From assembly GCA_947176745.1 (NCBI GenBank), contig CAMWRV010000003.1:1-64000 (forward strand): a stretch of 64,000 bases of DNA, read 5' to 3'. Positions 1-64,000 of this stretch are shown in pieces. Below the pieces are notes generated by a model. It was not told the origin of the DNA, searched no databases, and saw only the letters and a list, made by a program, of their open reading frames with translations. How positions within the stretch are numbered: the first letter of the stretch is position 1; each line of letters begins with the position of its first letter. Source of the stretch: an uncultured Muribaculaceae bacterium (GTDB lineage Bacteria > Bacteroidota > Bacteroidia > Bacteroidales > Muribaculaceae). A program made the position numbers and the translations under genes.

Positions 1-65
1 TAAATTTTCAGGTGTGTTGAATGACGTTTTTTGGAACATCAAACTGAACACCCTAATTTTTTAAT

Positions 66-97
66 AACTCCACCATTCGTAGGAACAGTGGAGTTTT
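66..97 (+). terminator. Hairpin upstream of the tRNA array
   Basis: An 8-bp perfect stem (66-73 with 88-95) is followed by two further T residues and lies 2 bases before tRNA-Ile. It could terminate an upstream phage transcript or act as a processing hairpin for the tRNA precursor. The T tract is short, so termination is uncertain. Positions 1-65 show nothing else I can support. Confidence 0.4.
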
Positions 98-98
98 C

Positions 99-172
99 CG
101 GAAGGTAGCTCAATTGGTTAGAGCATTACACTGATAATGTAAAGGTCGCTGGTTCGACTCCAGCCTTTCCGA
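99..172 (+). tRNA. tRNA-Ile(GAT), phage-encoded
   Basis: A full cloverleaf can be folded by eye: 7-bp acceptor (one G-U pair), D arm, anticodon stem TTACA/TGTAA with loop CTGATAA giving anticodon GAT, and T arm GCTGG/CCAGC with loop TTCGACT. The discriminator is A and CCA is not encoded. It is the first visible member of the array. Confidence 0.93.
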
Positions 173-199
173 CAAATGAGACGTCAAGAGAGACGCTCA

Positions 200-260
200 G
201 CCCATAGGCAACATCGGTCAATCGACTTGAATCGCTTTTCACACATCAAGTCCTATGGGC
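200..260 (+). other. Structured spacer hairpin in the tRNA array
   Basis: The tRNA-Ile to tRNA-Tyr spacer contains two nested stems: 200-208 pairs with 252-260 (9 bp) and 224-230 pairs with 246-252 (7 bp), sharing base 252. Their 3' arms are continuous. No tRNA fold or ORF fits. It may be a precursor-processing structure or a small RNA; no function can be assigned from sequence. Confidence 0.45.
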
Positions 261-264
261 ATTT

Positions 265-346
265 GGAAGCATAGCCAAGCGGCAACGGCGCCAGACTGTA
301 AATCTGGTCTCTTCGGAGTTCGGAGGTTCGAGTCCTTCTGCTTCCA
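265..346 (+). tRNA. tRNA-Tyr(GTA), phage-encoded
   Basis: Acceptor GGAAGCA pairs fully with TGCTTCC. The anticodon stem CCAGA/TCTGG carries loop CTGTAAA, giving GTA. The long variable arm and 82-nt length are those of a class II tRNA, as expected for Tyr. Discriminator A, no encoded CCA. Confidence 0.93.
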
Positions 347-399
347 CGATGTCAAAGTAACGAAGTTCGCAAAGGCGGCTTGTGAAAGTCGCTGAGCAT

Positions 400-471
400 G
401 TCCCTGTCGTCTAACGGTTAGGACGCGAGATTTTCATTCTCGAAATCCGGGTTCGATTCCCGGTGGGGGTA
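400..471 (+). tRNA. tRNA-Glu(TTC), phage-encoded
   Basis: The anticodon stem CGAGA/TCTCG with loop TTTTCAT gives anticodon TTC. The T arm CCGGG/CCCGG is perfect. The acceptor stem GTCCCTG/TGGGGGT contains several G-U pairs, so it is weaker than a typical host tRNA-Glu but still foldable. Confidence 0.9.
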
Positions 472-477
472 CTATTA

Positions 478-529
478 GGACTGGTAACTCAGGGGTAGAG
501 CGTCGGTAGTTCGATTCTATCCCAGTCCG
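478..529 (+). tRNA. tRNA-like gene lacking the anticodon arm
   Basis: This 52-nt segment has a perfect 7-bp acceptor stem (478-484 with 522-528), discriminator G529, a 3-bp D stem (488-490 with 498-500) and a normal T arm (505-509 with 517-521, loop TTCGATT). Only the bases GTC (502-504) lie between the D and T arms, so anticodon and variable arms are absent. It sits in register between tRNA-Glu and tRNA-Trp with 6- and 9-base spacers. It is either a tRNA pseudogene with an internal deletion or a non-decoding tRNA mimic. The lost identity cannot be read, though discriminator G would suit Asn. Confidence 0.75.
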
Positions 530-538
530 CAAATACAC

Positions 539-610
539 AAGTCGTTGGCTGAGAGGTCAGGCGATGGTCTCCAAAACCATTTTACGGAGGTTCGATTCCT
601 TCACGGCTTG
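539..610 (+). tRNA. tRNA-Trp(CCA), phage-encoded
   Basis: Acceptor AAGTCGT pairs with ACGGCTT (one G-U). The perfect anticodon stem ATGGT/ACCAT holds loop CTCCAAA, giving anticodon CCA. T loop is TTCGATT and the discriminator is G, as usual for bacterial tRNA-Trp. The D stem is weak (3 bp). Confidence 0.88.
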
Positions 611-616
611 CAATAT

Positions 617-689
617 ATGGGTGTAGCTCAGTTGGTAGAGTGCTACATTTGGGATGTAGATGTCGCAGGTTCGAGCCCTGTCACCCATA
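617..689 (+). tRNA. tRNA-Pro(TGG), phage-encoded
   Basis: Acceptor ATGGGTG pairs perfectly with CACCCAT. Anticodon stem CTACA/TGTAG with loop TTTGGGA gives anticodon TGG. D arm GCTC/GAGT and T arm GCAGG/CCTGT are canonical. It starts 6 bases after tRNA-Trp. Confidence 0.93.
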
Positions 690-695
690 CAACAT

Positions 696-770
696 AGCGC
701 ATTGGTCCAGTCAGGAGTGGACGTCGCCCTGTCACGGCGAAGATCACGGGTTCAAATCCCGTATGCGCTG
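696..770 (+). tRNA. tRNA-Asp(GTC), phage-encoded
   Basis: Acceptor AGCGCAT pairs with ATGCGCT. Anticodon stem TCGCC/GGCGA with loop CTGTCAC gives GTC, discriminator G as expected for Asp. Bases 771-773 read CCA, so this is the one member of the array that appears to encode its CCA end. Confidence 0.93.
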
Positions 771-794
771 CCAAACCAATAAAATCAAACAATT

Positions 795-992
795 ATGGCA
801 AATCTTCAAAAGACCTCATCAGGCGGCTTCCCGTTTCTTGCGATTCTCAGCTTGATCTTTATTACGCTCAAACTGTGCAGTGTCATTTCTTGGTCATGGT
901 GGTGGGTGCTTGTTCCAATCTGGGGTCCAGCCGCTATCGTGATAGCGATTATACTCTTCAGTCTCATTATCGGAGGTATTCTACACCGATAA
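795..992 (+). CDS. Small phage membrane protein (Tmem_FX-F-like)
   Basis: A 65-aa protein starting at ATG 795, between tRNA-Asp and tRNA-Gln. After a short polar N-terminus it has two hydrophobic segments (about residues 12-32 and 36-62) separated by a Trp-rich patch (SWSWWWVLVPIWGP). This pattern resembles the small transmembrane Fragile-X-F family seen in phages and bacteria. Insertion in the inner membrane is expected. Function is unknown; a holin-like or membrane-modifying role is possible but not shown. Confidence 0.65.
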   Translation: MANLQKTSSGGFPFLAILSLIFITLKLCSVISWSWWWVLVPIWGPAAIVIAIILFSLIIGGILHR

Positions 993-998
993 ATTTCT

Positions 999-1071
999 TG
1001 CCCTGTGGTGTCAATGGTCAGCACGTCAGATTTTGGCTCTGAAGGTTCCAGTTCGAGTCTGGATAGGGTGA
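999..1071 (+). tRNA. tRNA-Gln(TTG), phage-encoded
   Basis: Anticodon stem TCAGA/TCTGA with loop TTTTGGC gives anticodon TTG. T arm TCCAG/CTGGA with loop TTCGAGT. Acceptor TGCCCTG/TAGGGTG uses three G-U pairs. It differs in anticodon and sequence from the host-type tRNA-Gln(CTG) at 7912-7982. Confidence 0.88.
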
Positions 1072-1085
1072 CTAAATTTACCAAT

Positions 1086-1439
1086 ATGAAACGAAACCTC
1101 AACATCAAAACAAAACTTGCCACATGGTTATCGAAGTGCGCTCGACGTATCGACCCACAAGGCTATCAGCATTATTCGCTTCCAAATACGCCAGAGCCAA
1201 TTCTATTCTCATCACAGGTAAAATCTGTCGAGCGAATAATGGCCCAAATCTCATATTCGCGCACTTATTTGAATAAAGCGCCTGAGCAATTTGAGGAAAA
1301 CTATATATTGCCGGAAATTGCAGAGAAAATTGCCGATGAGTTACTGAAGTATGGGTTTGTTAAGGTTGAACCAATCGATACTCCATACGAGCGCAAATGG
1401 ATTGCCACACTATATGTAGTGAAATATGATGGAATTTGA
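1086..1439 (+). CDS. Hypothetical phage protein
   Basis: A 117-aa protein read from ATG 1086; the open frame extends upstream but would overlap tRNA-Gln, so the internal start is preferred. It begins with a basic stretch and has a mixed alpha/beta-looking C-terminal half. No family recognised. Its end overlaps the next gene by 14 bases, suggesting translational coupling in the phage operon. Confidence 0.6.
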   Translation: MKRNLNIKTKLATWLSKCARRIDPQGYQHYSLPNTPEPILFSSQVKSVERIMAQISYSRTYLNKAPEQFEENYILPEIAEKIADELLKYGFVKVEPIDTPYERKWIATLYVVKYDGI

Positions 1440-1755
1440 ATATCTGCTAAATCTTATACATCAAGATCCCCAGTTTCAATATCTCCAATTCTTGTATGGT
1501 AAGTTTATAAGTGCGTGGGGCAAACATTGTTATATTGTTACCACTGAACATCCGGATGGCACATTCGCATTTACAGTATCATCAGACATTGCAAATAAGC
1601 TCGCTGAATTAGAAAACATGGCTTATCAACGTATGGAAGTCATAGTACGGAGAGCGATTTCTTCAGGCTATCCAAAAGATTTAGGTGAACTATTCTTAAA
1701 TGCCAGTAAACCAAGACCTCGCAAGCGATTAACTGAAAATATCTACTTGATATAA
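1426..1755 (+). CDS. Hypothetical phage protein
   Basis: A 109-aa protein starting at one of two adjacent Met codons (1426 or 1429), overlapping the end of the preceding gene. The sequence has aromatic-rich N-terminal strands and a C-terminal helix followed by a basic tail (KPRPRKRL). No domain recognised. It lies about 50 bases before the Tad2-like gene in the same orientation. Confidence 0.6.
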   Translation: MMEFEYLLNLIHQDPQFQYLQFLYGKFISAWGKHCYIVTTEHPDGTFAFTVSSDIANKLAELENMAYQRMEVIVRRAISSGYPKDLGELFLNASKPRPRKRLTENIYLI

Positions 1756-1804
1756 ACAACTGATCTGACTATCTCATTTAACAAAATTTCAGCATGAATC
1801 GTTC

Positions 1805-2563
1805 ATGAACACAAAACTAAAACACTATGTCGGCACCAAGCATATCTTGGCAATGCCGATGACCAAGGGCGAAGCCTATCAGAAAGGTATTTGTCGCTTT
1901 CAGTTTAACGACGATCAAGAACGAGAAGCCTTCGTTCAGAGTGACGATTACAAAACACCCGGTTATAAAGTCGTTTATCAGGATGGTTACGAATCGTGGT
2001 CTCCAGCAGACGTGTTTGAAGCGGCTTATAAAGTCGCTGAAACCGCACTCGATAGAGTAAATATTGAGGATGAAGAGTTGCGAGACAGAACCGACAAACT
2101 CGGACAATTTATTTTCAATAAGAACGACGGGGCCGACTATCAGTCTCTCCCACTCGGAACACGAGCAATGCTCTTAGCTCAATTCCATGCAATGTGCTCA
2201 TACTCTGTACTCCTGTCTCTCCGTCAGAGCTGCATGGAAGGTGGCGTGGATTGCCATCCTTGTGGCCTGAGTTTTGAACAGATCCTTCCACTTCTCAAAG
2301 AGGGCTTTGCTGTTCGCCGGGCAGGTTGGAACGGCAAGGACCTGATGGTTTTCAAGCAGGTTCCAGCCCGTATTTCTGCTGAAGTGATTCCCAATATGCA
2401 GTCACTTCCCAATGAGGCCAAACGTCTGGTTCTCGCTCATGGTGATCACATCGACTATGTTTCTCAGTGCCTCATCTTCAATCCGGCATTTGGAGAAGCA
2501 AATTCATGGGCTCCGTCTATCTCAGATATTTTTGCAAATGACTGGGAGCTCGTATTGGAATAA
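1805..2563 (+). CDS. Phage protein with C-terminal Tad2-like (DUF2829) domain
   Basis: A 252-aa protein with three apparent parts. Residues 7-75 form an N-terminal module common in gut-phage proteins (YVGTK, PMTKGEA, GYESWSPADVFEAAY). Residues 85-142 look like an alpha-helical hairpin (RTDKLGQFIF then LLAQFHAMCSYSVLLSLR). Residues 155-252 match the DUF2829/Thoeris anti-defence 2 pattern: SFEQILPLLKEGFAVRRAGW, NGKDLMVFKQVP, HIDY, SWAPSISDIFANDWELV. Stand-alone Tad2 proteins sponge the cyclic-nucleotide signal of Thoeris immunity; that this fused copy does so is inferred. A CxxC pair (150-153) lies just before the domain. Confidence 0.75.
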   Translation: MNTKLKHYVGTKHILAMPMTKGEAYQKGICRFQFNDDQEREAFVQSDDYKTPGYKVVYQDGYESWSPADVFEAAYKVAETALDRVNIEDEELRDRTDKLGQFIFNKNDGADYQSLPLGTRAMLLAQFHAMCSYSVLLSLRQSCMEGGVDCHPCGLSFEQILPLLKEGFAVRRAGWNGKDLMVFKQVPARISAEVIPNMQSLPNEAKRLVLAHGDHIDYVSQCLIFNPAFGEANSWAPSISDIFANDWELVLE

Positions 2564-2589
2564 TCATTAAATTACTGCCATATTATCAG

Positions 2590-2625
2590 AAAAGGCCACA
2601 TGGATTCGTCTGTGTGGCCTTTTTA
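2590..2625 (+). terminator. Intrinsic terminator after the Tad2-like gene
   Basis: An 11-bp stem (2590-2600 with 2613-2623) ends in a T-rich tail (CCTTTTTATTATT). It separates the early-looking tRNA/anti-defence block from the terminase gene. Confidence 0.8.
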
Positions 2626-2683
2626 TTATTCTTTTCCACCTTTGGCTGCTCCCTTTACCTATTCTTCATAAACAGAAGATATT

Positions 2684-5293
2684 ATGGTAAAAGGATTAAA
2701 AGCGCCGACTGGCTTAACCATAGATTTTAAGCCATCCCCCAGACAATATGAAATGTGGAAACTGCTTCAACCAAATTGTTGCCCTCATTGTGGCGGTGAA
2801 ATTGAAGTAGTACAATCAGGACTTGATGAAAGAGGTAAACCAAAATATGCACCTCAGTGTAAAAAATGTAATACTCGTCACCTTCCCAGATTTATTTTGG
2901 GCGGTGGTGCTGCCGGTGGTGGCAAGGCTATATCATTAGACGATAATGTCTTAACGCCTATGGGTTTTAAGAAAATGCGCGACATTCAATTGAATGATGT
3001 TGTATCAACTCCTGATGGCGGTTTAGCACATGTTATAGCAATTCATCCTCAGGGTAAAATTCAATTATGGGAACTCACAACAAACGATGGAATATCAGTT
3101 AAATGCTGTGATGACCATATTTGGAAAGTCAATGTTCACGACAAATCTGGTGCGCATGAAGTCATTACAGATACAAAGCATTTGAGGGCATGGTTGAGCG
3201 AAGGTAGAAAAATTAGCATATCTCTAACCAAACCAGTTTATACTTCCACTAATTATGGTTCTTTCATTCATCCATATATCATTGGCTTCTTAATAGGCGA
3301 TGGTGGCTTAACTGGGAATATGACATTTACCACAGCAGACACGGAGTTAGTTGATAAAATTAAAAGCCTTGTTCCTGATGGATGTACGGTTCATAAAGTA
3401 CCATCCAGTAAATATGGATATGTAATAAAAAATAAGTACACTGATGCTAAAGGTCATCCATATTCGCCTTTCAAAAATGAAATTATTCGTTTAGGACTAA
3501 ATTGTAGTAGCCACGACAAGCGCATCCCTAAGTTTATTTTATCAGGTGAATATAGTGTAAGGCTAAGCTGCGTACAAGGATTGATGGATTCTGATGGGTA
3601 TGTTGATAAGAGGGGGCATTGTAGTTTTTCGGTGTGTAACGAAGGCTTAGCAAGAGACTTCTTGTTTTTGGTTAGAAGTCTTGGAGCAAAAGCTACAATA
3701 AACAGTGGCGTCAAGTATTGCTATTATAAAGGTGAAAAGAAATCTGCAATTGCTTATACCGTGCGATTTAATTGCGAACATAAAGCGGACTTTGTAACCT
3801 TGCATCGCAGAAAGGAAAGAATACCTGAAAAGGTAAAAGTTGCTCCAAGGTTGATAACACATATCAAGGATGCTGGTATTCAAGAGGCTCAATGTATATC
3901 TATTGACACTGACGATGGTTTGTTTATTACAAATGATTATCTACCTACACACAACTCGTATGTAGGTAGTTGCTGGATTATAATGAGCTGTATCAGGTTC
4001 CCCGGCAATCGAGCAGTTGTGGCCCGTAAAACATTGAAGGCACTGAAGGGCTCTACATTTAATACAATCAAGTTCGTTCTCAGGCAATGGGGTCTTGAAC
4101 AGGACGTTCACTACAAGATCAACAATATAGAAGGTCTTGTTACTTTCTGGAATGAGAGTACGATTTCTCTGATTGAGTTGGAAGACCTGCCTTCTGATCC
4201 TGAATTTGAGCGTCTTGGTTCTAACGAATGGTCTTGTGGGTTCATCGACGAGTGCTCTCAGGTTTCAGAAAAGGCTGTCGAAATCTTATATAGTCGCCTT
4301 CGTTGGTTGGTTCCGGAATATTGGGGTTATCCTCGATTGCTGATGACAACCAACCCATCAATGAATTGGGTCCGGTCAAGATTTGTGCAAGATAATGACG
4401 GCAACCCAGTTGTTCTGGCTCCACAAGATGAATTTGTTCGCTTTTCAGTCTTTGATAATCCATGTACGTCATTTGTGGCCACATATCGTGATGCTCTTGA
4501 CAAGCTTTCAGACCCGGCAGCTCGTCATCGCCTTCTATATGGTGTTTGGGACTGGGTAGGTGAGAATGAGGCAGCCGCTTATTGGAATTTCGAAGGTAGC
4601 ACTCATCTGGTAGATAATCTTCGAGAGAAGGTTTATGATCCGCTGAAGCCCCTGATAATCTCATGGGACTTTAACGTAGCTCCGTTCATGTCAACATTGG
4701 CCCTCCAGGTGGATTATGACAATAAAAAGCTATATGTGTTGGAAGAGGTTATCGGACGCCCGGAGGATAAGGAGAATAACACGCCCAAGCTCGCCGACAA
4801 AATCTCCAACAAATACTTAACCGAAAGCCACATGGGTGGCCTATTAGTAACAGGAGACCCAGCTGGTCTGGCCCGGTCAACACAGACTGAGGATGGCGTA
4901 AACAACTATACTATTATTCTCAATCACTTGCACCCATCTCTCAGAGCGCAAAAGAAACTGTTGACCAAGCAGCCCCCTCAGGTTACACGTCTGGAATTTA
5001 TCAACAATCTGTTCAACGGATATGATGGTTGGGAGATTCTGATAGATATGAGATGCCGACGATTAACTGAAGACCTCATATATCAAAAGAAGAATGAGGA
5101 TGGTACCAAGAATAAGGCAAAGATTACCGATCCGAAACTTGGTATGAAATATGAGAAATACGGCCACATGTCCGATGCACTGGATTACGCAATATGCTTG
5201 TTGTTATCAAATCCGTGGAAGAAATTTCAGCATATAGGCAGTAGTGGTATAGCAACTGTTAACACGCCAATATACGGCCATTTTGACTATTGA
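2684..5293 (+). CDS. Terminase large subunit interrupted by an intein
   Basis: 869-aa precursor; removal of residues 82-424 leaves a 526-aa TerL, a normal length. The N-terminus has a zinc-ribbon-like pair CPHC (33-36) and CKKC (59-62), unusual for TerL. Walker A reads GGGAAGGGK then S after splicing, with the intein exactly between K81 and S425. Walker B is GFIDEC in the C-extein. The RNase H-like nuclease acids are in SWDFN, TGDPAG and DALDYA (about D831). The protein drives ATP-dependent DNA packaging and cuts concatemers. It ends 1 base before the adaptor gene. The ATPase cannot work until the intein splices. Confidence 0.93.
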   Translation: MVKGLKAPTGLTIDFKPSPRQYEMWKLLQPNCCPHCGGEIEVVQSGLDERGKPKYAPQCKKCNTRHLPRFILGGGAAGGGKAISLDDNVLTPMGFKKMRDIQLNDVVSTPDGGLAHVIAIHPQGKIQLWELTTNDGISVKCCDDHIWKVNVHDKSGAHEVITDTKHLRAWLSEGRKISISLTKPVYTSTNYGSFIHPYIIGFLIGDGGLTGNMTFTTADTELVDKIKSLVPDGCTVHKVPSSKYGYVIKNKYTDAKGHPYSPFKNEIIRLGLNCSSHDKRIPKFILSGEYSVRLSCVQGLMDSDGYVDKRGHCSFSVCNEGLARDFLFLVRSLGAKATINSGVKYCYYKGEKKSAIAYTVRFNCEHKADFVTLHRRKERIPEKVKVAPRLITHIKDAGIQEAQCISIDTDDGLFITNDYLPTHNSYVGSCWIIMSCIRFPGNRAVVARKTLKALKGSTFNTIKFVLRQWGLEQDVHYKINNIEGLVTFWNESTISLIELEDLPSDPEFERLGSNEWSCGFIDECSQVSEKAVEILYSRLRWLVPEYWGYPRLLMTTNPSMNWVRSRFVQDNDGNPVVLAPQDEFVRFSVFDNPCTSFVATYRDALDKLSDPAARHRLLYGVWDWVGENEAAAYWNFEGSTHLVDNLREKVYDPLKPLIISWDFNVAPFMSTLALQVDYDNKKLYVLEEVIGRPEDKENNTPKLADKISNKYLTESHMGGLLVTGDPAGLARSTQTEDGVNNYTIILNHLHPSLRAQKKLLTKQPPQVTRLEFINNLFNGYDGWEILIDMRCRRLTEDLIYQKKNEDGTKNKAKITDPKLGMKYEKYGHMSDALDYAICLLLSNPWKKFQHIGSSGIATVNTPIYGHFDY
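2927..3955 (+). other. Class 3 intein with LAGLIDADG homing endonuclease
   Basis: A 343-aa in-frame insertion (precursor residues 82-424). It begins with Ala, not Cys or Ser, and ends PTHN followed by Ser. The class 3 WCT signature is present: Trp147 in DHIWKV (block B), Cys404 in QCISID (block F) and Thr422 in PTHN (block G). In class 3 inteins the block F Cys starts splicing. The middle carries two LAGLIDADG motifs, IIGFLIGDG (D206) and GLMDSDG (D304), so a DOD-type endonuclease looks intact. Its expected cleavage site is the intein-free Walker A coding sequence of related terminases. Confidence 0.88.
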
Positions 5294-5294
5294 T

Positions 5295-6314
5295 ATGAAA
5301 CGATTTCTGAATAATAACGATTATCTTGGTATCGTCACAGAAGAAGCTCTCGAACAGCTTATTCGTGGCAACGAGATTCGTTTAGCTCAGGCTGAAGAGG
5401 CTGCGATAGAATCGGTATTGGAATATTTGTCAGAAAACTATGAAGTTGAAGCCGCACTTAAAGTCGGATATGACTTGATTCCATATAATCCGCAAATAAC
5501 ATATCCAGCGGGAGCTCATTTCTATGTGGATGGAATAATATATAGATCTACGCGAGTTATCAATGGCAGAAAGGCCCCGGCCATTGGAATATACTGGAGG
5601 GAATATGAAGAATACATTCCCTCTGAAAACGAAATTCCATTCTACACTCAACGTGGAAGTTACATGCCCGGTGATATGGTAAAGTTCAATGGCCGTATCT
5701 ATCAGTGCATGAATTATAACGGAATGGATTATAACAGTATTCGTGTTCCAGGTGTAATTTCATGGGGTGAGGTTGACACATCTGAGTGGATTGTCAACCA
5801 AACCTATCAGCCATGGGATGTAGTGCGCTTTAATGGCCGTTTTTACGCCCTTCTGAGTGCCGAAAACATCGACTGGAATACAAACCCTCATGAAAGTGAT
5901 AATTGGGGCTTGATTGGCTCGTATGACCCCGAATTGAACAACTACGAATACTCATCTAATGAGTATGTAGAATATGGAGGCGCGGTCTTCTATCCTTATA
6001 CTAATCCCAACTCGGATGAGCTTAAAGTTGGATATAATATAATAGAAGACGACCCACGCCATCCAAATCTAAAGAAACATATTTTGAGGCTTGCAGTGTA
6101 TGAGCTTCACAAGTTGATTTCCCCGACAAACATCAGCTCAACCAGAATCACCGATTACGAAACATCGATTATGTGGCTTAGAGATGCTTCTCGGCTTAGA
6201 ATCAATCCTCAGATACCTCGTAAGCTGGACGATGAGAACAAGCCTGTGGCAGATTTTGCAACTGCCACATATATGAGAGATTACGATCCCTATAAGAATC
6301 CATGGCAAATATAA
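5295..6314 (+). CDS. Head-tail adaptor-like protein with inserted CBM-like repeats
   Basis: 339 aa from ATG 5295, 1 base after the terminase stop; a TTG 12 bases upstream is less likely. Residues 1-50 (helical, VTEEALEQLI) and 258-310 (LAVYELHKLISP, YETSIMWLRDASRLRINPQIP) resemble the two halves of a gp36/DUF1320-type head-tail connector. Between them lie four copies of a short Trp/Tyr-rich motif at about 70-84, 123-138, 171-186 and 220-234 (for example PGDMVKFNGRIYQC and PWDVVRFNGRFYAL), the pattern of chitin-binding type 3 modules. It probably sits at the neck and may decorate the virion. The domain call is from pattern recognition only. Confidence 0.6.
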   Translation: MKRFLNNNDYLGIVTEEALEQLIRGNEIRLAQAEEAAIESVLEYLSENYEVEAALKVGYDLIPYNPQITYPAGAHFYVDGIIYRSTRVINGRKAPAIGIYWREYEEYIPSENEIPFYTQRGSYMPGDMVKFNGRIYQCMNYNGMDYNSIRVPGVISWGEVDTSEWIVNQTYQPWDVVRFNGRFYALLSAENIDWNTNPHESDNWGLIGSYDPELNNYEYSSNEYVEYGGAVFYPYTNPNSDELKVGYNIIEDDPRHPNLKKHILRLAVYELHKLISPTNISSTRITDYETSIMWLRDASRLRINPQIPRKLDDENKPVADFATATYMRDYDPYKNPWQI

Positions 6315-6336
6315 TTGCCATCACAGGAAAAATGTT

Positions 6337-6370
6337 AAAACCCACCCGGACAAATGAAGGGTGGGTTTTT
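6337..6370. terminator. Bidirectional terminator between adaptor and integrase
   Basis: A 9-bp stem (6339-6347 with 6359-6367) has T tracts on both sides, suiting the convergent adaptor (plus) and integrase (minus) genes. Confidence 0.85.
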
Positions 6371-6372
6371 CA

Positions 6373-7719
6373 TTAATATGCAGCAAGAGCATCGAGATAG
6401 TTGGTGTAATGGCGTTCGATCATTCCCACAGATGTGCCCGCCACCTTTGCCAGCATAGAAATTGGCATATCGTTGTCGATGAGGGCCTTTGTTATAGCTG
6501 TTCGTCTGAACGCATAAATAGTCAGATGGTAAGGAAGACCGAAGTAGTCACCGACTTTCCACAGAAAGCGGTTTACACGTCCTTGTGCGCGATTCTGCTG
6601 AGTGTAGTACAAGTGGTACTGTTCAGGATCTTCAAGATCCCATTTCTTGTTGTTTTGCGAGAAAGGAAGAACATACCCATGGCGAGATTTATCTTTGTAT
6701 TTGAGAATGATCTCCATAGCGCGAGGTGTAAGAAATTGTACGACAAGTGGATTAGAGTCGTGCTCGCGTGTCAGGGCGTAATTCTTTTTCTTACTTGGAA
6801 TGTAAGTGCAGGTCCATCGCCCATATTGCTTGTTGTAGGCAATGTTGTCCCATGTCAGTTTCATAACATCAATGGGGCGTGACTTCATTTCATAAAGAAG
6901 TATACAGAAATCACGATAGAGTTCCTTGTAAAAGTTGAGATGAGGTCTTCGGAGCTTAATACAGTCAAGGTCAAGATTGACAAACTGCTCGTACTGTTCC
7001 GGGCTGAGAGATTTTATTGTCCCTCCATTGCTGTTGAGATCCGACGCCTTCTCTGACAGTTTATTGACAACTGGGGCATAATCCATATATGGAAAGTTTG
7101 GAACATACTCTGTAAGTCCAGCCTTACGTGCCCTATTCACAGTTGCAATCAAGAGCTTCATTAGAGAAATATAGTTCTTGCCTGTCCCTTTCTGGCTCTT
7201 TTGATTTAAAATGAAGTCTGAGAATTGCACAAATGTGCTTCGGTTGACCTTGCATAAGGGGATTCTGATAATCCGTTTTTCTTTCACCAACTTGCTCTGA
7301 AGCGTCTGATAGGTCATATAGTTGGATGAGGGCTTACGTCTGGTGGGGTTTTTCAGTTCCTCTATGACCTGCTCAAGAAATTTCCCAAGAGTCATTTCTT
7401 TCTGTTCTTCGATAAGAGCCTGTTCTATTCTTTCTTTTTCCGAAAGATCATACTTGGCGAACAATTCTTTACCAGATTCAAACTGATGCTCATTAAGCAG
7501 TTGTTCAAATGGAGCGAGATAGTCGAGAAGTCGGGTATTGTTCTGTAGATCACTCTCAGAGCTGGAAACGAACATCTGGACTTTGGGATTCCACTTCGAA
7601 AAATTAGGATTTTTTAACACATTCACCACCTTATAGTGGCGAACCTGAGTGCCCTTTACGTGGGCGCAGAGACAGAACTTGCCGTCTTTTTTAGTAAATT
7701 TTAACGAAATTTTGGACAT
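6373..7719 (-). CDS. Tyrosine-type site-specific integrase
   Basis: 448 aa from the Met at 7719 (MSKISLKF...); an upstream in-frame Met would add 22 residues of unlikely sequence. The N-terminal half looks like the Arm-binding and SAM-like core-binding domains of Bacteroidetes phage/transposon integrases. The catalytic domain shows Arg I in MKSRPIDVMKL, Lys in PSKKKN, box II as LTIYAFRRTAI (Tyr in place of the usual His, a known variation in this group) and the nucleophile Tyr in ERHYTNY about 10 residues from the C-terminus. It catalyses prophage integration and excision. It points away from the tRNA-Gln attachment site. Confidence 0.92.
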   Translation of the reverse strand: MSKISLKFTKKDGKFCLCAHVKGTQVRHYKVVNVLKNPNFSKWNPKVQMFVSSSESDLQNNTRLLDYLAPFEQLLNEHQFESGKELFAKYDLSEKERIEQALIEEQKEMTLGKFLEQVIEELKNPTRRKPSSNYMTYQTLQSKLVKEKRIIRIPLCKVNRSTFVQFSDFILNQKSQKGTGKNYISLMKLLIATVNRARKAGLTEYVPNFPYMDYAPVVNKLSEKASDLNSNGGTIKSLSPEQYEQFVNLDLDCIKLRRPHLNFYKELYRDFCILLYEMKSRPIDVMKLTWDNIAYNKQYGRWTCTYIPSKKKNYALTREHDSNPLVVQFLTPRAMEIILKYKDKSRHGYVLPFSQNNKKWDLEDPEQYHLYYTQQNRAQGRVNRFLWKVGDYFGLPYHLTIYAFRRTAITKALIDNDMPISMLAKVAGTSVGMIERHYTNYLDALAAY

Positions 7720-7877
7720 AATGTTGAGATTTACGGTCCAATGGATTTCGATTATGGCCGGACTGCACAATTTACTGCACATCATTTACGCCATCGTGCG
7801 AGAAACAGGGTTTGCGTCGAGTGACCATATAGTAGACATCGACTGCAATTCGCTGTTACTCACTCAGATATAAAAAT

Positions 7878-7906
7878 AAAAGTGAGGGGTCAAATTCCTC
7901 ACTTTT
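7878..7906 (-). terminator. Hairpin just after tRNA-Gln
   Basis: A perfect 10-bp stem (7878-7887 with 7897-7906) begins 6 bases downstream of the tRNA-Gln 3' end on the minus strand and ends in a T-rich strand. It probably terminates the tRNA transcript. It may be prophage DNA supplied at integration, so the host's original terminator could lie beyond attL. Confidence 0.65.
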
Positions 7907-7911
7907 ATCAG

Positions 7912-7982
7912 TTGCCTTGGAAAGACTCGAACTCTCACAAACGGAACCAGAATCCGGTGTGCTACCATTACACCACAAGGCA
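7912..7982 (-). tRNA. tRNA-Gln(CTG), host gene and probable integration site
   Basis: Acceptor TGCCTTG/CAAGGCA is perfect, T arm has loop TTCGAGT, and the anticodon loop TTCTGGT gives CTG. The anticodon stem is CCGGA/TCCGT with one mismatch at its base. Its 3' end faces the integrase 190 bases away, making it the likely attR-bearing tRNA. A strong promoter lies upstream. Confidence 0.85.
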
Positions 7983-8034
7983 ATTTAAAACTGAATCTCT
8001 TTTCAGTGTCTTAGGTTGTTCCCTTTTGACACTG

Positions 8035-8066
8035 CAAAATTAGTGCTTTTATTTGAATCCACCAAA
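8035..8066 (-). promoter_or_regulatory. Bacteroidetes promoter of tRNA-Gln
   Basis: On the minus strand TTTG, 20 bp, then TAATTTTG match the Bacteroidetes -33/-7 consensus. The -7 element ends about 53 bases before the tRNA 5' end. Confidence 0.75.
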
Positions 8067-8134
8067 TTTTTCAACAAAAAAAATTCAACTATTTTTTGAT
8101 TTTTAATTTGCCAAAGTGCGCTGTAATTGTATTA

Positions 8135-9493
8135 TTATTCTGTAGATGAGGAGTTTGAATATCTTTTGGATCGGATAAGATTTATGTCGCCACCTTTTTT
8201 ATATCTGGTGCCGTCTGCCCCTTTTGCTTCTATTACGTAGAAATAGACGCCTGGCTTGACATATTTTCCTTTGTATTTGCCGTCCCAGCCCTGCGTCGGA
8301 TCCTTGAAATGGAACAGTTCGTTGCCGTAGCGGTCAAAGATCGTGCAACTGAATTCAAGAAGAGAACGATATGCGACTTTCCACACGTCGTTGACGCCAT
8401 CTTCATTCGGAGTGAACGCATTCGGAATACGCAGATCCGATGAACCTATGCCTACTGTATAGGTCTCCCCTGCCGTTTCACATGATCCGTCGGCATTGCT
8501 GCCCACAAAGCGGACATAATACGTTCCTTCTTCTGTGAATGTATAGTCGAGGTTCTGCTCATTAAAACGATAGTCTATGTGCTCGAAATCCTGATCACTC
8601 GCGATCTGCCATTCATTATGGATCACGGCGTCTGTCGTAAAAGCCCTGAAACTGATGTCGGCCGGTGCGGAACCTCCGATTCCCTGTGTTTCCGTCTTTA
8701 TCATGTTTGAGGGGTCTGCATTGGGGTCATCATCATCCGGCAGGTTTGTCTGCTCGGCTGTAGTGCGCACATCAAGTCCGTTTGCATATACAAGTTCCGA
8801 CTCGACATGTTGCTCCATACCCCAGGCCTTGAGAAACCGGTCGCCGTAAATGGAGAATGTCGAATTGCAATAAAGGGGTGGAGAAATCACTATGGGATTG
8901 GATATGTGGACTACTGTTTTTGTGATCCGCTCCTGAATGAACGACTCTGACTGTTCATCCCACCCAAGATTGAGGTAATCGATGTCGATCTCTCTTGAAA
9001 GTTCGCATTGACGTCCGTCGATTGAATAATAGTAGACCGGTTCGCCAGAACCGACAATATCTATACGTGTGTTTTCACATTCCTGTTCTTCAGAAGCATG
9101 CGCCGAAGAGATTGCAAGCCGGTAGTGAAGATAATCCACGAGCCAGATACACACCGTGCGGCCATCAGCCTCGAAGATATAACCGGTGTCGCCCGCAGGA
9201 GATGCGATGACAACGTTGCCGTCGCTCAGAGAATAGTCTACAGGCACAGCATATCCGCCTCCGAGATTACTGTATTTTGAAACTCCGGAGACATTTCCTG
9301 CACCGGAGACGATCATTTCCTGAATCTGAGACGCATCATAGGCGACATACACTGACTCCAGCCCGGAGTTGCGGTCAGGAGTGAACGACAGAACCTCCTG
9401 GCTCACCCCCCTGAACGAGACATCAAGTGCGTGAACGGCAGATGCAGAAGACAAAAGGCAGACCGCCAATCCTAAATTTCTTAATTTGCACAT
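8135..9493 (-). CDS. Secreted protein with T9SS type B C-terminal domain
   Basis: 452 aa with a signal peptide (cleavage likely after ...SAVHA, residue 22). The middle is beta-rich with a PKD/Ig-like stretch before residue 350. From residue 358 it carries the gliding-motility-associated C-terminal domain: NAFTPNEDGVNDVW, then IFDRYGNELF and WDGKYKGKYVKPGVYFYVIEA. Such domains direct export through the type IX secretion system in Bacteroidetes. The passenger function is unknown. It is a single gene, with DUF389 transcribed the same way 79 bases upstream. Confidence 0.85.
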   Translation of the reverse strand: MCKLRNLGLAVCLLSSASAVHALDVSFRGVSQEVLSFTPDRNSGLESVYVAYDASQIQEMIVSGAGNVSGVSKYSNLGGGYAVPVDYSLSDGNVVIASPAGDTGYIFEADGRTVCIWLVDYLHYRLAISSAHASEEQECENTRIDIVGSGEPVYYYSIDGRQCELSREIDIDYLNLGWDEQSESFIQERITKTVVHISNPIVISPPLYCNSTFSIYGDRFLKAWGMEQHVESELVYANGLDVRTTAEQTNLPDDDDPNADPSNMIKTETQGIGGSAPADISFRAFTTDAVIHNEWQIASDQDFEHIDYRFNEQNLDYTFTEEGTYYVRFVGSNADGSCETAGETYTVGIGSSDLRIPNAFTPNEDGVNDVWKVAYRSLLEFSCTIFDRYGNELFHFKDPTQGWDGKYKGKYVKPGVYFYVIEAKGADGTRYKKGGDINLIRSKRYSNSSSTE

Positions 9494-9572
9494 AACTTAT
9501 AAACGACTTGCGTTTGCTCTAAAGTATATGTGTCATTCAATTCACAAGTAAGTGTTGCTTTTTCCTGATCTC

Positions 9573-10970
9573 TCATTCCGAGTCTGACGGCCATGGAAAA
9601 CCGGTAGGATTGACAGTAAGATGAATAGCCTTCTGCCCCAGTCTGACTTTAATATAGTCTGTCAGTTTCTTGCGTTCTCCTGAAGTGAGCCCTTTCGGAG
9701 CGTTTACGAATATCATGCTTATGGTGTCGGTCTGCGAATGCGTGACCGACGACGCCACCATCCTCGACAATGCGAGATCCTTTACCGATGGGAAGAGCAC
9801 TTTGACTTCCGGAGATATGCGTACACTTTCGTCAGAAAACTGATTGTGGGCCGATAATACATTACGAAGAGAATCGATTGTCATCTGCCTGCGGCCGATC
9901 TCCGCCTGCATAAGCTGATAGAACTTGTCGGCATTGGCTTCATCATTCAGATCTGTTTTGGTCAGGGCGAATCCCTGCTTGATATCAAGCACAGTCCCGC
10001 CCAGTCCTACGGAATCAAGTTTGTTCATCATGGCAAGCTGAAGCGAATCTTTTGGCAACGCCTCCCCTATCAGAGTGACGTCTATGAATCTCTTCCCTCC
10101 TTTCATATATTCTTCATGCGACAGAACCTGTGTGTTGGGAAATACCATCTCGTTCTTGACAAATGCCGAAGCCTTGTCAAGAAATATATTTCTGTTTATC
10201 ATTATTACTGTCAGATACACACTTACACCAATGGTCAGTCCGACCACCGTAAAAGCGACAGCCCGCATTCTGCGTGCTCTTTTCTCGTTCTGATAGACCA
10301 CCTTTTTGAATCCCATCAGCTTCACCCCTATCCATGTGGCGAAAAATATGAAGATCATATTTGTCAGGAACAAATAGAGCGCGCCCAGAAAGAAGTGAAG
10401 CTGCAATGTGGCTATTCCATAGCCTGCTGTACACAATGGGGGCATCAGCGATGTGGCTATGGCCACACCCGGCATGACCTGTCCCTTATTTTTTGCGGCA
10501 ATACTCAGTATTCCGGCCGCTCCGCCGAACAAAGCGACAAACACATCGTATATGGAAGGTGACGTGCGCGCAAGCAGCTGACTGGCACCTTCATACTGCG
10601 GCGAAATCAGAAAATAAAGCGCCGACGTGGCCAAAGAACCGACCACGGCGGCAGTCACGTTCTTCAGGCTTCTCTTTACAAGCGTGAAGTCCTGGACGCC
10701 AATGCCGAGTCCCATCCCTATTATGGGCCCCATGAGAGGCGAGATAAGCATGGCTCCTATTATGACGGGAATGCTGTTGGTGTTGAGTCCGAGCGACGCG
10801 ATGAATATGGCGAATATCAGAGTCAGCAACTGACTTCCTTTGAAAGATACTCCGGATCTGATGCTCGTCTCGATATCTGTCTGCGACTCTATGTCATCCT
10901 TCACGTTGAAGTATGACAAAAGATCCTGCCACGACTGCCGGATATGTCTTTTTGTGGTATTATTCTCCAT
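9573..10970 (-). CDS. DUF389 family membrane protein
   Basis: 465 aa. Residues 40-265 hold about six hydrophobic segments with conserved-looking Gly/Pro motifs (ASLGLNTNSIPVIIGAMLIS, PLMGPIIGMGLGIG, GVAIATSLMPPLCTAGYG), characteristic of the DUF389 (TIGR00341-type) inner-membrane family. The C-terminal 200 residues are soluble and probably periplasmic. Biochemical role is unknown. Confidence 0.88.
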   Translation of the reverse strand: MENNTTKRHIRQSWQDLLSYFNVKDDIESQTDIETSIRSGVSFKGSQLLTLIFAIFIASLGLNTNSIPVIIGAMLISPLMGPIIGMGLGIGVQDFTLVKRSLKNVTAAVVGSLATSALYFLISPQYEGASQLLARTSPSIYDVFVALFGGAAGILSIAAKNKGQVMPGVAIATSLMPPLCTAGYGIATLQLHFFLGALYLFLTNMIFIFFATWIGVKLMGFKKVVYQNEKRARRMRAVAFTVVGLTIGVSVYLTVIMINRNIFLDKASAFVKNEMVFPNTQVLSHEEYMKGGKRFIDVTLIGEALPKDSLQLAMMNKLDSVGLGGTVLDIKQGFALTKTDLNDEANADKFYQLMQAEIGRRQMTIDSLRNVLSAHNQFSDESVRISPEVKVLFPSVKDLALSRMVASSVTHSQTDTISMIFVNAPKGLTSGERKKLTDYIKVRLGQKAIHLTVNPTGFPWPSDSE

Positions 10971-11085
10971 GATGTAAATTATCGGGATGAGGTCTATGTC
11001 TTATTAACATGCGGATCGGCATAATGTTGCCTCCTGTCTCGTGTATCTTGGCCGCTTTCCTGAAAGTCTCCGGATGGGCGGACAT
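10960..11085 (-). CDS. Possible 41-aa ORF upstream of the DUF389 gene
   Basis: From ATG 11085 the minus strand stays open for 41 codons (starting MSAHPETFRKAAKIHE), ending 11 bases inside the DUF389 coding start. It contains the tract ETGGNIMPIRMLIRHRPHP. It may be an upstream coupled peptide, a decayed gene fragment or chance. No family recognised and no promoter seen. Confidence 0.2.
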   Translation of the reverse strand: MSAHPETFRKAAKIHETGGNIMPIRMLIRHRPHPDNLHHGE

Positions 11086-11087
11086 AA

Positions 11088-11131
11088 TGAAAATATCCTC
11101 CAAGGGGAAGAGCCCGCCCTTGGAGGATATT
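11088..11131 (-). terminator. Terminator of the fimbria-like operon
   Basis: A perfect 15-bp stem (11092-11106 with 11117-11131) lies 20 bases beyond the stop of the last operon gene and is followed on the minus strand by TTTTCATT. Confidence 0.85.
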
Positions 11132-11150
11132 GAAATTTTGAGAGTCGATT

Positions 11151-12965
11151 TTAGTTGGCTCTTATTTTTACGTCTGAAGGATTGCAGTTGGAGACTGTGT
11201 ATTCAACCGGGAACCAAGTCTTGCCATCACGATAATCCATGAGAAGTATGTCCCATTCGCTCAGTGTTGTGGCAAATGTACAACCTTCAACTTGCAGTTT
11301 CATTGAATTGGCAACGCCGCCATTGTCAACGACGCGGATAGGTGCCGCATAATTATAAGCATTGCTACTGGTATTATCCGGAGCTATGCCACAACCGTTG
11401 AATGTGCAATTGACAACCTTCACATCTGCAGTCTGAGTAGCGGATCTCTTTGCAAGGTTCAGAGGAACGGCTACATTTTCGAAAGTACAATTGTTAAAAA
11501 CAACTGACCCTCCATAAATAGAGTGAACACCATCCTGAGAATCTTTCATATAGCAATCATCAAGATTGATATTGACGGTCGCATTGACATCCTGGCCACG
11601 AGTCATGACAAAACTCTTGCTTCCATCAGTAGGACCGCTGCCGAACAACGAGCAATTTGTCAAGTTGATATTCAGCACGACACCGGTTGAGGGCATGCCC
11701 CATATCTTTACGCCATTAAGGTCAGAGATGTTGATATCAACTGAACTGCCTGACTCATAACCTACATTTACAGAGAAATCCTGCTCCTGACCCGATAATG
11801 TGGCACCGTTACCATGGACAGTAATGCCCGACTGAGGCACCACCATCTGGTGAGATCTGGTATTAATGACAACATTTGGCGCGAAGTAGATCTCCGAGGA
11901 GTTTTTCATTGCCTCATTAACTGAGGCACTTGTCGCTTCGAAGTAAACGGGATTGCCGTCGGCTCCGATCGCAACACCACCTTTGCCATTGAGATCCTTT
12001 ACGGTTACTCCTGCAGGAAGAGCGGGAGTGATGCATGTGATGGTGCCGTCAGCGTTTTTCTGCATGAAAGACTCGTTGCTGCCATCAAATCCAGGGGCGA
12101 TTCTTACCTCGTATTCTGCGGGGTTCGTGAGCAAAGCGCCGTATATGTTTGTGCGGTAGTTGCGCTGTACGGGGATGTGGCGATACACAACCTCAGATGC
12201 ATTTGCGTTGTCGCTTGTCCAGGTTACATCGACAGTTGCCTTAGTGTCGCCTACGAGGATATAGTTGGTTGTAAGCCAGCGCTGCGCAGGAGTGGTGGCA
12301 ACAGGAAATTCCTCTGTTTCGGCTACTAAGGCAGCGGGAGTGTAGACATATTCAGTTTCCGTTGTTTCATCAACTGAACCGTCGCGGAGGTCAAGCACTG
12401 TGGGAGAGCTTACTTTTATGCCGGAGGTGGAGATGGTGCCACCTGCATTCTGGAAATCCGCGAGGTCGCTGGTACCGATGTTGATCTGGGCGAAAGGACG
12501 CTTGAGCTCGACAGTTTTATTGATGGCTCCGGTTACTTTGAATTTTTCGTAAGCAAAGAACGCGTCGCGGCTTTTGTCGTTGGCAGCACCGGTGGGGGTG
12601 ACAGTCATCTTACCGGTAGAAGCGTCGAAACTGTAGTAAGAAGCATCTGGAGAAGATCCCCAGAATACTACAGTGTAGGTTTTGCCAGTGATGAGATTAA
12701 GTTTGACAGTTGTTTTTAGATTCTCATCGAAAGTCTCTGTGCCATTGAGAGTTGCGATGTTGTTGCCGTCTTCGTCGTAAACAGCATAGGTGAGGTTTAC
12801 GGCAAGTTTGCCGTCATCGTATGAGCTGCGGGTTTTGATACCGCCGGGGATTGAGGCTGTGAACACGACGTTGCCTTCGTCAGTTGTCATGTACAGCTCA
12901 TCGGAGGAGCATGATGCGAGCAGTAACATCCCGGCAGTCATGCAAGTTAGAGTTTTTTTGATCAT
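11151..12965 (-). CDS. Fimbrillin/DUF6562-like surface lipoprotein with beta-helix region
   Basis: 604 aa with a lipoprotein signal (LLLASC, Cys19). Residues 30-290 resemble fimbrillin-type DUF6562 domains (FTASIPGG, YTVVFWG, ELKRPFAQINIGT, RNYRTNIYGALLT). Residues 330-600 form repeating short strands such as VNINLDDCYMKDSQDGVHS and VVNCTFNGCG, typical of a right-handed parallel beta-helix. It is the third gene of a minus-strand operon after the DUF3575 protein and another lipoprotein, and may be a fimbrial subunit or tip adhesin. Surface location is inferred from the lipobox and family. Confidence 0.8.
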   Translation of the reverse strand: MIKKTLTCMTAGMLLLASCSSDELYMTTDEGNVVFTASIPGGIKTRSSYDDGKLAVNLTYAVYDEDGNNIATLNGTETFDENLKTTVKLNLITGKTYTVVFWGSSPDASYYSFDASTGKMTVTPTGAANDKSRDAFFAYEKFKVTGAINKTVELKRPFAQINIGTSDLADFQNAGGTISTSGIKVSSPTVLDLRDGSVDETTETEYVYTPAALVAETEEFPVATTPAQRWLTTNYILVGDTKATVDVTWTSDNANASEVVYRHIPVQRNYRTNIYGALLTNPAEYEVRIAPGFDGSNESFMQKNADGTITCITPALPAGVTVKDLNGKGGVAIGADGNPVYFEATSASVNEAMKNSSEIYFAPNVVINTRSHQMVVPQSGITVHGNGATLSGQEQDFSVNVGYESGSSVDINISDLNGVKIWGMPSTGVVLNINLTNCSLFGSGPTDGSKSFVMTRGQDVNATVNINLDDCYMKDSQDGVHSIYGGSVVFNNCTFENVAVPLNLAKRSATQTADVKVVNCTFNGCGIAPDNTSSNAYNYAAPIRVVDNGGVANSMKLQVEGCTFATTLSEWDILLMDYRDGKTWFPVEYTVSNCNPSDVKIRAN

Positions 12966-12999
12966 AAAATACAGAATTAAAGGTTAATGATTAGAGTTG

Positions 13000-14070
13000 T
13001 TATTTGATGACAATATTAAATTCTCCGTCGAAATCGGTGTTGATTCCGATATCACCTCCTGACTTGGTGGTCAGGAATTTGCCGACAACATATGTCTGAC
13101 TTGATCGACGCAGGGGAACGTCGAACTGAGGCACTCGCGCCACCACTGTTCCATCGTGGTGAATAACTTCCATTGCCACTGTGATCGCCGTTTCTGTGCC
13201 GTTGGTGAAGACATAGTCGAAAGCCAGCTGAGCCCTGTCTTCATCGAGCATAGAAATCTTTGAGCGGTATTCTACACCAAGTCGCGAGTCGCAGGGTTTT
13301 CCGCTGAACGCATTGAACGAACACGGCATATACTGGGTATAGACAATTCTTACGGTATAGTCGTCAAGCACTGATTCTTCCGATTTGACGGTCTCGTGCC
13401 GGCGCGATTGTTCTTTGTCGAAAAATTTGCGTAAGTCGTCGGAAATAAAGGTGTACCTTGCCAATGGTCTGTTCAGCTCAATGTATGCCTCGGCTTTGTC
13501 TTCTGTAGATTTGTTTACCGTTACGTTTGTTTCGCCGTAGAATGCATCACGGTAAAGATTGCTTCCTGGGTGTCCATTGTCGTCATTCAATATAATTTCG
13601 GAGAAATTCGAGGCATCGTAAAGCGGACTGACCGAGTTTGCGGCAGACACATAATCAGCCCATACGACGATCCGATATTCGCCGGGAAGTAATTCGAGAT
13701 CAATCGACTCCTCGGTATTGATGTCAATGCCGGTGATTACCGTTTGCTCGAAGAGTGCCACAGGATTGGGAAAGTGATCATCCACAGAGAAGGCTTTAAT
13801 GGTATATCTGTGGAGATATGCTTCTATTGAAGAGCTGTGGCTCCGCGGTGATATGAGAACGAAAGGATTCTCAATGTCATATTCGAATTCACCCAGTAGA
13901 TTGAAAGCCCGGTTATAATGGAGAGTAAGAGTAAGCGTTCCTTTCGGGCGCGAGGGATCGACGCCCGGACCTTCCGGATATTGCAGAACGGTGTCGCAGG
14001 ATGTCAATAGCACTAAAATTGATATTAACGAGAAGATGTGAGACGGAAGACGGGAATGGATATGCTTCAT
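13000..14070 (-). CDS. DUF6562-like fimbria-associated lipoprotein
   Basis: 356 aa with a long basic N-terminus and lipobox LLTSC (Cys25). The body contains YRIVVWADY, YRDAFYGET and ELNRPLARYTFISDDL, the same motif order (value readout, date-like AFYG, RPLARY) as its neighbour, marking a DUF6562/Mfa-like fold. It overlaps the upstream DUF3575 gene by 4 bases (ATGA) and precedes the 604-aa lipoprotein by 34 bases. Probably an anchor or accessory subunit of a surface fibre. Confidence 0.75.
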   Translation of the reverse strand: MKHIHSRLPSHIFSLISILVLLTSCDTVLQYPEGPGVDPSRPKGTLTLTLHYNRAFNLLGEFEYDIENPFVLISPRSHSSSIEAYLHRYTIKAFSVDDHFPNPVALFEQTVITGIDINTEESIDLELLPGEYRIVVWADYVSAANSVSPLYDASNFSEIILNDDNGHPGSNLYRDAFYGETNVTVNKSTEDKAEAYIELNRPLARYTFISDDLRKFFDKEQSRRHETVKSEESVLDDYTVRIVYTQYMPCSFNAFSGKPCDSRLGVEYRSKISMLDEDRAQLAFDYVFTNGTETAITVAMEVIHHDGTVVARVPQFDVPLRRSSQTYVVGKFLTTKSGGDIGINTDFDGEFNIVIK

Positions 14071-15380
14071 GGCTTAACCTCCTTCCTTTTGCACGACCTG
14101 TTGCCAAAGCGATAGACGATATCGACACCAAGTTTGGTTATGCCCCAATAGTTATATGGCACATCTTTCATGTAGCGTATCCCATTCGGCACATTATAAT
14201 ATGTGCAGTATCTGGTAAAGGCATAGCCGATGCCAATTGTGAACTCAGCACTCCAATGCTTTGCAAACGGAAGCGAATAGCCGTAGGACACTCCGCCTCC
14301 GTAGAAGCCTTTTTCCGACTGGTAGCGGTTGTTGTTATCAAGCGATACATTGAAAACTCCTGCATGTAGATGTACACCGAAGAAGTGTCCGCGCATAGGA
14401 TTATCAAGCCAATAACGCGTCTCGGGCTGAATGTAGAGGAACCGCATACGATATGTCCGTGCAATTGTATATGGACTATACACTAACGGCAAGTCAATCG
14501 ACCAATGGGGGTGGAACGCATATTCAGTACCGAAGTTGGTGACACCGGCTGCAAGATAGAGAGCGTTGGTCTTGACAGACCACCTGTCATAATCCTTAAA
14601 ATTCGGGAACTGAGGGGCAATAACAGAGGCTGTGTCTGTCTGATCATCGATTATGGATTCGGAAAATACTGTGTCGGATTCCTCGAAATGTACAGGTTCG
14701 ACAGCGTCTTCCTTTATTACAGTGTCGAGTACGGCAATCGGCGGAATGCGTTCAAAGTCGCAGATGACATAAGCACCGGCAGCACGGAGCGAGGGGAATA
14801 AATTGTCATGCATATACCAATAAGGTCGACCGCCATGCAGATCCATCAGATGCTTAAGGCGGCTGTCCGCGAGTTTTCCATTACGGTAGGTTGTCTCAGG
14901 TACGTTATGGAGAATATCAAGCACTTCCGATCGGTGTTTCATATCAGAAGCCGAAACCATGTCAATAAGACCGTTCCAATCTATGCCTTTGGGCTGAACA
15001 TTGAAAATCGAGTCCGAAAGATAATGCATACGTTCGCGCAAGTAAGCCGCGATATTGTCAGCGCGTTTTCTTGCAAGCCGGATATTATGTTTCAGAGAGC
15101 CGTCAGGCGATGAGAAAGCCATAATGTCAATAGCAGAAATGCGCATAGCCGAATCATTCTGCATTTCGGAGACGCGGCGGATGAACTCGTCAACTCGCAT
15201 GCCGTTCTGGCGGAAATCAGGTTGTAGAGTGGAATATCCTTTTCGGAAAAATATCTGAACTCCGATGGAATCGGATTCAGAATCATGCCTGTTTTGTGCT
15301 GAGACAAAAGAGCATGAGAGCGCGAATAAAACAAAGAGAGGTATAAGCCGACATTGTACATACCAGGATACTGAAAGCAT
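14067..15380 (-). CDS. DUF3575 outer-membrane protein with OmpA-like region
   Basis: 437 aa from the Met at 15380, chosen because it begins a clean signal peptide (MLSVSWYVQ to SCSFVSAQ); a longer frame adds 16 Cys-rich residues. Residues about 35-130 are OmpA-like (IDIMAFSSPDGSLKHNIRLA, RKRADNIAAYL). The C-terminal half is the DUF3575 beta-barrel (WSVKTNALYLAAGVTN, HWSIDLPLVYSPY, ETRYWL). In Bacteroidales such genes open fimbrial cassettes, as here. It may assemble or anchor the downstream lipoproteins at the outer membrane. Confidence 0.82.
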   Translation of the reverse strand: MLSVSWYVQCRLIPLFVLFALSCSFVSAQNRHDSESDSIGVQIFFRKGYSTLQPDFRQNGMRVDEFIRRVSEMQNDSAMRISAIDIMAFSSPDGSLKHNIRLARKRADNIAAYLRERMHYLSDSIFNVQPKGIDWNGLIDMVSASDMKHRSEVLDILHNVPETTYRNGKLADSRLKHLMDLHGGRPYWYMHDNLFPSLRAAGAYVICDFERIPPIAVLDTVIKEDAVEPVHFEESDTVFSESIIDDQTDTASVIAPQFPNFKDYDRWSVKTNALYLAAGVTNFGTEYAFHPHWSIDLPLVYSPYTIARTYRMRFLYIQPETRYWLDNPMRGHFFGVHLHAGVFNVSLDNNNRYQSEKGFYGGGVSYGYSLPFAKHWSAEFTIGIGYAFTRYCTYYNVPNGIRYMKDVPYNYWGITKLGVDIVYRFGNRSCKRKEVKP

Positions 15381-15484
15381 CTTTGCTTTCAGACAGTAAA
15401 AATGTCGGCAGCATAATAAGCAATGCATCAGTCGTTTCGCATGTCGCTATCATGATTCCCTCTGACAACATAGTGATATTGTAG

Positions 15485-15799
15485 TTAGCTAAAAGAGAAA
15501 AAGCGTAGGAACCTTACCATTGCCATTCCCTACTAAAGGCTCTCGCATTGCCTAACCATGTGGAACGGCAATGTGTAGAGCCTACGCTTGAATATGTAAA
15601 ATACCCTTGCTCTCTCACGAAAGCGGTATATGTATTTACATACCTCACGCATCTACCATTGCTCCGCCCTTGACATGGTTGTTGGAATTTGCGAGATTCT
15701 TAGTAGTCAAGAACAAGCGCAGAATAAACGCTTTTCATATATATGTCTGCTTCCCGCCCCATTGAACCCTCGACCGGGCTCTACGTACGGACGGTCTGC
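15485..15799 (-). ncRNA. Unassigned structured noncoding RNA
   Basis: Between divergent genes lies a minus-strand unit with a promoter (15805-15835) and a T-rich 3' end (stem then TTTTTCTCTTTT at 15500-15485). It contains many hairpins: AAGCG...CGCTT, TTCTT...AAGAA, GGTAT...ATACC, and a terminal domain whose outer 9-bp stem (15501-15509 with 15581-15589) encloses a hairpin with CATTGCC/GGCAATG and CTCT/AGAG pairing. No convincing ORF. It does not show landmark motifs of RNase P, tmRNA, SRP or enterobacterial 6S RNA. It may belong to a Bacteroidales-specific RNA family; start and end are estimates. Confidence 0.6.
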
Positions 15800-15804
15800 G
15801 GTCG

Positions 15805-15835
15805 CAAATTTAGCAATGATATCCGAGTCTGCAAT
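15805..15835 (-). promoter_or_regulatory. Promoter of the structured RNA
   Basis: On the minus strand ATTG, 19 bp, then TAAATTTG fit the Bacteroidetes promoter pattern. Transcription would start near 15799 and run into the hairpin-rich region. Confidence 0.6.
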
Positions 15836-15977
15836 AGAAGAAAACAAGTTTTAACATTCTTTAACACCTTGCTTCTGACTGGTAATCACTTGCCTATAGT
15901 GCGTATGGCTTGGTAATATGGACCGGATGCTGATTGGGTAGGTCATCCTGAATATGATGTGTTTTGTGGAATTTTTG

Positions 15978-15985
15978 TAATTTTG
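15978..15985 (+). promoter_or_regulatory. -7 element of the trmH-like gene
   Basis: TAATTTTG matches TAnnTTTG, 17 bases before the ATG at 16003, leaving only a very short 5' leader. No clear -33 TTTG at the expected spacing. Confidence 0.5.
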
Positions 15986-16002
15986 CCACAAATTCTACTA
16001 TT

Positions 16003-16800
16003 ATGAATCTTATCGAAATTGAAGATCTTTCTTTTCCCGGCGTTGATGTGTACTCTGGACTGACAGAAGCAAGCCTGCGCGGATATGACTCCTCGGGAAT
16101 TTTTATCGCTGAAAGTCCTAAGGTGATCAGCATGGCTTTACGGCATGGCTATGAACCGCTCTCTATACTTTGCGAAAGGAAACACATTGAAGGAGATGCC
16201 GCAGATATCATTGCCGGATTACCCGGAATTACGGTTTATACCGGCAGCAGGGAACTCCTGTCAAAACTGACCGGATATAAACTTACAAGAGGCGTTCTCT
16301 GTGCGATGCGCCGCAAGCCACTTCCTGATTTAGACAGCATAACCGGAAAGTCAAAAATAATAGCGATACTTCAGAGCATTACCGACACCACCAACATAGG
16401 CGCAATATTCAGATCGGCATCCGCTCTTGGAGTAGACGGAATAATTGTTTCCGGTGACACTTGCGATCCACTCAACCGCAGGGCAGTCAGAGTGTCGATG
16501 GGGACAGTGTTCTCTGTTCCGTGGACAATAGCGGATAATCCGGTAAAAGAAGTCTCATCGCGCGGCTTTCAGACCGCAGCTCTTGCCCTCGATGACAATT
16601 CCATCTCACTTGATGACTATTCACTCAAAGAGATAGACAGACTGGCCGTAGTGTTCGGCACGGAAGGAGACGGTTTGCCGAGAAAAGTCATTGCATCGTG
16701 CGACCATGTGGTGAGGATACCGATGCACCACGGAGTAGACTCGCTCAATGTGGCGGCGGCCGCCGCAGTGACTTTCTGGGAACTCCGCAAGAGGCATTGA
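16003..16800 (+). CDS. TrmH/SpoU family RNA 2'-O-methyltransferase
   Basis: 265 aa from ATG 16003; the frame opens upstream but within the promoter. Residues about 1-100 form the substrate-binding N-domain, and 110-265 the SPOUT knot domain with ILQSITDTTNIGAIFRSA (motif 1), VFGTEGDGLP (motif 2) and SLNVAAAAAV (motif 3). It methylates a ribose in tRNA or rRNA using SAM; the target cannot be told from sequence. A second family member is at 22259-22996. Confidence 0.88.
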   Translation: MNLIEIEDLSFPGVDVYSGLTEASLRGYDSSGIFIAESPKVISMALRHGYEPLSILCERKHIEGDAADIIAGLPGITVYTGSRELLSKLTGYKLTRGVLCAMRRKPLPDLDSITGKSKIIAILQSITDTTNIGAIFRSASALGVDGIIVSGDTCDPLNRRAVRVSMGTVFSVPWTIADNPVKEVSSRGFQTAALALDDNSISLDDYSLKEIDRLAVVFGTEGDGLPRKVIASCDHVVRIPMHHGVDSLNVAAAAAVTFWELRKRH

Positions 16801-17070
16801 AAACCTCTGTCAGAACGCGCATCTTCCTCCGTGGCACGCATGTCAGGATAAAAATATTTAAAAATCAGGGATAGCGATAAAATAAAACGCATAAGTTTCT
16901 GTTATTAAGTAGAAGTCATGGAGAGACTTCTTGATAATCATTACAAAAATACTGTTATAACCAATTGGTTTTTCGATAGTTGAAAGATTGATCGGTTGTA
17001 GTATTTTCTGTGGTTGATATTGTAATGCTGTGGTTGCCGAGACAGCCGTGGCGGAATTTTAGAAATAGAC

Positions 17071-17931
17071 ATGAGACAACTAAAGATAACAAAATCAATC
17101 ACCAACCGCGAAAGCGCGTCACTCGACAAGTATCTGCAGGAAATAGGCCGCGAGGAGCTGATCTCCGTAAGTGAGGAGGTAGAATTGGCCCAGCGAATTA
17201 AGAAAGGAGACCATGCAGCACTCGAGAAATTGACAAAAGCCAATTTGCGTTTTGTGGTGTCAGTGGCAAAACAATACCAGAACCAAGGCCTCAGTCTTCC
17301 CGACTTGATCAATGAGGGCAATCTTGGACTTATAAGAGCGGCACAGAAATTTGATGAAACCCGAGGTTTCAAATTCATATCCTACGCAGTGTGGTGGATC
17401 CGCCAGTCAATTCTGCAGGCTCTCGCCGAGCAGTCGCGAATTGTCAGACTTCCGCTCAATCAGGTCGGATCGCTCAACAAGATCACTAAAGAGATGTCGC
17501 GTTTCGAGCAGGAAAACGAAAGACGCCCGAGCACCGAAGAGCTCGCCGAACGACTTGACATGCCGGTTGACAAGATATCCGACACGATCCAGGTTTCGGG
17601 AAGACACATATCGGTCGATGCCCCGTTTGTAGAAGGTGAAGACAACTCGCTTCTTGACGTTCTCAACAACGAAGACAGTCCGATGGCCGACGCAAGCCTG
17701 AATCAGGAGTCGCTTTCAAAGGAAGTGGACCGCGCTCTCAAGCAGTTGTATGACCGCGAGCGAGACATACTCAAAATGTTCTTCGGCATCGGCTGTCAGG
17801 AGATGACACTCGAAGAGATCGGTGCAAAATTCGACCTGACACGCGAACGCGTGCGCCAGATAAAAGAGAAGGCCATACGCCGTCTCAAAGGTCAAAAAAG
17901 CAAACTGCTCAAAAGTTACCTCGGAGAGTAA
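17071..17931 (+). CDS. rpoD: Primary sigma factor RpoD (Bacteroidetes type)
   Basis: 286 aa, short because region 1.1 and the non-conserved insert are absent, as in the Bacteroidetes primary sigma. Region 1.2 includes [10 protein letters not shown]; region 2 includes [20 protein letters not shown] and [13 protein letters not shown]; region 4 ends with [17 protein letters not shown]. It recruits RNA polymerase to the TTTG/TAnnTTTG promoters seen across this window. The 270 bases upstream show no clear canonical promoter. Confidence 0.95.
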
Positions 17932-17976
17932 ATCTCTCGGTAATACAGTCAAATCTAAATACACAAGCATATACCC

Positions 17977-18603
17977 ATGGTAAAGATATTCAGATCTGCA
18001 ATTTTCTTTACTATGGGTTTGCTGTCTCTTTCCCCATGTGTCGCATCGAGTGATTCCGCCACTCGACAACAGCCGGATACAGTTTTTGTGGCTGACGCCG
18101 ACACCGAAAGAGAAAGCCTTTTCCCGGAAAGATCGCGAAGCCTTGCCTTCTCTAACTTCACATGGGGAGCAGAAGCCGGATCGTCTCTCGATCTTACGAG
18201 CCATGACCTTTCATCGTTCGACCTTGATGTATTGTTCGGATACAAGAATTCATATATCAAGATGGCAGGAATAGGAGCCGGCATCCATCGTTCCATCCAC
18301 ACGGGCAACAACTTCATTCCGGTCTACGCCGTGATCCGGACAAATTTCAGGAGAACTCCCTCCTTGCTGTTTCTCAATCTGCAGGGTGGATATTCATTCA
18401 ACTCATTCAGCAGCTCCGGCACCGTAGGTGATTTTTACGGAGCTCTCGGAGTGGGAATAAACCTGCAGCAGACCAATACATCGAAGACATACGTGATACT
18501 GTCGGGCGCATACCAGTACTTCAGCGAAGGCAACCGTATGAAGACAGACATAGACACAAATTATATATTCTTTGCCAAACTGGTGATCGGTGTGAATTTC
18601 TGA
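17977..18603 (+). CDS. Probable outer-membrane beta-barrel protein
   Basis: 208 aa with a signal peptide (about 24 residues, ending near PCVASS). Alternating hydrophobic strands follow (FTWGAEAGSSLDL, VLFGYKNSYIKMAGIGAGI, SLLFLNLQGGYSF, FYGALGVGINLQ) and the C-terminus ends in Phe (VIGVNF), as in outer-membrane barrels. It starts 46 bases after rpoD. Function unknown. Confidence 0.7.
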   Translation: MVKIFRSAIFFTMGLLSLSPCVASSDSATRQQPDTVFVADADTERESLFPERSRSLAFSNFTWGAEAGSSLDLTSHDLSSFDLDVLFGYKNSYIKMAGIGAGIHRSIHTGNNFIPVYAVIRTNFRRTPSLLFLNLQGGYSFNSFSSSGTVGDFYGALGVGINLQQTNTSKTYVILSGAYQYFSEGNRMKTDIDTNYIFFAKLVIGVNF

Positions 18604-18655
18604 TATTCCACTGAACCGAGACATGGCTTCGGAAGTCTAATCTAATATACATGAC

Positions 18656-20794
18656 ATGAAGAAATTTTTGCTTAAATCAGCTACAGTCTTGACACTTATG
18701 ACAATCACTTCAAATATAGAGTGTTCAGCCGTCAATCCGCTTATCGCCGGATCTGACGCGCCTTTCGGAACAATGCCCCTCTCCGTTCTCACCGCCTCCG
18801 ACTACGAGCAGGGTGTGCTTGAGGGTATCAGACTACAGAATCAAGAGATCGAATCGATATGCAGACAGAGGAGCGTTCCCACATTTGAGAACACCGTTGT
18901 CGCGCTTGACCGCAGCGGCGAGGTTCTGAACCGCTCCGTGCTTGCATTGAGCAATCTTGAAAGCGCAATGGGCGACACGACTCTCATGAATGCTCTCGCG
19001 CGTGTCACTCCGGCACTGTCGGAACACTCTACCGACATGATGCTCAACGAGTGCCTGTGGAACCGGATCCGGCAAGTCTATGAAAACAGAGAGGCAGATA
19101 AATCTCTCTCTCCTGAGGATCTGAGACTTATCGAGAAAACATATCGCTCGTTCGTACACTCCGGAGCCAATCTCACAGGCGAAGAGAGAGAAAAATTCAG
19201 AAAGCTCAGTGCCGAACTCTCTGATCTGAATGTAAGATTCTCGCAGAATGTCACAAATGCCATGAAAGATCCTGCAAGAAGGATGTGGCTTAAAGAATCC
19301 GACCTTTCCGGCATTCCCGAATCAATAAAATCAGCATACCGTGCGGCAGCAGCCGAAACCCTTGCCGAAGAAGGTAAGCAGGATGACGAATCACTGTATC
19401 TCGTCACAATCTTCCGTCCGAGCTATGGCCCGTTCATGATGTATTCCGACCGCCGCGACCTGCGCGAGCGTCTGTATCGTCTGAACGGCAGCACAAACAC
19501 CTCGGGAGAATTCGACAATATGCAGATTCTCAAGGATATCGCAAACATCCGACTTGAGATGGCGCGCCTTATGGGCCGCAAGAACTATGCTGAATACGCG
19601 CTTGAGCTCACAATGGCCAAGACGCCTGAAAACGTAATGGCATTCCTTGAAGATCTCCGCAAGGCTTACACTGCGCCGATGCACAAAGAACTTGATGAGA
19701 TCCAGACACTCGCCCGCGCAACCGAAGGCGATGATTTTATTCTCCAGCCTTGGGATTATTCCTACTGGTCGGATAAACTGAAAAACAGCCGGTACGCATT
19801 CAACGACGAGGATCTTAAGCCCTATTTCGAACTCAACCGCACGATCGACGGCGTTTTCGGACTTGCCACAAAATTGTACGGCTACAAATTCAAGGAGACA
19901 GACAAGGTTGACAAATATCATCCTGATGTCAGAATATATGAAGTCTATAAGAAAGACGGCGAGATGCTTGGCCTGCTATATGCAGACTTCTTCTACCGCG
20001 CCGGCAAGTCTCCCGGAGCATGGATGACAGAGTTCCGCGCCGAGAGCAAAGACGACGAGGGCAAAAAGACCCTTCCTCTCATCTCGATCGTATGCAACTT
20101 CTCCAAACCTGTAGGAAAAGCTCCCGTTCTTCTGACAGCCGACGAGGTCGAGACTTTCCTTCATGAGTTCGGACATGCGCTACACGGACTTTCATCCGAA
20201 GCAAAATACGAATCTCTCAGCGGCACAAACGTAGACCATGACTTTGTGGAACTTTTCTCGCAGTTCAACGAGAATTTCCTGACACGCAAAGAGTATCTTG
20301 ACAGTTTTGCCCGTCATTACAAAACAGGTAAAAAGATTCCGGCCGATCTTCTCGACCGGTTTGTCAAGTCGGCGCAATTCGGAGCCGCATACTCGACAAT
20401 GCGCCAGCTCGGATTCGGTTACCTTGACATGGCCTACCATACAATTACCGAACCTCTGAGGGCTTCCGCCGACATTGAGGAATTCGAGGCAGCCGCCCAG
20501 GCACCCGTAAAAATATTCGAACCCGTGAGCGGATCTGTGATGTCACCTTCATTCGGACATATATTCTCAGGAGGATATGCAGCCGGCTATTACGGCTACA
20601 AATGGTCGGAAGAACTTGACGCAGACGCATTCGCCGCATTCAAGGAGAACGGCATTTTCGATCAGAAAACAGCAGCAAAGTTCCTGAAAATGCTCCAGTC
20701 AGGCGACACTCGCGACGCTATGGAACTTTATATAGAATTCCGCGGAAAGAAACCGACAGTAGATGCATTGCTTGAAAGAGACGGCATAAAATAA
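18656..20794 (+). CDS. M3 family metallopeptidase (Dcp/oligopeptidase-like)
   Basis: 712 aa with a signal peptide of about 25 residues, so probably periplasmic. It shows the M3 zinc site HEFGHALHG (His503, Glu504, His507) and the downstream GYYGYKWSEELDADAF segment that supplies the third ligand region and substrate tyrosines. Length matches peptidyl-dipeptidase Dcp. It would trim short peptides, useful to a protein-fermenting gut anaerobe. Dcp versus oligopeptidase A cannot be separated firmly here. Confidence 0.88.
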   Translation: MKKFLLKSATVLTLMTITSNIECSAVNPLIAGSDAPFGTMPLSVLTASDYEQGVLEGIRLQNQEIESICRQRSVPTFENTVVALDRSGEVLNRSVLALSNLESAMGDTTLMNALARVTPALSEHSTDMMLNECLWNRIRQVYENREADKSLSPEDLRLIEKTYRSFVHSGANLTGEEREKFRKLSAELSDLNVRFSQNVTNAMKDPARRMWLKESDLSGIPESIKSAYRAAAAETLAEEGKQDDESLYLVTIFRPSYGPFMMYSDRRDLRERLYRLNGSTNTSGEFDNMQILKDIANIRLEMARLMGRKNYAEYALELTMAKTPENVMAFLEDLRKAYTAPMHKELDEIQTLARATEGDDFILQPWDYSYWSDKLKNSRYAFNDEDLKPYFELNRTIDGVFGLATKLYGYKFKETDKVDKYHPDVRIYEVYKKDGEMLGLLYADFFYRAGKSPGAWMTEFRAESKDDEGKKTLPLISIVCNFSKPVGKAPVLLTADEVETFLHEFGHALHGLSSEAKYESLSGTNVDHDFVELFSQFNENFLTRKEYLDSFARHYKTGKKIPADLLDRFVKSAQFGAAYSTMRQLGFGYLDMAYHTITEPLRASADIEEFEAAAQAPVKIFEPVSGSVMSPSFGHIFSGGYAAGYYGYKWSEELDADAFAAFKENGIFDQKTAAKFLKMLQSGDTRDAMELYIEFRGKKPTVDALLERDGIK

Positions 20795-20855
20795 TCTGTC
20801 GGGCAGGCAATCAGGAATATTTCACTACATTCACACCCCATCCCACAAAAACAGA

Positions 20856-21704
20856 ATGAAAACAAAAGACCAGCTTATAGACGAGCTTCTTGATCTGGCA
20901 TTTGCCGAGGATCTTGGAGACGGAGACCATACCACTCTTTCCACAATTCCGGCTGATGCCGTAGGCAAAAGCCGGCTGATAATCAAGGAAGACGGAATAC
21001 TTTCGGGAGTCAATATCGCAATGAAAGTACTCAGTAAAGTCGATCCTTCAATCAAAACGGAAGTTATGATCGAAGATGGAGCCGAGGTAAAGAAAGGCGA
21101 TGTCGCGTTCATATCCGAGGGTCCGGTCCGGTCTCTTCTCATAGCTGAGCGCACGATGCTCAACATAATGCAGCGCATGAGCGGAGTAGCCACCATGACC
21201 AGAAAGTATCAGAATGAGCTTCAGGGCCTTCACACCAGAGTTCTCGACACCCGCAAGACAACTCCAGGCATGAGAATGCTTGAAAAGGAGGCGGTCAAGA
21301 CCGGGGGCGGAACCAATCACCGCATCGGACTGTTCGACATGATCCTTATAAAAGACAACCACATCGATTTTGCCGGAGGTCTTGAGAAAGCAATCGACCG
21401 TGCACGAGAGTACTGCAAGACGAATGGCAAGGATCTGAAAATCGAAGTAGAAGTCCGCAGTCTCGACGACATACGCAGAGTGATCGCTCACGGAGGCGTG
21501 GACAGAATCATGTTCGACAATTTCACACCGGAACAGACACGCGAGGCGGTAGCACTCGTCGACGGAAGATTCGAGACAGAATCGTCTGGCGGAATCACAT
21601 TGGAGAATCTGCGCCAGTATGGCGAGGCAGGAGTCGATTTCATTTCTGTGGGAGCGCTCACACACAGCGTGAAGGGACTCGACATGAGTTTCAAGGCTGT
21701 CTGA
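20856..21704 (+). CDS. nadC: Nicotinate-nucleotide pyrophosphorylase (carboxylating)
   Basis: 282 aa, full length. Recognisable motifs: EDLGDGDHTT, GPVRSLLIAERTMLNIMQRMSGVAT, LDTRKTTPGMRMLEKEAVKTGGG, NHRIGLFDMILIKDNH, VEVRSLDDI, IMFDNFTPEQ and SSGGITLENL. It converts quinolinate and PRPP to nicotinate mononucleotide in de novo NAD synthesis. nadA/nadB are not adjacent. YraN follows 29 bases later and may be co-transcribed. Confidence 0.95.
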   Translation: MKTKDQLIDELLDLAFAEDLGDGDHTTLSTIPADAVGKSRLIIKEDGILSGVNIAMKVLSKVDPSIKTEVMIEDGAEVKKGDVAFISEGPVRSLLIAERTMLNIMQRMSGVATMTRKYQNELQGLHTRVLDTRKTTPGMRMLEKEAVKTGGGTNHRIGLFDMILIKDNHIDFAGGLEKAIDRAREYCKTNGKDLKIEVEVRSLDDIRRVIAHGGVDRIMFDNFTPEQTREAVALVDGRFETESSGGITLENLRQYGEAGVDFISVGALTHSVKGLDMSFKAV

Positions 21705-21733
21705 AGGGATCACTCTGACACGAAGGTATCCGT

Positions 21734-22132
21734 ATGGGCAGAATTGACAGGAAGGAACTCGGACATAAAAACCGCGCGTGGGGACTCAAAGCCGAGGCAC
21801 TCGCCGCCGAATACTTTCTGAAGGAGGGTTATACCATCCGAGAGCGCAACTGGCGTCACGGACATCTTGAAGTAGATCTCATTCTCGAGCTTGACCGGAC
21901 GATAATATTTGTGGAAGTCAAGGCAAGATCAGGAGAGGGAGAGGATCCGGCTCTTTATGTAGACAGACGCAAAAGACATCGTATCGTATGCGCCGCCGAC
22001 TCCTACCTCAGAAGGCAGAAAGTCCTTTACCAGTATCGGTTTGACATAGTGACTTTCACTGGTTCGGAAGAAAACTATAAGTTCGCCCATTACGCAGACG
22101 CGTTCCTTCCGGAAGTAAATTCAGGACGATAG
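21734..22132 (+). CDS. YraN/UPF0102 family protein
   Basis: 132 aa. It has G..AE..A..YL architecture near the N-terminus (WGLKAEALAAEYFLKEGY), then the nuclease-like core DLILELDRTIIFVEVKAR (Asp, then E-x-K), then KRHRIVCAADSYL. The family has an Holliday-junction-resolvase-like PD-(D/E)XK fold; a cellular role is not well established. Confidence 0.88.
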   Translation: MGRIDRKELGHKNRAWGLKAEALAAEYFLKEGYTIRERNWRHGHLEVDLILELDRTIIFVEVKARSGEGEDPALYVDRRKRHRIVCAADSYLRRQKVLYQYRFDIVTFTGSEENYKFAHYADAFLPEVNSGR

Positions 22133-22187
22133 TCGCCGTCATCATGACAGCCTTAGGAAACGCAGTCAGAAATCTTACGGCAATATA

Positions 22188-22231
22188 GACAGCGGCGGGG
22201 CAGATGCTGAGTCATCTGCCCCGCCGCTGTC
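22188..22231. terminator. 19-bp perfect hairpin between convergent genes
   Basis: 22188-22206 pairs fully with 22213-22231 around a 6-base loop. It is GC-rich and lacks a T tract on either side. Position between yraN (plus) and the second trmH-like gene (minus) suggests a bidirectional transcript end or mRNA-stabilising structure. Confidence 0.6.
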
Positions 22232-22258
22232 GTATGTCAGGACGCGATAGGTCTTCCG

Positions 22259-22996
22259 TCACTTTCTGAACTGAGCTATCGTTATTGCCGCCGCCACAGA
22301 GACATTGAGCGATTCGCTGTGATCGGCACAGGCCGGCGGTATGTTCAGAGGGAGACTTATTCTTTTGCGGATCTCCTCCGAAATGCCCTTTCCCTCGTTA
22401 CCCATCACAATGAAGCCATTGCGGTCAAGTTCACACTTGAAAATGTTTTTCCCTTCAAGAAGAGTGCCGTAAACAGGAAGCCCCGGGTTTCTGTCAAGAA
22501 GCGTGCCTATGTCACAATAACGCACTTTCACTTTTGCAATTGAACCCATCGTGGCCTGCACTGACTTCGGATTAAAGATATCGACAGTATCCTTAGACGC
22601 GAAAATGGTGTATATGCCAAACCAATGGCAGGTCCGCACGATAGTGCCGAGATTGCCCGGATCCTGAATTCCGTCAAGCACGACATACAGTCCTGCCGGC
22701 ACTTCGAGATCCGCATCGACACAACCTGGAATGCGATATACCGCCATGACCGACGGAGGAGTCGAAAGGTTTGACAATTTACCCATTTCATCATGACCGG
22801 TCTCATATAGAGGAGTTCCTTGCGGAATAAAGGCCGGGACATGTCCGCGCACGCAGATCACGGCCTCCGGCATAAATGCATCAATGGTGTCGGCCACAGA
22901 CTTCTCTCCCTCAACGGTAAACAAACCATATTTTTTTCTCATCTTGGCAGACCCGAGAGATGAAAACATGTTTAATTTGGTCTTTGATAGTTCCAT
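22259..22996 (-). CDS. TrmH/SpoU family RNA methyltransferase, second copy
   Basis: 245 aa from the Met at 22996 (MELSKTKLNMFSSL); an upstream in-frame Met adds 20 residues of weak sequence. The N-terminal substrate-binding domain holds GLFTVEGEKSVAD. The knot domain carries LDGIQDPGNLGTIVRTCHWF, FIVMGNEGKGIS and SLNVSVAAAI. This is the RlmB/TsnR-like type. It is convergent with yraN. Target RNA unknown. Confidence 0.88.
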   Translation of the reverse strand: MELSKTKLNMFSSLGSAKMRKKYGLFTVEGEKSVADTIDAFMPEAVICVRGHVPAFIPQGTPLYETGHDEMGKLSNLSTPPSVMAVYRIPGCVDADLEVPAGLYVVLDGIQDPGNLGTIVRTCHWFGIYTIFASKDTVDIFNPKSVQATMGSIAKVKVRYCDIGTLLDRNPGLPVYGTLLEGKNIFKCELDRNGFIVMGNEGKGISEEIRKRISLPLNIPPACADHSESLNVSVAAAITIAQFRK

Positions 22997-23074
22997 TACC
23001 TTTGATTTGACCGCTAAGTTAATACTTTTTGGCCATTTTTTAATCAAATCCATCAATTATTGAAAAAAAATGCG

Positions 23075-23082
23075 TAAATTTG
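23075..23082 (+). promoter_or_regulatory. -7 element upstream of nfo
   Basis: TAAATTTG lies about 106 bases before the ATG at 23189, within the divergent gap between the trmH-like gene and nfo. No clear -33 element. Confidence 0.4.
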
Positions 23083-23188
23083 TTTGCTAAAACAGAAGTC
23101 ATCATCGGCAGAGGTATCTGACAGACAAGAGATAATAAATTGTGGTCTGTCAAGCCATGCCGTGCATTCAATAAACGATAACAGCTTT

Positions 23189-24037
23189 ATGGCAAAATAT
23201 ATAGGAGCCCACGTCAGTGCCGCAGGGGGCGTGCAGAACACGCCCATCGAGGCAAAGGCCATAGGAGCCAGAGCATTCGCTCTCTTCACTGGTTCGAGTG
23301 CGAGATGGAGTTCAAAAGCCATCACGGCAGAAGCTGCCGACGCATTCAGACGCAATTGCGAGGAATTCGGTTTTGACCCCTCGGTGATACTGCCTCACGA
23401 CAACTTTCTGATCAATCTCGGAAGTCCCGACCCCGAAAAGCTCGAAAAATCAAGAAAATCATTTCTTGACGAAATGAACAGATGCATGCAGTTAGGGCTC
23501 ACCATGCTGAACTTTCATCCGGGCAGTCATCTCGGACAGATGGATCCCGACGCATGTCTTGATCTCATTGCCGAGAGCATCAACCTGACACTCGAAAAGA
23601 CCTCGGGAGTCTCGGCCATTCTCGAATCCACAGCCGGACAGGGAACAAACCTCGGATTCCGTTTCGAGCAGCTTGCCCGAATCATCGACGGCGTGGAAGA
23701 CAAAAGCAGAATCGGCGTATGCATCGACACCTGCCACACCCATTCGGCCGGATATGACCTCACCTCGGAAGAGGGATATGAAGCTACGTGGAAAGAATTT
23801 GACAATACGATAGGACGCGGTTATCTCCGCGCATTGCATCTGAATGACAACAAGCGGACCCTTGGCTCGCGCATTGACAGGCATGAACTCATCGGCAAGG
23901 GGTCACTCGGAGCGGAATTTTTCGCACGACTTGTCAACGATCCACGGTTTGACGACATGCCGCTGATACTCGAGACTCCCGACCCGTCGGCATGGAAAGA
24001 GGAGATAAGCTGGCTTTATTCGCAGATCAGGAAGTGA
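23189..24037 (+). CDS. nfo: Endonuclease IV (deoxyribonuclease IV)
   Basis: 282 aa starting MAKYIGAHVSAAGG at 23189; the frame opens 105 bases earlier but the conserved family start is here. AP-endonuclease 2 motifs are intact: IGAHVSAAGG, NFHPGSHLGQ, ILESTAGQGTNLG, GVCIDTCHTHSAGYD, ALHLNDNK, RIDRHELIGKGSLG and LILETPD. It cleaves 5' to abasic sites with trinuclear zinc in base-excision repair. Confidence 0.95.
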   Translation: MAKYIGAHVSAAGGVQNTPIEAKAIGARAFALFTGSSARWSSKAITAEAADAFRRNCEEFGFDPSVILPHDNFLINLGSPDPEKLEKSRKSFLDEMNRCMQLGLTMLNFHPGSHLGQMDPDACLDLIAESINLTLEKTSGVSAILESTAGQGTNLGFRFEQLARIIDGVEDKSRIGVCIDTCHTHSAGYDLTSEEGYEATWKEFDNTIGRGYLRALHLNDNKRTLGSRIDRHELIGKGSLGAEFFARLVNDPRFDDMPLILETPDPSAWKEEISWLYSQIRK

Positions 24038-24097
24038 TTGCCCCGGTCTGACTCCTCAACTCTGATAACCCCGAAATCTAAATAACACAACATACTC

Positions 24098-25738
24098 ATG
24101 AAAACGAAACCTGATTTAAGTTTCTGGAAGCTGTGGAATCTATCTTTCGGCTTCTTCGGTGTGCAGATTGCATACGCTTTGCAGAGCGCCAATGTGTCGC
24201 GAATATTCACGACAATCGGTGCCGATCCCCACGATCTGAGTTATTTCTGGATTCTGCCCCCTCTGATGGGACTTGTGGTGCAGCCGATTGTCGGCATGAT
24301 GAGCGACAAGACCTGGAACAGATTCGGGCGTCGTCTCCCCTACCTGATCGCCGGCGCGCTTGTCGCCGTAGTCGTGATGTGTCTTCTTCCCAATGCCGGA
24401 AGTTTCCATTTCACAGTAGCGAGCGCGATTCTCTTCGGTCTTGTTGCGCTGATGCTGCTTGACACATCGATCAACATGGCCATGCAGCCGTTCAAGATGC
24501 TTGTCGGAGACATGGTGAACGAGAAACAGAAAGGTCTCGCCTACTCGATCCAGAGTTTCCTCTGCAACGCCGGATCGGTGGTCGGCTACATCTTCCCGAT
24601 CCTGTTCATGTGGTTCGGCATACAGAATACCGCTCCTGAAGGAGTAGTGCCCGACACCGTGATCTGGTCATTCTATATCGGAGCCGCCATACTTCTGATC
24701 TGCGTGATATATTCCCTTATAAAAATCAAGGAATGGCCCCCAAAACTGTATAATGAATACAACGGCATAGAAGAGAATCCCGGCATAAAGGAGAAATCGG
24801 CCAAGAAAGAGAAAAAAGATGTCATAACCCTTCTTCGTCACGCCCCCGCCACTTTCTGGACTGTCGGCGTTGTCCAGTTCTTCTGCTGGTTCGCGTTCCT
24901 CTTCCTGTGGACATATGCCACAAACACAGTGGCACACAATGCATTCGATGCCCCGACGACAGTCAACTATCCCGGCATATCGTATGAAGGGAAGGACTAT
25001 CAGGGCAAATACCTGATAGCCAACGACAGCATCATAATCCTCGATCACGGCAAAAAGACCGGTGACTTTCTCTCGATGCATCAGGGCGCGTTCACACTCA
25101 CTACCGCCGATATCGTAGAGAAAAAGGCCGACGGCACGCTCGATATAAGCGCGACAGGAACAGCCCATATCGACAACGCGTCAGGATGCACATATATGAC
25201 CCGTACGGTTCTTGACGCCACCTCAACAGCATACAACGAGGCGGGAAACTGGGTCGGCGTCCTTTTTGCCATTCAGGCACTCGGTTCAGTGCTTTGGGCA
25301 GTCGTACTTCCCCGTTTCCGCAGCCGAAAATTCTCCTACACGCTCAGTCTGCTTCTCGGCGCTGCCGGATTCTTCATGACAGCATTCATCACCAATCCTT
25401 ATCTGCTGTTTGTGGCGTTCGCACTCATAGGATGCGCATGGGCCGCAATGCTTGCATGGCCGTTCACCATACTCACCAACTCACTGCGTGGCGGCAACAT
25501 CGGTGCTTACCTCGGACTTTTCAACTGCACGATATGCGTTCCCCAGATCGTGGCAGCACTTGTCGGCGGCTGGATTCTTACGATGCTCAGCATGCCCGGA
25601 GAGCTCGCGCCCGAGTATCTGATGATGGCAGTGGCCGGCGTTTCACTCGTGATCGGATCAGTATGCGTGTTCTTCATAAAAGAGGGTCCGGGCAAACAGA
25701 AACCGGAGGAAACTCCTGAAATCAGCGAAGTGATCTAA
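24098..25738 (+). CDS. SLC45-like MFS sugar transporter with extracytoplasmic insertion
   Basis: 546 aa with 12 predicted membrane spans and the MFS loop 2-3 motif MMSDKTWNRFGRRLPYLIAG. The family resembles GPH/SLC45 (sucrose-type) transporters common in Bacteroidetes. Residues about 285-375, between spans 7 and 8, form a roughly 90-residue hydrophilic beta-rich insertion (GISYEGKDYQGKYLIANDS onwards) that should face the periplasm. The gene starts 60 bases after nfo. Substrate unknown. Confidence 0.8.
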   Translation: MKTKPDLSFWKLWNLSFGFFGVQIAYALQSANVSRIFTTIGADPHDLSYFWILPPLMGLVVQPIVGMMSDKTWNRFGRRLPYLIAGALVAVVVMCLLPNAGSFHFTVASAILFGLVALMLLDTSINMAMQPFKMLVGDMVNEKQKGLAYSIQSFLCNAGSVVGYIFPILFMWFGIQNTAPEGVVPDTVIWSFYIGAAILLICVIYSLIKIKEWPPKLYNEYNGIEENPGIKEKSAKKEKKDVITLLRHAPATFWTVGVVQFFCWFAFLFLWTYATNTVAHNAFDAPTTVNYPGISYEGKDYQGKYLIANDSIIILDHGKKTGDFLSMHQGAFTLTTADIVEKKADGTLDISATGTAHIDNASGCTYMTRTVLDATSTAYNEAGNWVGVLFAIQALGSVLWAVVLPRFRSRKFSYTLSLLLGAAGFFMTAFITNPYLLFVAFALIGCAWAAMLAWPFTILTNSLRGGNIGAYLGLFNCTICVPQIVAALVGGWILTMLSMPGELAPEYLMMAVAGVSLVIGSVCVFFIKEGPGKQKPEETPEISEVI

Positions 25739-25771
25739 TCTTCGGATCAGACAGACATTCAAGAATATACA

Positions 25772-25811
25772 CCCTGCGGAATCATAAGAATCCCGCAGGG
25801 ATTTTTTTTTA
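25772..25811 (+). terminator. Terminator after the MFS gene
   Basis: CCCTGCGG (25772-25779) pairs with 25793-25800 and is followed by a nine-T run. Confidence 0.9.
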
Positions 25812-25821
25812 TCGTCAAAAT

Positions 25822-25853
25822 CTTGCAGGATTTATTAATTTCGCTTATCTTTG
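25822..25853 (+). promoter_or_regulatory. Promoter of serC-serA
   Basis: CTTG, 20 bp, TATCTTTG match the Bacteroidetes -33/-7 pattern, 38 bases before the serC start. Confidence 0.7.
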
Positions 25854-25891
25854 CGCAAAACAACCAACTAAAATCTATATTGACAACGATC

Positions 25892-26959
25892 ATGAAGAAA
25901 CACAATTTCTATGCTGGCCCCAGCATACTCTCACCTTACACGATCCAGAAGACTGCCGACGCAGTCATCAACTTCGCCGACATGGGACTCTCAATTCTTG
26001 AGATCTCACACAGAAGCAAGCAATTTCAGGCGGTTGTCGACGAGGCTGTCGCTCTGACAAAAGAACTTCTCAATATTCCCGAAGGATACCATGTGCTTTT
26101 CCTCGGCGGCGGCGCAAGCCTCCAGTTCTGCATGGTGCCATTCAACCTTCTGAATAAGAAAGCTGCATATATCAACACAGGCACATGGGCTACCAACGCC
26201 ATCAAGGAGGCCCGCATATTCGGAGAAGTCGACGTGATCGCATCTTCCGAAGACAAGAACTTCACCTACATTCCCAAGGATTTCGTGATTCCCTCGGATG
26301 TAGACTACTTCCACTACACATCGAACAACACAATTTACGGAACCGAGATCCGCAAGGACTTCGACAGTCCTGTGCCGATGGTCTGCGACATGTCGTCCGA
26401 CATTTTCTCTCGTGAATTCGACGTATCGAAATATGACTGCATCTATGCCGGAGCACAGAAAAACCTCGCCCCCTCCGGCGTCACTATCGTAATCGTCAAA
26501 GAAGACGCCCTCGGCAAAGTTAGCCGCGAGATCCCGACGATGCTCGACTACCGCACTCATATCAAGAAAGGCTCGATGTTCAACACTCCGCCGGTTCTTC
26601 CCATCTACTCGGCGCTTATGACTCTCCGTTACTACAAGGAGCAGGGAGGCGTAAAGGAGATGGAACGCCGCGATATCGAGAAAGCCGGCATACTTTATGA
26701 CGAGATCGACCGCAACCGTCTATTCCGCGGCACAGTGGCAGAAGAGGATCGTTCGATCATGAACGTATGTTTCGTAATGAATCCCGAATACGCTGATCTT
26801 GAGAAAGAATTCATGGAGTTCGCCACTTCGAAAGGCATGGTCGGCATAAAAGGTCACCGTTCAGTAGGTGGTTTCCGTGCATCACTCTACAACGCGCTCC
26901 CCAAAGAAAGCGTAGAGGCACTTGTAGCCACAATGAAGGAATTCGAGGCTAAACACTGA
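25892..26959 (+). CDS. serC: Phosphoserine aminotransferase
   Basis: 355 aa from ATG 25892 ([14 protein letters not shown] is the conserved family start; the frame opens earlier inside the promoter). Motifs: [45 protein letters not shown] and the PLP-lysine segment [14 protein letters not shown]. It converts 3-phosphohydroxypyruvate to phosphoserine. serA follows 14 bases later. Confidence 0.95.
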
Positions 26960-26973
26960 TAATCCGTCGGCAT

Positions 26974-27891
26974 ATGAAAATATTGGTTTTCACAGAGAAG
27001 CCTTTCGCTCCCGCAGCGGTAAAGGCGATCGAGAACACAGTAAACGCTTCCGGCAACGAGCTTCTGCTTGTGGAGGGCGGCACACGCGAAGATCTTCTTG
27101 AGGCCGTAAAAGAGGCCGAGGGACTGATTGTCCGCAGCGACAAGATCGACGGCAACGTCATGGACGCCGCACCCAAGCTGAAGGTGATTGTCCGCGCAGG
27201 CGCAGGATATGACAATATCGACCTTGAGGCTGCGACCGCTCATGGCATATGCGTCATGAACACGCCCGGACAGAACTCAAACGCCGTGGCCGAACTCGTA
27301 TTCGGCATGGCTGTGATGATGTGCCGCAACCAGTACAACGGCAAATCAGGAACAGAGCTTAAAGAGAAAAGTCTCGGCATATACGCATTCGGACAAGTTG
27401 GCCGCAATGTGGCAAGAATCGCAAAAGGATTCGGCATGAGGCTTGAGGCTCTCGACACATTCGTGCCCGATGCCGTTATGGAAGGCGAGGGAGTCAAGCC
27501 CGTACACACACCGGAAGAGCTCTTTGCCGAGAATGACTTCGTGTCACTTCATATCCCGGCCACACCGCAGACCCGCAAATCTATCGGCTATGATCTTATG
27601 ATGAAGATGCCTAAGGGCGGTGTGCTGATAAACACAGCCCGTAAGGAAGTCATAGATGAGGAAGGGCTGATGAAGGCTCTTGAGGAGCGTACGGACCTCC
27701 GTTATATCTCCGACATCAAGCCTGATGCAGCCGAGGAGTTTGAGAAAAGATTCGCTTCGCGGGTATTCTTCACTCCAAAGAAGATGGGAGCTCAGACAGC
27801 CGAAGCCAACTTCAACGCGGGGGTTGCCGCTGCAGAGCAGACAATAGCATATCTGAAAGACGGCTGGAACAAATTCCAGGTCAACAAGTAA
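26974..27891 (+). CDS. serA: D-3-phosphoglycerate dehydrogenase, short form
   Basis: 305 aa, without the C-terminal ACT or intervening domain of longer SerA proteins. Contains the D-2-hydroxyacid dehydrogenase signatures RAGAGYDNIDLEAAT, the NAD-binding YAFGQVGRNVARIAKGFGM, NDFVSLHIPATPQTR and GGVLINTARKEVIDEEGL. It supplies the substrate for SerC in serine synthesis; lack of the ACT domain implies no serine feedback through that module. Confidence 0.9.
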   Translation: MKILVFTEKPFAPAAVKAIENTVNASGNELLLVEGGTREDLLEAVKEAEGLIVRSDKIDGNVMDAAPKLKVIVRAGAGYDNIDLEAATAHGICVMNTPGQNSNAVAELVFGMAVMMCRNQYNGKSGTELKEKSLGIYAFGQVGRNVARIAKGFGMRLEALDTFVPDAVMEGEGVKPVHTPEELFAENDFVSLHIPATPQTRKSIGYDLMMKMPKGGVLINTARKEVIDEEGLMKALEERTDLRYISDIKPDAAEEFEKRFASRVFFTPKKMGAQTAEANFNAGVAAAEQTIAYLKDGWNKFQVNK

Positions 27892-27929
27892 TATTCAGAT
27901 AATCACCTGTCAGGTGAGATCTATATCAA

Positions 27930-27967
27930 AAATGGATCTGTCGTCGGTTGCGGCAGATCCATTTCTG
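27930..27967 (+). terminator. Terminator after serA
   Basis: An 11-bp stem (27930-27940 with 27954-27964) with loop TCGTCGGTTGCGG and a short T tail. A second small hairpin (CACCTGTCAGGTG) lies just upstream. Confidence 0.75.
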
Positions 27968-28017
27968 TATGAAGTAATACACTGGTTAAGATACTATTGA
28001 CACTTAATATGCGTTGA

Positions 28018-28184
28018 TAAGTATATCTCACCAAATACTTAAGGTATTCCTTAATGAGCCTTGCGGCAGTCTTCCGACTTGCCGTTCAGTTACAATGGAA
28101 CCCCATTGCTCCATCTCGGCGAGCCGGAATCCTTTCCACAAATCTCGTCAATCAACACATTAACTATTTGGTGAGATATACTTA
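28018..28184. repeat. Inverted-repeat-bounded intergenic element
   Basis: A perfect 20-bp inverted repeat (28018-28037 and 28165-28184) bounds a 167-bp noncoding element between serA and the CotH gene. Its interior has no ORF. The right arm plus inner sequence (ATCAACACATTAACTATTT) recurs in degenerate form at 29948-29981 beyond the CotH gene. Possibly a MITE or a mobile promoter-type element; no clear target-site duplication. Both flanks share ACTTAATAT, which may be chance. Confidence 0.6.
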
Positions 28185-28254
28185 ATATTGAAGTTTACAT
28201 GACTTCAAAGACTTCAAAGCTTAAATACCTGTTTAACTATTTTCAATATACTAC

Positions 28255-29937
28255 ATGAAACATTTTTACGCACTTCTCGCGAGTGCCGTTATTCTCCCTT
28301 CTGCGGCAATGTCTGCGGAACAACATTCCGGGACTCTTCCGGTTCTTTATGTTAACACAGAGAACAACGAGGAGATCACAACAAAAGAGTATTATCTTCA
28401 GGCCACCTACTACCTCGACAATAACGGTCTTCCTGATATCGAATCAATCGGAGATGCCGACAACCCCGTATCGGTAGAGATAAAGGCTCGCGGAAACTAT
28501 ACGTGGACCGGTTTTGACAAAAAACCTTATAAACTGAAGTTTTCAAAAAAGACCGAGTTCATGGGCATGGATAAAAACAAGCATTTCGCATTGCTGGCAC
28601 ATGCCGACGATGAACAGGGGTTCATGCGCAACATCGCCGGCTTCGAACTGAGCCGCCGCCTCGGACTTCCATGGACACCCGCCGAACGGCCTGTGGAGTT
28701 CTATCTTAACGGAGACTACAAGGGTCTTTATTTCGTAACACAAACCATCAGAATAGATTCCACACGGGTTGACATAACCGAGCAGGAAGATGAAGCAGTG
28801 ACTGATGTTGACGGCGGCTGGCTCGTAGAGATCGACAACTATGACACAGATCCGCATATCACTGTCATCGAGCACAACGGCTATCCGATATACTTCACAT
28901 ATTCAAGTCCGGAAATTCTCAGCCCCGAGCAGGAGGCATATCTCACAGAACAGATGAACGGCATAAACGATGCAGTCTACGCCGAAGATAAAAACACATC
29001 CGGCTGGCTCGATTACATCGACCTCGAATCTGCCGCACGCTTCTACATAGTGCAGGAGATACTTGACGACTGCGAATCGTATCATGGCTCATGCTACTTA
29101 TACAAAGACCGCGGAGAAAGCACAAAATGGCATTTCGGCCCGGTATGGGACTTCGGCAACGCCTTCCGTCGCGGCAGTAAGGATAAATTCGTATGGCAGG
29201 ATCCTGAATTCAACCAGACATGGATAGGTGAAATATATAAGTTCCCCGCATTCCAGGCCAAAGTCAGGGAAGTCTGGGCTGAATTCTGCAAAACCGGTTA
29301 CGACGGTCTGGAACAGTATCTGACAGACTATGCCTCTAAAATCTCCGTAGCCGCCGGTTTCAACTATGAGCGCTGGAACCAGTATGGCAATGATGATGTG
29401 AAAGCCAGGACACAAGAAATGATTCAGATGATCAGGAACAGTGTGGACTGGCTCGGAGACCAGTGGGGCGCCAAACCGGAGATATCGACAGAACCCGGTG
29501 TCGACATATATATCCGCGGAGATTTCAACAACTGGAACACTACCCACAGGCTAACTTGTCTCGGAAACGGCATATACGAATACGATCTGCAGGATGCCGA
29601 CTTTTCAGGAGCATTCAAGATTGCATCGTCAGACTGGAACACAATAGACTACGGAGCAGCTGAAGATGGTATGACTCCTCAGGCTGAGCAAGAATTCAAA
29701 CTGGAGAAAAGCGGTAAGAATATCAACTTCCCTCAGGTGCTGACTCACAGGCTGGTTGTAGACCTTAAAAACGAGACATTGATGTTTACAGATCATTCAG
29801 GTGTTGATGCCGTGGAAACCGATAGTGCCGACCGGACAGAAATATACACCGTTACAGGACAAAGGGTATCGGAAATGGGAGACAACGGAATATATATCGT
29901 GAAAACGGGAACCAAAACAGTGAAAATAATAAAATAA
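28255..29937 (+). CDS. CotH-family secreted protein with T9SS-type tail
   Basis: 560 aa with a signal peptide (cleavage near SAAMSA, residue 21). Residues about 70-400 are the CotH kinase-like domain: EIKARGNYTW, KPYKLKFSKK, EFYLNGDYKGLYFVTQ, GGWLVEIDNYD and HFGPVWDFGNAFRRG. Then a SusE/CBM-like beta domain (DIYIRGDFNNWNTTH, about 420-520) and a C-terminal sorting sequence (IYTVTGQRV, GIYIVKTGTKTVKIIK). CotH domains elsewhere phosphorylate proteins; activity here is inferred. It is flanked by related short repeats. Confidence 0.85.
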   Translation: MKHFYALLASAVILPSAAMSAEQHSGTLPVLYVNTENNEEITTKEYYLQATYYLDNNGLPDIESIGDADNPVSVEIKARGNYTWTGFDKKPYKLKFSKKTEFMGMDKNKHFALLAHADDEQGFMRNIAGFELSRRLGLPWTPAERPVEFYLNGDYKGLYFVTQTIRIDSTRVDITEQEDEAVTDVDGGWLVEIDNYDTDPHITVIEHNGYPIYFTYSSPEILSPEQEAYLTEQMNGINDAVYAEDKNTSGWLDYIDLESAARFYIVQEILDDCESYHGSCYLYKDRGESTKWHFGPVWDFGNAFRRGSKDKFVWQDPEFNQTWIGEIYKFPAFQAKVREVWAEFCKTGYDGLEQYLTDYASKISVAAGFNYERWNQYGNDDVKARTQEMIQMIRNSVDWLGDQWGAKPEISTEPGVDIYIRGDFNNWNTTHRLTCLGNGIYEYDLQDADFSGAFKIASSDWNTIDYGAAEDGMTPQAEQEFKLEKSGKNINFPQVLTHRLVVDLKNETLMFTDHSGVDAVETDSADRTEIYTVTGQRVSEMGDNGIYIVKTGTKTVKIIK

Positions 29938-29947
29938 GTATCTCTCG

Positions 29948-29981
29948 CCAATCAATACATTAACTATTTAACGAGACATAC
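29948..29981 (+). repeat. Degenerate copy of the inverted-repeat element end
   Basis: This segment matches 28150-28182 with a few changes (shared ACATTAACTATTT core, then GAGA-ATAC). It lies 11 bases past the CotH stop, so related repeats sit on both sides of the gene. Confidence 0.5.
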
Positions 29982-30000
29982 CAACAGTCGGAAATAAACC

Positions 30001-30038
30001 AATGTAGCCGCATAGCTCTCAGGCCATGCGGCTACATT
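30001..30038 (+). terminator. Hairpin after the CotH gene
   Basis: A perfect 13-bp stem (30001-30013 with 30026-30038). No T tract follows, so it may be a weak terminator or transcript-end stabiliser. Confidence 0.5.
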
Positions 30039-30126
30039 GTCATTATGACACTCCTGCCGGAATTACGTCGATTCTTATTGGTCCATTATTGGTAGCAGGC
30101 GGTTTTTATTTGTGGGAGATTTTTGC

Positions 30127-30134
30127 TAATTTTG
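30127..30134 (+). promoter_or_regulatory. -7 element of the nuclease-helicase operon
   Basis: TAATTTTG, 26 bases before ATG 30160. A TTTG exists upstream but at 14 bp spacing, shorter than usual. Confidence 0.45.
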
Positions 30135-30159
30135 TTTTCTATTCGAAAAATTGAAGATT

Positions 30160-30945
30160 ATGATTTGGAACCACCGGATTTTAATTGCCGCGCTTTCACT
30201 GACTTTCCCTATTGCGGCGTTGCCGTGGGGACAGAAGGGTCATGACACTGTGGCATATATAGCGGAGTGCCGCATGACTCCTGAAGCCAAAGCTGCAGCG
30301 GAAGATTTGCTTGACGGCAGATCGATCGTGTACTATGCCAACTGGCTCGACAATGCGTCGCATACTCCGGAATATGCCTACAGCAAGACCTGGCATTACA
30401 AGAATATTGACGCAGATGAAAATTTCTCCAATGCAAAAATCAACGAGAAAGGCGATATTGTCATAGCTCTTGACTCCTGTATATCTCAGCTTGCAGATAC
30501 AACCCGATCGAAAGAAGAGCGGGCTCTTGCTTTGAAAATGATTGTACATCTTCTCGGAGATCTTCACCAGCCGCTTCACCTCGGTCACGCAAGTGATCTC
30601 GGCGGAAACCGTCATGAAGTAAGATTCTTCAAGAAACCGACGAATCTTCACACCGTATGGGACAGCAACCTTGTCGAGGCCGGTCACAAATGGAGTTATA
30701 CCGAATGGAAGGAGCAGATAGACAGGACTACTCCCGGACAGGAGAATGAGATACTGCGGCTCACAACCCCGGCGCAATGGGCGGAAGAGACATATGGAAT
30801 CGCACAGGAAGTATATCGGAACACCCCCATCGATATGAACATCGAATACACGTATATAGCAGACTGGACACCTGTTGTCGAACAGCAACTGCTCCGAGGC
30901 GGGCTACGCCTTGCAAAAGTGCTCAATGATGTCCTATCAAAATAA
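30160..30945 (+). CDS. S1/P1 family nuclease
   Basis: 261 aa from the Met at 30160; an earlier Met at 30151 adds 3 residues. After a signal peptide the mature protein would begin WGQKGHDTVAYIAE, and the N-terminal Trp is itself a zinc ligand in this family. Other ligands are seen in ANWLDNASH, TWHYKNID, IVHLLGDLHQPLHLGH, GGNRHEV and LHTVWDSNLVE. It should be a periplasmic or secreted zinc nuclease degrading single-stranded nucleic acids. Next gene starts 12 bases later. Confidence 0.9.
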   Translation: MIWNHRILIAALSLTFPIAALPWGQKGHDTVAYIAECRMTPEAKAAAEDLLDGRSIVYYANWLDNASHTPEYAYSKTWHYKNIDADENFSNAKINEKGDIVIALDSCISQLADTTRSKEERALALKMIVHLLGDLHQPLHLGHASDLGGNRHEVRFFKKPTNLHTVWDSNLVEAGHKWSYTEWKEQIDRTTPGQENEILRLTTPAQWAEETYGIAQEVYRNTPIDMNIEYTYIADWTPVVEQQLLRGGLRLAKVLNDVLSK

Positions 30946-30957
30946 AGAACTAAAGGC

Positions 30958-31437
30958 ATGAATAAATATGAGGAGCTGAATCTGCCGCCCGCACCACTGC
31001 GTATCCGCGATGAAAACGGAACCCGAAAAGTATTTGACCCGCTGCGCGACAAGTGGGTTGTGCTTACACCGGAAGAGTGGGTCAGACAGCATTTCACACA
31101 CTGGCTGATCAATGAATACCACTATCCTCCGAGCCTCATGGCCAACGAAACTGGCATAGAGGTCAACGGCACCAGGAAGCGTTGCGACACGGTGGCATTC
31201 AGAAGAGAGGGCTCTCCCCTTCTGATTGTAGAATACAAGGCACCAGACATACGTATCACCCAGACCGTGTTTGACCAGATCGTACGCTACAACATGTGCC
31301 TGCATGCAGAATATCTCATCGTATCGAACGGCATGGAGCATTTCTGCTGCAAGATTGACTATGACGGCAACACATACCACTTCATACCGGTAATACCGGA
31401 TTATCAGGATTTATATCTCTCCAGATCGGAAAATTAA
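30958..31437 (+). CDS. HsdR N-terminal-domain (PD-(D/E)XK) protein
   Basis: 159 aa, a stand-alone version of the type I restriction HsdR N-terminal nuclease domain. Core: RKRCDTVAFRREGSPLLIVE then YKAP, giving the Asp and Glu-x-Lys of the PD-(D/E)XK fold, followed by QIVRYNM and YLIVSNGMEHFCCKID. No helicase or methylase partner of a type I system is nearby. It is sandwiched between an S1/P1 nuclease and a PcrA-type helicase, with 2 bases to the helicase start, so co-translation is likely. Role unknown. Confidence 0.8.
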   Translation: MNKYEELNLPPAPLRIRDENGTRKVFDPLRDKWVVLTPEEWVRQHFTHWLINEYHYPPSLMANETGIEVNGTRKRCDTVAFRREGSPLLIVEYKAPDIRITQTVFDQIVRYNMCLHAEYLIVSNGMEHFCCKIDYDGNTYHFIPVIPDYQDLYLSRSEN

Positions 31438-31439
31438 GT

Positions 31440-33746
31440 ATGTCATCAGAAATCACACCGAATTACAATTACCTTGACGAGCTTAATCCTCAGCAGCGAG
31501 CCGCAGTGGAATACTGCGACGGTCCCTCTCTGGTCATAGCAGGAGCTGGATCGGGCAAGACGAGAGTGTTGACTTACAAGATTCTTCACCTGCTTCGTTC
31601 CGGCATCGAGCCTCACCGTATCCTCGCACTGACCTTCACCAACAAAGCCGCGCGAGAGATGAAAAGCCGCATTGCCCGTGTCGCAGGCGAGAAAGCCGGA
31701 GCCAGACTGTGGATGGGAACTTTCCACTCCGTGTTTCTCCGCATTTTGCGAAGACATGCGGAGGAGATCGGCTTCAAAAACGGATTCACGATCTACGACG
31801 CGACCGATTCGCGTAATCTGGTCAAGCAGATCATCAAGGAACTCGGCCTTGACGAGAAGCAGTATAAACCCGCGTCAGTAGCATCGCAGATATCCAATGC
31901 CAAAAACGCGATGATGACTCCCGGCCAATATCATAACGAATATTACGATGACGACAGGAAATCGAAAAGGCCTATGGTTTCACGGATTTTCGATATCTAT
32001 GTCAGACGTTGCCGGGCGGCCAATGCGATGGACTTCGACGACATACTGTTCTTCATGAACACCATGCTGCGTGACAATCCCGACATACTCCGGCATTATC
32101 AGGAGTTTTTCCGATACATTCTCGTGGATGAATATCAGGACACCAACTTCGCGCAGCATCTTGTCGTGTCGCAGCTTGCAAAACCCGACAACATGCTTTG
32201 TGTAGTCGGAGACGACGCCCAGAGCATTTACTCATTCCGTGGCGCGAACATCGCCAACATCATAAACCTTGAGAAAGCATATCCCGGACTTAGAACATTC
32301 AAACTTGAAAGAAACTACCGGTCAACCAAAAACATCGTCAATGCAGCCGGAAGCCTGATAAAGAAGAATACCCATCAGCTTCCCAAGCAGGTTTATTCAG
32401 AAAACGAGACCGGCTCTCCCATAGAGATCATACGCACATACAGCGATATCGAGGAGGCATATATTGTAGCCACAGGCATCAATGCCACCAAGATGTCGGA
32501 ACATGATTCATATGACGACTATGCCGTCCTTTACCGGACCAATGCCCAGAGCCGCGTCATAGAGGAGGCGCTCCGGAAACGGAATATCAGTTACAGGATT
32601 GTGGGCGGAACCGCTTTCTATCAGAGAAAGGAAGTGAAAGACATGATCGCATATTTCAGACTCGCAGTCAACCCGGATGACGACGAGGCCCTGCGACGTG
32701 TCATCAATTTCCCTGCACGCGGAATCGGCGACACCACCGTGAAAAAGATACAGACAGCCGCGTCTGCCGCGGATGTAAGCCTGTGGAGTGTGCTCGACAA
32801 TCCCGATACATATGCACTTGATGTCAACGCCGGAACACGCAAGAAACTAAATGCTTTTGTCGACATGATCCATGAGTTCATAGCCGACAACGGCCGATCA
32901 AACGCGTTCGAGCTCGGACAGCTTATCTACAACCGCACCGGAATTCTGCTGCTATACGCACACGACAACACTCCCGAAAGCATATCGCGCCAGGAGAACC
33001 TGTCGGAAATGCTCTCCGGTCTCAAAGACTTTTCCGAGACAGCTCTTGAAACAGGCGAAGGCAATGCAAAAATGGCCGACTTTCTGTCGGAAGTATCACT
33101 CGCCACCGATGCGGATGAAAAAGACAAGACTGATGAACCTAAAGTGACGCTGATGACCGTGCATGCCGCAAAAGGACTTGAATTCAAGCATGTATACATT
33201 GTCGGGGCAGAAGAGGAACTGTTCCCGTCGTCAATGGCAATGAATACGATAGCAGAGATCGAAGAGGAACGCCGCCTGATGTACGTGGCCATCACGCGTG
33301 CCGAAAAAAGCTGCATCATCACATATGCAAAATCCCGTTTCCGCAACGGCCAGACAAAAATGACATCTCCCTCAAGATTTCTGGCAGAGATAGATCCACG
33401 TTTTGTCAATTCAGGAGATTCTTCAGACTCCCGTCAGACCGAAAGACCCTCATTTGTCAATCCGGCTGCCAACTATCGTGAAAATACATATGGGAGTTTC
33501 AGCGTGTATAAGCCTGCGACGTCGGCAAAACTAAAATCAGTCAGATCAGTTGCAGCATCTGATGACAGACCTCAGCACTCCCCCGACAGCCTCACTGCCG
33601 GAATGCGGATCGAACATGCTAAATTCGGCAAGGGCACCATTGTAAAAACAGGCAATATCAGCGGCGAACCAAGCATAACGGTTGATTTCGGTCCGACCGG
33701 AACAAAAAACCTTCTGCTCCGCTACGCAAAATTCAATATCATATGA
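31440..33746 (+). CDS. UvrD/PcrA-type ATP-dependent DNA helicase
   Basis: 768 aa superfamily 1A helicase. Motifs: Q motif LNPQQRAAVE, Walker A AGAGSGKT, ALTFTNKAAREMKSR, LVDEYQDTN, VVGDDAQSIYSFRGA, LERNYRST, VTLMTVHAAKGLEFKHVY and RRLMYVAITRAE. The C-terminal end has the PcrA-type tudor-like segment GMRIEHAKFGKGTIV. It unwinds DNA 3' to 5' in repair and replication-transcription conflicts. Its stop overlaps the nspC start by 4 bases. Confidence 0.93.
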   Translation: MSSEITPNYNYLDELNPQQRAAVEYCDGPSLVIAGAGSGKTRVLTYKILHLLRSGIEPHRILALTFTNKAAREMKSRIARVAGEKAGARLWMGTFHSVFLRILRRHAEEIGFKNGFTIYDATDSRNLVKQIIKELGLDEKQYKPASVASQISNAKNAMMTPGQYHNEYYDDDRKSKRPMVSRIFDIYVRRCRAANAMDFDDILFFMNTMLRDNPDILRHYQEFFRYILVDEYQDTNFAQHLVVSQLAKPDNMLCVVGDDAQSIYSFRGANIANIINLEKAYPGLRTFKLERNYRSTKNIVNAAGSLIKKNTHQLPKQVYSENETGSPIEIIRTYSDIEEAYIVATGINATKMSEHDSYDDYAVLYRTNAQSRVIEEALRKRNISYRIVGGTAFYQRKEVKDMIAYFRLAVNPDDDEALRRVINFPARGIGDTTVKKIQTAASAADVSLWSVLDNPDTYALDVNAGTRKKLNAFVDMIHEFIADNGRSNAFELGQLIYNRTGILLLYAHDNTPESISRQENLSEMLSGLKDFSETALETGEGNAKMADFLSEVSLATDADEKDKTDEPKVTLMTVHAAKGLEFKHVYIVGAEEELFPSSMAMNTIAEIEEERRLMYVAITRAEKSCIITYAKSRFRNGQTKMTSPSRFLAEIDPRFVNSGDSSDSRQTERPSFVNPAANYRENTYGSFSVYKPATSAKLKSVRSVAASDDRPQHSPDSLTAGMRIEHAKFGKGTIVKTGNISGEPSITVDFGPTGTKNLLLRYAKFNII

Positions 33747-34906
33747 CAATACAGACACCATATTATATAGTTTACGAAGAGCGACTCCGCGCAAATCTTG
33801 AGAAACTGCAGAAAGTGAGCCGGGATGCCAATCTTAAGATAATAATGGCATTCAAGGCCAATGCCCTGTGGAAGACATTCCCGATCATTAAGGAATATTT
33901 CACGGCCTCTACAGCAAGCTCGCTTAACGAGATGCGACTATCGCTTGAGTATCTCGGCAATGACGTGCATGCATACTGCCCGGTGTATACTGAAGCATCC
34001 TTCCCCGATTTTCTCGACGGATGCACTCATATCACATTCAATTCGCTCGCCCAGTTCCACAAATTCCATCCCCTTATGCAGGCACACAAGCGAAAAGTTT
34101 CTGCCGGCCTGAGGGTCAATCCCCACTGCAGTGTCATCGATACAGACATCTACAATCCCTGCAAACCGGGATCGCGTTTCGGAGAGAATCCCGAAAACCT
34201 GCGGAACGGACTGCCGGAAGGGATCGAGGGGCTACATTTCCACGCGCTCTGCGAATCGTCGAGCTATGATCTTGAGGCTGTACTCGACGCTTTTATCGCA
34301 CAATACGGGCATCTTCTGCCGCATGTGAAATGGCTCAACATGGGCGGAGGCCACCTGATAACGCGCAAAGACTATGATACCGATCATCTGGTCAGACTGA
34401 TTAACACTCTTCACGAACGGTATCCACATCTCGAACTGATCATAGAGCCTGGGAGCGCGTTTACATGGCAGACAGGAGATCTGGTTACAGAGGTTCTCGA
34501 TGTAGTTGAGGATTCAGGAATACGCACCGCGGTAATCGATGCATCTTTCGCATGTCACATGCCCGATTGTCTTGAAATGCCCTATAAGCCTGCCATAGCG
34601 GAAGCAATGGCCGACAGCAGTGAAACTGATGAAAACGTAGATTCCGCGAACGGTAGTGAGGGCATATCCTATCGTCTGGGAGGAAATTCATGTCTGAGCG
34701 GAGATTATGTAGGCGACTGGCGATTCAAAGTTCCGCTTAAAGCAGGCGACCGTCTGACCCTGCTCGACATGAACCACTATACCACCGTCAAGACCAATAT
34801 GTTCAACGGCATCCAGCACCCGTCGATATGGCTTAAACCTGTAGATGGAGACCCGGTTCTGCTGCGGGAATATACGTATGAAGACTATAAGACCAGAATG
34901 GACTGA
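33743..34906 (+). CDS. nspC: Carboxynorspermidine decarboxylase
   Basis: 387 aa, PLP enzyme of the alanine-racemase-fold decarboxylase group. Conserved pieces: IIMAFKANALWKTFPI (PLP lysine), SSLNEMRLSLEYLG, LRVNPHCS, GSRFGEN, LNMGGGHLITR, EPGSAFTWQTGDL, DASFACHMPDCLEMPY and GNSCLSGDYVGDW. It makes norspermidine or spermidine in the alternative polyamine pathway of gut Bacteroidetes. Start overlaps the helicase stop (ATGA). The aspartate-dependent dehydrogenase partner is not in the window. Confidence 0.92.
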   Translation: MTIQTPYYIVYEERLRANLEKLQKVSRDANLKIIMAFKANALWKTFPIIKEYFTASTASSLNEMRLSLEYLGNDVHAYCPVYTEASFPDFLDGCTHITFNSLAQFHKFHPLMQAHKRKVSAGLRVNPHCSVIDTDIYNPCKPGSRFGENPENLRNGLPEGIEGLHFHALCESSSYDLEAVLDAFIAQYGHLLPHVKWLNMGGGHLITRKDYDTDHLVRLINTLHERYPHLELIIEPGSAFTWQTGDLVTEVLDVVEDSGIRTAVIDASFACHMPDCLEMPYKPAIAEAMADSSETDENVDSANGSEGISYRLGGNSCLSGDYVGDWRFKVPLKAGDRLTLLDMNHYTTVKTNMFNGIQHPSIWLKPVDGDPVLLREYTYEDYKTRMD

Positions 34907-34967
34907 CATTCTGACTTTTTCAAATGCAGCGTCGGTTCTTTATAGACATTATATTCAATTTAAATAA

Positions 34968-35014
34968 ATTTTCGGACAGCTTAAATACTAAAAGTTGTCC
35001 GAAAATATTTTTTA
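34968..35014 (+). terminator. Terminator after nspC
   Basis: An 11-bp stem (34968-34978 with 34996-35006) followed by a T run. Confidence 0.85.
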
Positions 35015-35103
35015 CAATCTATTTATCAGCATTTTATAAAATTTAACAACTCCAAAAGTTTTCCATTTTATAAATTCCGATCATTCTCCTCTTGAAATAT
35101 TTT

Positions 35104-35134
35104 TTTGCGGATTCGAATTTATATTGTAATTTTG
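35104..35134 (+). promoter_or_regulatory. Promoter of nrdD-nrdG
   Basis: TTTG, 19 bp, TAATTTTG; a full match to the Bacteroidetes consensus 45 bases before the nrdD start. Confidence 0.75.
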
Positions 35135-35179
35135 TGGCGGCTTTCAAGGCCATAATTCGAACCAAAATTCCAGAAACAG

Positions 35180-37384
35180 ATGATACAGACAGTTGTTAAG
35201 CGCGACGGCCGTGTGGTCGGATATAATGAGGAAAAAATCAAAGCCGCCATCCGCAAGGCCATGCTCACCACAGAAATGGGCGAGGATGAGGCTCTCATAC
35301 AGAAAATAACCGACAGGGTAGGAATGTCGGGCAAAGAGCGCATGACTGTCGAAGAAATTCAGGACAAGGTCGAGATCGAACTCATGAAATCCGCCCGCAA
35401 GGATGTGGCCAAAAGATACATCGCATACCGCGACCAGCGCAGCATTGCCCGCAGGGCAAAGACCCGCGACATGTTTCTTGAGATCATAGAGGCGAAAAAC
35501 AACGACATCACACGTGAGAACGCCAACATGAACACTGATTCGCCGGCAGGAATGATGATGAAGTTCGCCAGCGAGACCACGAAGCCGTTTGTCGATGACT
35601 ACCTGCTGTCTGCAACGGTAAAACAAGCCGTCAAGAACAACTATATACACATACACGACAAAGACTACTACCCTACCAAGAGTCTTACATGCGTGCAGCA
35701 TCCGCTCGACCGCATTCTGGAGCGCGGCTTTGTAGCGGGTCACGGCGAATCACGCCCTGCCAAAAGAATCGAGACAGCAAGTGTCATCGCCTGCATATCG
35801 TTGGAGACTGCCCAGAACGAGATGCACGGAGGTCAGGCCATACCGGCGTTCGACTTCTATCTCGCGCCGTTCGTGCGCCGTTCGTTCATTGAAGAGGTAA
35901 AGACTCTCGAACAGCTTACAGGTGAAAACCTTGAATCACTTTATGAAGCCGACATCGAAGACTTCATAAAGAAAGATCTTGACGGACTTACAGGCACCGC
36001 GCGATATATCCAGCACGCAGTCAACAAGACCGTGGATCGTGTGCACCAGTCGATGGAAGCATTCATACACAATATGAACACCATACACTCGCGCGGAGGC
36101 AATCAGGTAGTGTTCTCGTCGATCAACTACGGCACCGACACATCGGCAGAAGGCCGCTGCGTGATACGCGAATTGCTTAAATCCACATATGAAGGAGTCG
36201 GGAACGGCGCAACTGCCATTTTCCCCATCCAGATCTGGAAAAAGAAAAGAGGCGTAAGCTATCTTCCCGAAGACAGGAACTATGACCTTTACAAGCTCGC
36301 ATGCAAAGTGACCGCGAGAAGATTCTTCCCCAACTTCCTTAATCTTGACGCCACATTCAACAAGGCCGAGGAGTGGAATGAAAATGATCCGAAGCGCTAT
36401 CTTCATGAGGTTGCCACGATGGGATGCCGCACCCGCGTGTTCGAGAACCGATATGGCGAGAAGACATCGGTTGGACGGGGAAATCTCTCTTTCACTACTA
36501 TCAATATTGTACGTCTCGCCATTGAAGTGATGAACGTACAGGACAAGAACGAGAGAATAGAAAGATTTTTCGAAAAACTCGATGAGATTCTTGACATCAC
36601 AGCCATGCAGCTCAACGAACGCTTCAATTTCCAGAAGACAGCGCTCGCCAAGCAGTTCCCGCTTGTGATGAGCGTGCTGTGGAACCACACAGAAGACCTT
36701 GGACCGAACGACACGATCGAGTCCGTGATCAATCAGGGAACGCTGGGTATCGGATTCATCGGTCTTGCCGAGTGTCTGATCGCTCTCGTCGGCAAGCATC
36801 ACGGCGAAAGCGAGGAGGCGCAGGCTCTCGGTCTTAAGATTGTCGGCCATATGCGCAGCCGCGTCAATGAGTTCTGCGAGAAATATGAGCACAACTTCTC
36901 GGTTCTTGCCACTCCTGCCGAAGGACTTTCAGGCAAATTCACAAAGAAAGACCGCAAGTCGTTCGGGATCATTGCGGGAGTCACTGACAAAGAATACTAC
37001 ACCAACTCCAACCACGTGCCGGTCTACTATCACTGTTCTCCTCGTCACAAGGCAAAAGTAGAGGCCCCCTATCATCCTCTTACCACAGGAGGCCACATAT
37101 TCTATGTTGAAATCGACGGAGACGCCACCCATAACGAGGAATCGATCATGCAGATTGTCGACATGATGGATCAGTACAACCTCGGTTACGGTTCGGTGAA
37201 TCACAACCGCAACCATTGTCCCAACTGCGGATACGAGAACGCGGCAAAGAATGAGGAGACATGTCCGAAATGCGGCACCGCATTCGAGACCATACAGCGC
37301 ATAACAGGCTATCTTGTGGGTACGACCGACCGCTGGAACTCCGGCAAACTCGCCGAACTTCACGACCGCATCGTTCATAAATAA
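35180..37384 (+). CDS. nrdD: Anaerobic ribonucleoside-triphosphate reductase
   Basis: 734 aa class III reductase. N-terminal ATP-cone (TVVKRDGRVVGYNEEKIKAA). The catalytic barrel has the substrate-binding stretches HIHDKDYYPTKSLTC, SRGGNQVVFSSINYGTD and MGCRTRVFENRYGE. The C-terminal zinc site is CPNCGYENAAKNEETCPKCG, and the glycyl-radical loop is RITGYLVGTTDRWNSGK. It makes dNTPs without oxygen, fitting an obligate anaerobe. The activase gene follows after 19 bases. Confidence 0.96.
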   Translation: MIQTVVKRDGRVVGYNEEKIKAAIRKAMLTTEMGEDEALIQKITDRVGMSGKERMTVEEIQDKVEIELMKSARKDVAKRYIAYRDQRSIARRAKTRDMFLEIIEAKNNDITRENANMNTDSPAGMMMKFASETTKPFVDDYLLSATVKQAVKNNYIHIHDKDYYPTKSLTCVQHPLDRILERGFVAGHGESRPAKRIETASVIACISLETAQNEMHGGQAIPAFDFYLAPFVRRSFIEEVKTLEQLTGENLESLYEADIEDFIKKDLDGLTGTARYIQHAVNKTVDRVHQSMEAFIHNMNTIHSRGGNQVVFSSINYGTDTSAEGRCVIRELLKSTYEGVGNGATAIFPIQIWKKKRGVSYLPEDRNYDLYKLACKVTARRFFPNFLNLDATFNKAEEWNENDPKRYLHEVATMGCRTRVFENRYGEKTSVGRGNLSFTTINIVRLAIEVMNVQDKNERIERFFEKLDEILDITAMQLNERFNFQKTALAKQFPLVMSVLWNHTEDLGPNDTIESVINQGTLGIGFIGLAECLIALVGKHHGESEEAQALGLKIVGHMRSRVNEFCEKYEHNFSVLATPAEGLSGKFTKKDRKSFGIIAGVTDKEYYTNSNHVPVYYHCSPRHKAKVEAPYHPLTTGGHIFYVEIDGDATHNEESIMQIVDMMDQYNLGYGSVNHNRNHCPNCGYENAAKNEETCPKCGTAFETIQRITGYLVGTTDRWNSGKLAELHDRIVHK

Positions 37385-37403
37385 CTATCCTGCGAATCGT
37401 ATT

Positions 37404-37847
37404 ATGACAGTACGCGTTCTTGATATTGTCAGAGGCACAACGGTGGATGGTCCGGGATTCCGGACCTCCATCTATCTTGCCGGATGCCGGCATCATTGTC
37501 CGGGATGTCACAATCCTCAGTCATGGGACTTCGGAGGGGGCTCAGAGATGGAAATCGACGATCTGATGGAAATCGTGAAAGAAGAGGACTTTGATGTAAC
37601 GCTGTCGGGAGGTGATCCGATGTACAGACCCGACGCTGTCCGCGAGATATCGCGAAGGGTCCGGTCTCTCGGACATAGGGTATGGGTCTACACCGGCTTC
37701 ACATGGGAACAGATCAAATCTGATCCTCAACTTCTCGAGGCTCTTGAAGATGTGGAAGCCATAGTCGAGGGTCCCTTCATATCAGAACTCAGAGACACAG
37801 ACCTCCGGTTCAGGGGATCATCCAACCAGCGCATCATTTATCTGTAG
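37404..37847 (+). CDS. nrdG: Anaerobic ribonucleotide reductase activating protein
   Basis: 147 aa from ATG 37404; the frame opens further upstream within nrdD. Radical-SAM cluster motif CRHHCPGCH (Cys-x3-Cys-x2-Cys), preceded by VDGPGFRTSIYLAG and followed by VTLSGGDPM. It installs the glycyl radical on NrdD using SAM. Paired operon with nrdD. Confidence 0.95.
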   Translation: MTVRVLDIVRGTTVDGPGFRTSIYLAGCRHHCPGCHNPQSWDFGGGSEMEIDDLMEIVKEEDFDVTLSGGDPMYRPDAVREISRRVRSLGHRVWVYTGFTWEQIKSDPQLLEALEDVEAIVEGPFISELRDTDLRFRGSSNQRIIYL

Positions 37848-37910
37848 ACGCACATGATGTGCACATGACAATCGCTAATTTTGTAACGTTTAACAAAAAA
37901 CGGCATTATC

Positions 37911-39875
37911 ATGGATACGCATCATCATCATGACCATCAATGCGGTTGCTGCTGCAACAAGAGCGGACATGAGCATCACTCTCACGATGCCGGCGGATCG
38001 GCATGGAAACGGTTTGTTCCGGAACTGGTTTCGGGTCTTCTTCTCATACTGGCGATATCAGTGTCATGGCCCGACGGCATTGGGCGCCTGTGTGTGTTTA
38101 TCGCGGCATTACTGCCGGTAGGGATTCCGATCCTGAGGTCGACCGTATCTGAATGGCTTCGTCGCGACATATTCAATGAATTCACACTTATGGTTCTCGC
38201 GAGCGCCGGTGCGTTTGTCATCGGTGAATATCCCGAGGCTGTGGCGGTTCTTCTGTTTTATTCCATAGGAGAGAAACTCGAGGATGTGGTGTCGGGAGAT
38301 GTAAAAGGGGAAATAAAGAAGCTGCTCGGAGATCTGCCCAATAAAGTCACCGTTATCAAAGAAGGAATAAGAACAGACTTGGCGCCCGATCAAGTCAGAC
38401 CGGGAATGACAGTGGCCGTAAAAGCGGGAGAGAGCGTGCCGGTAGACGGAATCCTGCTTTCAGACGAAGGTGCTGATCTTAACACAGCGGCCATAACAGG
38501 AGAGAGCGTGCCTCGCTATCATGCCTGCGGAGACAATGTGATGTCGGGTACTATTCCGGTAGACCGCGAGATTCTTGTAGAGGCGACCCGGGAATGGAAC
38601 GACAGTTCGATGACGCGGATCATGAAGATGATCGAAGACGCGTCAGCGCATCGCGCCCCGTCAGAATCCCGACTGCGCAGAATCACCAGATGGTATACTC
38701 CAGCCGTTTTCACGGCGGCCCTGCTGATCTTCACGATTCCATGGATTGTCGGGATGTGCGATGGCTCTTTCAGTTTCGATTGGACAGTGTGGCTGCGCAG
38801 ATCTCTTGTGTTTCTTGTATGTTCATGCCCGTGTGCTCTGGTTGTAAGCATACCGCTGACATATTTCGCTTCGATCGGCATCTCGTCGCGTAAAGGCATT
38901 CTTTTCAAAGGGCATGACAGCCTCGACGCTATCGGAAGAACCCGCATGGTGCTCCTCGACAAGACCGGGACTGTAACAACCGGAGAATTCAGTATCGAAT
39001 CAATAAATACGGTTGGATCGCTTGACCGGAATCAGCTTCTTGCCATTGCGGCGTCTGCCGAGACAGGGAGCACGCATCCGATAGCACGCGCGCTGATACG
39101 CGAGGCAGAAAACATGAATCTGACTCTACCCGCAATCACCGGAGCCGTAACCGTTCCTCATGGCATCACAGGAGTTATTGAAGGCCGTCAGGTAATCGTC
39201 GGTTCTCCCGGAATCATGCGGACTGAAGGAATAATCTTTCCTGAAAAGATCGACGGGCAGACATGCGTGCTGATCGCAATCGACAGAAAACCGGAGGGAA
39301 TCATCATGCTGGCTGATACTGTAAAGCCGGGAGCCAAAGAAGCCGTCTGCGCTCTTCACCTGAGAGGCGTAGAAACGGTCGGCATATTGTCAGGTGACTC
39401 TGAGGCGTCTGTAAGAAAAGCCGCCGCCGAATCGGGCATTGATTTTTACAAATCATCACTGCTTCCGGAAGAGAAACGCAATCTGGTTTCACAATATTCG
39501 GAAAAAGAGAAAAACATTCTTTTCGCAGGCGACGGGATCAACGACGCTCCCGCACTCGCGGCAGCCGGTGTCGGAGTGGCCATGGGCGATATCGGCACAT
39601 CCATAGCTATAGAATCAGCCGGAGTCGTGATTGCAGGCGGAGATCTTCGCAAGATTCCACTGGCCATTGATATCTCACGCCGGGTCAGACGCGTTATAAT
39701 GGAAAATGTGACATTCGCGTTCGGAGTCAAGATCATAGTAATGACCCTCGGAGCATTCGGTATCGCAAGTCTTTGGGCCGCGGTTTTTGCCGACACAGGA
39801 GTCACGGCCATCACAATTTTATGGACATTATACAGGTTGAAAATATGGCAACTGAGAAGAGTGAGAAAGAGCTGA
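37911..39875 (+). CDS. Zn/Cd/Pb-type P1B ATPase
   Basis: 654 aa. The N-terminus is a His/Cys-rich metal-binding tail (HHHHDHQCGCCC, GHEHHSH, residues 3-25) rather than an HMA domain. Then transmembrane spans, actuator motif TGESVP, the metal-site CPCALV in span 6, phosphorylation site DKTGTVTTG, an HP motif in GSTHPIARAL and hinge GDGINDAPAL. The CPC motif and His tail indicate P1B-2 export of zinc or cadmium. It ends inside the start of a Fur-family gene, implying metal-linked regulation. Confidence 0.92.
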   Translation: MDTHHHHDHQCGCCCNKSGHEHHSHDAGGSAWKRFVPELVSGLLLILAISVSWPDGIGRLCVFIAALLPVGIPILRSTVSEWLRRDIFNEFTLMVLASAGAFVIGEYPEAVAVLLFYSIGEKLEDVVSGDVKGEIKKLLGDLPNKVTVIKEGIRTDLAPDQVRPGMTVAVKAGESVPVDGILLSDEGADLNTAAITGESVPRYHACGDNVMSGTIPVDREILVEATREWNDSSMTRIMKMIEDASAHRAPSESRLRRITRWYTPAVFTAALLIFTIPWIVGMCDGSFSFDWTVWLRRSLVFLVCSCPCALVVSIPLTYFASIGISSRKGILFKGHDSLDAIGRTRMVLLDKTGTVTTGEFSIESINTVGSLDRNQLLAIAASAETGSTHPIARALIREAENMNLTLPAITGAVTVPHGITGVIEGRQVIVGSPGIMRTEGIIFPEKIDGQTCVLIAIDRKPEGIIMLADTVKPGAKEAVCALHLRGVETVGILSGDSEASVRKAAAESGIDFYKSSLLPEEKRNLVSQYSEKEKNILFAGDGINDAPALAAAGVGVAMGDIGTSIAIESAGVVIAGGDLRKIPLAIDISRRVRRVIMENVTFAFGVKIIVMTLGAFGIASLWAAVFADTGVTAITILWTLYRLKIWQLRRVRKS

Positions 39876-40288
39876 CAGAGAAACTATCAAGATCAGGCAT
39901 CCGTCTCTCCCCGGTGAGACTGCTTGTATTGAAGCTTCTTATGTCATCAGACAAACCAATGTCATCACTGGAGATCGAGACCCGTCTTGAAACTGTGGAC
40001 CGCTCTTCGATAACGAGGACTCTGTCGGTATTTACGGAGGCTCACATAGTCCATGTCATTTCCGACGGTTCCGGCTCGATGAAATATGAGGTATGTGCCG
40101 ATACGGAAGCACACTCCGGACAGTTCCATTCAGATGAACACGCGCATTTTCACTGTCGCAACTGCGGAGAGACAGTATGCCTTCCATCCGCACCGATGCC
40201 GGAGCCGGATCTTCCGGAAGGATTTCTGGCTGAAAATGCCACGTATGTCATTACCGGACTGTGTCCGGCTTGTAACAAAGAGAAATGA
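39845..40288 (+). CDS. Fur/Zur-family metal-responsive repressor
   Basis: 147 aa from ATG 39845, overlapping the ATPase gene by 31 bases; another Met at 39821 is possible. The winged-helix part (LSPVRLLVLKLLMSSDKPMS, DRSSITRTLSVF) precedes a dimerisation domain with metal ligands HAHFHCRNCGETVCL and a C-terminal CPACN zinc pair. The overlap with a zinc exporter suggests Zur-type zinc sensing, though Fur or PerR specificity cannot be excluded. Confidence 0.85.
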   Translation: MATEKSEKELTEKLSRSGIRLSPVRLLVLKLLMSSDKPMSSLEIETRLETVDRSSITRTLSVFTEAHIVHVISDGSGSMKYEVCADTEAHSGQFHSDEHAHFHCRNCGETVCLPSAPMPEPDLPEGFLAENATYVITGLCPACNKEK

Positions 40289-40304
40289 TGACGATCCGCT
40301 TCTG

Positions 40305-42179
40305 TCAGACACGTTTCACCTCATCAACGCCCTCGATGTCTGAAATATGGTGAATAATGGTCTGCAGTTCCTGGAACGAATGAACGGCGAAAGAGATTCT
40401 TAATGTGACGATCGAATCGACAGTCGATGTATTTATGCTGTCCATTGCAAGGTGAAGCCTGTTGGTGATGCAGTCGACAAGATCGACAAAAAGGTGGTAT
40501 CTGTCTACCGCCTTGATGACAATGGTAACGGGATACAGAGTGGCGTCGGGTCTGTAGTCAACAGGAACAATGCTGTCGCCGAACTGCGAGGCAAGTCTGA
40601 CAGCGAGAGGACAGTCGCGCTTGTGCAGAGTGATGGAGCCGTCGGCCTCACGGAATCCGATCACCTCTTCTCCCGGAATCGGCATACAGGCTTCACAGCG
40701 GTTGTACTCCGGTTTCGGCAGAGAAGCGATATAGGCGGCGATCGCTTTCTTTGCCTTGTATGTCACCACTGCGTCAAGCCAGTCAGGATTCGGATGACTC
40801 TCGGGATCTGTGAAGATTTCGACCACGTCTCCCCTTCTCAACTGCGCCTTGATCGATGACAGGAAGCCATTGACTCTCGCATATTTCGCTCTTGCCCCAA
40901 GATCAAGACCGACCTCATAGGCAAAATCAAGCACGGTGGCTTTCTGCGGAAGTATGATCTCCTTCCCTTTGGGAGTGAAGGTCATGATATCGTCATTGTA
41001 GAAAGAAGTGACTACATTGTCGATAAAGCCTGTGCCATTACTGTGACCCGCAATGTCTCGCAGCACGGTGCGGAACTTCTGTATCCACCGGCTTATGTTA
41101 TCACCCGATCTGTCGGCCACGCATCCGAGCTGCGATTCCCTCACCATACGCGTGCTGCTGATATGCACTTCCTGCCAACGCCCGAAATCGGCGAGCAACT
41201 TGACATGAAAGCTCTGATAGCCGTTTTCCTTCGGAGAATCTATGTAGTTTGATATTCCTCCCGGTTTCTCCTTGAATCTGTCGGTGAGGACGGAATAGAT
41301 ACGCAACGCCATGTCCTTCTCCGACAATCCTTCGGGTGTACGGTAAACAATCTCTGTGAAATGTCGGTATTTGAGATGATTGAAATCATCACCGTATTTG
41401 TGCATCTTGCGCCATATGCTGTAGGGATGGCGATATTCCACAGAGACTTCCACCTCGATGCCGGCATGTTCGAGTGTCGCCTTGATCTCATCGGCAAAGA
41501 TGCCGAGACGTTTGCGCTGTGCCTCCTCGTCGTTTCTGATAAGATGTTCAAGATCGGCATATTCATGGGGACACCGGAACTGAAAACTCAGATTCTCAAG
41601 CTCTGTCTTTACATTATAGAGCCCAAGCCTGTTGGCCAGCGGAGCATAGAAATAGTCGGTTTCTCCGGCAATTTTCATCTGCTTGTCGGCAGGCATCGAC
41701 GACAGGGTTCTCATATTATGAAGTCGGTCGGCGAGTTTTACAAGGAGTGCCCTTATGTCATACTGCACCGAATCAAGCATCTGTTTATAGTTGTCAACCT
41801 GTTTGGACTCGACATATTTGTCTTTCTTCTGCTTGGTGACAACCCCGACAAGGTAGGCTACATCCTCACCGAATCTGTCTCTTATGTCATCTATGGTATA
41901 ATGGGTGTCTTCCACCACATCATGAAGAAAGGCCGCAATGACAAGATTGGTTTCGAGCATAAGTTCGTCGGCGGCTATTGTCGCCACCGCTATGGGATGC
42001 AAAATATATGGCTCTCCAGTCTTGCGCTTCTGCGGAGAATGAGCTTCCCGTGCGAATTCAAATGCGCTCTTCAGACGGAGTATATCTTCATCCGAAACCC
42101 GTTGCGCCATCACATCTATGACGTGCGCCGCTTTTTCCTCTATAATCCTGTCGTAATTGTCATGCATAGGCCTATCCAT
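40305..42179 (-). CDS. RSH family protein (SpoT-like), atypical synthetase domain
   Basis: 624 aa, shorter than the usual about 740. The HD hydrolase domain looks intact: HPIAVA (61), FLHDVVEDT (86-92) and LVKLADRLHNMRTL (147-160). The synthetase region keeps SIWRKM and SPKENGYQSFH, but the catalytic YDL-x-A-x-R segment is FTEIVYR (Glu276 for Asp) and EVQIRT is EVHISST, with the following AEHWxYK block missing. TGS (about 385-445) and C-terminal ACT (about 548-624) domains remain. Likely a (p)ppGpp hydrolase with weak or no synthesis; this is an inference. Confidence 0.88.
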   Translation of the reverse strand: MDRPMHDNYDRIIEEKAAHVIDVMAQRVSDEDILRLKSAFEFAREAHSPQKRKTGEPYILHPIAVATIAADELMLETNLVIAAFLHDVVEDTHYTIDDIRDRFGEDVAYLVGVVTKQKKDKYVESKQVDNYKQMLDSVQYDIRALLVKLADRLHNMRTLSSMPADKQMKIAGETDYFYAPLANRLGLYNVKTELENLSFQFRCPHEYADLEHLIRNDEEAQRKRLGIFADEIKATLEHAGIEVEVSVEYRHPYSIWRKMHKYGDDFNHLKYRHFTEIVYRTPEGLSEKDMALRIYSVLTDRFKEKPGGISNYIDSPKENGYQSFHVKLLADFGRWQEVHISSTRMVRESQLGCVADRSGDNISRWIQKFRTVLRDIAGHSNGTGFIDNVVTSFYNDDIMTFTPKGKEIILPQKATVLDFAYEVGLDLGARAKYARVNGFLSSIKAQLRRGDVVEIFTDPESHPNPDWLDAVVTYKAKKAIAAYIASLPKPEYNRCEACMPIPGEEVIGFREADGSITLHKRDCPLAVRLASQFGDSIVPVDYRPDATLYPVTIVIKAVDRYHLFVDLVDCITNRLHLAMDSINTSTVDSIVTLRISFAVHSFQELQTIIHHISDIEGVDEVKRV

Positions 42180-42389
42180 TTGTTTTCAGCTGTGATCTTA
42201 TTCCGATGCGTTCGAAAAAACAAGCCACTTACCGATGCAAATTTGTATATTTTTTTTGAAAAATCCAAATTCCAGAAAGGATTTCGGAGTTTCCGAATTA
42301 TTCTGATCTTCGCGAAACGGAGTAAGATTCCATCCCACAAAACCAATACTTCATTCCACAGAATACAAGAATCTATAAACGACTGAACC

Positions 42390-42590
42390 CTACGCCTTGA
42401 TACGCCTAACGGCGATTAAGACCAGATAAAGTGCGACGAATATGCTTGACAGCATCTCCATCAGATGGACATCGTCGTAAAATAACGCTCTTATCAGCCA
42501 ATATATACCTGCTGCAGCTGACAGGACGCCGGCCGTATAACATATAGTCCTGCCTGAAATTCTAATTTTCTTCTCTTTTTCCGTCTTCAT
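42390..42590 (-). CDS. Small two-span membrane protein
   Basis: 66 aa: a basic N-terminus (MKTEKEKKIR), a first hydrophobic segment (residues 15-35), a short acidic loop (DDVHLME) and a second segment (about 44-60) ending VRRIKA. No family recognised. A promoter-like element lies about 160 bases upstream on the same strand. Confidence 0.55.
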   Translation of the reverse strand: MKTEKEKKIRISGRTICYTAGVLSAAAGIYWLIRALFYDDVHLMEMLSSIFVALYLVLIAVRRIKA

Positions 42591-42702
42591 CCTAATTTAT
42601 TATATTACAGATTGATAGGCGCCCCAACTCAGATTGAGGCTTAGACCCAAACCTAAGATTTTTTGAGGAGGTGAGGCTAAGCACACCTTTACAGTGTTGA
42701 AT

Positions 42703-42740
42703 CCCGACAGCCCCTGTATATAAGGTTGTCGGGGTATAAT
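42703..42740. terminator. Hairpin in the 42.7-kb intergenic region
   Basis: CCCGACA (42703-42709) pairs with TGTCGGG (42727-42733), followed on the plus strand by GTATAATTTTT. On the minus strand it lies inside the predicted 5' leader of the 66-aa gene, about 25 bases after the promoter, where it could act as an attenuator. The rest of 42591-42892 shows only promoters. Confidence 0.45.
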
Positions 42741-42749
42741 TTTTCAGTG

Positions 42750-42781
42750 CAAATATAATCATTCTCATCGGATTAGGCAAC
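42750..42781 (-). promoter_or_regulatory. Promoter upstream of the 66-aa gene
   Basis: Minus-strand GTTG, 20 bp, TATATTTG. Gives an untranslated leader of about 150 bases containing the 42703-42733 hairpin. Confidence 0.5.
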
Positions 42782-42862
42782 CGAAAAGATTTAAAGACAT
42801 GCCCTACTAAGACCCCATCCCACAAAAAATGTTAAAACATTCAAAAATACAACATATTTTAG

Positions 42863-42870
42863 TAAATTTG
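42863..42870 (+). promoter_or_regulatory. -7 element of the 369-aa secreted protein
   Basis: TAAATTTG ends 22 bases before ATG 42893; no TTTG at the expected upstream distance. Confidence 0.5.
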
Positions 42871-42892
42871 AATAAAATTAAGAACTTAAGTT

Positions 42893-44002
42893 ATGAAACA
42901 TTTCCATATAACAAGACATAAGATAGGCATAAGCGTGATACTTGCCGCAGTATCTGTCGCCTCCGGTGTTGCAAACGCAACCGTTGTGGTCGACAGTCTG
43001 AGCAATGAACCCCTGCCAAGGGCCTCAGTGTTTGACTGCAACGGCAATATGACCGCAACATGCAGTGATGACGGAACTTTGCCTGCCGTAAAGTCGGACA
43101 AATATCCACTAACGGTCAGATATCTCGGATACATGCCTGCCACACTTGAGTATGCCGGAGAAGACACTGTAAGAATGGCAGCACTGAGGTATGAGTTGCC
43201 GGAAATCGTGATCGACACGCAAAGCCACAATATCCTTCATCTTAAAGGATATATGCGAGAGTACACATCTATGACAAGATCTTCCGACACTGTGCAGCTT
43301 TTCAGCGAAAAAATTGTCGACTTCATGTTGCCAACGGAGAAAAACAAAAAGTTCAAAGGGTGGAAATCGCCACGCACGCTGGCCGAACGGAATTTTTACA
43401 GGTTTACGGACTCCGCCGGTCTTGACAGCGTAAGCAGCTTGAATAGCAACCATTTCCAATGGTTTGACTTTGTCGATATTTTCTCAAAGAATATCAAGAT
43501 TCAGGAAACCTTGAGAGACAACTCCGCAAAAGCCGACACTGTCGCCGGAAAGTATGGTGTGAAAATCTTGTGGAACAAACTCTCGGACCGCTATATCTTC
43601 GAGACTGACATGCTTGCTGACAAGAAAGACCATAAATGGTCACCCAATTTCCTGAAGTTTTTCGGATTGACCACTGACTTCACAAGACTGTCCACAAAAT
43701 ATACATTTACGGAACCCGACGGCTCCGACATATCTCCCGCAGAGATATCGATGGCGACTTTCGATATCGAGGCACTGTGCAGAGGGAAACTATACAGATG
43801 GGTCTCCGGAAGCGATGAGCCGTTCAACATCCGGTCATATTATGAATTCTATGTGACCGACAAGGAGTATCTGACTCCCGATGATGCCAAAGACTGGAAG
43901 GAACATCCTGAAACCAAAGGCATAGCAGTCATAGTTCCGGACGGAGTCCCGGAACTTGAACCTGGCATTATCAGACTCATTGAACGGGTCGGTGAAGAAT
44001 GA
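42893..44002 (+). CDS. Secreted protein with carboxypeptidase-regulatory-like N-domain
   Basis: 369 aa with a signal peptide (about 29 residues, ending near ANA). Residues 30-100 look like a CarboxypepD_reg-like beta-sandwich (VVVDSLSNEPLPRASVFDCNG, LTVRYLGYMPATL). The remainder (LKGYMREYTSMTRSSDTV and on) resembles uncharacterised Bacteroidales proteins with that N-domain. Probably periplasmic or outer-membrane associated. Its 3' end overlaps the convergent HAD gene by 26 bases. Confidence 0.7.
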   Translation: MKHFHITRHKIGISVILAAVSVASGVANATVVVDSLSNEPLPRASVFDCNGNMTATCSDDGTLPAVKSDKYPLTVRYLGYMPATLEYAGEDTVRMAALRYELPEIVIDTQSHNILHLKGYMREYTSMTRSSDTVQLFSEKIVDFMLPTEKNKKFKGWKSPRTLAERNFYRFTDSAGLDSVSSLNSNHFQWFDFVDIFSKNIKIQETLRDNSAKADTVAGKYGVKILWNKLSDRYIFETDMLADKKDHKWSPNFLKFFGLTTDFTRLSTKYTFTEPDGSDISPAEISMATFDIEALCRGKLYRWVSGSDEPFNIRSYYEFYVTDKEYLTPDDAKDWKEHPETKGIAVIVPDGVPELEPGIIRLIERVGEE

Positions 44003-44636
44003 CTTTTATGTCTGCTATCCGGTCGATGACATGATCGGCACCAGCCTCCTGCAACTCTCCTATCGTGCCATTGCCATATGTGACACCGCACGTTGTGGCG
44101 CCTGCCGCCTTACCCATCAGAATATCGACAGCCGCGTCACCGACAACCAGCGTCTCCTCTGGAATCCAGCCAAGAGAGTCGGCAATGATATATACCGGCT
44201 CTGGCGAAGGCTTGCCCGACGTGACATCGTCTCCGCCGACAATCATGCCGATCAATCCGTCGATCGACAAGGATCGGCAATATTCATCGAGCGATCTGTG
44301 ACTCCGGCTGCTCGCTATGGCGATGCCATATCCGGCATCGGAAAGATAAGAGAGGATTTCATGGACTCCCGGAAAACACCTCTCTTCAAAACCGGGTTTC
44401 AATTCATAAAAGAGCGATCGGTAAGTTTCGGCAAAGTGTTCGCCGGAAATTGATTTACCCGGGTAAAGGGTCTCCGGCACATCCGTGAGTCTGAGCCCGA
44501 TAGTGGCACGGCACTTCTCATCACTGACCGGCGGCAGGTTCAGTCGGGACACTGCAGCCTGCATGGTCGTAACGATCAGAGATGCTGTGTCGGCAAGAGT
44601 GCCGTCAAAATCAAAAATAACATTCCTGATATTCAT
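43977..44636 (-). CDS. HAD-superfamily hydrolase, phosphoglycolate-phosphatase-like
   Basis: 219 aa. Motif I VIFDFDGTLADT (nucleophile Asp and acid Asp), motif II IASSRSH, motif III Lys in SGKPSPEP and motif IV VVGDAAVDILMGKAAG. The helical cap between motifs I and II marks subfamily IA, similar to Gph or PpaX. Hydrolyses a small phosphorylated metabolite; substrate uncertain. Its 3' end overlaps the opposite-strand gene. Confidence 0.88.
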   Translation of the reverse strand: MNIRNVIFDFDGTLADTASLIVTTMQAAVSRLNLPPVSDEKCRATIGLRLTDVPETLYPGKSISGEHFAETYRSLFYELKPGFEERCFPGVHEILSYLSDAGYGIAIASSRSHRSLDEYCRSLSIDGLIGMIVGGDDVTSGKPSPEPVYIIADSLGWIPEETLVVGDAAVDILMGKAAGATTCGVTYGNGTIGELQEAGADHVIDRIADIKVILHRPVQ

Positions 44637-44732
44637 AATATCATGCTTGGATCAGAACATACCAGATTAGTGGATGATCAATTAAAGAACGGTGCGGAGA
44701 GATCATAATTTTACAGGAACTAATAAAATGAA

Positions 44733-44778
44733 GCGGCGGGACTATGTCATATTGAGTAATATAACATAGTCCCGCCGC
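44733..44778 (-). terminator. Long hairpin after the 50-aa gene
   Basis: A perfect 15-bp stem (44733-44747 with 44764-44778) topped by an inner ATATT/AATAT stem. It lies 32 bases past the stop of the 50-aa gene and is followed on the minus strand by TTCATTTTATT. Confidence 0.7.
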
Positions 44779-44809
44779 CATGCGGATAGGATTCCAGTTA
44801 TGAGCTCTC

Positions 44810-44962
44810 CTACTTTTCTTTCTTTTCAATAGCTTTGTGAACTTTGTGGACTTCCTTCATCAGACAGAATGCCGCAGCTACGGCAGCCGCCTCAAGAGCG
44901 AGTTTCGCGATCTTGAATCCGAGATGGAGAGCGAAATGATCACAATTCTTTTCGTGGTTCAT
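44810..44962 (-). CDS. 50-aa hypothetical protein
   Basis: A small ORF reading MNHEKNCDHFALHLGFKI and on: an N-terminal His/Cys-containing stretch, a hydrophobic Ala-rich helix (AKLALEAAAVAAAFCL), and a Lys-rich charged tail (KEVHKVHKAIEKKEK). The layout of one amphipathic or membrane helix plus a positive tail, the well-formed terminator behind it and its isolation between other genes support a real gene. No family recognised. Confidence 0.55.
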   Translation of the reverse strand: MNHEKNCDHFALHLGFKIAKLALEAAAVAAAFCLMKEVHKVHKAIEKKEK

Positions 44963-45144
44963 AGTTTTGATAATTAAGATGGTTAAATATTGATGCCATA
45001 CCCCGTTATCTCAAGGCACTCGCCTTGCGGGTATCCGACGATAGAACGTCTGCACGACTTCATTGGTTCGAACGCAGACCGTGTAAAGAGTTATAATCAA
45101 CTGACGCATTCCGGCAGGTCTCCTATATTTTATCAGTATGCCGA

Positions 45145-45176
45145 TTTGCGTGTCTGACGTGGATTTTGTAATTTTG
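45145..45176 (+). promoter_or_regulatory. Promoter of the DUF1846 gene
   Basis: TTTG, 20 bp, TAATTTTG: an exact consensus. The -7 element ends only 5 bases before the ATG at 45182, so the transcript is probably leaderless. Confidence 0.8.
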
Positions 45177-45181
45177 CAGAC

Positions 45182-46645
45182 ATGAAAATCGGATTTGACA
45201 ACGAAAAGTATCTGCGGATACAATCAGAACACATCAAGGAGCGCATCGCTCATTTCGGTAACAAACTATATCTCGAACTTGGAGGAAAACTCTTCGACGA
45301 CCACCATGCAAGCCGTGTGCTACCCGGCTTCGAGCCCGACAGCAAACTCAGGATGCTGAGCCAGTTGAGCGACAGGGCTGAGATTGTGATCGTGATAAGT
45401 GCCAAGGACATCGAGAAAAACAAAGTCCGCAATGACCTCGGCATCACATATGACATGGATGTTCTCAGGCTACGCGATGAATTCCAGAAACGCGGATTTC
45501 TTGTCAGTTCAGTTGTGATCACCCATTACAACGGGCAGAGCAGCGCAGATGCTTTCAGGGAAAAGCTTGAACGCATGGGAATAACCGCCTACTATCACTA
45601 CACCATCGAAGGTTATCCCACCAATGTCGCGCTCATAGATTCCGACCAGGGATTCGGCAGAAATGACTATGTGGAGACTACCAGGCCTCTCGTGATTGTC
45701 ACGGCCCCCGGCCCCGGAAGCGGCAAAATGGCGGTCTGCCTGAGCCAGCTCTACAATGAGAACAAAAGAGGCATCGAGGCAGGATACGCCAAATTCGAGA
45801 CTTTCCCCGTGTGGAGTCTCCCGCTCAAGCATCCGGTCAACATCGCATATGAAGCAGCTACCGCAGATCTCAATGATGTCAACATGATCGATCCTTTCCA
45901 TCTGGAAGCATACGGCAAAACTGCCATCAACTATAACCGCGACATCGAGATCTTCCCGGTGCTCAATGCGCTGTTCGAAGGCATCTACGGAGAAAATCCT
46001 TACAAATCTCCGACCGACATGGGTGTCAACATGGTCGGCTTCTGCATCTCGGACGACGAGGTCTGCTGCAACGCATCGCGCGATGAGATTATACGCAGAT
46101 ATTTTACCGCCCTCAACAGATTCGCACAGGGTGAGACAGCCGAAGATGAAGTCAACAAAATCAGGCTTCTTTTCAATCAGGCAAAAATAGACGTCAACTA
46201 CCGCAAGACTGTTGTAGCGGCACGTGCGCGGGCACTTGAGACAGGCGTGGCATGTTCGGCTATCGAACTTGAAGACGGCACGATCATCACGGCAAAGTCA
46301 AGTCAGCTTCTCGGTCCGAGCGCCGCTCTTCTGCTGAACGCCATGAAACATCTGGCCGGCATAGACCACGAGATAAAACTTATTCCCCAGCAGCTTATCG
46401 AGCCCGTTCAGCACATGAAGCTCAATTGTCTCAGAGGCAAGAACCCGCGATTGCACACGGATGAAGTGCTCGTTGTGCTCGCTGTGCTGAGTCAATACAA
46501 CGACTTGTGCAGAAAGGCTCTTGACAAGCTCCCTGCACTTGCCGGCTGTCAGGTGCACAGCACGGTGATGCTCGGAGAAGTCGACCACAAGATATTCAAG
46601 AAACTCGGAGTAGGTCTCACCTGCGACCCGGCAAAGAAGCGATAA
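45182..46645 (+). CDS. DUF1846 (UPF0371) family protein
   Basis: 487 aa, usual family length, starting MKIGFDNEKYLRIQSEHIKE. Family-type segments: FGNKLYLELGGKLFDDHHAS, ARVLPGFEPD-like, IVTAPGPGSGKMAVCLSQLY and MGVNMVGFCISDDEVC. Structures of the family are known, but its reaction is not well established. Promoter position implies leaderless translation. Confidence 0.9.
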   Translation: MKIGFDNEKYLRIQSEHIKERIAHFGNKLYLELGGKLFDDHHASRVLPGFEPDSKLRMLSQLSDRAEIVIVISAKDIEKNKVRNDLGITYDMDVLRLRDEFQKRGFLVSSVVITHYNGQSSADAFREKLERMGITAYYHYTIEGYPTNVALIDSDQGFGRNDYVETTRPLVIVTAPGPGSGKMAVCLSQLYNENKRGIEAGYAKFETFPVWSLPLKHPVNIAYEAATADLNDVNMIDPFHLEAYGKTAINYNRDIEIFPVLNALFEGIYGENPYKSPTDMGVNMVGFCISDDEVCCNASRDEIIRRYFTALNRFAQGETAEDEVNKIRLLFNQAKIDVNYRKTVVAARARALETGVACSAIELEDGTIITAKSSQLLGPSAALLLNAMKHLAGIDHEIKLIPQQLIEPVQHMKLNCLRGKNPRLHTDEVLVVLAVLSQYNDLCRKALDKLPALAGCQVHSTVMLGEVDHKIFKKLGVGLTCDPAKKR

Positions 46646-46687
46646 GCTCCGCACAATCTGTCGGACGAAGCTGAACCGAAATCAGAT

Positions 46688-46741
46688 AAATAAATAATAG
46701 AGAAGCCGGATTCGTGAATCCGGCTTCTCTATTATTTATTT
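46688..46741. terminator. 26-bp perfect bidirectional terminator
   Basis: 46688-46713 pairs fully with 46716-46741, with AT-rich outer ends that give T tracts in both directions, between the convergent DUF1846 and M16 genes. Confidence 0.9.
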
Positions 46742-46754
46742 TTACAGCCAGTTC

Positions 46755-49559
46755 TTATTCAGACTCCGCCACACCCTGCATCACAACCTGAATATGGTTC
46801 TTGCCATCGTAGAGAGAAGACATGAACTTGTTGAAATCCGCGAGTGTGAGATTCTCGATAGCGGCCTTGTGACCGGTGATATCATCATATCCGAGCTCAA
46901 GTCTCTGAAGATTGTTTCTCCAGTAGCCGTTTGTGCGGACATTGATTTCATACTGCTTCAAGGCAGCCTCTTTCACCTTGTTGAAATTAGCCTCGTCGGC
47001 ACCGTTGGAAAGGAGCTTGAGAAGTTCCTCGTTCGCACGGGTAATGAGCTTATCCTGCATCTTGTCATTGGTCTGGAAGACGTATATGATCTGCCATGTG
47101 CCGGTGAACGGATTGAATGTTCCGTAAGCATAAGGACTGTATGTTCCGCCCTCTTCCTCGCGCAGAGTATCTGTGAAGATATTGCTGAGGATATCGCCAA
47201 TAAGATCAACTTTCACGTAATTGTCGATACTGTAGCCGACATTTTTACCGCTGATGTTAGTGAGAACCATTGTCGAAGGCACCTGCATAGGCTGGCTGAA
47301 TGTATCGTTTACCACGCCCTCGGCTATATTGATAGAGGAAAGTCTTGCGGGAGCCGCATCTTTCTTTCCGGCAGAAGGCAGAGCCGCGATATACTGCTCT
47401 ACAAGAGGCTTGAACGTATCAAGGTCGATATTGCCCGTAAAGATAAACGTATAGTCAGCTGCGTTCGCGAGAGAAGATTTCACGATCTCAAGCTCACGTG
47501 AATAATTACCGGCCTCAAGAAGCTCGACGCTGGGCTGCTGGAACATCGGATTTCCGCCATATGTAGCCTTGGCTACTGCACGCTGGAACACAGAAGTCGG
47601 GTTCTTGTCGTTGTTCTTGAGGATAGTCTTGATCTGGTCGATGTAAGCGTTGTATGCGGTCTCGTCGGGATTGAGCTCGGTGAATGTGGCATAAAGCACC
47701 TCCATGAAAGTAGGAAGATCCTTTACAGTCGACTTGCCGTCAAGGGCGTTGACCGTATTGCCTATACTGTAACCGAGCGACACATTCTTACCGGCGAGAT
47801 ACTTGCCGAGCTTCACCTGGTCAAAAGATCCGAGTTTGCTGACTTCAGCGGCATCGCCGGCGAGAATTACGTTGGCAGCGTCTTTGGCGTCATACGAACG
47901 TTTGCCACCATCTTTGAACGCAGTCATCACAATCTCATCCTGCTTGAAATCGGTGGGCTTCACAATCACCTTGGCACCGTTGGAGAGCATGAGCACTGTT
48001 GTGCCGAACTGACCTTCGCTCACCGACGCGATCTTTCCGGGAGCAGGAAGGTTCTCGATCAGAGGATCGGTGATGACTTCGTCAACGTAAGCCTCGTAAT
48101 CAGCATTGAGGATGTCAGCAAGACGACCGGTGATCTCTTCTTCCGAGATGGCAGTCATGCCGTCGCGAAGAGGCTCTGAAACCACGATGACCTGATTGTT
48201 GGCAGTAAGAAGCTGGGCGGCCTCCTCGTTGAACGCCTGAACAGGTATCACCGGAAGGATCATCTTCGCAAGCTCATATTCCTTCTCAATGCCCGGCGCG
48301 GCCTCATTGTCGATGAAGTGTCTGCAAAGCTCGCGGGCAAGAGTCTCGGTCTTCGTATTGTTGCGCTCGTTGAAGAGTTTCTCATACTGGGCGAGAAGTT
48401 CGTCGCGGGCACGCACAAGCTCAGACTCCATGAAGCCGGTCTTGCAAGCACGGGCCACGATTCCCATCGCATCATCGAGAGCCTCCTTCACATCACCTTT
48501 CGGGATGATGAAAGTGTCGAACGCAGCCTTGGTCTTGGAGACAAAGAAGTCACCGAACGAGACGCCGGCCTGAACATATTTGCAGTCAGGATTCTTGGCA
48601 TAGTCATTGAGACGATTGTTGATCATGGTGGAGAGAAGCACGTCGACAAGCTGGGTCTGGATATATGCCTCAACTGTATTGCGCATCTCCATCGGGATCT
48701 TCTCGGTCTTGAAATTAACCATGATCATAGGGAAGCGGAGCTCCTTGTCGCTGAAATAGAAATAGATCGGCTTCTCATTATCTGATACCGAGGGATATGT
48801 ACGCTCGGCGGCATTCTCTGGCATGGGAATTGTCGAGAAAAGATCGATCACCTTCTTCTCCATCTCGGCGGCGTCGATGTCACCGACGATCACGATACCC
48901 TGCTGATCCGGACGATACCATTTATGGTAATAGTCTCTGATGGCCTGGGGAGGGAAGTTTCTTACGATCTCCATCTTGCCGATAGGCATCTGCTGATACT
49001 GATACTCCTGATAGATCTTCGGAAGCATTGCCTCATACATGCGCTGCTGCGCGCTGTTGCGAGAGCGCCATTCCTCTTCGATGACTCCGCGTTCGGCATC
49101 AATCTCCGATTCCTCAAGCAGAATGCTTCCGCTCCAGTCATGCAGCACGAGAAGCACACTGTCTACGAGAGCCTTGTCGGTAGAGGGCACATTGTCGATG
49201 TTGTAGACCGTCTCGTCGAACGATGTGTAGGCATTGATATCGGCACCGAACCGTATGCCCTTAGCCTGAAGATAATTGAGCATTGTCTTGCCGGGGAAGT
49301 TGGTCGTACCGTTAAACGCCATGTGCTCAAGGAAGTGCGCGAGACCCAGCTGCTCAGGCGTCTCAAGAGTTGATCCAACCTTCTGGGCGATATAGAAATT
49401 CACTCGCTCTTTGGGCTCCTCGTTATGGAGGATATAATAATTGAGCCCGTTGGGAAGAGTGCCATGCTTTACCGCCTCATTGAGAGGAAGCGGAGTCTGG
49501 GCACCCGCGAACAATGCCGACACTGTCAGCACCGCCGATGTTAGAATCTTTTTGATCAT
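46755..49559 (-). CDS. M16 family zinc metalloprotease, double-length
   Basis: 934 aa with a signal peptide (residues 1-20). The N-terminal M16 domain holds the inverted zinc motif HFLEH (His75, Glu78, His79) and the downstream Glu in SEIDAERGVIEEEW. A second, inactive M16-type half follows (about 500-934; YTFIFTGNIDLDTFKPLVEQYI). Such pitrilysin-like fused proteases act in the periplasm of Bacteroidetes on peptides. Confidence 0.92.
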   Translation of the reverse strand: MIKKILTSAVLTVSALFAGAQTPLPLNEAVKHGTLPNGLNYYILHNEEPKERVNFYIAQKVGSTLETPEQLGLAHFLEHMAFNGTTNFPGKTMLNYLQAKGIRFGADINAYTSFDETVYNIDNVPSTDKALVDSVLLVLHDWSGSILLEESEIDAERGVIEEEWRSRNSAQQRMYEAMLPKIYQEYQYQQMPIGKMEIVRNFPPQAIRDYYHKWYRPDQQGIVIVGDIDAAEMEKKVIDLFSTIPMPENAAERTYPSVSDNEKPIYFYFSDKELRFPMIMVNFKTEKIPMEMRNTVEAYIQTQLVDVLLSTMINNRLNDYAKNPDCKYVQAGVSFGDFFVSKTKAAFDTFIIPKGDVKEALDDAMGIVARACKTGFMESELVRARDELLAQYEKLFNERNNTKTETLARELCRHFIDNEAAPGIEKEYELAKMILPVIPVQAFNEEAAQLLTANNQVIVVSEPLRDGMTAISEEEITGRLADILNADYEAYVDEVITDPLIENLPAPGKIASVSEGQFGTTVLMLSNGAKVIVKPTDFKQDEIVMTAFKDGGKRSYDAKDAANVILAGDAAEVSKLGSFDQVKLGKYLAGKNVSLGYSIGNTVNALDGKSTVKDLPTFMEVLYATFTELNPDETAYNAYIDQIKTILKNNDKNPTSVFQRAVAKATYGGNPMFQQPSVELLEAGNYSRELEIVKSSLANAADYTFIFTGNIDLDTFKPLVEQYIAALPSAGKKDAAPARLSSINIAEGVVNDTFSQPMQVPSTMVLTNISGKNVGYSIDNYVKVDLIGDILSNIFTDTLREEEGGTYSPYAYGTFNPFTGTWQIIYVFQTNDKMQDKLITRANEELLKLLSNGADEANFNKVKEAALKQYEINVRTNGYWRNNLQRLELGYDDITGHKAAIENLTLADFNKFMSSLYDGKNHIQVVMQGVAESE

Positions 49560-49921
49560 AGAATTCTGATTGGGGTTATATTATTGTTGTTAATTCTGTA
49601 TGCCAACCAAGGTCTACCATGCTAACGGACATCGCGGTCAGGCTGTGACACGGGAGCCTCAGTTTTTACAAAAGTACAAATAATTTGGTGAATTCAAACA
49701 CCGAGGTCGACTTTTTTTGACAGCTGAGGCAAACTATTGCAGTCTCTTTTTAGTTTTTTTAATAAAACGGGCCGCCACGGCTTGATCTTCCGTCCGCCTG
49801 CTGAAATCACTCCGATCCCGACCGGCATCCCTCACGACAAAATGTGTGCGTTCAGGGTCAAGTCAATTTCAGATACACGGACAACTGATAAAGATACTTT
49901 ATAGAACATAAACATACATGT
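49560..49921. other. Intergenic region between M16 and DUF2156 genes
   Basis: 362 bases between divergent genes. Apart from the M16 promoter at 49669-49698, I see no ORF, RNA fold or terminator I can support. It is partly AT-rich (49735-49770) and then more GC-balanced. Confidence 0.5.
49669..49698 (-). promoter_or_regulatory. Probable promoter of the M16 gene
   Basis: Minus-strand TTTG, 18 bp, TACTTTTG. Spacing is 1 bp shorter than usual. Gives a leader of roughly 105 bases. Confidence 0.5.
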
Positions 49922-50878
49922 ATGGCAATCACAGTCGCATTAAGACATTGCAATAATCAGACCGCCACAGACTCCAAAGCCTGCGAACCAAGGTTCAGGC
50001 CGGTCGAGTTCCGTGACATTCCTATGCTTACAGATTTTTTCAACCGCTATCCATCCCGGTCGTGCGACTTCTCCATAGGAGGAGTGCTTATGTGGGCGGA
50101 TTATTTCGATTACAGAATCGCCGTGCAAGATGACAGCCTGTTGATATGCGGCACAGATCCTACAAGCGGAGACAAGCTGTTTTACGCACCTTGCGGCCCG
50201 ATGGAGAACAAGCGATTCATGCAACTGGTCAATGGATATTGCCGTAATAACAGGAAAGCCGGGGCAATCCTTATGCCTTTCGAATCAGTTCCCGACTCTC
50301 CGGTGACAGCTCTCGACTACGAAAACGAGTGCGCCACTTGCTGGAAAGAGTATCTTTACGACATCGACCGTTTCACATCGTTCTCCGGCAGAAAGATGGA
50401 GAAAAAGCGGAATCATCTCAATTTCTTCATCAACAACTACTCTCCGTTCGAGACAGAAATAATAAGCGGAAAATCGGTTGCCGAACTCATAGCGTTTACC
50501 ATCGCATTCGACGCATCGCACACCGATAATCCACTCGCAGCCTACGAATGCGGCCAGGTGATCGAGGTGCTCAGGCGTTTCGATGATTACCCGTTCTTCG
50601 GTCTTGCCATAAGAATAGACGGGGAGGTGGCAGGATATACATTCGGAGAGAAGAGCGGCGACACATTTTTCGTACACGTAGAGAAAGGAAACATAGACTT
50701 TCGCGGCATATATCAGGCGCTTGCGTCGGGTCTCGCACGGGAGGTCAGATCACGCTTTCCTGATGTAAGATATCTCAACAGAGAGGAAGACATGGGCGAC
50801 GAAAGTCTCAGGCGAAGCAAAGAGTCATATCATCCGACACTCTTTGTCAACAAGCGAATCGTCAGATGCGAGAAATGA
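49922..50878 (+). CDS. DUF2156 (LPG-synthase C-terminal-like) protein
   Basis: 318 aa soluble protein with tandem GNAT-like halves. Key stretches: FRDIP-type start (PVEFRDIPMLTDFF), DYRIAVQDDSLLICG, GRKMEKKRNHLNFFINNY, FGLAIRIDGEVAGYTFGE and EREVRSRFPDVRYLNREEDMGD-like end. This matches the phosphatidylglycerol lysyltransferase C-terminal-like DUF2156 family. It may transfer an aminoacyl group from aminoacyl-tRNA; substrate unknown. Confidence 0.82.
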   Translation: MAITVALRHCNNQTATDSKACEPRFRPVEFRDIPMLTDFFNRYPSRSCDFSIGGVLMWADYFDYRIAVQDDSLLICGTDPTSGDKLFYAPCGPMENKRFMQLVNGYCRNNRKAGAILMPFESVPDSPVTALDYENECATCWKEYLYDIDRFTSFSGRKMEKKRNHLNFFINNYSPFETEIISGKSVAELIAFTIAFDASHTDNPLAAYECGQVIEVLRRFDDYPFFGLAIRIDGEVAGYTFGEKSGDTFFVHVEKGNIDFRGIYQALASGLAREVRSRFPDVRYLNREEDMGDESLRRSKESYHPTLFVNKRIVRCEK

Positions 50879-50951
50879 TCTGATAAGATAAGAAAGCCTT
50901 CATAAAAATGAAAAATATCCCGGCATATGGCGGAGATTAAGAATTTTTGAT

Positions 50952-50959
50952 TAATTTTG
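50952..50959 (+). promoter_or_regulatory. -7 element of the GT2 gene
   Basis: TAATTTTG ends 24 bases before ATG 50984; no clear -33 box. Confidence 0.45.
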
Positions 50960-50983
50960 TAAACAAACAAACTGTGACCCGAA

Positions 50984-51718
50984 ATGAGCGACATCCTCGT
51001 CATCATACCGACATACAACGAGATTGAGAACATCGGCAATATAATCGATGCTGTCATGTCGTTGCCCGACGGATTCGACGTCCTTGTCATTGATGACGCA
51101 TCGCCGGACGGCACACAGGAGGCCGTGAGAGAGAAAATGGCACAATATTCCGGTCGCGTCCATATGGAGACAAGAACTGGCAAACTCGGACTCGGCACCG
51201 CATATATCCACGGATTCCGATGGGCACTCGGCCGCGGCTATGACTACGTGGTTGAGATGGATGCCGACTTTTCTCACAATCCTGCCGATCTCCCCCGCCT
51301 TTATCACGAATGTAAGGAGAAGGGAGCCGACGTGGCTGTCGGATCGCGCTACATATCGGGCGTAAATGTAGTGAACTGGCCTATGGGACGCGTGCTTATG
51401 TCATATTTCGCGTCCGTCTACGTCAGGATGATCACCCGCATGGATCTCAGGGACTCTACTGCCGGATTCGTATGCTACAGAGCGCAGGTGCTCAGAGAGC
51501 TTAATCTCGACAGGATTCAGTTCAAAGGATACGCGTTCCAGATCGAGATGAAATTCAAGTCATATTTCAAGAAGTTCAGGATCGTCGAAGTGCCCATAGT
51601 CTTTGTCAACCGTCAGCTCGGCACATCGAAAATGAACACAAGTATTTTCGGAGAGGCCATTTTCGGTGTCATCACACTGAAAATGAAAAGCATATTCAAA
51701 AAGAAAACATTCTGCTGA
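50984..51718 (+). CDS. Polyprenol-phosphate mannosyltransferase-like GT2
   Basis: 244 aa GT-A enzyme. Motifs: IIPTYNEIENI, VLVIDDASPDGTQ, VEMDADFSHNPADLP (DxD), VGSRYISG, DSTAGFVCYR and KGYAFQIEMKF. No C-terminal membrane domain, so it resembles soluble-type Dpm1/Ppm1. It would load a hexose from a nucleotide sugar onto polyprenyl phosphate, supplying lipid-linked sugar for lipoprotein or protein O-glycosylation at the periplasmic face. The sugar is inferred. Confidence 0.88.
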   Translation: MSDILVIIPTYNEIENIGNIIDAVMSLPDGFDVLVIDDASPDGTQEAVREKMAQYSGRVHMETRTGKLGLGTAYIHGFRWALGRGYDYVVEMDADFSHNPADLPRLYHECKEKGADVAVGSRYISGVNVVNWPMGRVLMSYFASVYVRMITRMDLRDSTAGFVCYRAQVLRELNLDRIQFKGYAFQIEMKFKSYFKKFRIVEVPIVFVNRQLGTSKMNTSIFGEAIFGVITLKMKSIFKKKTFC

Positions 51719-51747
51719 GTCAGATCCGGGCGATCAGAATCCATATC

Positions 51748-51787
51748 GGAAGTCTTTCTTCAGGCACAGAAGGAAAGACTTCCTTTT
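51748..51787 (+). terminator. Terminator after the GT2 gene
   Basis: A stem of about 13 bp (51748-51760 region with 51770-51783) and a TTTTT tail. Confidence 0.85.
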
Positions 51788-51912
51788 TCATGTCATGTAA
51801 CTTCATTTAGGATTCATTAGCAGGAATTAGGGCACAATATGCGTTTAAATGAGAAAAATATGCGATAAATGCGATAATCACGATAATTATTAACCTCTTG
51901 ACTCTTGAAATT

Positions 51913-52728
51913 ATGGAAAAGACAGATCAAAACAAACCAAGGAGTGGCGAGGGATGCGCAGTATTCAATGATTCCACGCCCGAACAGAAGTATATTGAAA
52001 ATCACGAGCACCTGCTTATTGAAGACAAGGGTGAAATCGAAGAACCGTCATTTGTCGACGGACCGGAGCCTGTACGCAAGAAAAACTGGTTCGGATGGTG
52101 GGCCTGCGCTCTTCTTGCAATAGCAGTCATAGGTCTATGCCTGTATTTCGCAACAGATGATTCACAACCCAGACCGTCGGCAAGCGCCCTTGCATCAGGC
52201 AACTCCGCTTTCGTAAGCGCATCCGACAGTGTCGGGCAGAACGGGCGGAAAGCGGTCAACAAAAAAGTAGTCATGCTCAAAAAGGTAATCGTGCGCGGCA
52301 ATGCGGATGACACGACTGCCGGAGTGACAGCCGCCGGCAGCGGAGTGTCAGACTCAGCAAATGCGGGCGTGCTCGCATCTGAAGCATCGATCGACAAGGC
52401 GGCAAACCTTGAAGCCTCAGTCGACTACATCTACTACTTCGGCAATGACCAGTCAGCAGTGTCAGACAACACTCTGCTTGATGAAATTGCCCAGAAAGCA
52501 AGCGAGACAGGAGCCGACATAACAGTGACGGCATATGCGAGTGAAACAGGGTCTGCCGCCTACAATAAGGAACTTACAAAAGAGAGAGCCACCAATCTTG
52601 CAGACTATCTGATTTCACGCGGTGTTCCGGCTGACCACATCAAGATCAGTGCCGGAGGACAGACTGACAGATATGGAGACTACGCACTCAACCGCAGGGC
52701 CGACATTGTGGTTGACTATGCGGGCTAA
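51913..52728 (+). CDS. OmpA-domain protein with N-terminal membrane anchor
   Basis: 271 aa from ATG 51913. Residues 1-60 are charged and probably cytoplasmic, 66-84 form one membrane span (WFGWWACALLAIAVIGLCLY region), a Ser/Ala-rich linker follows, and 170-271 is an OmpA-like peptidoglycan-binding domain (YIYYFGNDQSAV, ITVTAYASETG, YNKELTKERATNLADYLISR, NRRADIVV). Tethered in the inner membrane rather than a classic OmpA barrel. Confidence 0.85.
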   Translation: MEKTDQNKPRSGEGCAVFNDSTPEQKYIENHEHLLIEDKGEIEEPSFVDGPEPVRKKNWFGWWACALLAIAVIGLCLYFATDDSQPRPSASALASGNSAFVSASDSVGQNGRKAVNKKVVMLKKVIVRGNADDTTAGVTAAGSGVSDSANAGVLASEASIDKAANLEASVDYIYYFGNDQSAVSDNTLLDEIAQKASETGADITVTAYASETGSAAYNKELTKERATNLADYLISRGVPADHIKISAGGQTDRYGDYALNRRADIVVDYAG

Positions 52729-52762
52729 GCAGAAACCTCTCTCCTATTATCAATATATACGC

Positions 52763-52801
52763 AAGCCGGGCGAAGAATCGAGAATCTTCGCCCGGCTTTT
52801 A
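52763..52801 (+). terminator. Terminator after the OmpA gene
   Basis: A perfect 14-bp GC-rich stem (52763-52776 with 52785-52798) followed by TTTT on the plus strand. Confidence 0.85.
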
Positions 52802-52831
52802 TGCAATCCGGACTCCGCATAGACGCGGGTC

Positions 52832-54100
52832 CTATTTCATCACACTCTGAAAATATGCCTTGACATCCTTCCAGTCATAATAGGGCCAGCTGTCGGTATC
52901 GACCGGGAGCGAAGTCTCACGTTCATTGTGAAGGATCTTGACCAGAATTGTTTCGGGCTTCTTCTTATTGCGGTAAAATATCATCTGTATGTTGGCCGCC
53001 ATCGGAGTGACTTTCCAGTCGCACCATCCCTTATAGAAATCTTCGGGTTCATCGATGACTGCGTCACATCCGCGCAAGTGCATTAGAGATGTCAGCGGAA
53101 CGACATTGCCGTCATGACCGAACCGTAACGCCGCCGACGGTTGGTTTGACTCAATCGCCGCATCTGCGGTCTCTATTATATTTCTGAGAAGAGGAGCTGC
53201 ATTCTGCAGATGCACTCCACCTGAAGGTCCGAAATCGGCGTGCCGGGCATAGAAAACGGAGTTGAAGCACTGCCAAAGATCAAAGAGCTCGTCGGAAGTG
53301 AAAAAATCATGGAAAGAGATGCGGCATTCAGTGTTCTGCGCATCAGAAGCCAACCAATATATACTCCACATGAAGTCTTCAGGATTCACATATCTGCTGA
53401 CAAAACGGGCGTCACTGAATACGGAAGAGACAAGCCGACCGGGGTTCGTATGGCTTTTTACAAATTTACGGTAAACCTCCTCCCACCATCCGTCGGGGGC
53501 ATTGAACGAGTTCGACTCCGGAGTACTGTAACAGATATAAGGCATATATCTGTTGGAAGATTCCATATCGATATAGAGACGAGGATTGCGCTCCTTAAGA
53601 CTCTCACAGAATGAAGCCATGCTGAGAATGCATCGCGGCACAAGGGTCGATCTTGCCGAGATCGCAGAATTTTCTGTGAATACTTCAGGATAATTGGCAT
53701 ACATTCTCGCAGCGATGTCATGGTGCTGTCGACGGCCGAGCGGAGAGAGATCTCCCCCGCGTCCGGCAGTCTCCACCATAACGGAGTCGAGTCTTGTCTT
53801 AAGTTCGATGCCCATCTCCGTGAGAGCACCGAGGGAGTCTGCCTTGTGAAGAAGTTCGGACACAACCGTGTAATCGCGGTCTCCAATAAGGTAGCGAGAG
53901 CCGTGACGCCCGTAGTGGCTTATATGGAAAGGAGAAAATCCTTTGGGAGCCGGCGTATTGTCGGCTGAAACTGACGGATAGGCATAGTAAACCCCTCCCG
54001 TCTTGTCAGGATCAGCAGCCATTTCCTCGCGCGTTGTCTGGGCAAGACATACGCCGGAACATGCCACCGCCGATATAACCAGATACAAATATTTTTTCAT
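52832..54100 (-). CDS. Secreted histidine acid phosphatase (phytase-like)
   Basis: 422 aa with a signal peptide (about 20 residues). The active-site motif HYGRHGSRY (Arg-His-Gly) is near residue 65 and the proton-donor region is RFGHDGNVVPL. The overall pattern resembles MINPP-type phosphatases of gut Bacteroidetes, which remove phosphate from inositol phosphates. Likely periplasmic or surface exposed; substrate is inferred. Confidence 0.85.
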   Translation of the reverse strand: MKKYLYLVISAVACSGVCLAQTTREEMAADPDKTGGVYYAYPSVSADNTPAPKGFSPFHISHYGRHGSRYLIGDRDYTVVSELLHKADSLGALTEMGIELKTRLDSVMVETAGRGGDLSPLGRRQHHDIAARMYANYPEVFTENSAISARSTLVPRCILSMASFCESLKERNPRLYIDMESSNRYMPYICYSTPESNSFNAPDGWWEEVYRKFVKSHTNPGRLVSSVFSDARFVSRYVNPEDFMWSIYWLASDAQNTECRISFHDFFTSDELFDLWQCFNSVFYARHADFGPSGGVHLQNAAPLLRNIIETADAAIESNQPSAALRFGHDGNVVPLTSLMHLRGCDAVIDEPEDFYKGWCDWKVTPMAANIQMIFYRNKKKPETILVKILHNERETSLPVDTDSWPYYDWKDVKAYFQSVMK

Positions 54101-54178
54101 AATGTCAGGTAAATTGTGTAATCGGATCGTTTAAATCAAGTCATGTCCGCACTCGTGCGGACAATCAATTTCTCCTGG

Positions 54179-55399
54179 TCAGTCTCCCCTGTAGTACAGT
54201 TGCAGATAGCATCTTGCTATGAAATCCTGATTTGCCGAGACCAGAGTCGTGTCGTCCGTTCCCGGAAATCTTGCGTCAGGCAGCCATCCGTTGTTTATGA
54301 TATGACAAAGCATATCGCCCGGGCATCTGCCGCGCTCCGACAGGAGACCGAATGCGTGCGTTGAGGCATAATCCCTGTCATAGAGAGGATTTCCTTCCGC
54401 ACATATGCACCTTGCGATATCGGGGGCCATCATCATACCCTTGCGGGGTGTGACCATGAGCGTATAATCATGAGCGCCTTTTGACTGTGCGAGATGCTCC
54501 ACGCCTTCCTCCCAACCGAGAGCCTCGATAAAGAACCTGTTCATAGCTTCATAGCTGCCGAAGAACTTGATCACCTCTCCCCCCGTGCTCTTTACAAATG
54601 CCTTGTAATATGGATGCAAACCTTCATTCTCTTTTTGGCCGCTTTCATCCTTATTGCCGACGGGAGGGAGTTTCCTCTCGAGCATCAGGTAGACCCACTC
54701 AGGCATGAAAAGCGCCAACGGGCCGGTGGGATCCTCCATCATAGCCTTTTCCAGACGCTCGTTGATTTGGGCAACCGGATCCTCTCCTCCAGATGAAACC
54801 TCGGTCACAATATCACGCAAAGACTCCGAAAAGGCGGGAGTGAGAAGATACGAATGCATGAAAAGCCATGTTCCGAGCCGATAAATCGCCTTATGGTCAT
54901 CGGGATCATTGAATTCGAGTCCGAGCGAGATATTAAAATCCTCCGGCAGCGGTGACTCATCATACTCAGACTCGAGAATTGCGAAACACCCGTCGGCATA
55001 TGCGAGCAACCTGTGGTCGTGAGGATATATGAAACGGAGTTCCTCGCAATACATGGCCACAACATACCATACGAGAAATCTCACATCCTCCCGGTTCAGT
55101 TCGTAATCTATATAACTTTCAGGCAACTCATGGAAAGGTACAGACCACCCGTAGAGCTCTCTGTCGGCATCTACGAACGACCGCCACAAACCGGCATCCG
55201 AGACTATGTCCTGCATATAGTCGGCGAGGGTCAGAGCCACTCTTTTTCTGACAGCATCCGACAGTTCGCCGGCAAGACCGATGGAGCGGGTCTCGTTCAG
55301 CAGACGGTTTGCAAGCGCGAGATAGTACGAATCGGTCTCTGTCTGCTCCGGAAATGAGGGCTGTCGCAACAGAAACTCCCTCAGATCAATCTTTTCCAT
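54179..55399 (-). CDS. DUF3843 family protein
   Basis: 406 aa, no signal peptide or membrane span, acidic. It starts MEKIDLREFLLRQPSFPE and contains HELPESYIDYELNREDVRFL, GHDYTLMVTPRKGMMMAPDI-like and GRCPGDMLCHIINNGWLPD segments. I recognise it as the Bacteroidetes DUF3843 family with moderate certainty. It lies 18 bases after hisS on the same strand, so co-transcription is likely. Function unknown. Confidence 0.72.
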   Translation of the reverse strand: MEKIDLREFLLRQPSFPEQTETDSYYLALANRLLNETRSIGLAGELSDAVRKRVALTLADYMQDIVSDAGLWRSFVDADRELYGWSVPFHELPESYIDYELNREDVRFLVWYVVAMYCEELRFIYPHDHRLLAYADGCFAILESEYDESPLPEDFNISLGLEFNDPDDHKAIYRLGTWLFMHSYLLTPAFSESLRDIVTEVSSGGEDPVAQINERLEKAMMEDPTGPLALFMPEWVYLMLERKLPPVGNKDESGQKENEGLHPYYKAFVKSTGGEVIKFFGSYEAMNRFFIEALGWEEGVEHLAQSKGAHDYTLMVTPRKGMMMAPDIARCICAEGNPLYDRDYASTHAFGLLSERGRCPGDMLCHIINNGWLPDARFPGTDDTTLVSANQDFIARCYLQLYYRGD

Positions 55400-55417
55400 A
55401 AGCTACAATTCTGCTTG

Positions 55418-56797
55418 TTATTCTCCGGCGCACGGAGATGAAAGGCGCCCGATGAGTTCAGCCAGCGAAACGGTTGTCTGCTCACCGCTCTTCATATCCT
55501 TAAGAACAATTGCGTCCTTACCGAGTTCAGACTCCCCTACGAAAGCGACATAGGGCACATTGTCGGAATCGGCAGCCGACATCTGTTTCTTCATCTTCGC
55601 GCTGTCAGGATATAGCTGTGACGGCACGCCATGTTCACGCAGAGCCTTGACGTATACCATTGACTGCTCCGCTTCTTTGGCACCGAAATTCACAAACATG
55701 ACCTTGACCGTCTGCCCGAGATCTTCGGGGAAAAGGTCGAGTTGAAGCATGACATCATATATGCGGTCAGCTCCATAGGAGATACCGACACCCGAAAGAC
55801 CCGGCATGCCGAACACTCCCGTAAGGTTGTCGTAGCGTCCACCTCCACTGATGCTGCCGATGGCCACATCTTTGGCCTTGACTTCTATAATAGTGCCGGT
55901 GTAGTAGTTCAGCCCTCGCGCAAGAGAGATGTCAAGTCTGACTTCCGACTTTATTCCGAGACGCCCTACGGCACCAACGACCTCACGCAATTCTTCGATT
56001 CCTTTCATTCCGGTCTCCGAATCTTTCAGGATCTCAGACATCACGGCGAGCTTCTCTTCATTTGAGCCCGACAGTTCGAGAATGGGACGCAAGGCATTGA
56101 CCGCGTCTTCGCTGAGGCCTTTCTCACGTAGCTCGACATTGACATTGTCAAGTCCGATCTTGTCGATTTTGTCGATGGCCACGGTAATGTCGATCAGACG
56201 GTCAGCCTCGCCGATGACCTCGGCGATACCCGTCAGAATCTTACGGTTATTGACATGTATGCAGACATTGATGCCAAGGTCGGAAAAATTCTTGTCGGTG
56301 AGCATGAGGAGATCAACCTCGTTGAGCAGAGAGTCCGAACCTACAATGTCGGCGTCACACTGATAAAACTCACGGTAACGCCCTTTCTGCGGACGGTCGG
56401 CTCTCCAGACCGGCTGGATCTGATATCTCTTGAACGGCAATACAAGGTCGTTGCGGTGCTGCACGACGTAACGGGCAAAAGGAACTGTCAGATCATAGCG
56501 GAGACCTTTCTCACACATCTTGTTGGTAAGCCTTACGAGGTTTCTTTCAAGCAGCTCCTGATCATCGCACGACTTGAGAAAGTCGCCGGAATTCTGAATC
56601 TTGAAAAGGAGTTTGTCGCCCTCCTCTCCATACTTGCCCATGAGTGTCGACAGATTTTCCATCGACGGGGTCTCGATCTGCTTATATCCGAACAGTCTGA
56701 AATTTCTTTTGATTGTGTCAAAGATATAGTTTCTACGCGCCATCTCCACAGGAGAGAAGTCGCGTGTTCCTTTAGGAATGCCGGGTTTCTGAGCCAT
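55418..56797 (-). CDS. hisS: Histidyl-tRNA synthetase
   Basis: 459 aa class II synthetase. Motif 1 region near [20 protein letters not shown], motif 2 [21 protein letters not shown], His-binding [16 protein letters not shown], motif 3 [13 protein letters not shown] and [15 protein letters not shown], then the anticodon-binding domain ([14 protein letters not shown] to the C-terminus). Charges tRNA-His. Followed by DUF3843. Confidence 0.96.
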
Positions 56798-56821
56798 TAT
56801 ATAATTTGTTTAAAAATTATG

Positions 56822-56853
56822 CGAATTTACAAAAATGTCGTCATTTTTGCAAA
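56822..56853 (-). promoter_or_regulatory. Promoter of hisS
   Basis: Minus-strand TTTG, 20 bp, TAAATTCG (one mismatch to TAnnTTTG), about 25 bases before the start codon. Confidence 0.6.
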
Positions 56854-56909
56854 TGACGACACATGATGTTCGATAATGCGGGATACGCGGATGCCGGAAG
56901 CGGTTGAGG

Positions 56910-59315
56910 TCAGAACTCTACAGACAGACGGACGTTGAACTGTCTTCGCGTCAGATAATTCGGCACGGCGTACTGTATGTTGTTGACATCAGTCACCCAA
57001 TAGTAGCTGCTGACGTTGGCGATATCAAGAAGATTAAACACATCCACACCGAGCACTATGCTTTTGAAATGACGCAGAAAATTCTTCGGGCGCTCATTGT
57101 CTGACGGTGCACCGACAAACTGCCAGCTCAATCCGATATCCACCCTCTTGTAGGCCGGAGCCCTGAAATACGACACGGCTCTGCTCGTATGAGGCGGAGT
57201 CATGGTGAGACCGTCGGAGAAGACACCCCTCAGACTGAATTTCAATTTCGGAAACTTCGGAAAGTAATCCGTGAAATATGCAGTGACAGCATACCTCTGG
57301 TCGCTCGGCAGCGGCACCTTCTTTCCGTCAAGATCCTGACTGGTCTTCATCAGCGAGAAGCTGATCCATGAATCGCTTCCCTCTACAAACTGGCCGAACA
57401 GTTTGAAGTCGAGACCCATAGTATATCCCTTGGAGTCATTGCGTCCGGAATAACTTATCTTCAGATTGTCGTACTCATACGATATCAGATCGGAGAGATT
57501 TTTATAATACGCCTCTCCTGTCAGCTTGAAAGGTCTATTCATGGCTCGGAACGTATAATCCGCCCCTATTATGAACTGGAGACTGCGGGGAGACTTTATG
57601 TCTCGGTTAAGAGCGATCACGCAGTTGCCGAAATCATCTTCGGTCATCTGGCGGTATTCCTTATAAAACGGCGACTGATAATAAAGACCTGCTCCGATAC
57701 GGTAGTACCAGTTGGGATAATCCACAGGATTGAGCGAGAAATTCACCCTTGGAGAAACGAGAAACTCACGGTTGAAGCCATTGTATGAAAACCGTAGCCC
57801 GGCATTGAGCGTCATGTATGCGAAATTGCTGCTCATATAGACAGCATCTTCCACATAGGCATGAAATCTGTTGACGCTGATATTCTGCCGCGAGCTGAGA
57901 TTATAGACAAGATGCACTCCTTCCGGAAGAGTGGGCAATGAATATCCGGCCGAATCACGCCATTCCCATTCCTTGGTTCTGTCGTGAAACCGCTCGGTCT
58001 GATACCCTATGCCGTAGCTGATATTGTTGGCACGGAATTTCGTGGTGCCTTTAAGCGACACCTGGAATACCGATGTCTTGAGACGGTTGCGCGAATGCTC
58101 CATATATTTGCCGACACCAAGCTCTCCGCCTATGCCGTCTTCGCCTGACGTGCCGGCCTGATTGAGCCAATACTCTCCGGAAATATCATATGTGACAAGC
58201 TCGTTCGAAAGAAAACCTGAGACACCGAGCGAAAAACTTGTGGCCTTGTTATAGCGGTATGTCGCCTGCAGAGAACCGAGATACGTCTCGAACTTGTCTT
58301 TCTCCTCGCCGTCGAAATAGACCCTGAAACTCTTGGCGTCTTCCGAAGTTCCGAAAGTAGTCTCGCGATCCTGCGGCCTGAAATTAAAATGATTTAGAGA
58401 GATATTTCCGAGCAGGTTGATGGTCCAGCGTTCACTGGGCTTGTAGTTCATATTGGTCTGAAAATCGAAATAGACCGGGTCATACTCACCCTTGGTATCC
58501 ATTGTCGAGAGAAGCGAATTGTTCTTTTTGAAACGCACTCCCGACAACTGAGAGAACTTACCGGAGTTCGTGCCGACAGTGGCCGAAGCACCCATAAGGC
58601 TTGCGGAAACCGCCCCCTCGAACGCCTCCGGCTCACGGTAAGTGATATCAAGAGCTGACGACATTTTGTCGGCATAACGCGCCGGGAAGCCGCCCGATGA
58701 AAATCGGATGTTGCCTACCATGTCCGGATTGATGACACTCAGTCCCTCCTGCTGGCCGCTTCGCACGAGTTGCGGACGATATATCTCCATGCCGTTGATG
58801 TAGACGGAATTCTCGTCGAACGATCCTCCCCTGACAGAATATTGCGAACTCATCTCGTTCGACGAATTCACACCAGGCATGGTTGTGATAAGAGCCTCCA
58901 CGCTTCCTCCCGACACATCGGGCGAAAGCTTGTAACTCTCCGTATTGAGGGTCTGCATGCCATTTGAATTCTGACGATAGCCTATTACCTCGATTTCGCG
59001 CAGATCGACATCGAGCGGATAAAGCCGTATATTGAGAGTAAGCTCACCTTTGGGATTGACAAGCTTATGATGCACTGTCTTGAATCCGATGCAGCTGTAA
59101 ATCACCTCTATCGTATCTTTCTGTGCAACCGACAGCGAATAATAACCTTTGAGATCCGTGTTTGTTCCGATCGCTGAATTCGCCACACGCACTGTGGCGA
59201 ATTCTACCGGACTGTCGTCACTGTCGACGACTTTGCCTGATATTCTGACATTGTCCGCACCCGCCTTAAGGAAGCAGAACGCCAAAATCAATATGATAAC
59301 CGCTGAATTTCTCAT
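56910..59315 (-). CDS. TonB-dependent outer-membrane receptor
   Basis: 801 aa from the Met at 59315, where a signal peptide starts (MRNSAVIILILAFCFLKAGA); a Met 30 bases upstream is less likely. Residues 22-100 are a CarboxypepD_reg-like domain (ISGKVVDSDDSPVEFATVRV). The plug follows (ALITTMPGVNSSNEMSSQYS, GGSFDENSVYINGMEI), then a barrel of about 22 strands ending VRLSVEF with a terminal Phe. No SusD partner is adjacent, so substrate may be a siderophore, cofactor or peptide rather than a glycan; this is inference. Confidence 0.92.
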   Translation of the reverse strand: MRNSAVIILILAFCFLKAGADNVRISGKVVDSDDSPVEFATVRVANSAIGTNTDLKGYYSLSVAQKDTIEVIYSCIGFKTVHHKLVNPKGELTLNIRLYPLDVDLREIEVIGYRQNSNGMQTLNTESYKLSPDVSGGSVEALITTMPGVNSSNEMSSQYSVRGGSFDENSVYINGMEIYRPQLVRSGQQEGLSVINPDMVGNIRFSSGGFPARYADKMSSALDITYREPEAFEGAVSASLMGASATVGTNSGKFSQLSGVRFKKNNSLLSTMDTKGEYDPVYFDFQTNMNYKPSERWTINLLGNISLNHFNFRPQDRETTFGTSEDAKSFRVYFDGEEKDKFETYLGSLQATYRYNKATSFSLGVSGFLSNELVTYDISGEYWLNQAGTSGEDGIGGELGVGKYMEHSRNRLKTSVFQVSLKGTTKFRANNISYGIGYQTERFHDRTKEWEWRDSAGYSLPTLPEGVHLVYNLSSRQNISVNRFHAYVEDAVYMSSNFAYMTLNAGLRFSYNGFNREFLVSPRVNFSLNPVDYPNWYYRIGAGLYYQSPFYKEYRQMTEDDFGNCVIALNRDIKSPRSLQFIIGADYTFRAMNRPFKLTGEAYYKNLSDLISYEYDNLKISYSGRNDSKGYTMGLDFKLFGQFVEGSDSWISFSLMKTSQDLDGKKVPLPSDQRYAVTAYFTDYFPKFPKLKFSLRGVFSDGLTMTPPHTSRAVSYFRAPAYKRVDIGLSWQFVGAPSDNERPKNFLRHFKSIVLGVDVFNLLDIANVSSYYWVTDVNNIQYAVPNYLTRRQFNVRLSVEF

Positions 59316-59484
59316 TTCAAAATAAAAACGTGTCTGTGACACCATTATTATTTCACCTGTGTTTCTGCCGTCGGATACGTGCAGATGGCGTTTTTAGGAA
59401 AAAATAACAGTTCTGTTTAAAACCAAATTGTTAAATTTGCAAAAATTTTCGGAACTACCCCTGTCAAAACAGTTATGACGATGA

Positions 59485-59492
59485 TAAATTTG
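59485..59492 (+). promoter_or_regulatory. -7 element upstream of rsfS-ftsH
   Basis: TAAATTTG about 95 bases before the rsfS start; another copy lies at 59432-59439. Neither has a clear -33 TTTG, so which is used is uncertain. Confidence 0.4.
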
Positions 59493-59586
59493 GCGTTATA
59501 ATTGTTATAGTTTACGGAGAGGAATATATCCGCCCGTCTACGGAATCACCGTCAGTCACGATTACCGGATTGAACTTCTTCGAATC

Positions 59587-60009
59587 ATGATTCAGAATAT
59601 TATTTACAACAGCATGACAAACCTGACAAACGGAACAGAGGAAACAGGAGAACAAATATCTGTCTCTCTTGAGAATGCCATCATCGAGGCCATCCGCAAC
59701 CGCAAGGGAACAAAAATCACGGAGATCGATTTCCGAGGGCTTGAGACGGCTCCGGCCAGAAAATTCATAATCTGCCAGGGCAACTCCACATCACAGGTGT
59801 CTTCGGTTGCCGACAATGTCCGCGAGGAAGTGCGTGAGAATCTCGGCATAAAGCCATATAACTACGACGGCTACCGAAACTCCCAGTGGATTGTGATCGA
59901 TTATGGCAATGTGATGGTTCATGTGTTCCTGCCTGACACAAGAGAATTCTACAATATCGAGGATCTGTGGAGCGACGCCAGACTCACTGTCCTCCCCGAT
60001 CTTGACTGA
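59587..60009 (+). CDS. rsfS: Ribosomal silencing factor RsfS
   Basis: 140 aa (a second Met is 27 bases in). Contains the RsfS/Iojap core: ITEIDFRGLE, FIICQGNSTSQVSSVADNV, GYRNSQWIVIDYGNVMVHVF and FYNIEDLWSDA. It binds ribosomal protein L14 and blocks subunit joining when nutrients are low. ftsH follows 49 bases later. Confidence 0.93.
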   Translation: MIQNIIYNSMTNLTNGTEETGEQISVSLENAIIEAIRNRKGTKITEIDFRGLETAPARKFIICQGNSTSQVSSVADNVREEVRENLGIKPYNYDGYRNSQWIVIDYGNVMVHVFLPDTREFYNIEDLWSDARLTVLPDLD

Positions 60010-60058
60010 GGCCAGGGGCCTTTTGAAAAAGCATATACACTCAACACTACGGAATTAT

Positions 60059-62128
60059 ATGAAACTCCCCAAACCAGGTAAAAACAGAAATCAGGACAGG
60101 AGGCCACTGTTCAACATGTATTGGATGTATGGTCTTATCATCCTGTCGCTGCTTGCACTATACTATTTTCAGGACGGCTCGCAGACCAAAGACGTGGACT
60201 GGTCTGATTTCGAAAAAGCCGCGCTGGCCGGAGACATGGACAAAATCATGGTGTTTGCCCAGAACGGCACAGCCGAAGGTTTTCTGACCGAACAGGGAGC
60301 CAAGAACCAGAATTTCGACATGTCACCCCAGATGACAGGTGACAAAAAGATAAAGACCACCATCCCCTCGTCCGACAAAATCCAGGACAAGATCGACAGT
60401 TGGAACGCGAAGCTGTCGGCAGAAGGAAGGCCTGAGATAAAAGTCAATTACGAGAAAGGGAGCGACCTTATGAAAGTGATCTGGTATTTCGGTCCGATCA
60501 TACTCATAATCGTCGTCATGGTGTTCATGTCCAGACGCATGTCGGGCGGAGCCGGAGGCACCGGAGGAATCTTCAATGTAGGTAAATCCAAAGCCACTGT
60601 CTTTGACAAGAACAACGGCACCAACGTGACATTCAAGGATGTGGCCGGTCTTGCGGAAGCCAAAGTCGAGATTGAGGAGATCGTAGAATTTCTTAAAAAC
60701 CCGCAGAGATACACCGAACTCGGTGCAAAAATTCCAAAGGGAGCACTTCTTGTCGGCCCTCCGGGAACCGGCAAGACGCTGCTTGCAAAGGCAGTTGCCG
60801 GCGAGGCAGACGTGCCGTTTCTGTCTGTATCAGGTTCTGACTTTGTCGAGATGTTTGTCGGAGTCGGAGCCGCCCGCGTAAGAGACCTGTTCAAGCAGGC
60901 CAAAGAGAAAGCACCATGCATCGTATTTATCGACGAGATCGATGCTGTCGGTCGCGCACGCGGACGCAATCCGAATATGGGCTCGAACGACGAACGGGAG
61001 AATACACTTAACCAGATGCTTACTGCCATGGACGGATTTCAGTCGAACAACGGCGTAATCTGTCTTGCCGCCACCAACCGTGCAGATATGCTCGACAAGG
61101 CTCTTCTCCGTCCCGGTCGCTTCGACCGTCAGATTTATGTGGATCTTCCGGAGCTGTCCGACAGGGTTGAGATATTCAACGTGCATCTTCGCAACATCAA
61201 ATGCAACAGCAAGCTCGATGTCGAGCAGCTGGCACGTCAGACACAAGGGTTCTCGGGCGCAGACATAGCCAACGTCTGCAACGAGGCCGCCCTTATAGCC
61301 GCCCGCTACAATAAGGATTCGGTCGACTGGAGCGATTTCATGAAAGCTATCGACAGAATAGTCGGAGGGCTTGAGAAAAAATCGCGCATTATAACCGACG
61401 AAGAGAAGGTGGCGATCGCCACACATGAGGCCGGACACGCCACTATCACATGGATGACCAAATATGGCAATCCGCTTGTGAAGGTGACAATCGTTCCTCG
61501 TGGCCGCGCGCTCGGAGCCGCATGGTATGCTCCTGAGGAACGGCAGATAATTCCCACTCAGGCTCTTCTTGACACCATGTGCGGACTTCTCGGCGGACGT
61601 GCCGCCGAAGACCTCTTTCTCGGACAAATCGGCACGGGAGCAAGCGACGACCTTGAGAAATGCACCAAGATTGCCCGTTCTCTCGTACTTGTATATGGGA
61701 TGAGCGAAAAACTGCCCAACCTCAACTACAATGACTCGACCGGACAAGAGATGGGATTTACAAAACCATACTCCGACGAGACCGCCAGAACCATCGACGC
61801 CGAAGTGATGAGGATTGTAAACGAGCAATATGAGCGTGCGAAAAATATTCTGAGAGAATATGCCCGACAGCACAATCAGATACGCGATCTTCTTGTTGAA
61901 AAAGAAGTGATCTTCCACGATGACGTGGAAAAAATACTCGGCAAGCGCCAGTGGAAATCCAGAACAGACGAAATAATCGAGATAAACAGAAAAGAGGAGG
62001 CCGACAGAAAAGTCAAAGCCATAGAAGCCTCGACTCCGGAAAAGGAGAACAGTCGTGGCAGTCTTCCCCTGCCTGAAGATTCGGATGATTCTGATGACGC
62101 AGGCACGCCTCCGCCGTTCAATAAATAA
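60059..62128 (+). CDS. ftsH: ATP-dependent zinc metalloprotease FtsH
   Basis: 689 aa from ATG 60059. Two membrane spans (about 21-38 and 152-168) flank a periplasmic domain. AAA domain: Walker A GPPGTGKT, Walker [33 protein letters not shown]. Protease zinc site HEAGHA. Membrane-bound hexamer that degrades misassembled membrane proteins. The C-terminus is an acidic Ser/Asp tail. Confidence 0.96.
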
Positions 62129-62133
62129 TAATG

Positions 62134-62165
62134 TTATCGCGGACTTGAGTGTCCGCGATAATTTT
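62134..62165 (+). terminator. Terminator after ftsH
   Basis: A perfect 11-bp stem (62134-62144 with 62151-62161) with loop TTGAGT and TTTT. The remaining 62166-62437 holds only the efflux promoter. Confidence 0.9.
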
Positions 62166-62272
62166 ACAGATTCTGAAAACTCAAATCCAAATATTAGTTT
62201 TACAAATTACCTAAAATTGTCCTTTTACACGCAATTTGAGTCTAAAACGGAAATTAAGAGGCAAATTTTTAG

Positions 62273-62280
62273 TAGTTTTG
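62273..62280 (+). promoter_or_regulatory. -7 element of the RND efflux operon
   Basis: TAGTTTTG, 157 bases before the adaptor gene start, implying a long 5' leader. No canonical -33 box. Confidence 0.4.
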
Positions 62281-62437
62281 CAAATCATTTCGGATTTGAA
62301 AGCCAAAATCCTCCTACAGGTAAAGAGAAACAGCGTCTTATCCGCATATGCCGGGATGCGACGGCACCCCCGATGTGTCACGGCTTGTATTAGAAAAAAT
62401 ATATCTAACAAGAACAATACATAAAAAAATTCAGCTC

Positions 62438-63556
62438 ATGACTATCAGAAGAATGAATGGACTGATGTTGCCTGCTGTGGCAATAATCATGTTGATGCCC
62501 TCATGTAAGGGTAATCAGAACCAGCAGCAACAGCAGGTTCCCGAACTTGCAGTTCTTACAGTAAGCGAAGAAAGCACTACACTCCAGTCGGGCATGCCCA
62601 CAACTCTCGAAGGAGAGAACGATGTCGAGATACGTCCGCAAATACAGGGATTTCTTACCAAAGTCTGTGTCGAGGAAGGACAGAAAGTAACCAAAGGACA
62701 GACCCTCTTCACGATCGACCAGGTGTCGCTTCAGGCAGCTGTCGACGCAGCCCAGGCAGCAGTGGCAGTTGCCCAGGCGAATGTCAACACAGCGACCACA
62801 AACATGAACAACAACAAGATGCTGTTCGAGAAAAACATTATAAGCCAACCGGCCTACCAGACATCGGTCGACGCATACAACGCGGCAAAAGCACAGTACA
62901 ACCAGGCTATGGCAAACCTGACAAGCGCACGCAAAAATCTGTCGTATTCGGTTGTTACCGCACCAGCATCGGGTGTTGTCGGCAGCATAGATTTCCGTGA
63001 GGGATCGCTGGTATCCCCTACATCGCTTCTCACCGTGCTGTCAAACAACAGCGACATGCGCGCCACATTCTCGCTCAATGAGAAAGAAATCCTCGCGCTG
63101 ACCGACGACGGCAAAAGATCACTTCAGGAAGCAATAAAACTCATGCCTCAGGTGACGCTTACACTTGCCAACGGAGAGAAATATCAGTATCCGGGCAAGA
63201 TAGTGTCGATATCAGGCGTGATCGACCCATCGACAGGCAGCGCCACGGCCAAGGCTATCTTTCCCAATCCTGACGGCATGCTCCACAGTGGGAATACCGG
63301 CAAGGTCATGATTCCGCGCACGCGTGCCAATTCGATCCTCATTCCTCAGGCTGCCACATATGAGATGCAGGATATGAAATTCGTATATGTAGTGAACGAC
63401 AGCAACAAGGTAAAATCGCGTGCCATCCAGATCGCAGACGAGAACGACGGGCAGAACTACATCGTCATCGGGGGTCTTCAGCCCGGCGAGCGTATCGTGA
63501 CCGAGGGTGTCGGCATCACAGTCAAGGATGACATGACCATCAAACCCAAGAAATAA
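62438..63556 (+). CDS. RND efflux periplasmic adaptor lipoprotein (AcrA/MexA family)
   Basis: 372 aa from ATG 62438, where a lipoprotein signal begins (lipobox LMPSC, Cys23); the frame opens 90 bases earlier. Biotinyl-lipoyl-like halves (EIRPQIQGFLTKVCVEEGQK and FDREGSLV-type end) flank a coiled-coil hairpin rich in Ala/Gln/Asn (residues 95-175). Beta-barrel and membrane-proximal domains follow. It bridges the inner-membrane RND pump encoded 47 bases downstream to an outer-membrane factor. Confidence 0.92.
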   Translation: MTIRRMNGLMLPAVAIIMLMPSCKGNQNQQQQQVPELAVLTVSEESTTLQSGMPTTLEGENDVEIRPQIQGFLTKVCVEEGQKVTKGQTLFTIDQVSLQAAVDAAQAAVAVAQANVNTATTNMNNNKMLFEKNIISQPAYQTSVDAYNAAKAQYNQAMANLTSARKNLSYSVVTAPASGVVGSIDFREGSLVSPTSLLTVLSNNSDMRATFSLNEKEILALTDDGKRSLQEAIKLMPQVTLTLANGEKYQYPGKIVSISGVIDPSTGSATAKAIFPNPDGMLHSGNTGKVMIPRTRANSILIPQAATYEMQDMKFVYVVNDSNKVKSRAIQIADENDGQNYIVIGGLQPGERIVTEGVGITVKDDMTIKPKK

Positions 63557-63603
63557 GTACATCCACACCTGCCTCCAGCGAAGGAGACAGACAAACAGCC
63601 ATT

Positions 63604-64000
63604 ATGAAACTATCCACATTTATCAATCGTCCGGTACTCTCGACGGTAATCTCGATATTTATCGTGATATTCGGAGCCCTGGGTCTGATGACATTGCCAG
63701 TAGAGCAATACCCCAACATCGCGCCCCCGACCATTCGAGTAAGTACCACCTACACCGGAGCAAACGCACAGTCTGTGCTTAACTCCGTCATCGCCCCTCT
63801 CGAGGAGCAGATAAATGGCGCCGAGAACATGGACTACATGTATTCATCGGCCACAAACAACGGATCCGCCGACATCGACATATACTTCAAATCAGGAATG
63901 GACCCCGACATGGCGGCAGTCGACGTGCAGAACCGTGTTGCCAAAGCAGCGAGTTTCCTGCCCTCTGAGGTGAATCAGGTCGGCGTCACGACACAGAAAC
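63604..64000 (+). CDS. RND efflux pump, inner-membrane subunit (partial)
   Basis: The first 132 residues of an AcrB/HAE1-type transporter, cut by the window edge. Begins MKLSTFINRPVLSTVISIFI, then LPVEQYPNIAPPTIRVSTTY, NSVIAPLEEQINGAENMDYM and VQNRVAKAASFLP, all typical of the porter PN1 start. Proton-driven export of drugs or bile-like compounds; substrate unknown. Confidence 0.95.
   Translation, partial: MKLSTFINRPVLSTVISIFIVIFGALGLMTLPVEQYPNIAPPTIRVSTTYTGANAQSVLNSVIAPLEEQINGAENMDYMYSSATNNGSADIDIYFKSGMDPDMAAVDVQNRVAKAASFLPSEVNQVGVTTQK

What the first reader, a model, noticed from the sequence alone, without database searches (positions are those of the whole stretch)
478..529. Phage tRNA gene with perfect acceptor and T arms but no anticodon arm
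The sequence shows a 52-nt tRNA-like gene in register within a phage tRNA array, with an intact 7-bp acceptor, D arm, T arm and discriminator, yet only three bases where the anticodon and variable arms should be. Deletion between short GTCG repeats could create it, but the maintained stems (including complementary pairs) are notable. A non-decoding tRNA mimic could act as a decoy for tRNA-targeting host nucleases, or for CCA-adding or modifying enzymes. That role is inference.
Basis: partly seen in the sequence, partly recalled or inferred. Interest (0 to 1): 0.75.

Follow-up and report, generated by a model that had tools for sequence, protein, structure and literature searches.

The report
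Eroded phage tRNA-Phe lacking anticodon arm
This 52-base gene is a prophage phenylalanine tRNA gene that lost its anticodon arm through one 20-base slip between two 9-base repeats, so it is most likely a dying gene, although the search also turned up dozens of similarly armless tRNA-like genes in unrelated phages whose stems look conserved.

Summary
Window 478-529 is a 52-nt tRNA-like gene with 7/7 acceptor and 5/5 T-stem pairs, a slightly broken D stem (A10.C25), and only GTC between the D and T arms. An intact relative shows its origin. The same-genus prophage G004 has, after an identical tRNA-Glu, a 72-nt tRNA-Phe(GAA). Removing exactly 20 nt between its 9-bp direct repeats GAGCGTCGG gives the short form. 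One other phage (IMG/VR L017) has the same deletion plus one substitution. Four linked sites on both sides group the window with intact G004 and L017 with another intact phage, so the deletion probably arose twice. The apparently compensatory T-stem change is one 11-nt tract identical to the phage's tRNA-Met and tRNA-Cys T arms. The G discriminator is consistent with a second deletion running into tRNA-Asn. The predicted lowest-energy fold of the window copy is a rod, not a tRNA shape. I judge it an eroding, non-decoding tRNA-Phe; a decoy role is unsupported but not excluded. A generic search found a wider set: over 50 distinct phage elements without an anticodon arm but with an 8-9-nt linker and covarying stems. 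I found no paper describing them. The window copy (3-nt linker) falls outside that range.

The parts
478..529 (+). 52-nt tRNA-Phe(GAA) deletion derivative without anticodon arm (whole element)
478..484 (+). acceptor stem 5' strand GGACTGG, pairs 7/7 with 522-528
487..501 (+). D arm ACTC-AGGGGTA-GAGC; outermost pair is A10.C25 (G10-C25 in relatives)
498..506 (+). GAGCGTCGG: deletion scar, the single remaining copy of the 9-bp direct repeat that flanks 11 nt (20-nt period) in the intact relative
502..504 (+). GTC, all that links D and T arms (can be read as G46-U47-C48)
505..521 (+). T arm GGTAG-TTCGATT-CTATC, 5/5 pairs with one G.U
508..518 (+). AGTTCGATTCT tract identical to the T arms of phage tRNA-Met and tRNA-Cys in relatives; accounts for all four T-arm differences from tRNA-Phe
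522..528 (+). acceptor stem 3' strand CCAGTCC
529..541 (+). discriminator G and trailer GCAAATACACAAG, matching the 3' end of tRNA-Asn and its spacer in L017: likely junction of a second deletion (loss of His, Met, Cys, Asn genes)
400..472 (+). tRNA-Glu(TTC) directly upstream; identical in the intact relative L002
539..611 (+). tRNA-Trp(CCA) directly downstream

Best explanation
The element is an eroding, non-decoding remnant of a prophage tRNA-Phe(GAA) gene. A single replication-slippage deletion between the two 9-bp repeats GAGCGTCGG, formed by the D-stem 3' strand plus start of the anticodon stem and by the variable loop plus start of the T stem, removed 20 nt: the anticodon arm and most of the variable loop. 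Shown: the intact ancestor-like gene, the exact deletion, its presence in a second phage, and tract-like later changes. Inferred: slippage as the mechanism, two separate deletions, lack of function, and that any transcript is either degraded or a by-product of array processing.
For: In G004 (same genus) the identical tRNA-Glu is followed by an intact 72-nt tRNA-Phe(GAA) scoring 68.4 bits. Deleting 20 nt between its 9-bp repeats gives the L017 short form with 1 substitution and the window form with 6. That repeat is the longest direct repeat among 35 distinct tRNA genes of these phage arrays, the next being 7 bp. Four sites flanking the deletion (one in tRNA-Glu, two in the spacer, one at position 66) group window with L002-intact and L017-short with L016-intact, so recurrence at a hot spot is the simpler history. 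The window array lacks His, Met, Cys, Asn and Ser genes present in L016 and L017 and carries the Asn 3' end behind the element. The four T-arm changes fall in one 11-nt tract shared with Met and Cys tRNAs. D-stem mismatch, non-tRNA minimum fold and a tRNA score of only 27.4 bits. A 3-nt linker with paired stems was found only in this phage lineage; the four other viral hits with that spacing were chance. Parallel case at another phage locus: a streptococcal tRNA-Phe gene is intact in Javan565, armless in L157, scrambled in Javan577 and reduced to its 3' part in phiJH1301-1.
Against: Acceptor and T stems are still perfectly paired. The same short form exists in a second phage that folds as a tRNA-like minimum (-19.1 kcal/mol) and scores above the tRNA cut-off (35.1 bits). 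Only four informative sites support two deletions; a shared deletion moved by recombination cannot be excluded. No expression data.
Confidence: 0.75

Rival explanations
1. A retained non-decoding tRNA mimic: the 52-nt RNA is processed by RNase P and CCA-adding enzyme and acts as decoy or sponge for a tRNA-binding host factor, or as an RNase P cut site within the array transcript.
For: Stems kept; the same short form in L017; a broad set of phage tRNA-like elements lacking an anticodon arm with strong covariation (264 both-side-changed cells against 75 shuffled; syntenic subset 14 against 4.0); such elements also in a cultured phage (Danklef).
Against: Window linker is 3 nt while paired elements of the wider set have linkers of 7 nt or more, mostly 8-9; D-stem mismatch and rod-like minimum fold; changes explained by tract transfer and a second deletion; the array is losing genes.
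Confidence: 0.15
2. Assembly or sequencing artefact: the 20-nt repeat unit was collapsed.
For: A repeat pair exists in the intact relative.
Against: A 9-bp repeat is shorter than ordinary assembly k-mers; the same deletion is in an independent metagenome contig, L017; the window copy also has other differences from the intact gene.
Confidence: 0.03
3. A split or rearranged tRNA whose anticodon arm is supplied elsewhere (trans-splicing, permutation).
For: None beyond the missing arm.
Against: Intact Phe exists as one continuous gene in relatives and the loss matches a simple direct-repeat deletion; no second piece of the gene in G000, where the intact Phe query matches only 478-506.
Confidence: 0.02

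Closest known systems
tRNA gene fragments and deletion pseudogenes in prokaryotic and phage tRNA sets (PMC9897764)
   Same: Non-canonical partial tRNA gene, recognisable by its tRNA parts, produced by DNA rearrangement
   Different: Fragments described there come mostly from element integration; here an internal direct-repeat deletion removes one arm and leaves the rest paired
Undetermined tRNAs of cultured phages: Polaribacter phage Danklef (tRNA-OTHER, 58 nt, MT732458)
   Same: Acceptor, D and T arms present, no anticodon arm
   Different: 8-nt linker TTTAGGTC, full D stem, stable tRNA-like minimum fold, stand-alone position
mascRNA/menRNA (RF01684), tRNA-like RNA with reduced anticodon arm
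   Same: tRNA-like end structure with little or no anticodon arm
   Different: Only 11.3 bits against cut-off 42.5; eukaryotic, part of a long RNA (own knowledge)
Minimal mitochondrial tRNAs lacking D and/or T arms (PMC7609411)
   Same: Shortened tRNAs
   Different: They keep the anticodon arm and decode; here the opposite arm is missing

Membership tests
Canonical tRNA gene (RF00005) | acceptor, D, anticodon and T arms with an anticodon | tested here: not met
   no anticodon arm; 27.4 bits, under the cut-off of 29; ARAGORN negative
tRNA-Phe(GAA) deletion derivative | intact orthologue in the same array position, differing by a direct-repeat deletion | tested here: met
   L002 1581-1652 after identical tRNA-Glu; exact 20-nt deletion between 9-bp repeats
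Phage armless tRNA-like elements (set assembled here) | linker of about 7-10 nt between D and T arms | tested here: not met
   3-nt linker; the only paired 3-nt cases are window and L017
Phage armless tRNA-like elements (set assembled here) | paired acceptor and T stems and a 4-bp D stem | tested here: inconclusive
   acceptor 7/7 and T 5/5, but D stem 3 of 4 pairs and a non-tRNA minimum fold
mascRNA-like RNA (RF01684) | score above family cut-off | tested here: not met
   11.3 against 42.5 bits
YrlA Y RNA (RF02553), tRNA mimic | score above family cut-off | tested here: not met
   12.7 bits at 446-501 against 69
tRNA decoy against anticodon nucleases | expressed RNA that titrates a host factor | not testable with these tools
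   no expression or interaction data

The most novel reading that the evidence does not exclude
Phages carry a widespread, selected set of non-decoding tRNA-like RNAs without an anticodon arm (57-60 nt, 8-9-nt linker, covarying acceptor and T stems), arising repeatedly from ordinary phage tRNA genes, and the window's 52-mer is a young member kept for the same role. I put the first half, that many of these elements are selected RNAs, at about 0.5; the probability given is for the whole statement including the window element.
Probability: 0.15. Interest if true: 0.8.

Novelty: new member of a known kind. Interest (0 to 1): 0.42.

Why it matters
By itself the element shows how a phage tRNA gene can lose exactly its decoding arm in one step while looking preserved, because the arms left behind were functional shortly before. 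More widely, the generic search shows that such armless tRNA-like genes are recurrent in phages, keep covarying stems across unrelated contigs, and already sit in GenBank as 'undetermined' tRNAs, for example in cultured Polaribacter phage Danklef. That makes a concrete question testable in an isolated phage: are they processed, CCA-tailed RNAs with a non-decoding job, or a common stage of tRNA loss?

Tried and rejected
Exact 52-mer in IMG/VR: no match. Close relatives by DNA in 397 family genomes: only G004; the short-form pattern occurred only in the window. TerL-based search: 14 viral relatives, most contigs without the array or ending before it. Fixed 3-nt-linker scan: besides L017 only chance hits without acceptor pairing. 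Rfam classes mascRNA and YrlA rejected on score. Half of the genome-contig hits contain N runs inside the arm and were discarded as gaps. No single neighbouring gene accounts for the armless set. INPHARED searches from L117 and L034 (DNA) and the L117 ORF: no match; L164: no match. The Microbacterium EA5 'tRNA-Undet' genes turned out to have a shortened arm that still holds TGC in the loop, so they are not armless. Rhodococcus phage Takoda's undetermined tRNA is 75 nt, not armless. Ten literature searches found no paper on phage tRNA-like RNAs lacking the anticodon arm; the library is open-access only, so absence is weak evidence.

Full report
WHAT IS THERE. The window is the start of contig C3 of a 2.55-Mb, 91-contig genome. 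Positions 1 to about 7,900 are the end of a prophage: a tRNA array at 99-1072, small ORFs, a terminase large subunit, and a tyrosine-type integrase next to a tRNA-Gln(CTG). The sequence at 478-529 reads GGACTGG TA ACTC AGGGGTA GAGC GTC GGTAG TTCGATT CTATC CCAGTCC G. Acceptor and T stems are fully paired. ARAGORN misses it and Rfam's tRNA model gives 27.4 bits, with the whole anticodon arm skipped.

WHERE IT CAME FROM. A search of 111 same-genus genomes gave one relative, G004. There an identical tRNA-Glu is followed by an intact tRNA-Phe(GAA) of 72 nt, which scores 68.4 bits. The gene contains the 9-bp direct repeat GAGCGTCGG twice with a 20-nt period, the longest direct repeat among 35 distinct tRNA genes of these arrays; the next is 7 bp. 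Removing one period gives GGACTGGTAGCTCAGGGGTAGAGCGTCGGTGGTTCAAATCCATCCCAGTCCA. The viral contig L017 (IMGVR_UViG_3300013414_000442, 214-265) has exactly this with one substitution, at the same place of its array. The window has it with six substitutions.

ONE DELETION OR TWO. Over tRNA-Glu, spacer and tRNA-Phe, the window agrees with intact L002, and L017 agrees with intact L016, at four sites: one in Glu, two in the spacer, and position 66 on the far side of the deletion. Two separate slips at the same repeat is therefore the simpler history. A shared deletion with later recombination remains possible, since these arrays are mosaic.

THE COMPLEMENTARY CHANGE IS NOT INDEPENDENT SUPPORT. The window's T-arm differences (G52A, A57G, A59T, C62T) lie inside one 11-nt tract, AGTTCGATTCT, which is identical to the T arms of tRNA-Met and tRNA-Cys in L017 and of tRNA-Met in L002. 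One tract transfer explains the paired change. The discriminator G and the following GCAAATA.ACAAG match the end of tRNA-Asn in L017, and the window array lacks the His, Met, Cys and Asn genes that lie between Phe and Trp there. So the element has also been trimmed by a second deletion, and the array is shrinking. Both steps are inferences from comparison, not observed events.

A WIDER SET. Among distinct elements with at least 6/7 acceptor and 4/5 T pairs, linker lengths were 3 nt: 2 (window and L017); 7: 3; 8: 27; 9: 20; 10: 4; 11: 5; 12: 2; then a second group at 15-18 nt, some with a mini-hairpin in place of the arm. Lengths 19-22 were not scanned and the second scan is incomplete, so only the peak at 8-9 and the sharp lower edge are firm. 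In 52 elements with linkers of 7-10 nt, 98.8% of cells pair (67.8% shuffled, 40-48% slid), with 264 both-side changes against 75. This set was pre-selected for pairing, so the percentage is inflated; the variety of pair types is not explained by that selection alone. Six elements, five of them directly behind homologous small Cys-rich ORFs and one (L046) behind a similar Cys-rich ORF, show 14 both-side changes against 4.0 (0 of 500 shuffles). More than half of all elements found have no other tRNA within 3 kb. The same pattern in 84,980 bacterial and archaeal species genomes gave only four N-free, well-paired hits. A cultured phage, Polaribacter phage Danklef, carries one (58 nt, stable tRNA-like fold) annotated as an undetermined tRNA; the describing paper simply lists one tRNA (PMC8776804).

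These elements also arise from ordinary phage tRNAs. At one streptococcal phage locus the tRNA-Phe(GAA) is intact in Javan565, armless in L157, scrambled in Javan577 and reduced to its 3' part in phiJH1301-1. So armless forms can be a stage of decay, and covariation in the pooled set could partly reflect the different parent tRNAs rather than selection after the loss. The six-element family behind Cys-rich ORFs is the best evidence for maintenance after loss.

DOES THE WINDOW ELEMENT BELONG. Its 3-nt linker lies below the lower edge of the wider set, its D stem is broken and its predicted fold is not tRNA-like. No other viral contig had a paired 3-nt-linker form apart from L017, and none of 397 family genomes had one apart from the window. 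I therefore class it as a deletion derivative in decay (0.75), with a retained mimic role at 0.15.

LIMITS. No reads, no expression data, no metagenome scans. The open-access paper library held nothing on phage tRNA-like RNAs without an anticodon arm, which is weak evidence of novelty.

Noticed in passing
IMG/VR loci L027-L073 and L098-L216; e.g. L034:6685-6742, L048:1908-1965, L117:9877-9934: More than 50 distinct tRNA-like elements without an anticodon arm (mostly 56-60 nt, linker 8-9 nt) in unrelated phage contigs, with covarying acceptor and T stems; often stand-alone between genes.
   Followed up: partly
L032, L054, L117, L175, L214, L046 (elements as): Armless tRNA-like element 4-12 nt behind a small Cys-rich ORF in six phage contigs, with compensatory changes in acceptor and T stems.
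   Followed up: partly
L230:1501-1558 (Polaribacter phage Danklef_1, MT732458): 58-nt armless tRNA-like gene annotated 'tRNA-OTHER Undet', directly behind a terminator-like hairpin; the sister phage Freya lacks the stretch.
   Followed up: partly
L236:27037-27106(-) and L238-L242 (Microbacterium EA5 phages): tRNA-Undet gene with a shortened anticodon arm that still holds TGC; its linker is identical in six phages while T-stem pairs change on both sides.
   Followed up: partly
window 2684-5293: Terminase large subunit interrupted at the Walker A motif by an intein-like insert with LAGLIDADG homing endonuclease domains (Pfam hits).
   Followed up: partly
window 1805-2563: Protein with Tad2-like (Thoeris anti-defence 2-like) and crAss001_48-related domains next to the tRNA array.
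   Followed up: no
window 174-264: Spacer between tRNA-Ile and tRNA-Tyr folds into a strong nested hairpin (z -5.03); no Rfam match.
   Followed up: no
L048:1866-1903: Match to abiF RNA (RF03085, 39.9 bits, above cut-off) directly 5' of an armless tRNA-like element.
   Followed up: no
L080, L081, L084, L092, L093, L096, L097 (genome contigs): NN gaps fall inside anticodon arms of otherwise normal tRNA genes in several MAG contigs, mimicking armless tRNAs.
   Followed up: no
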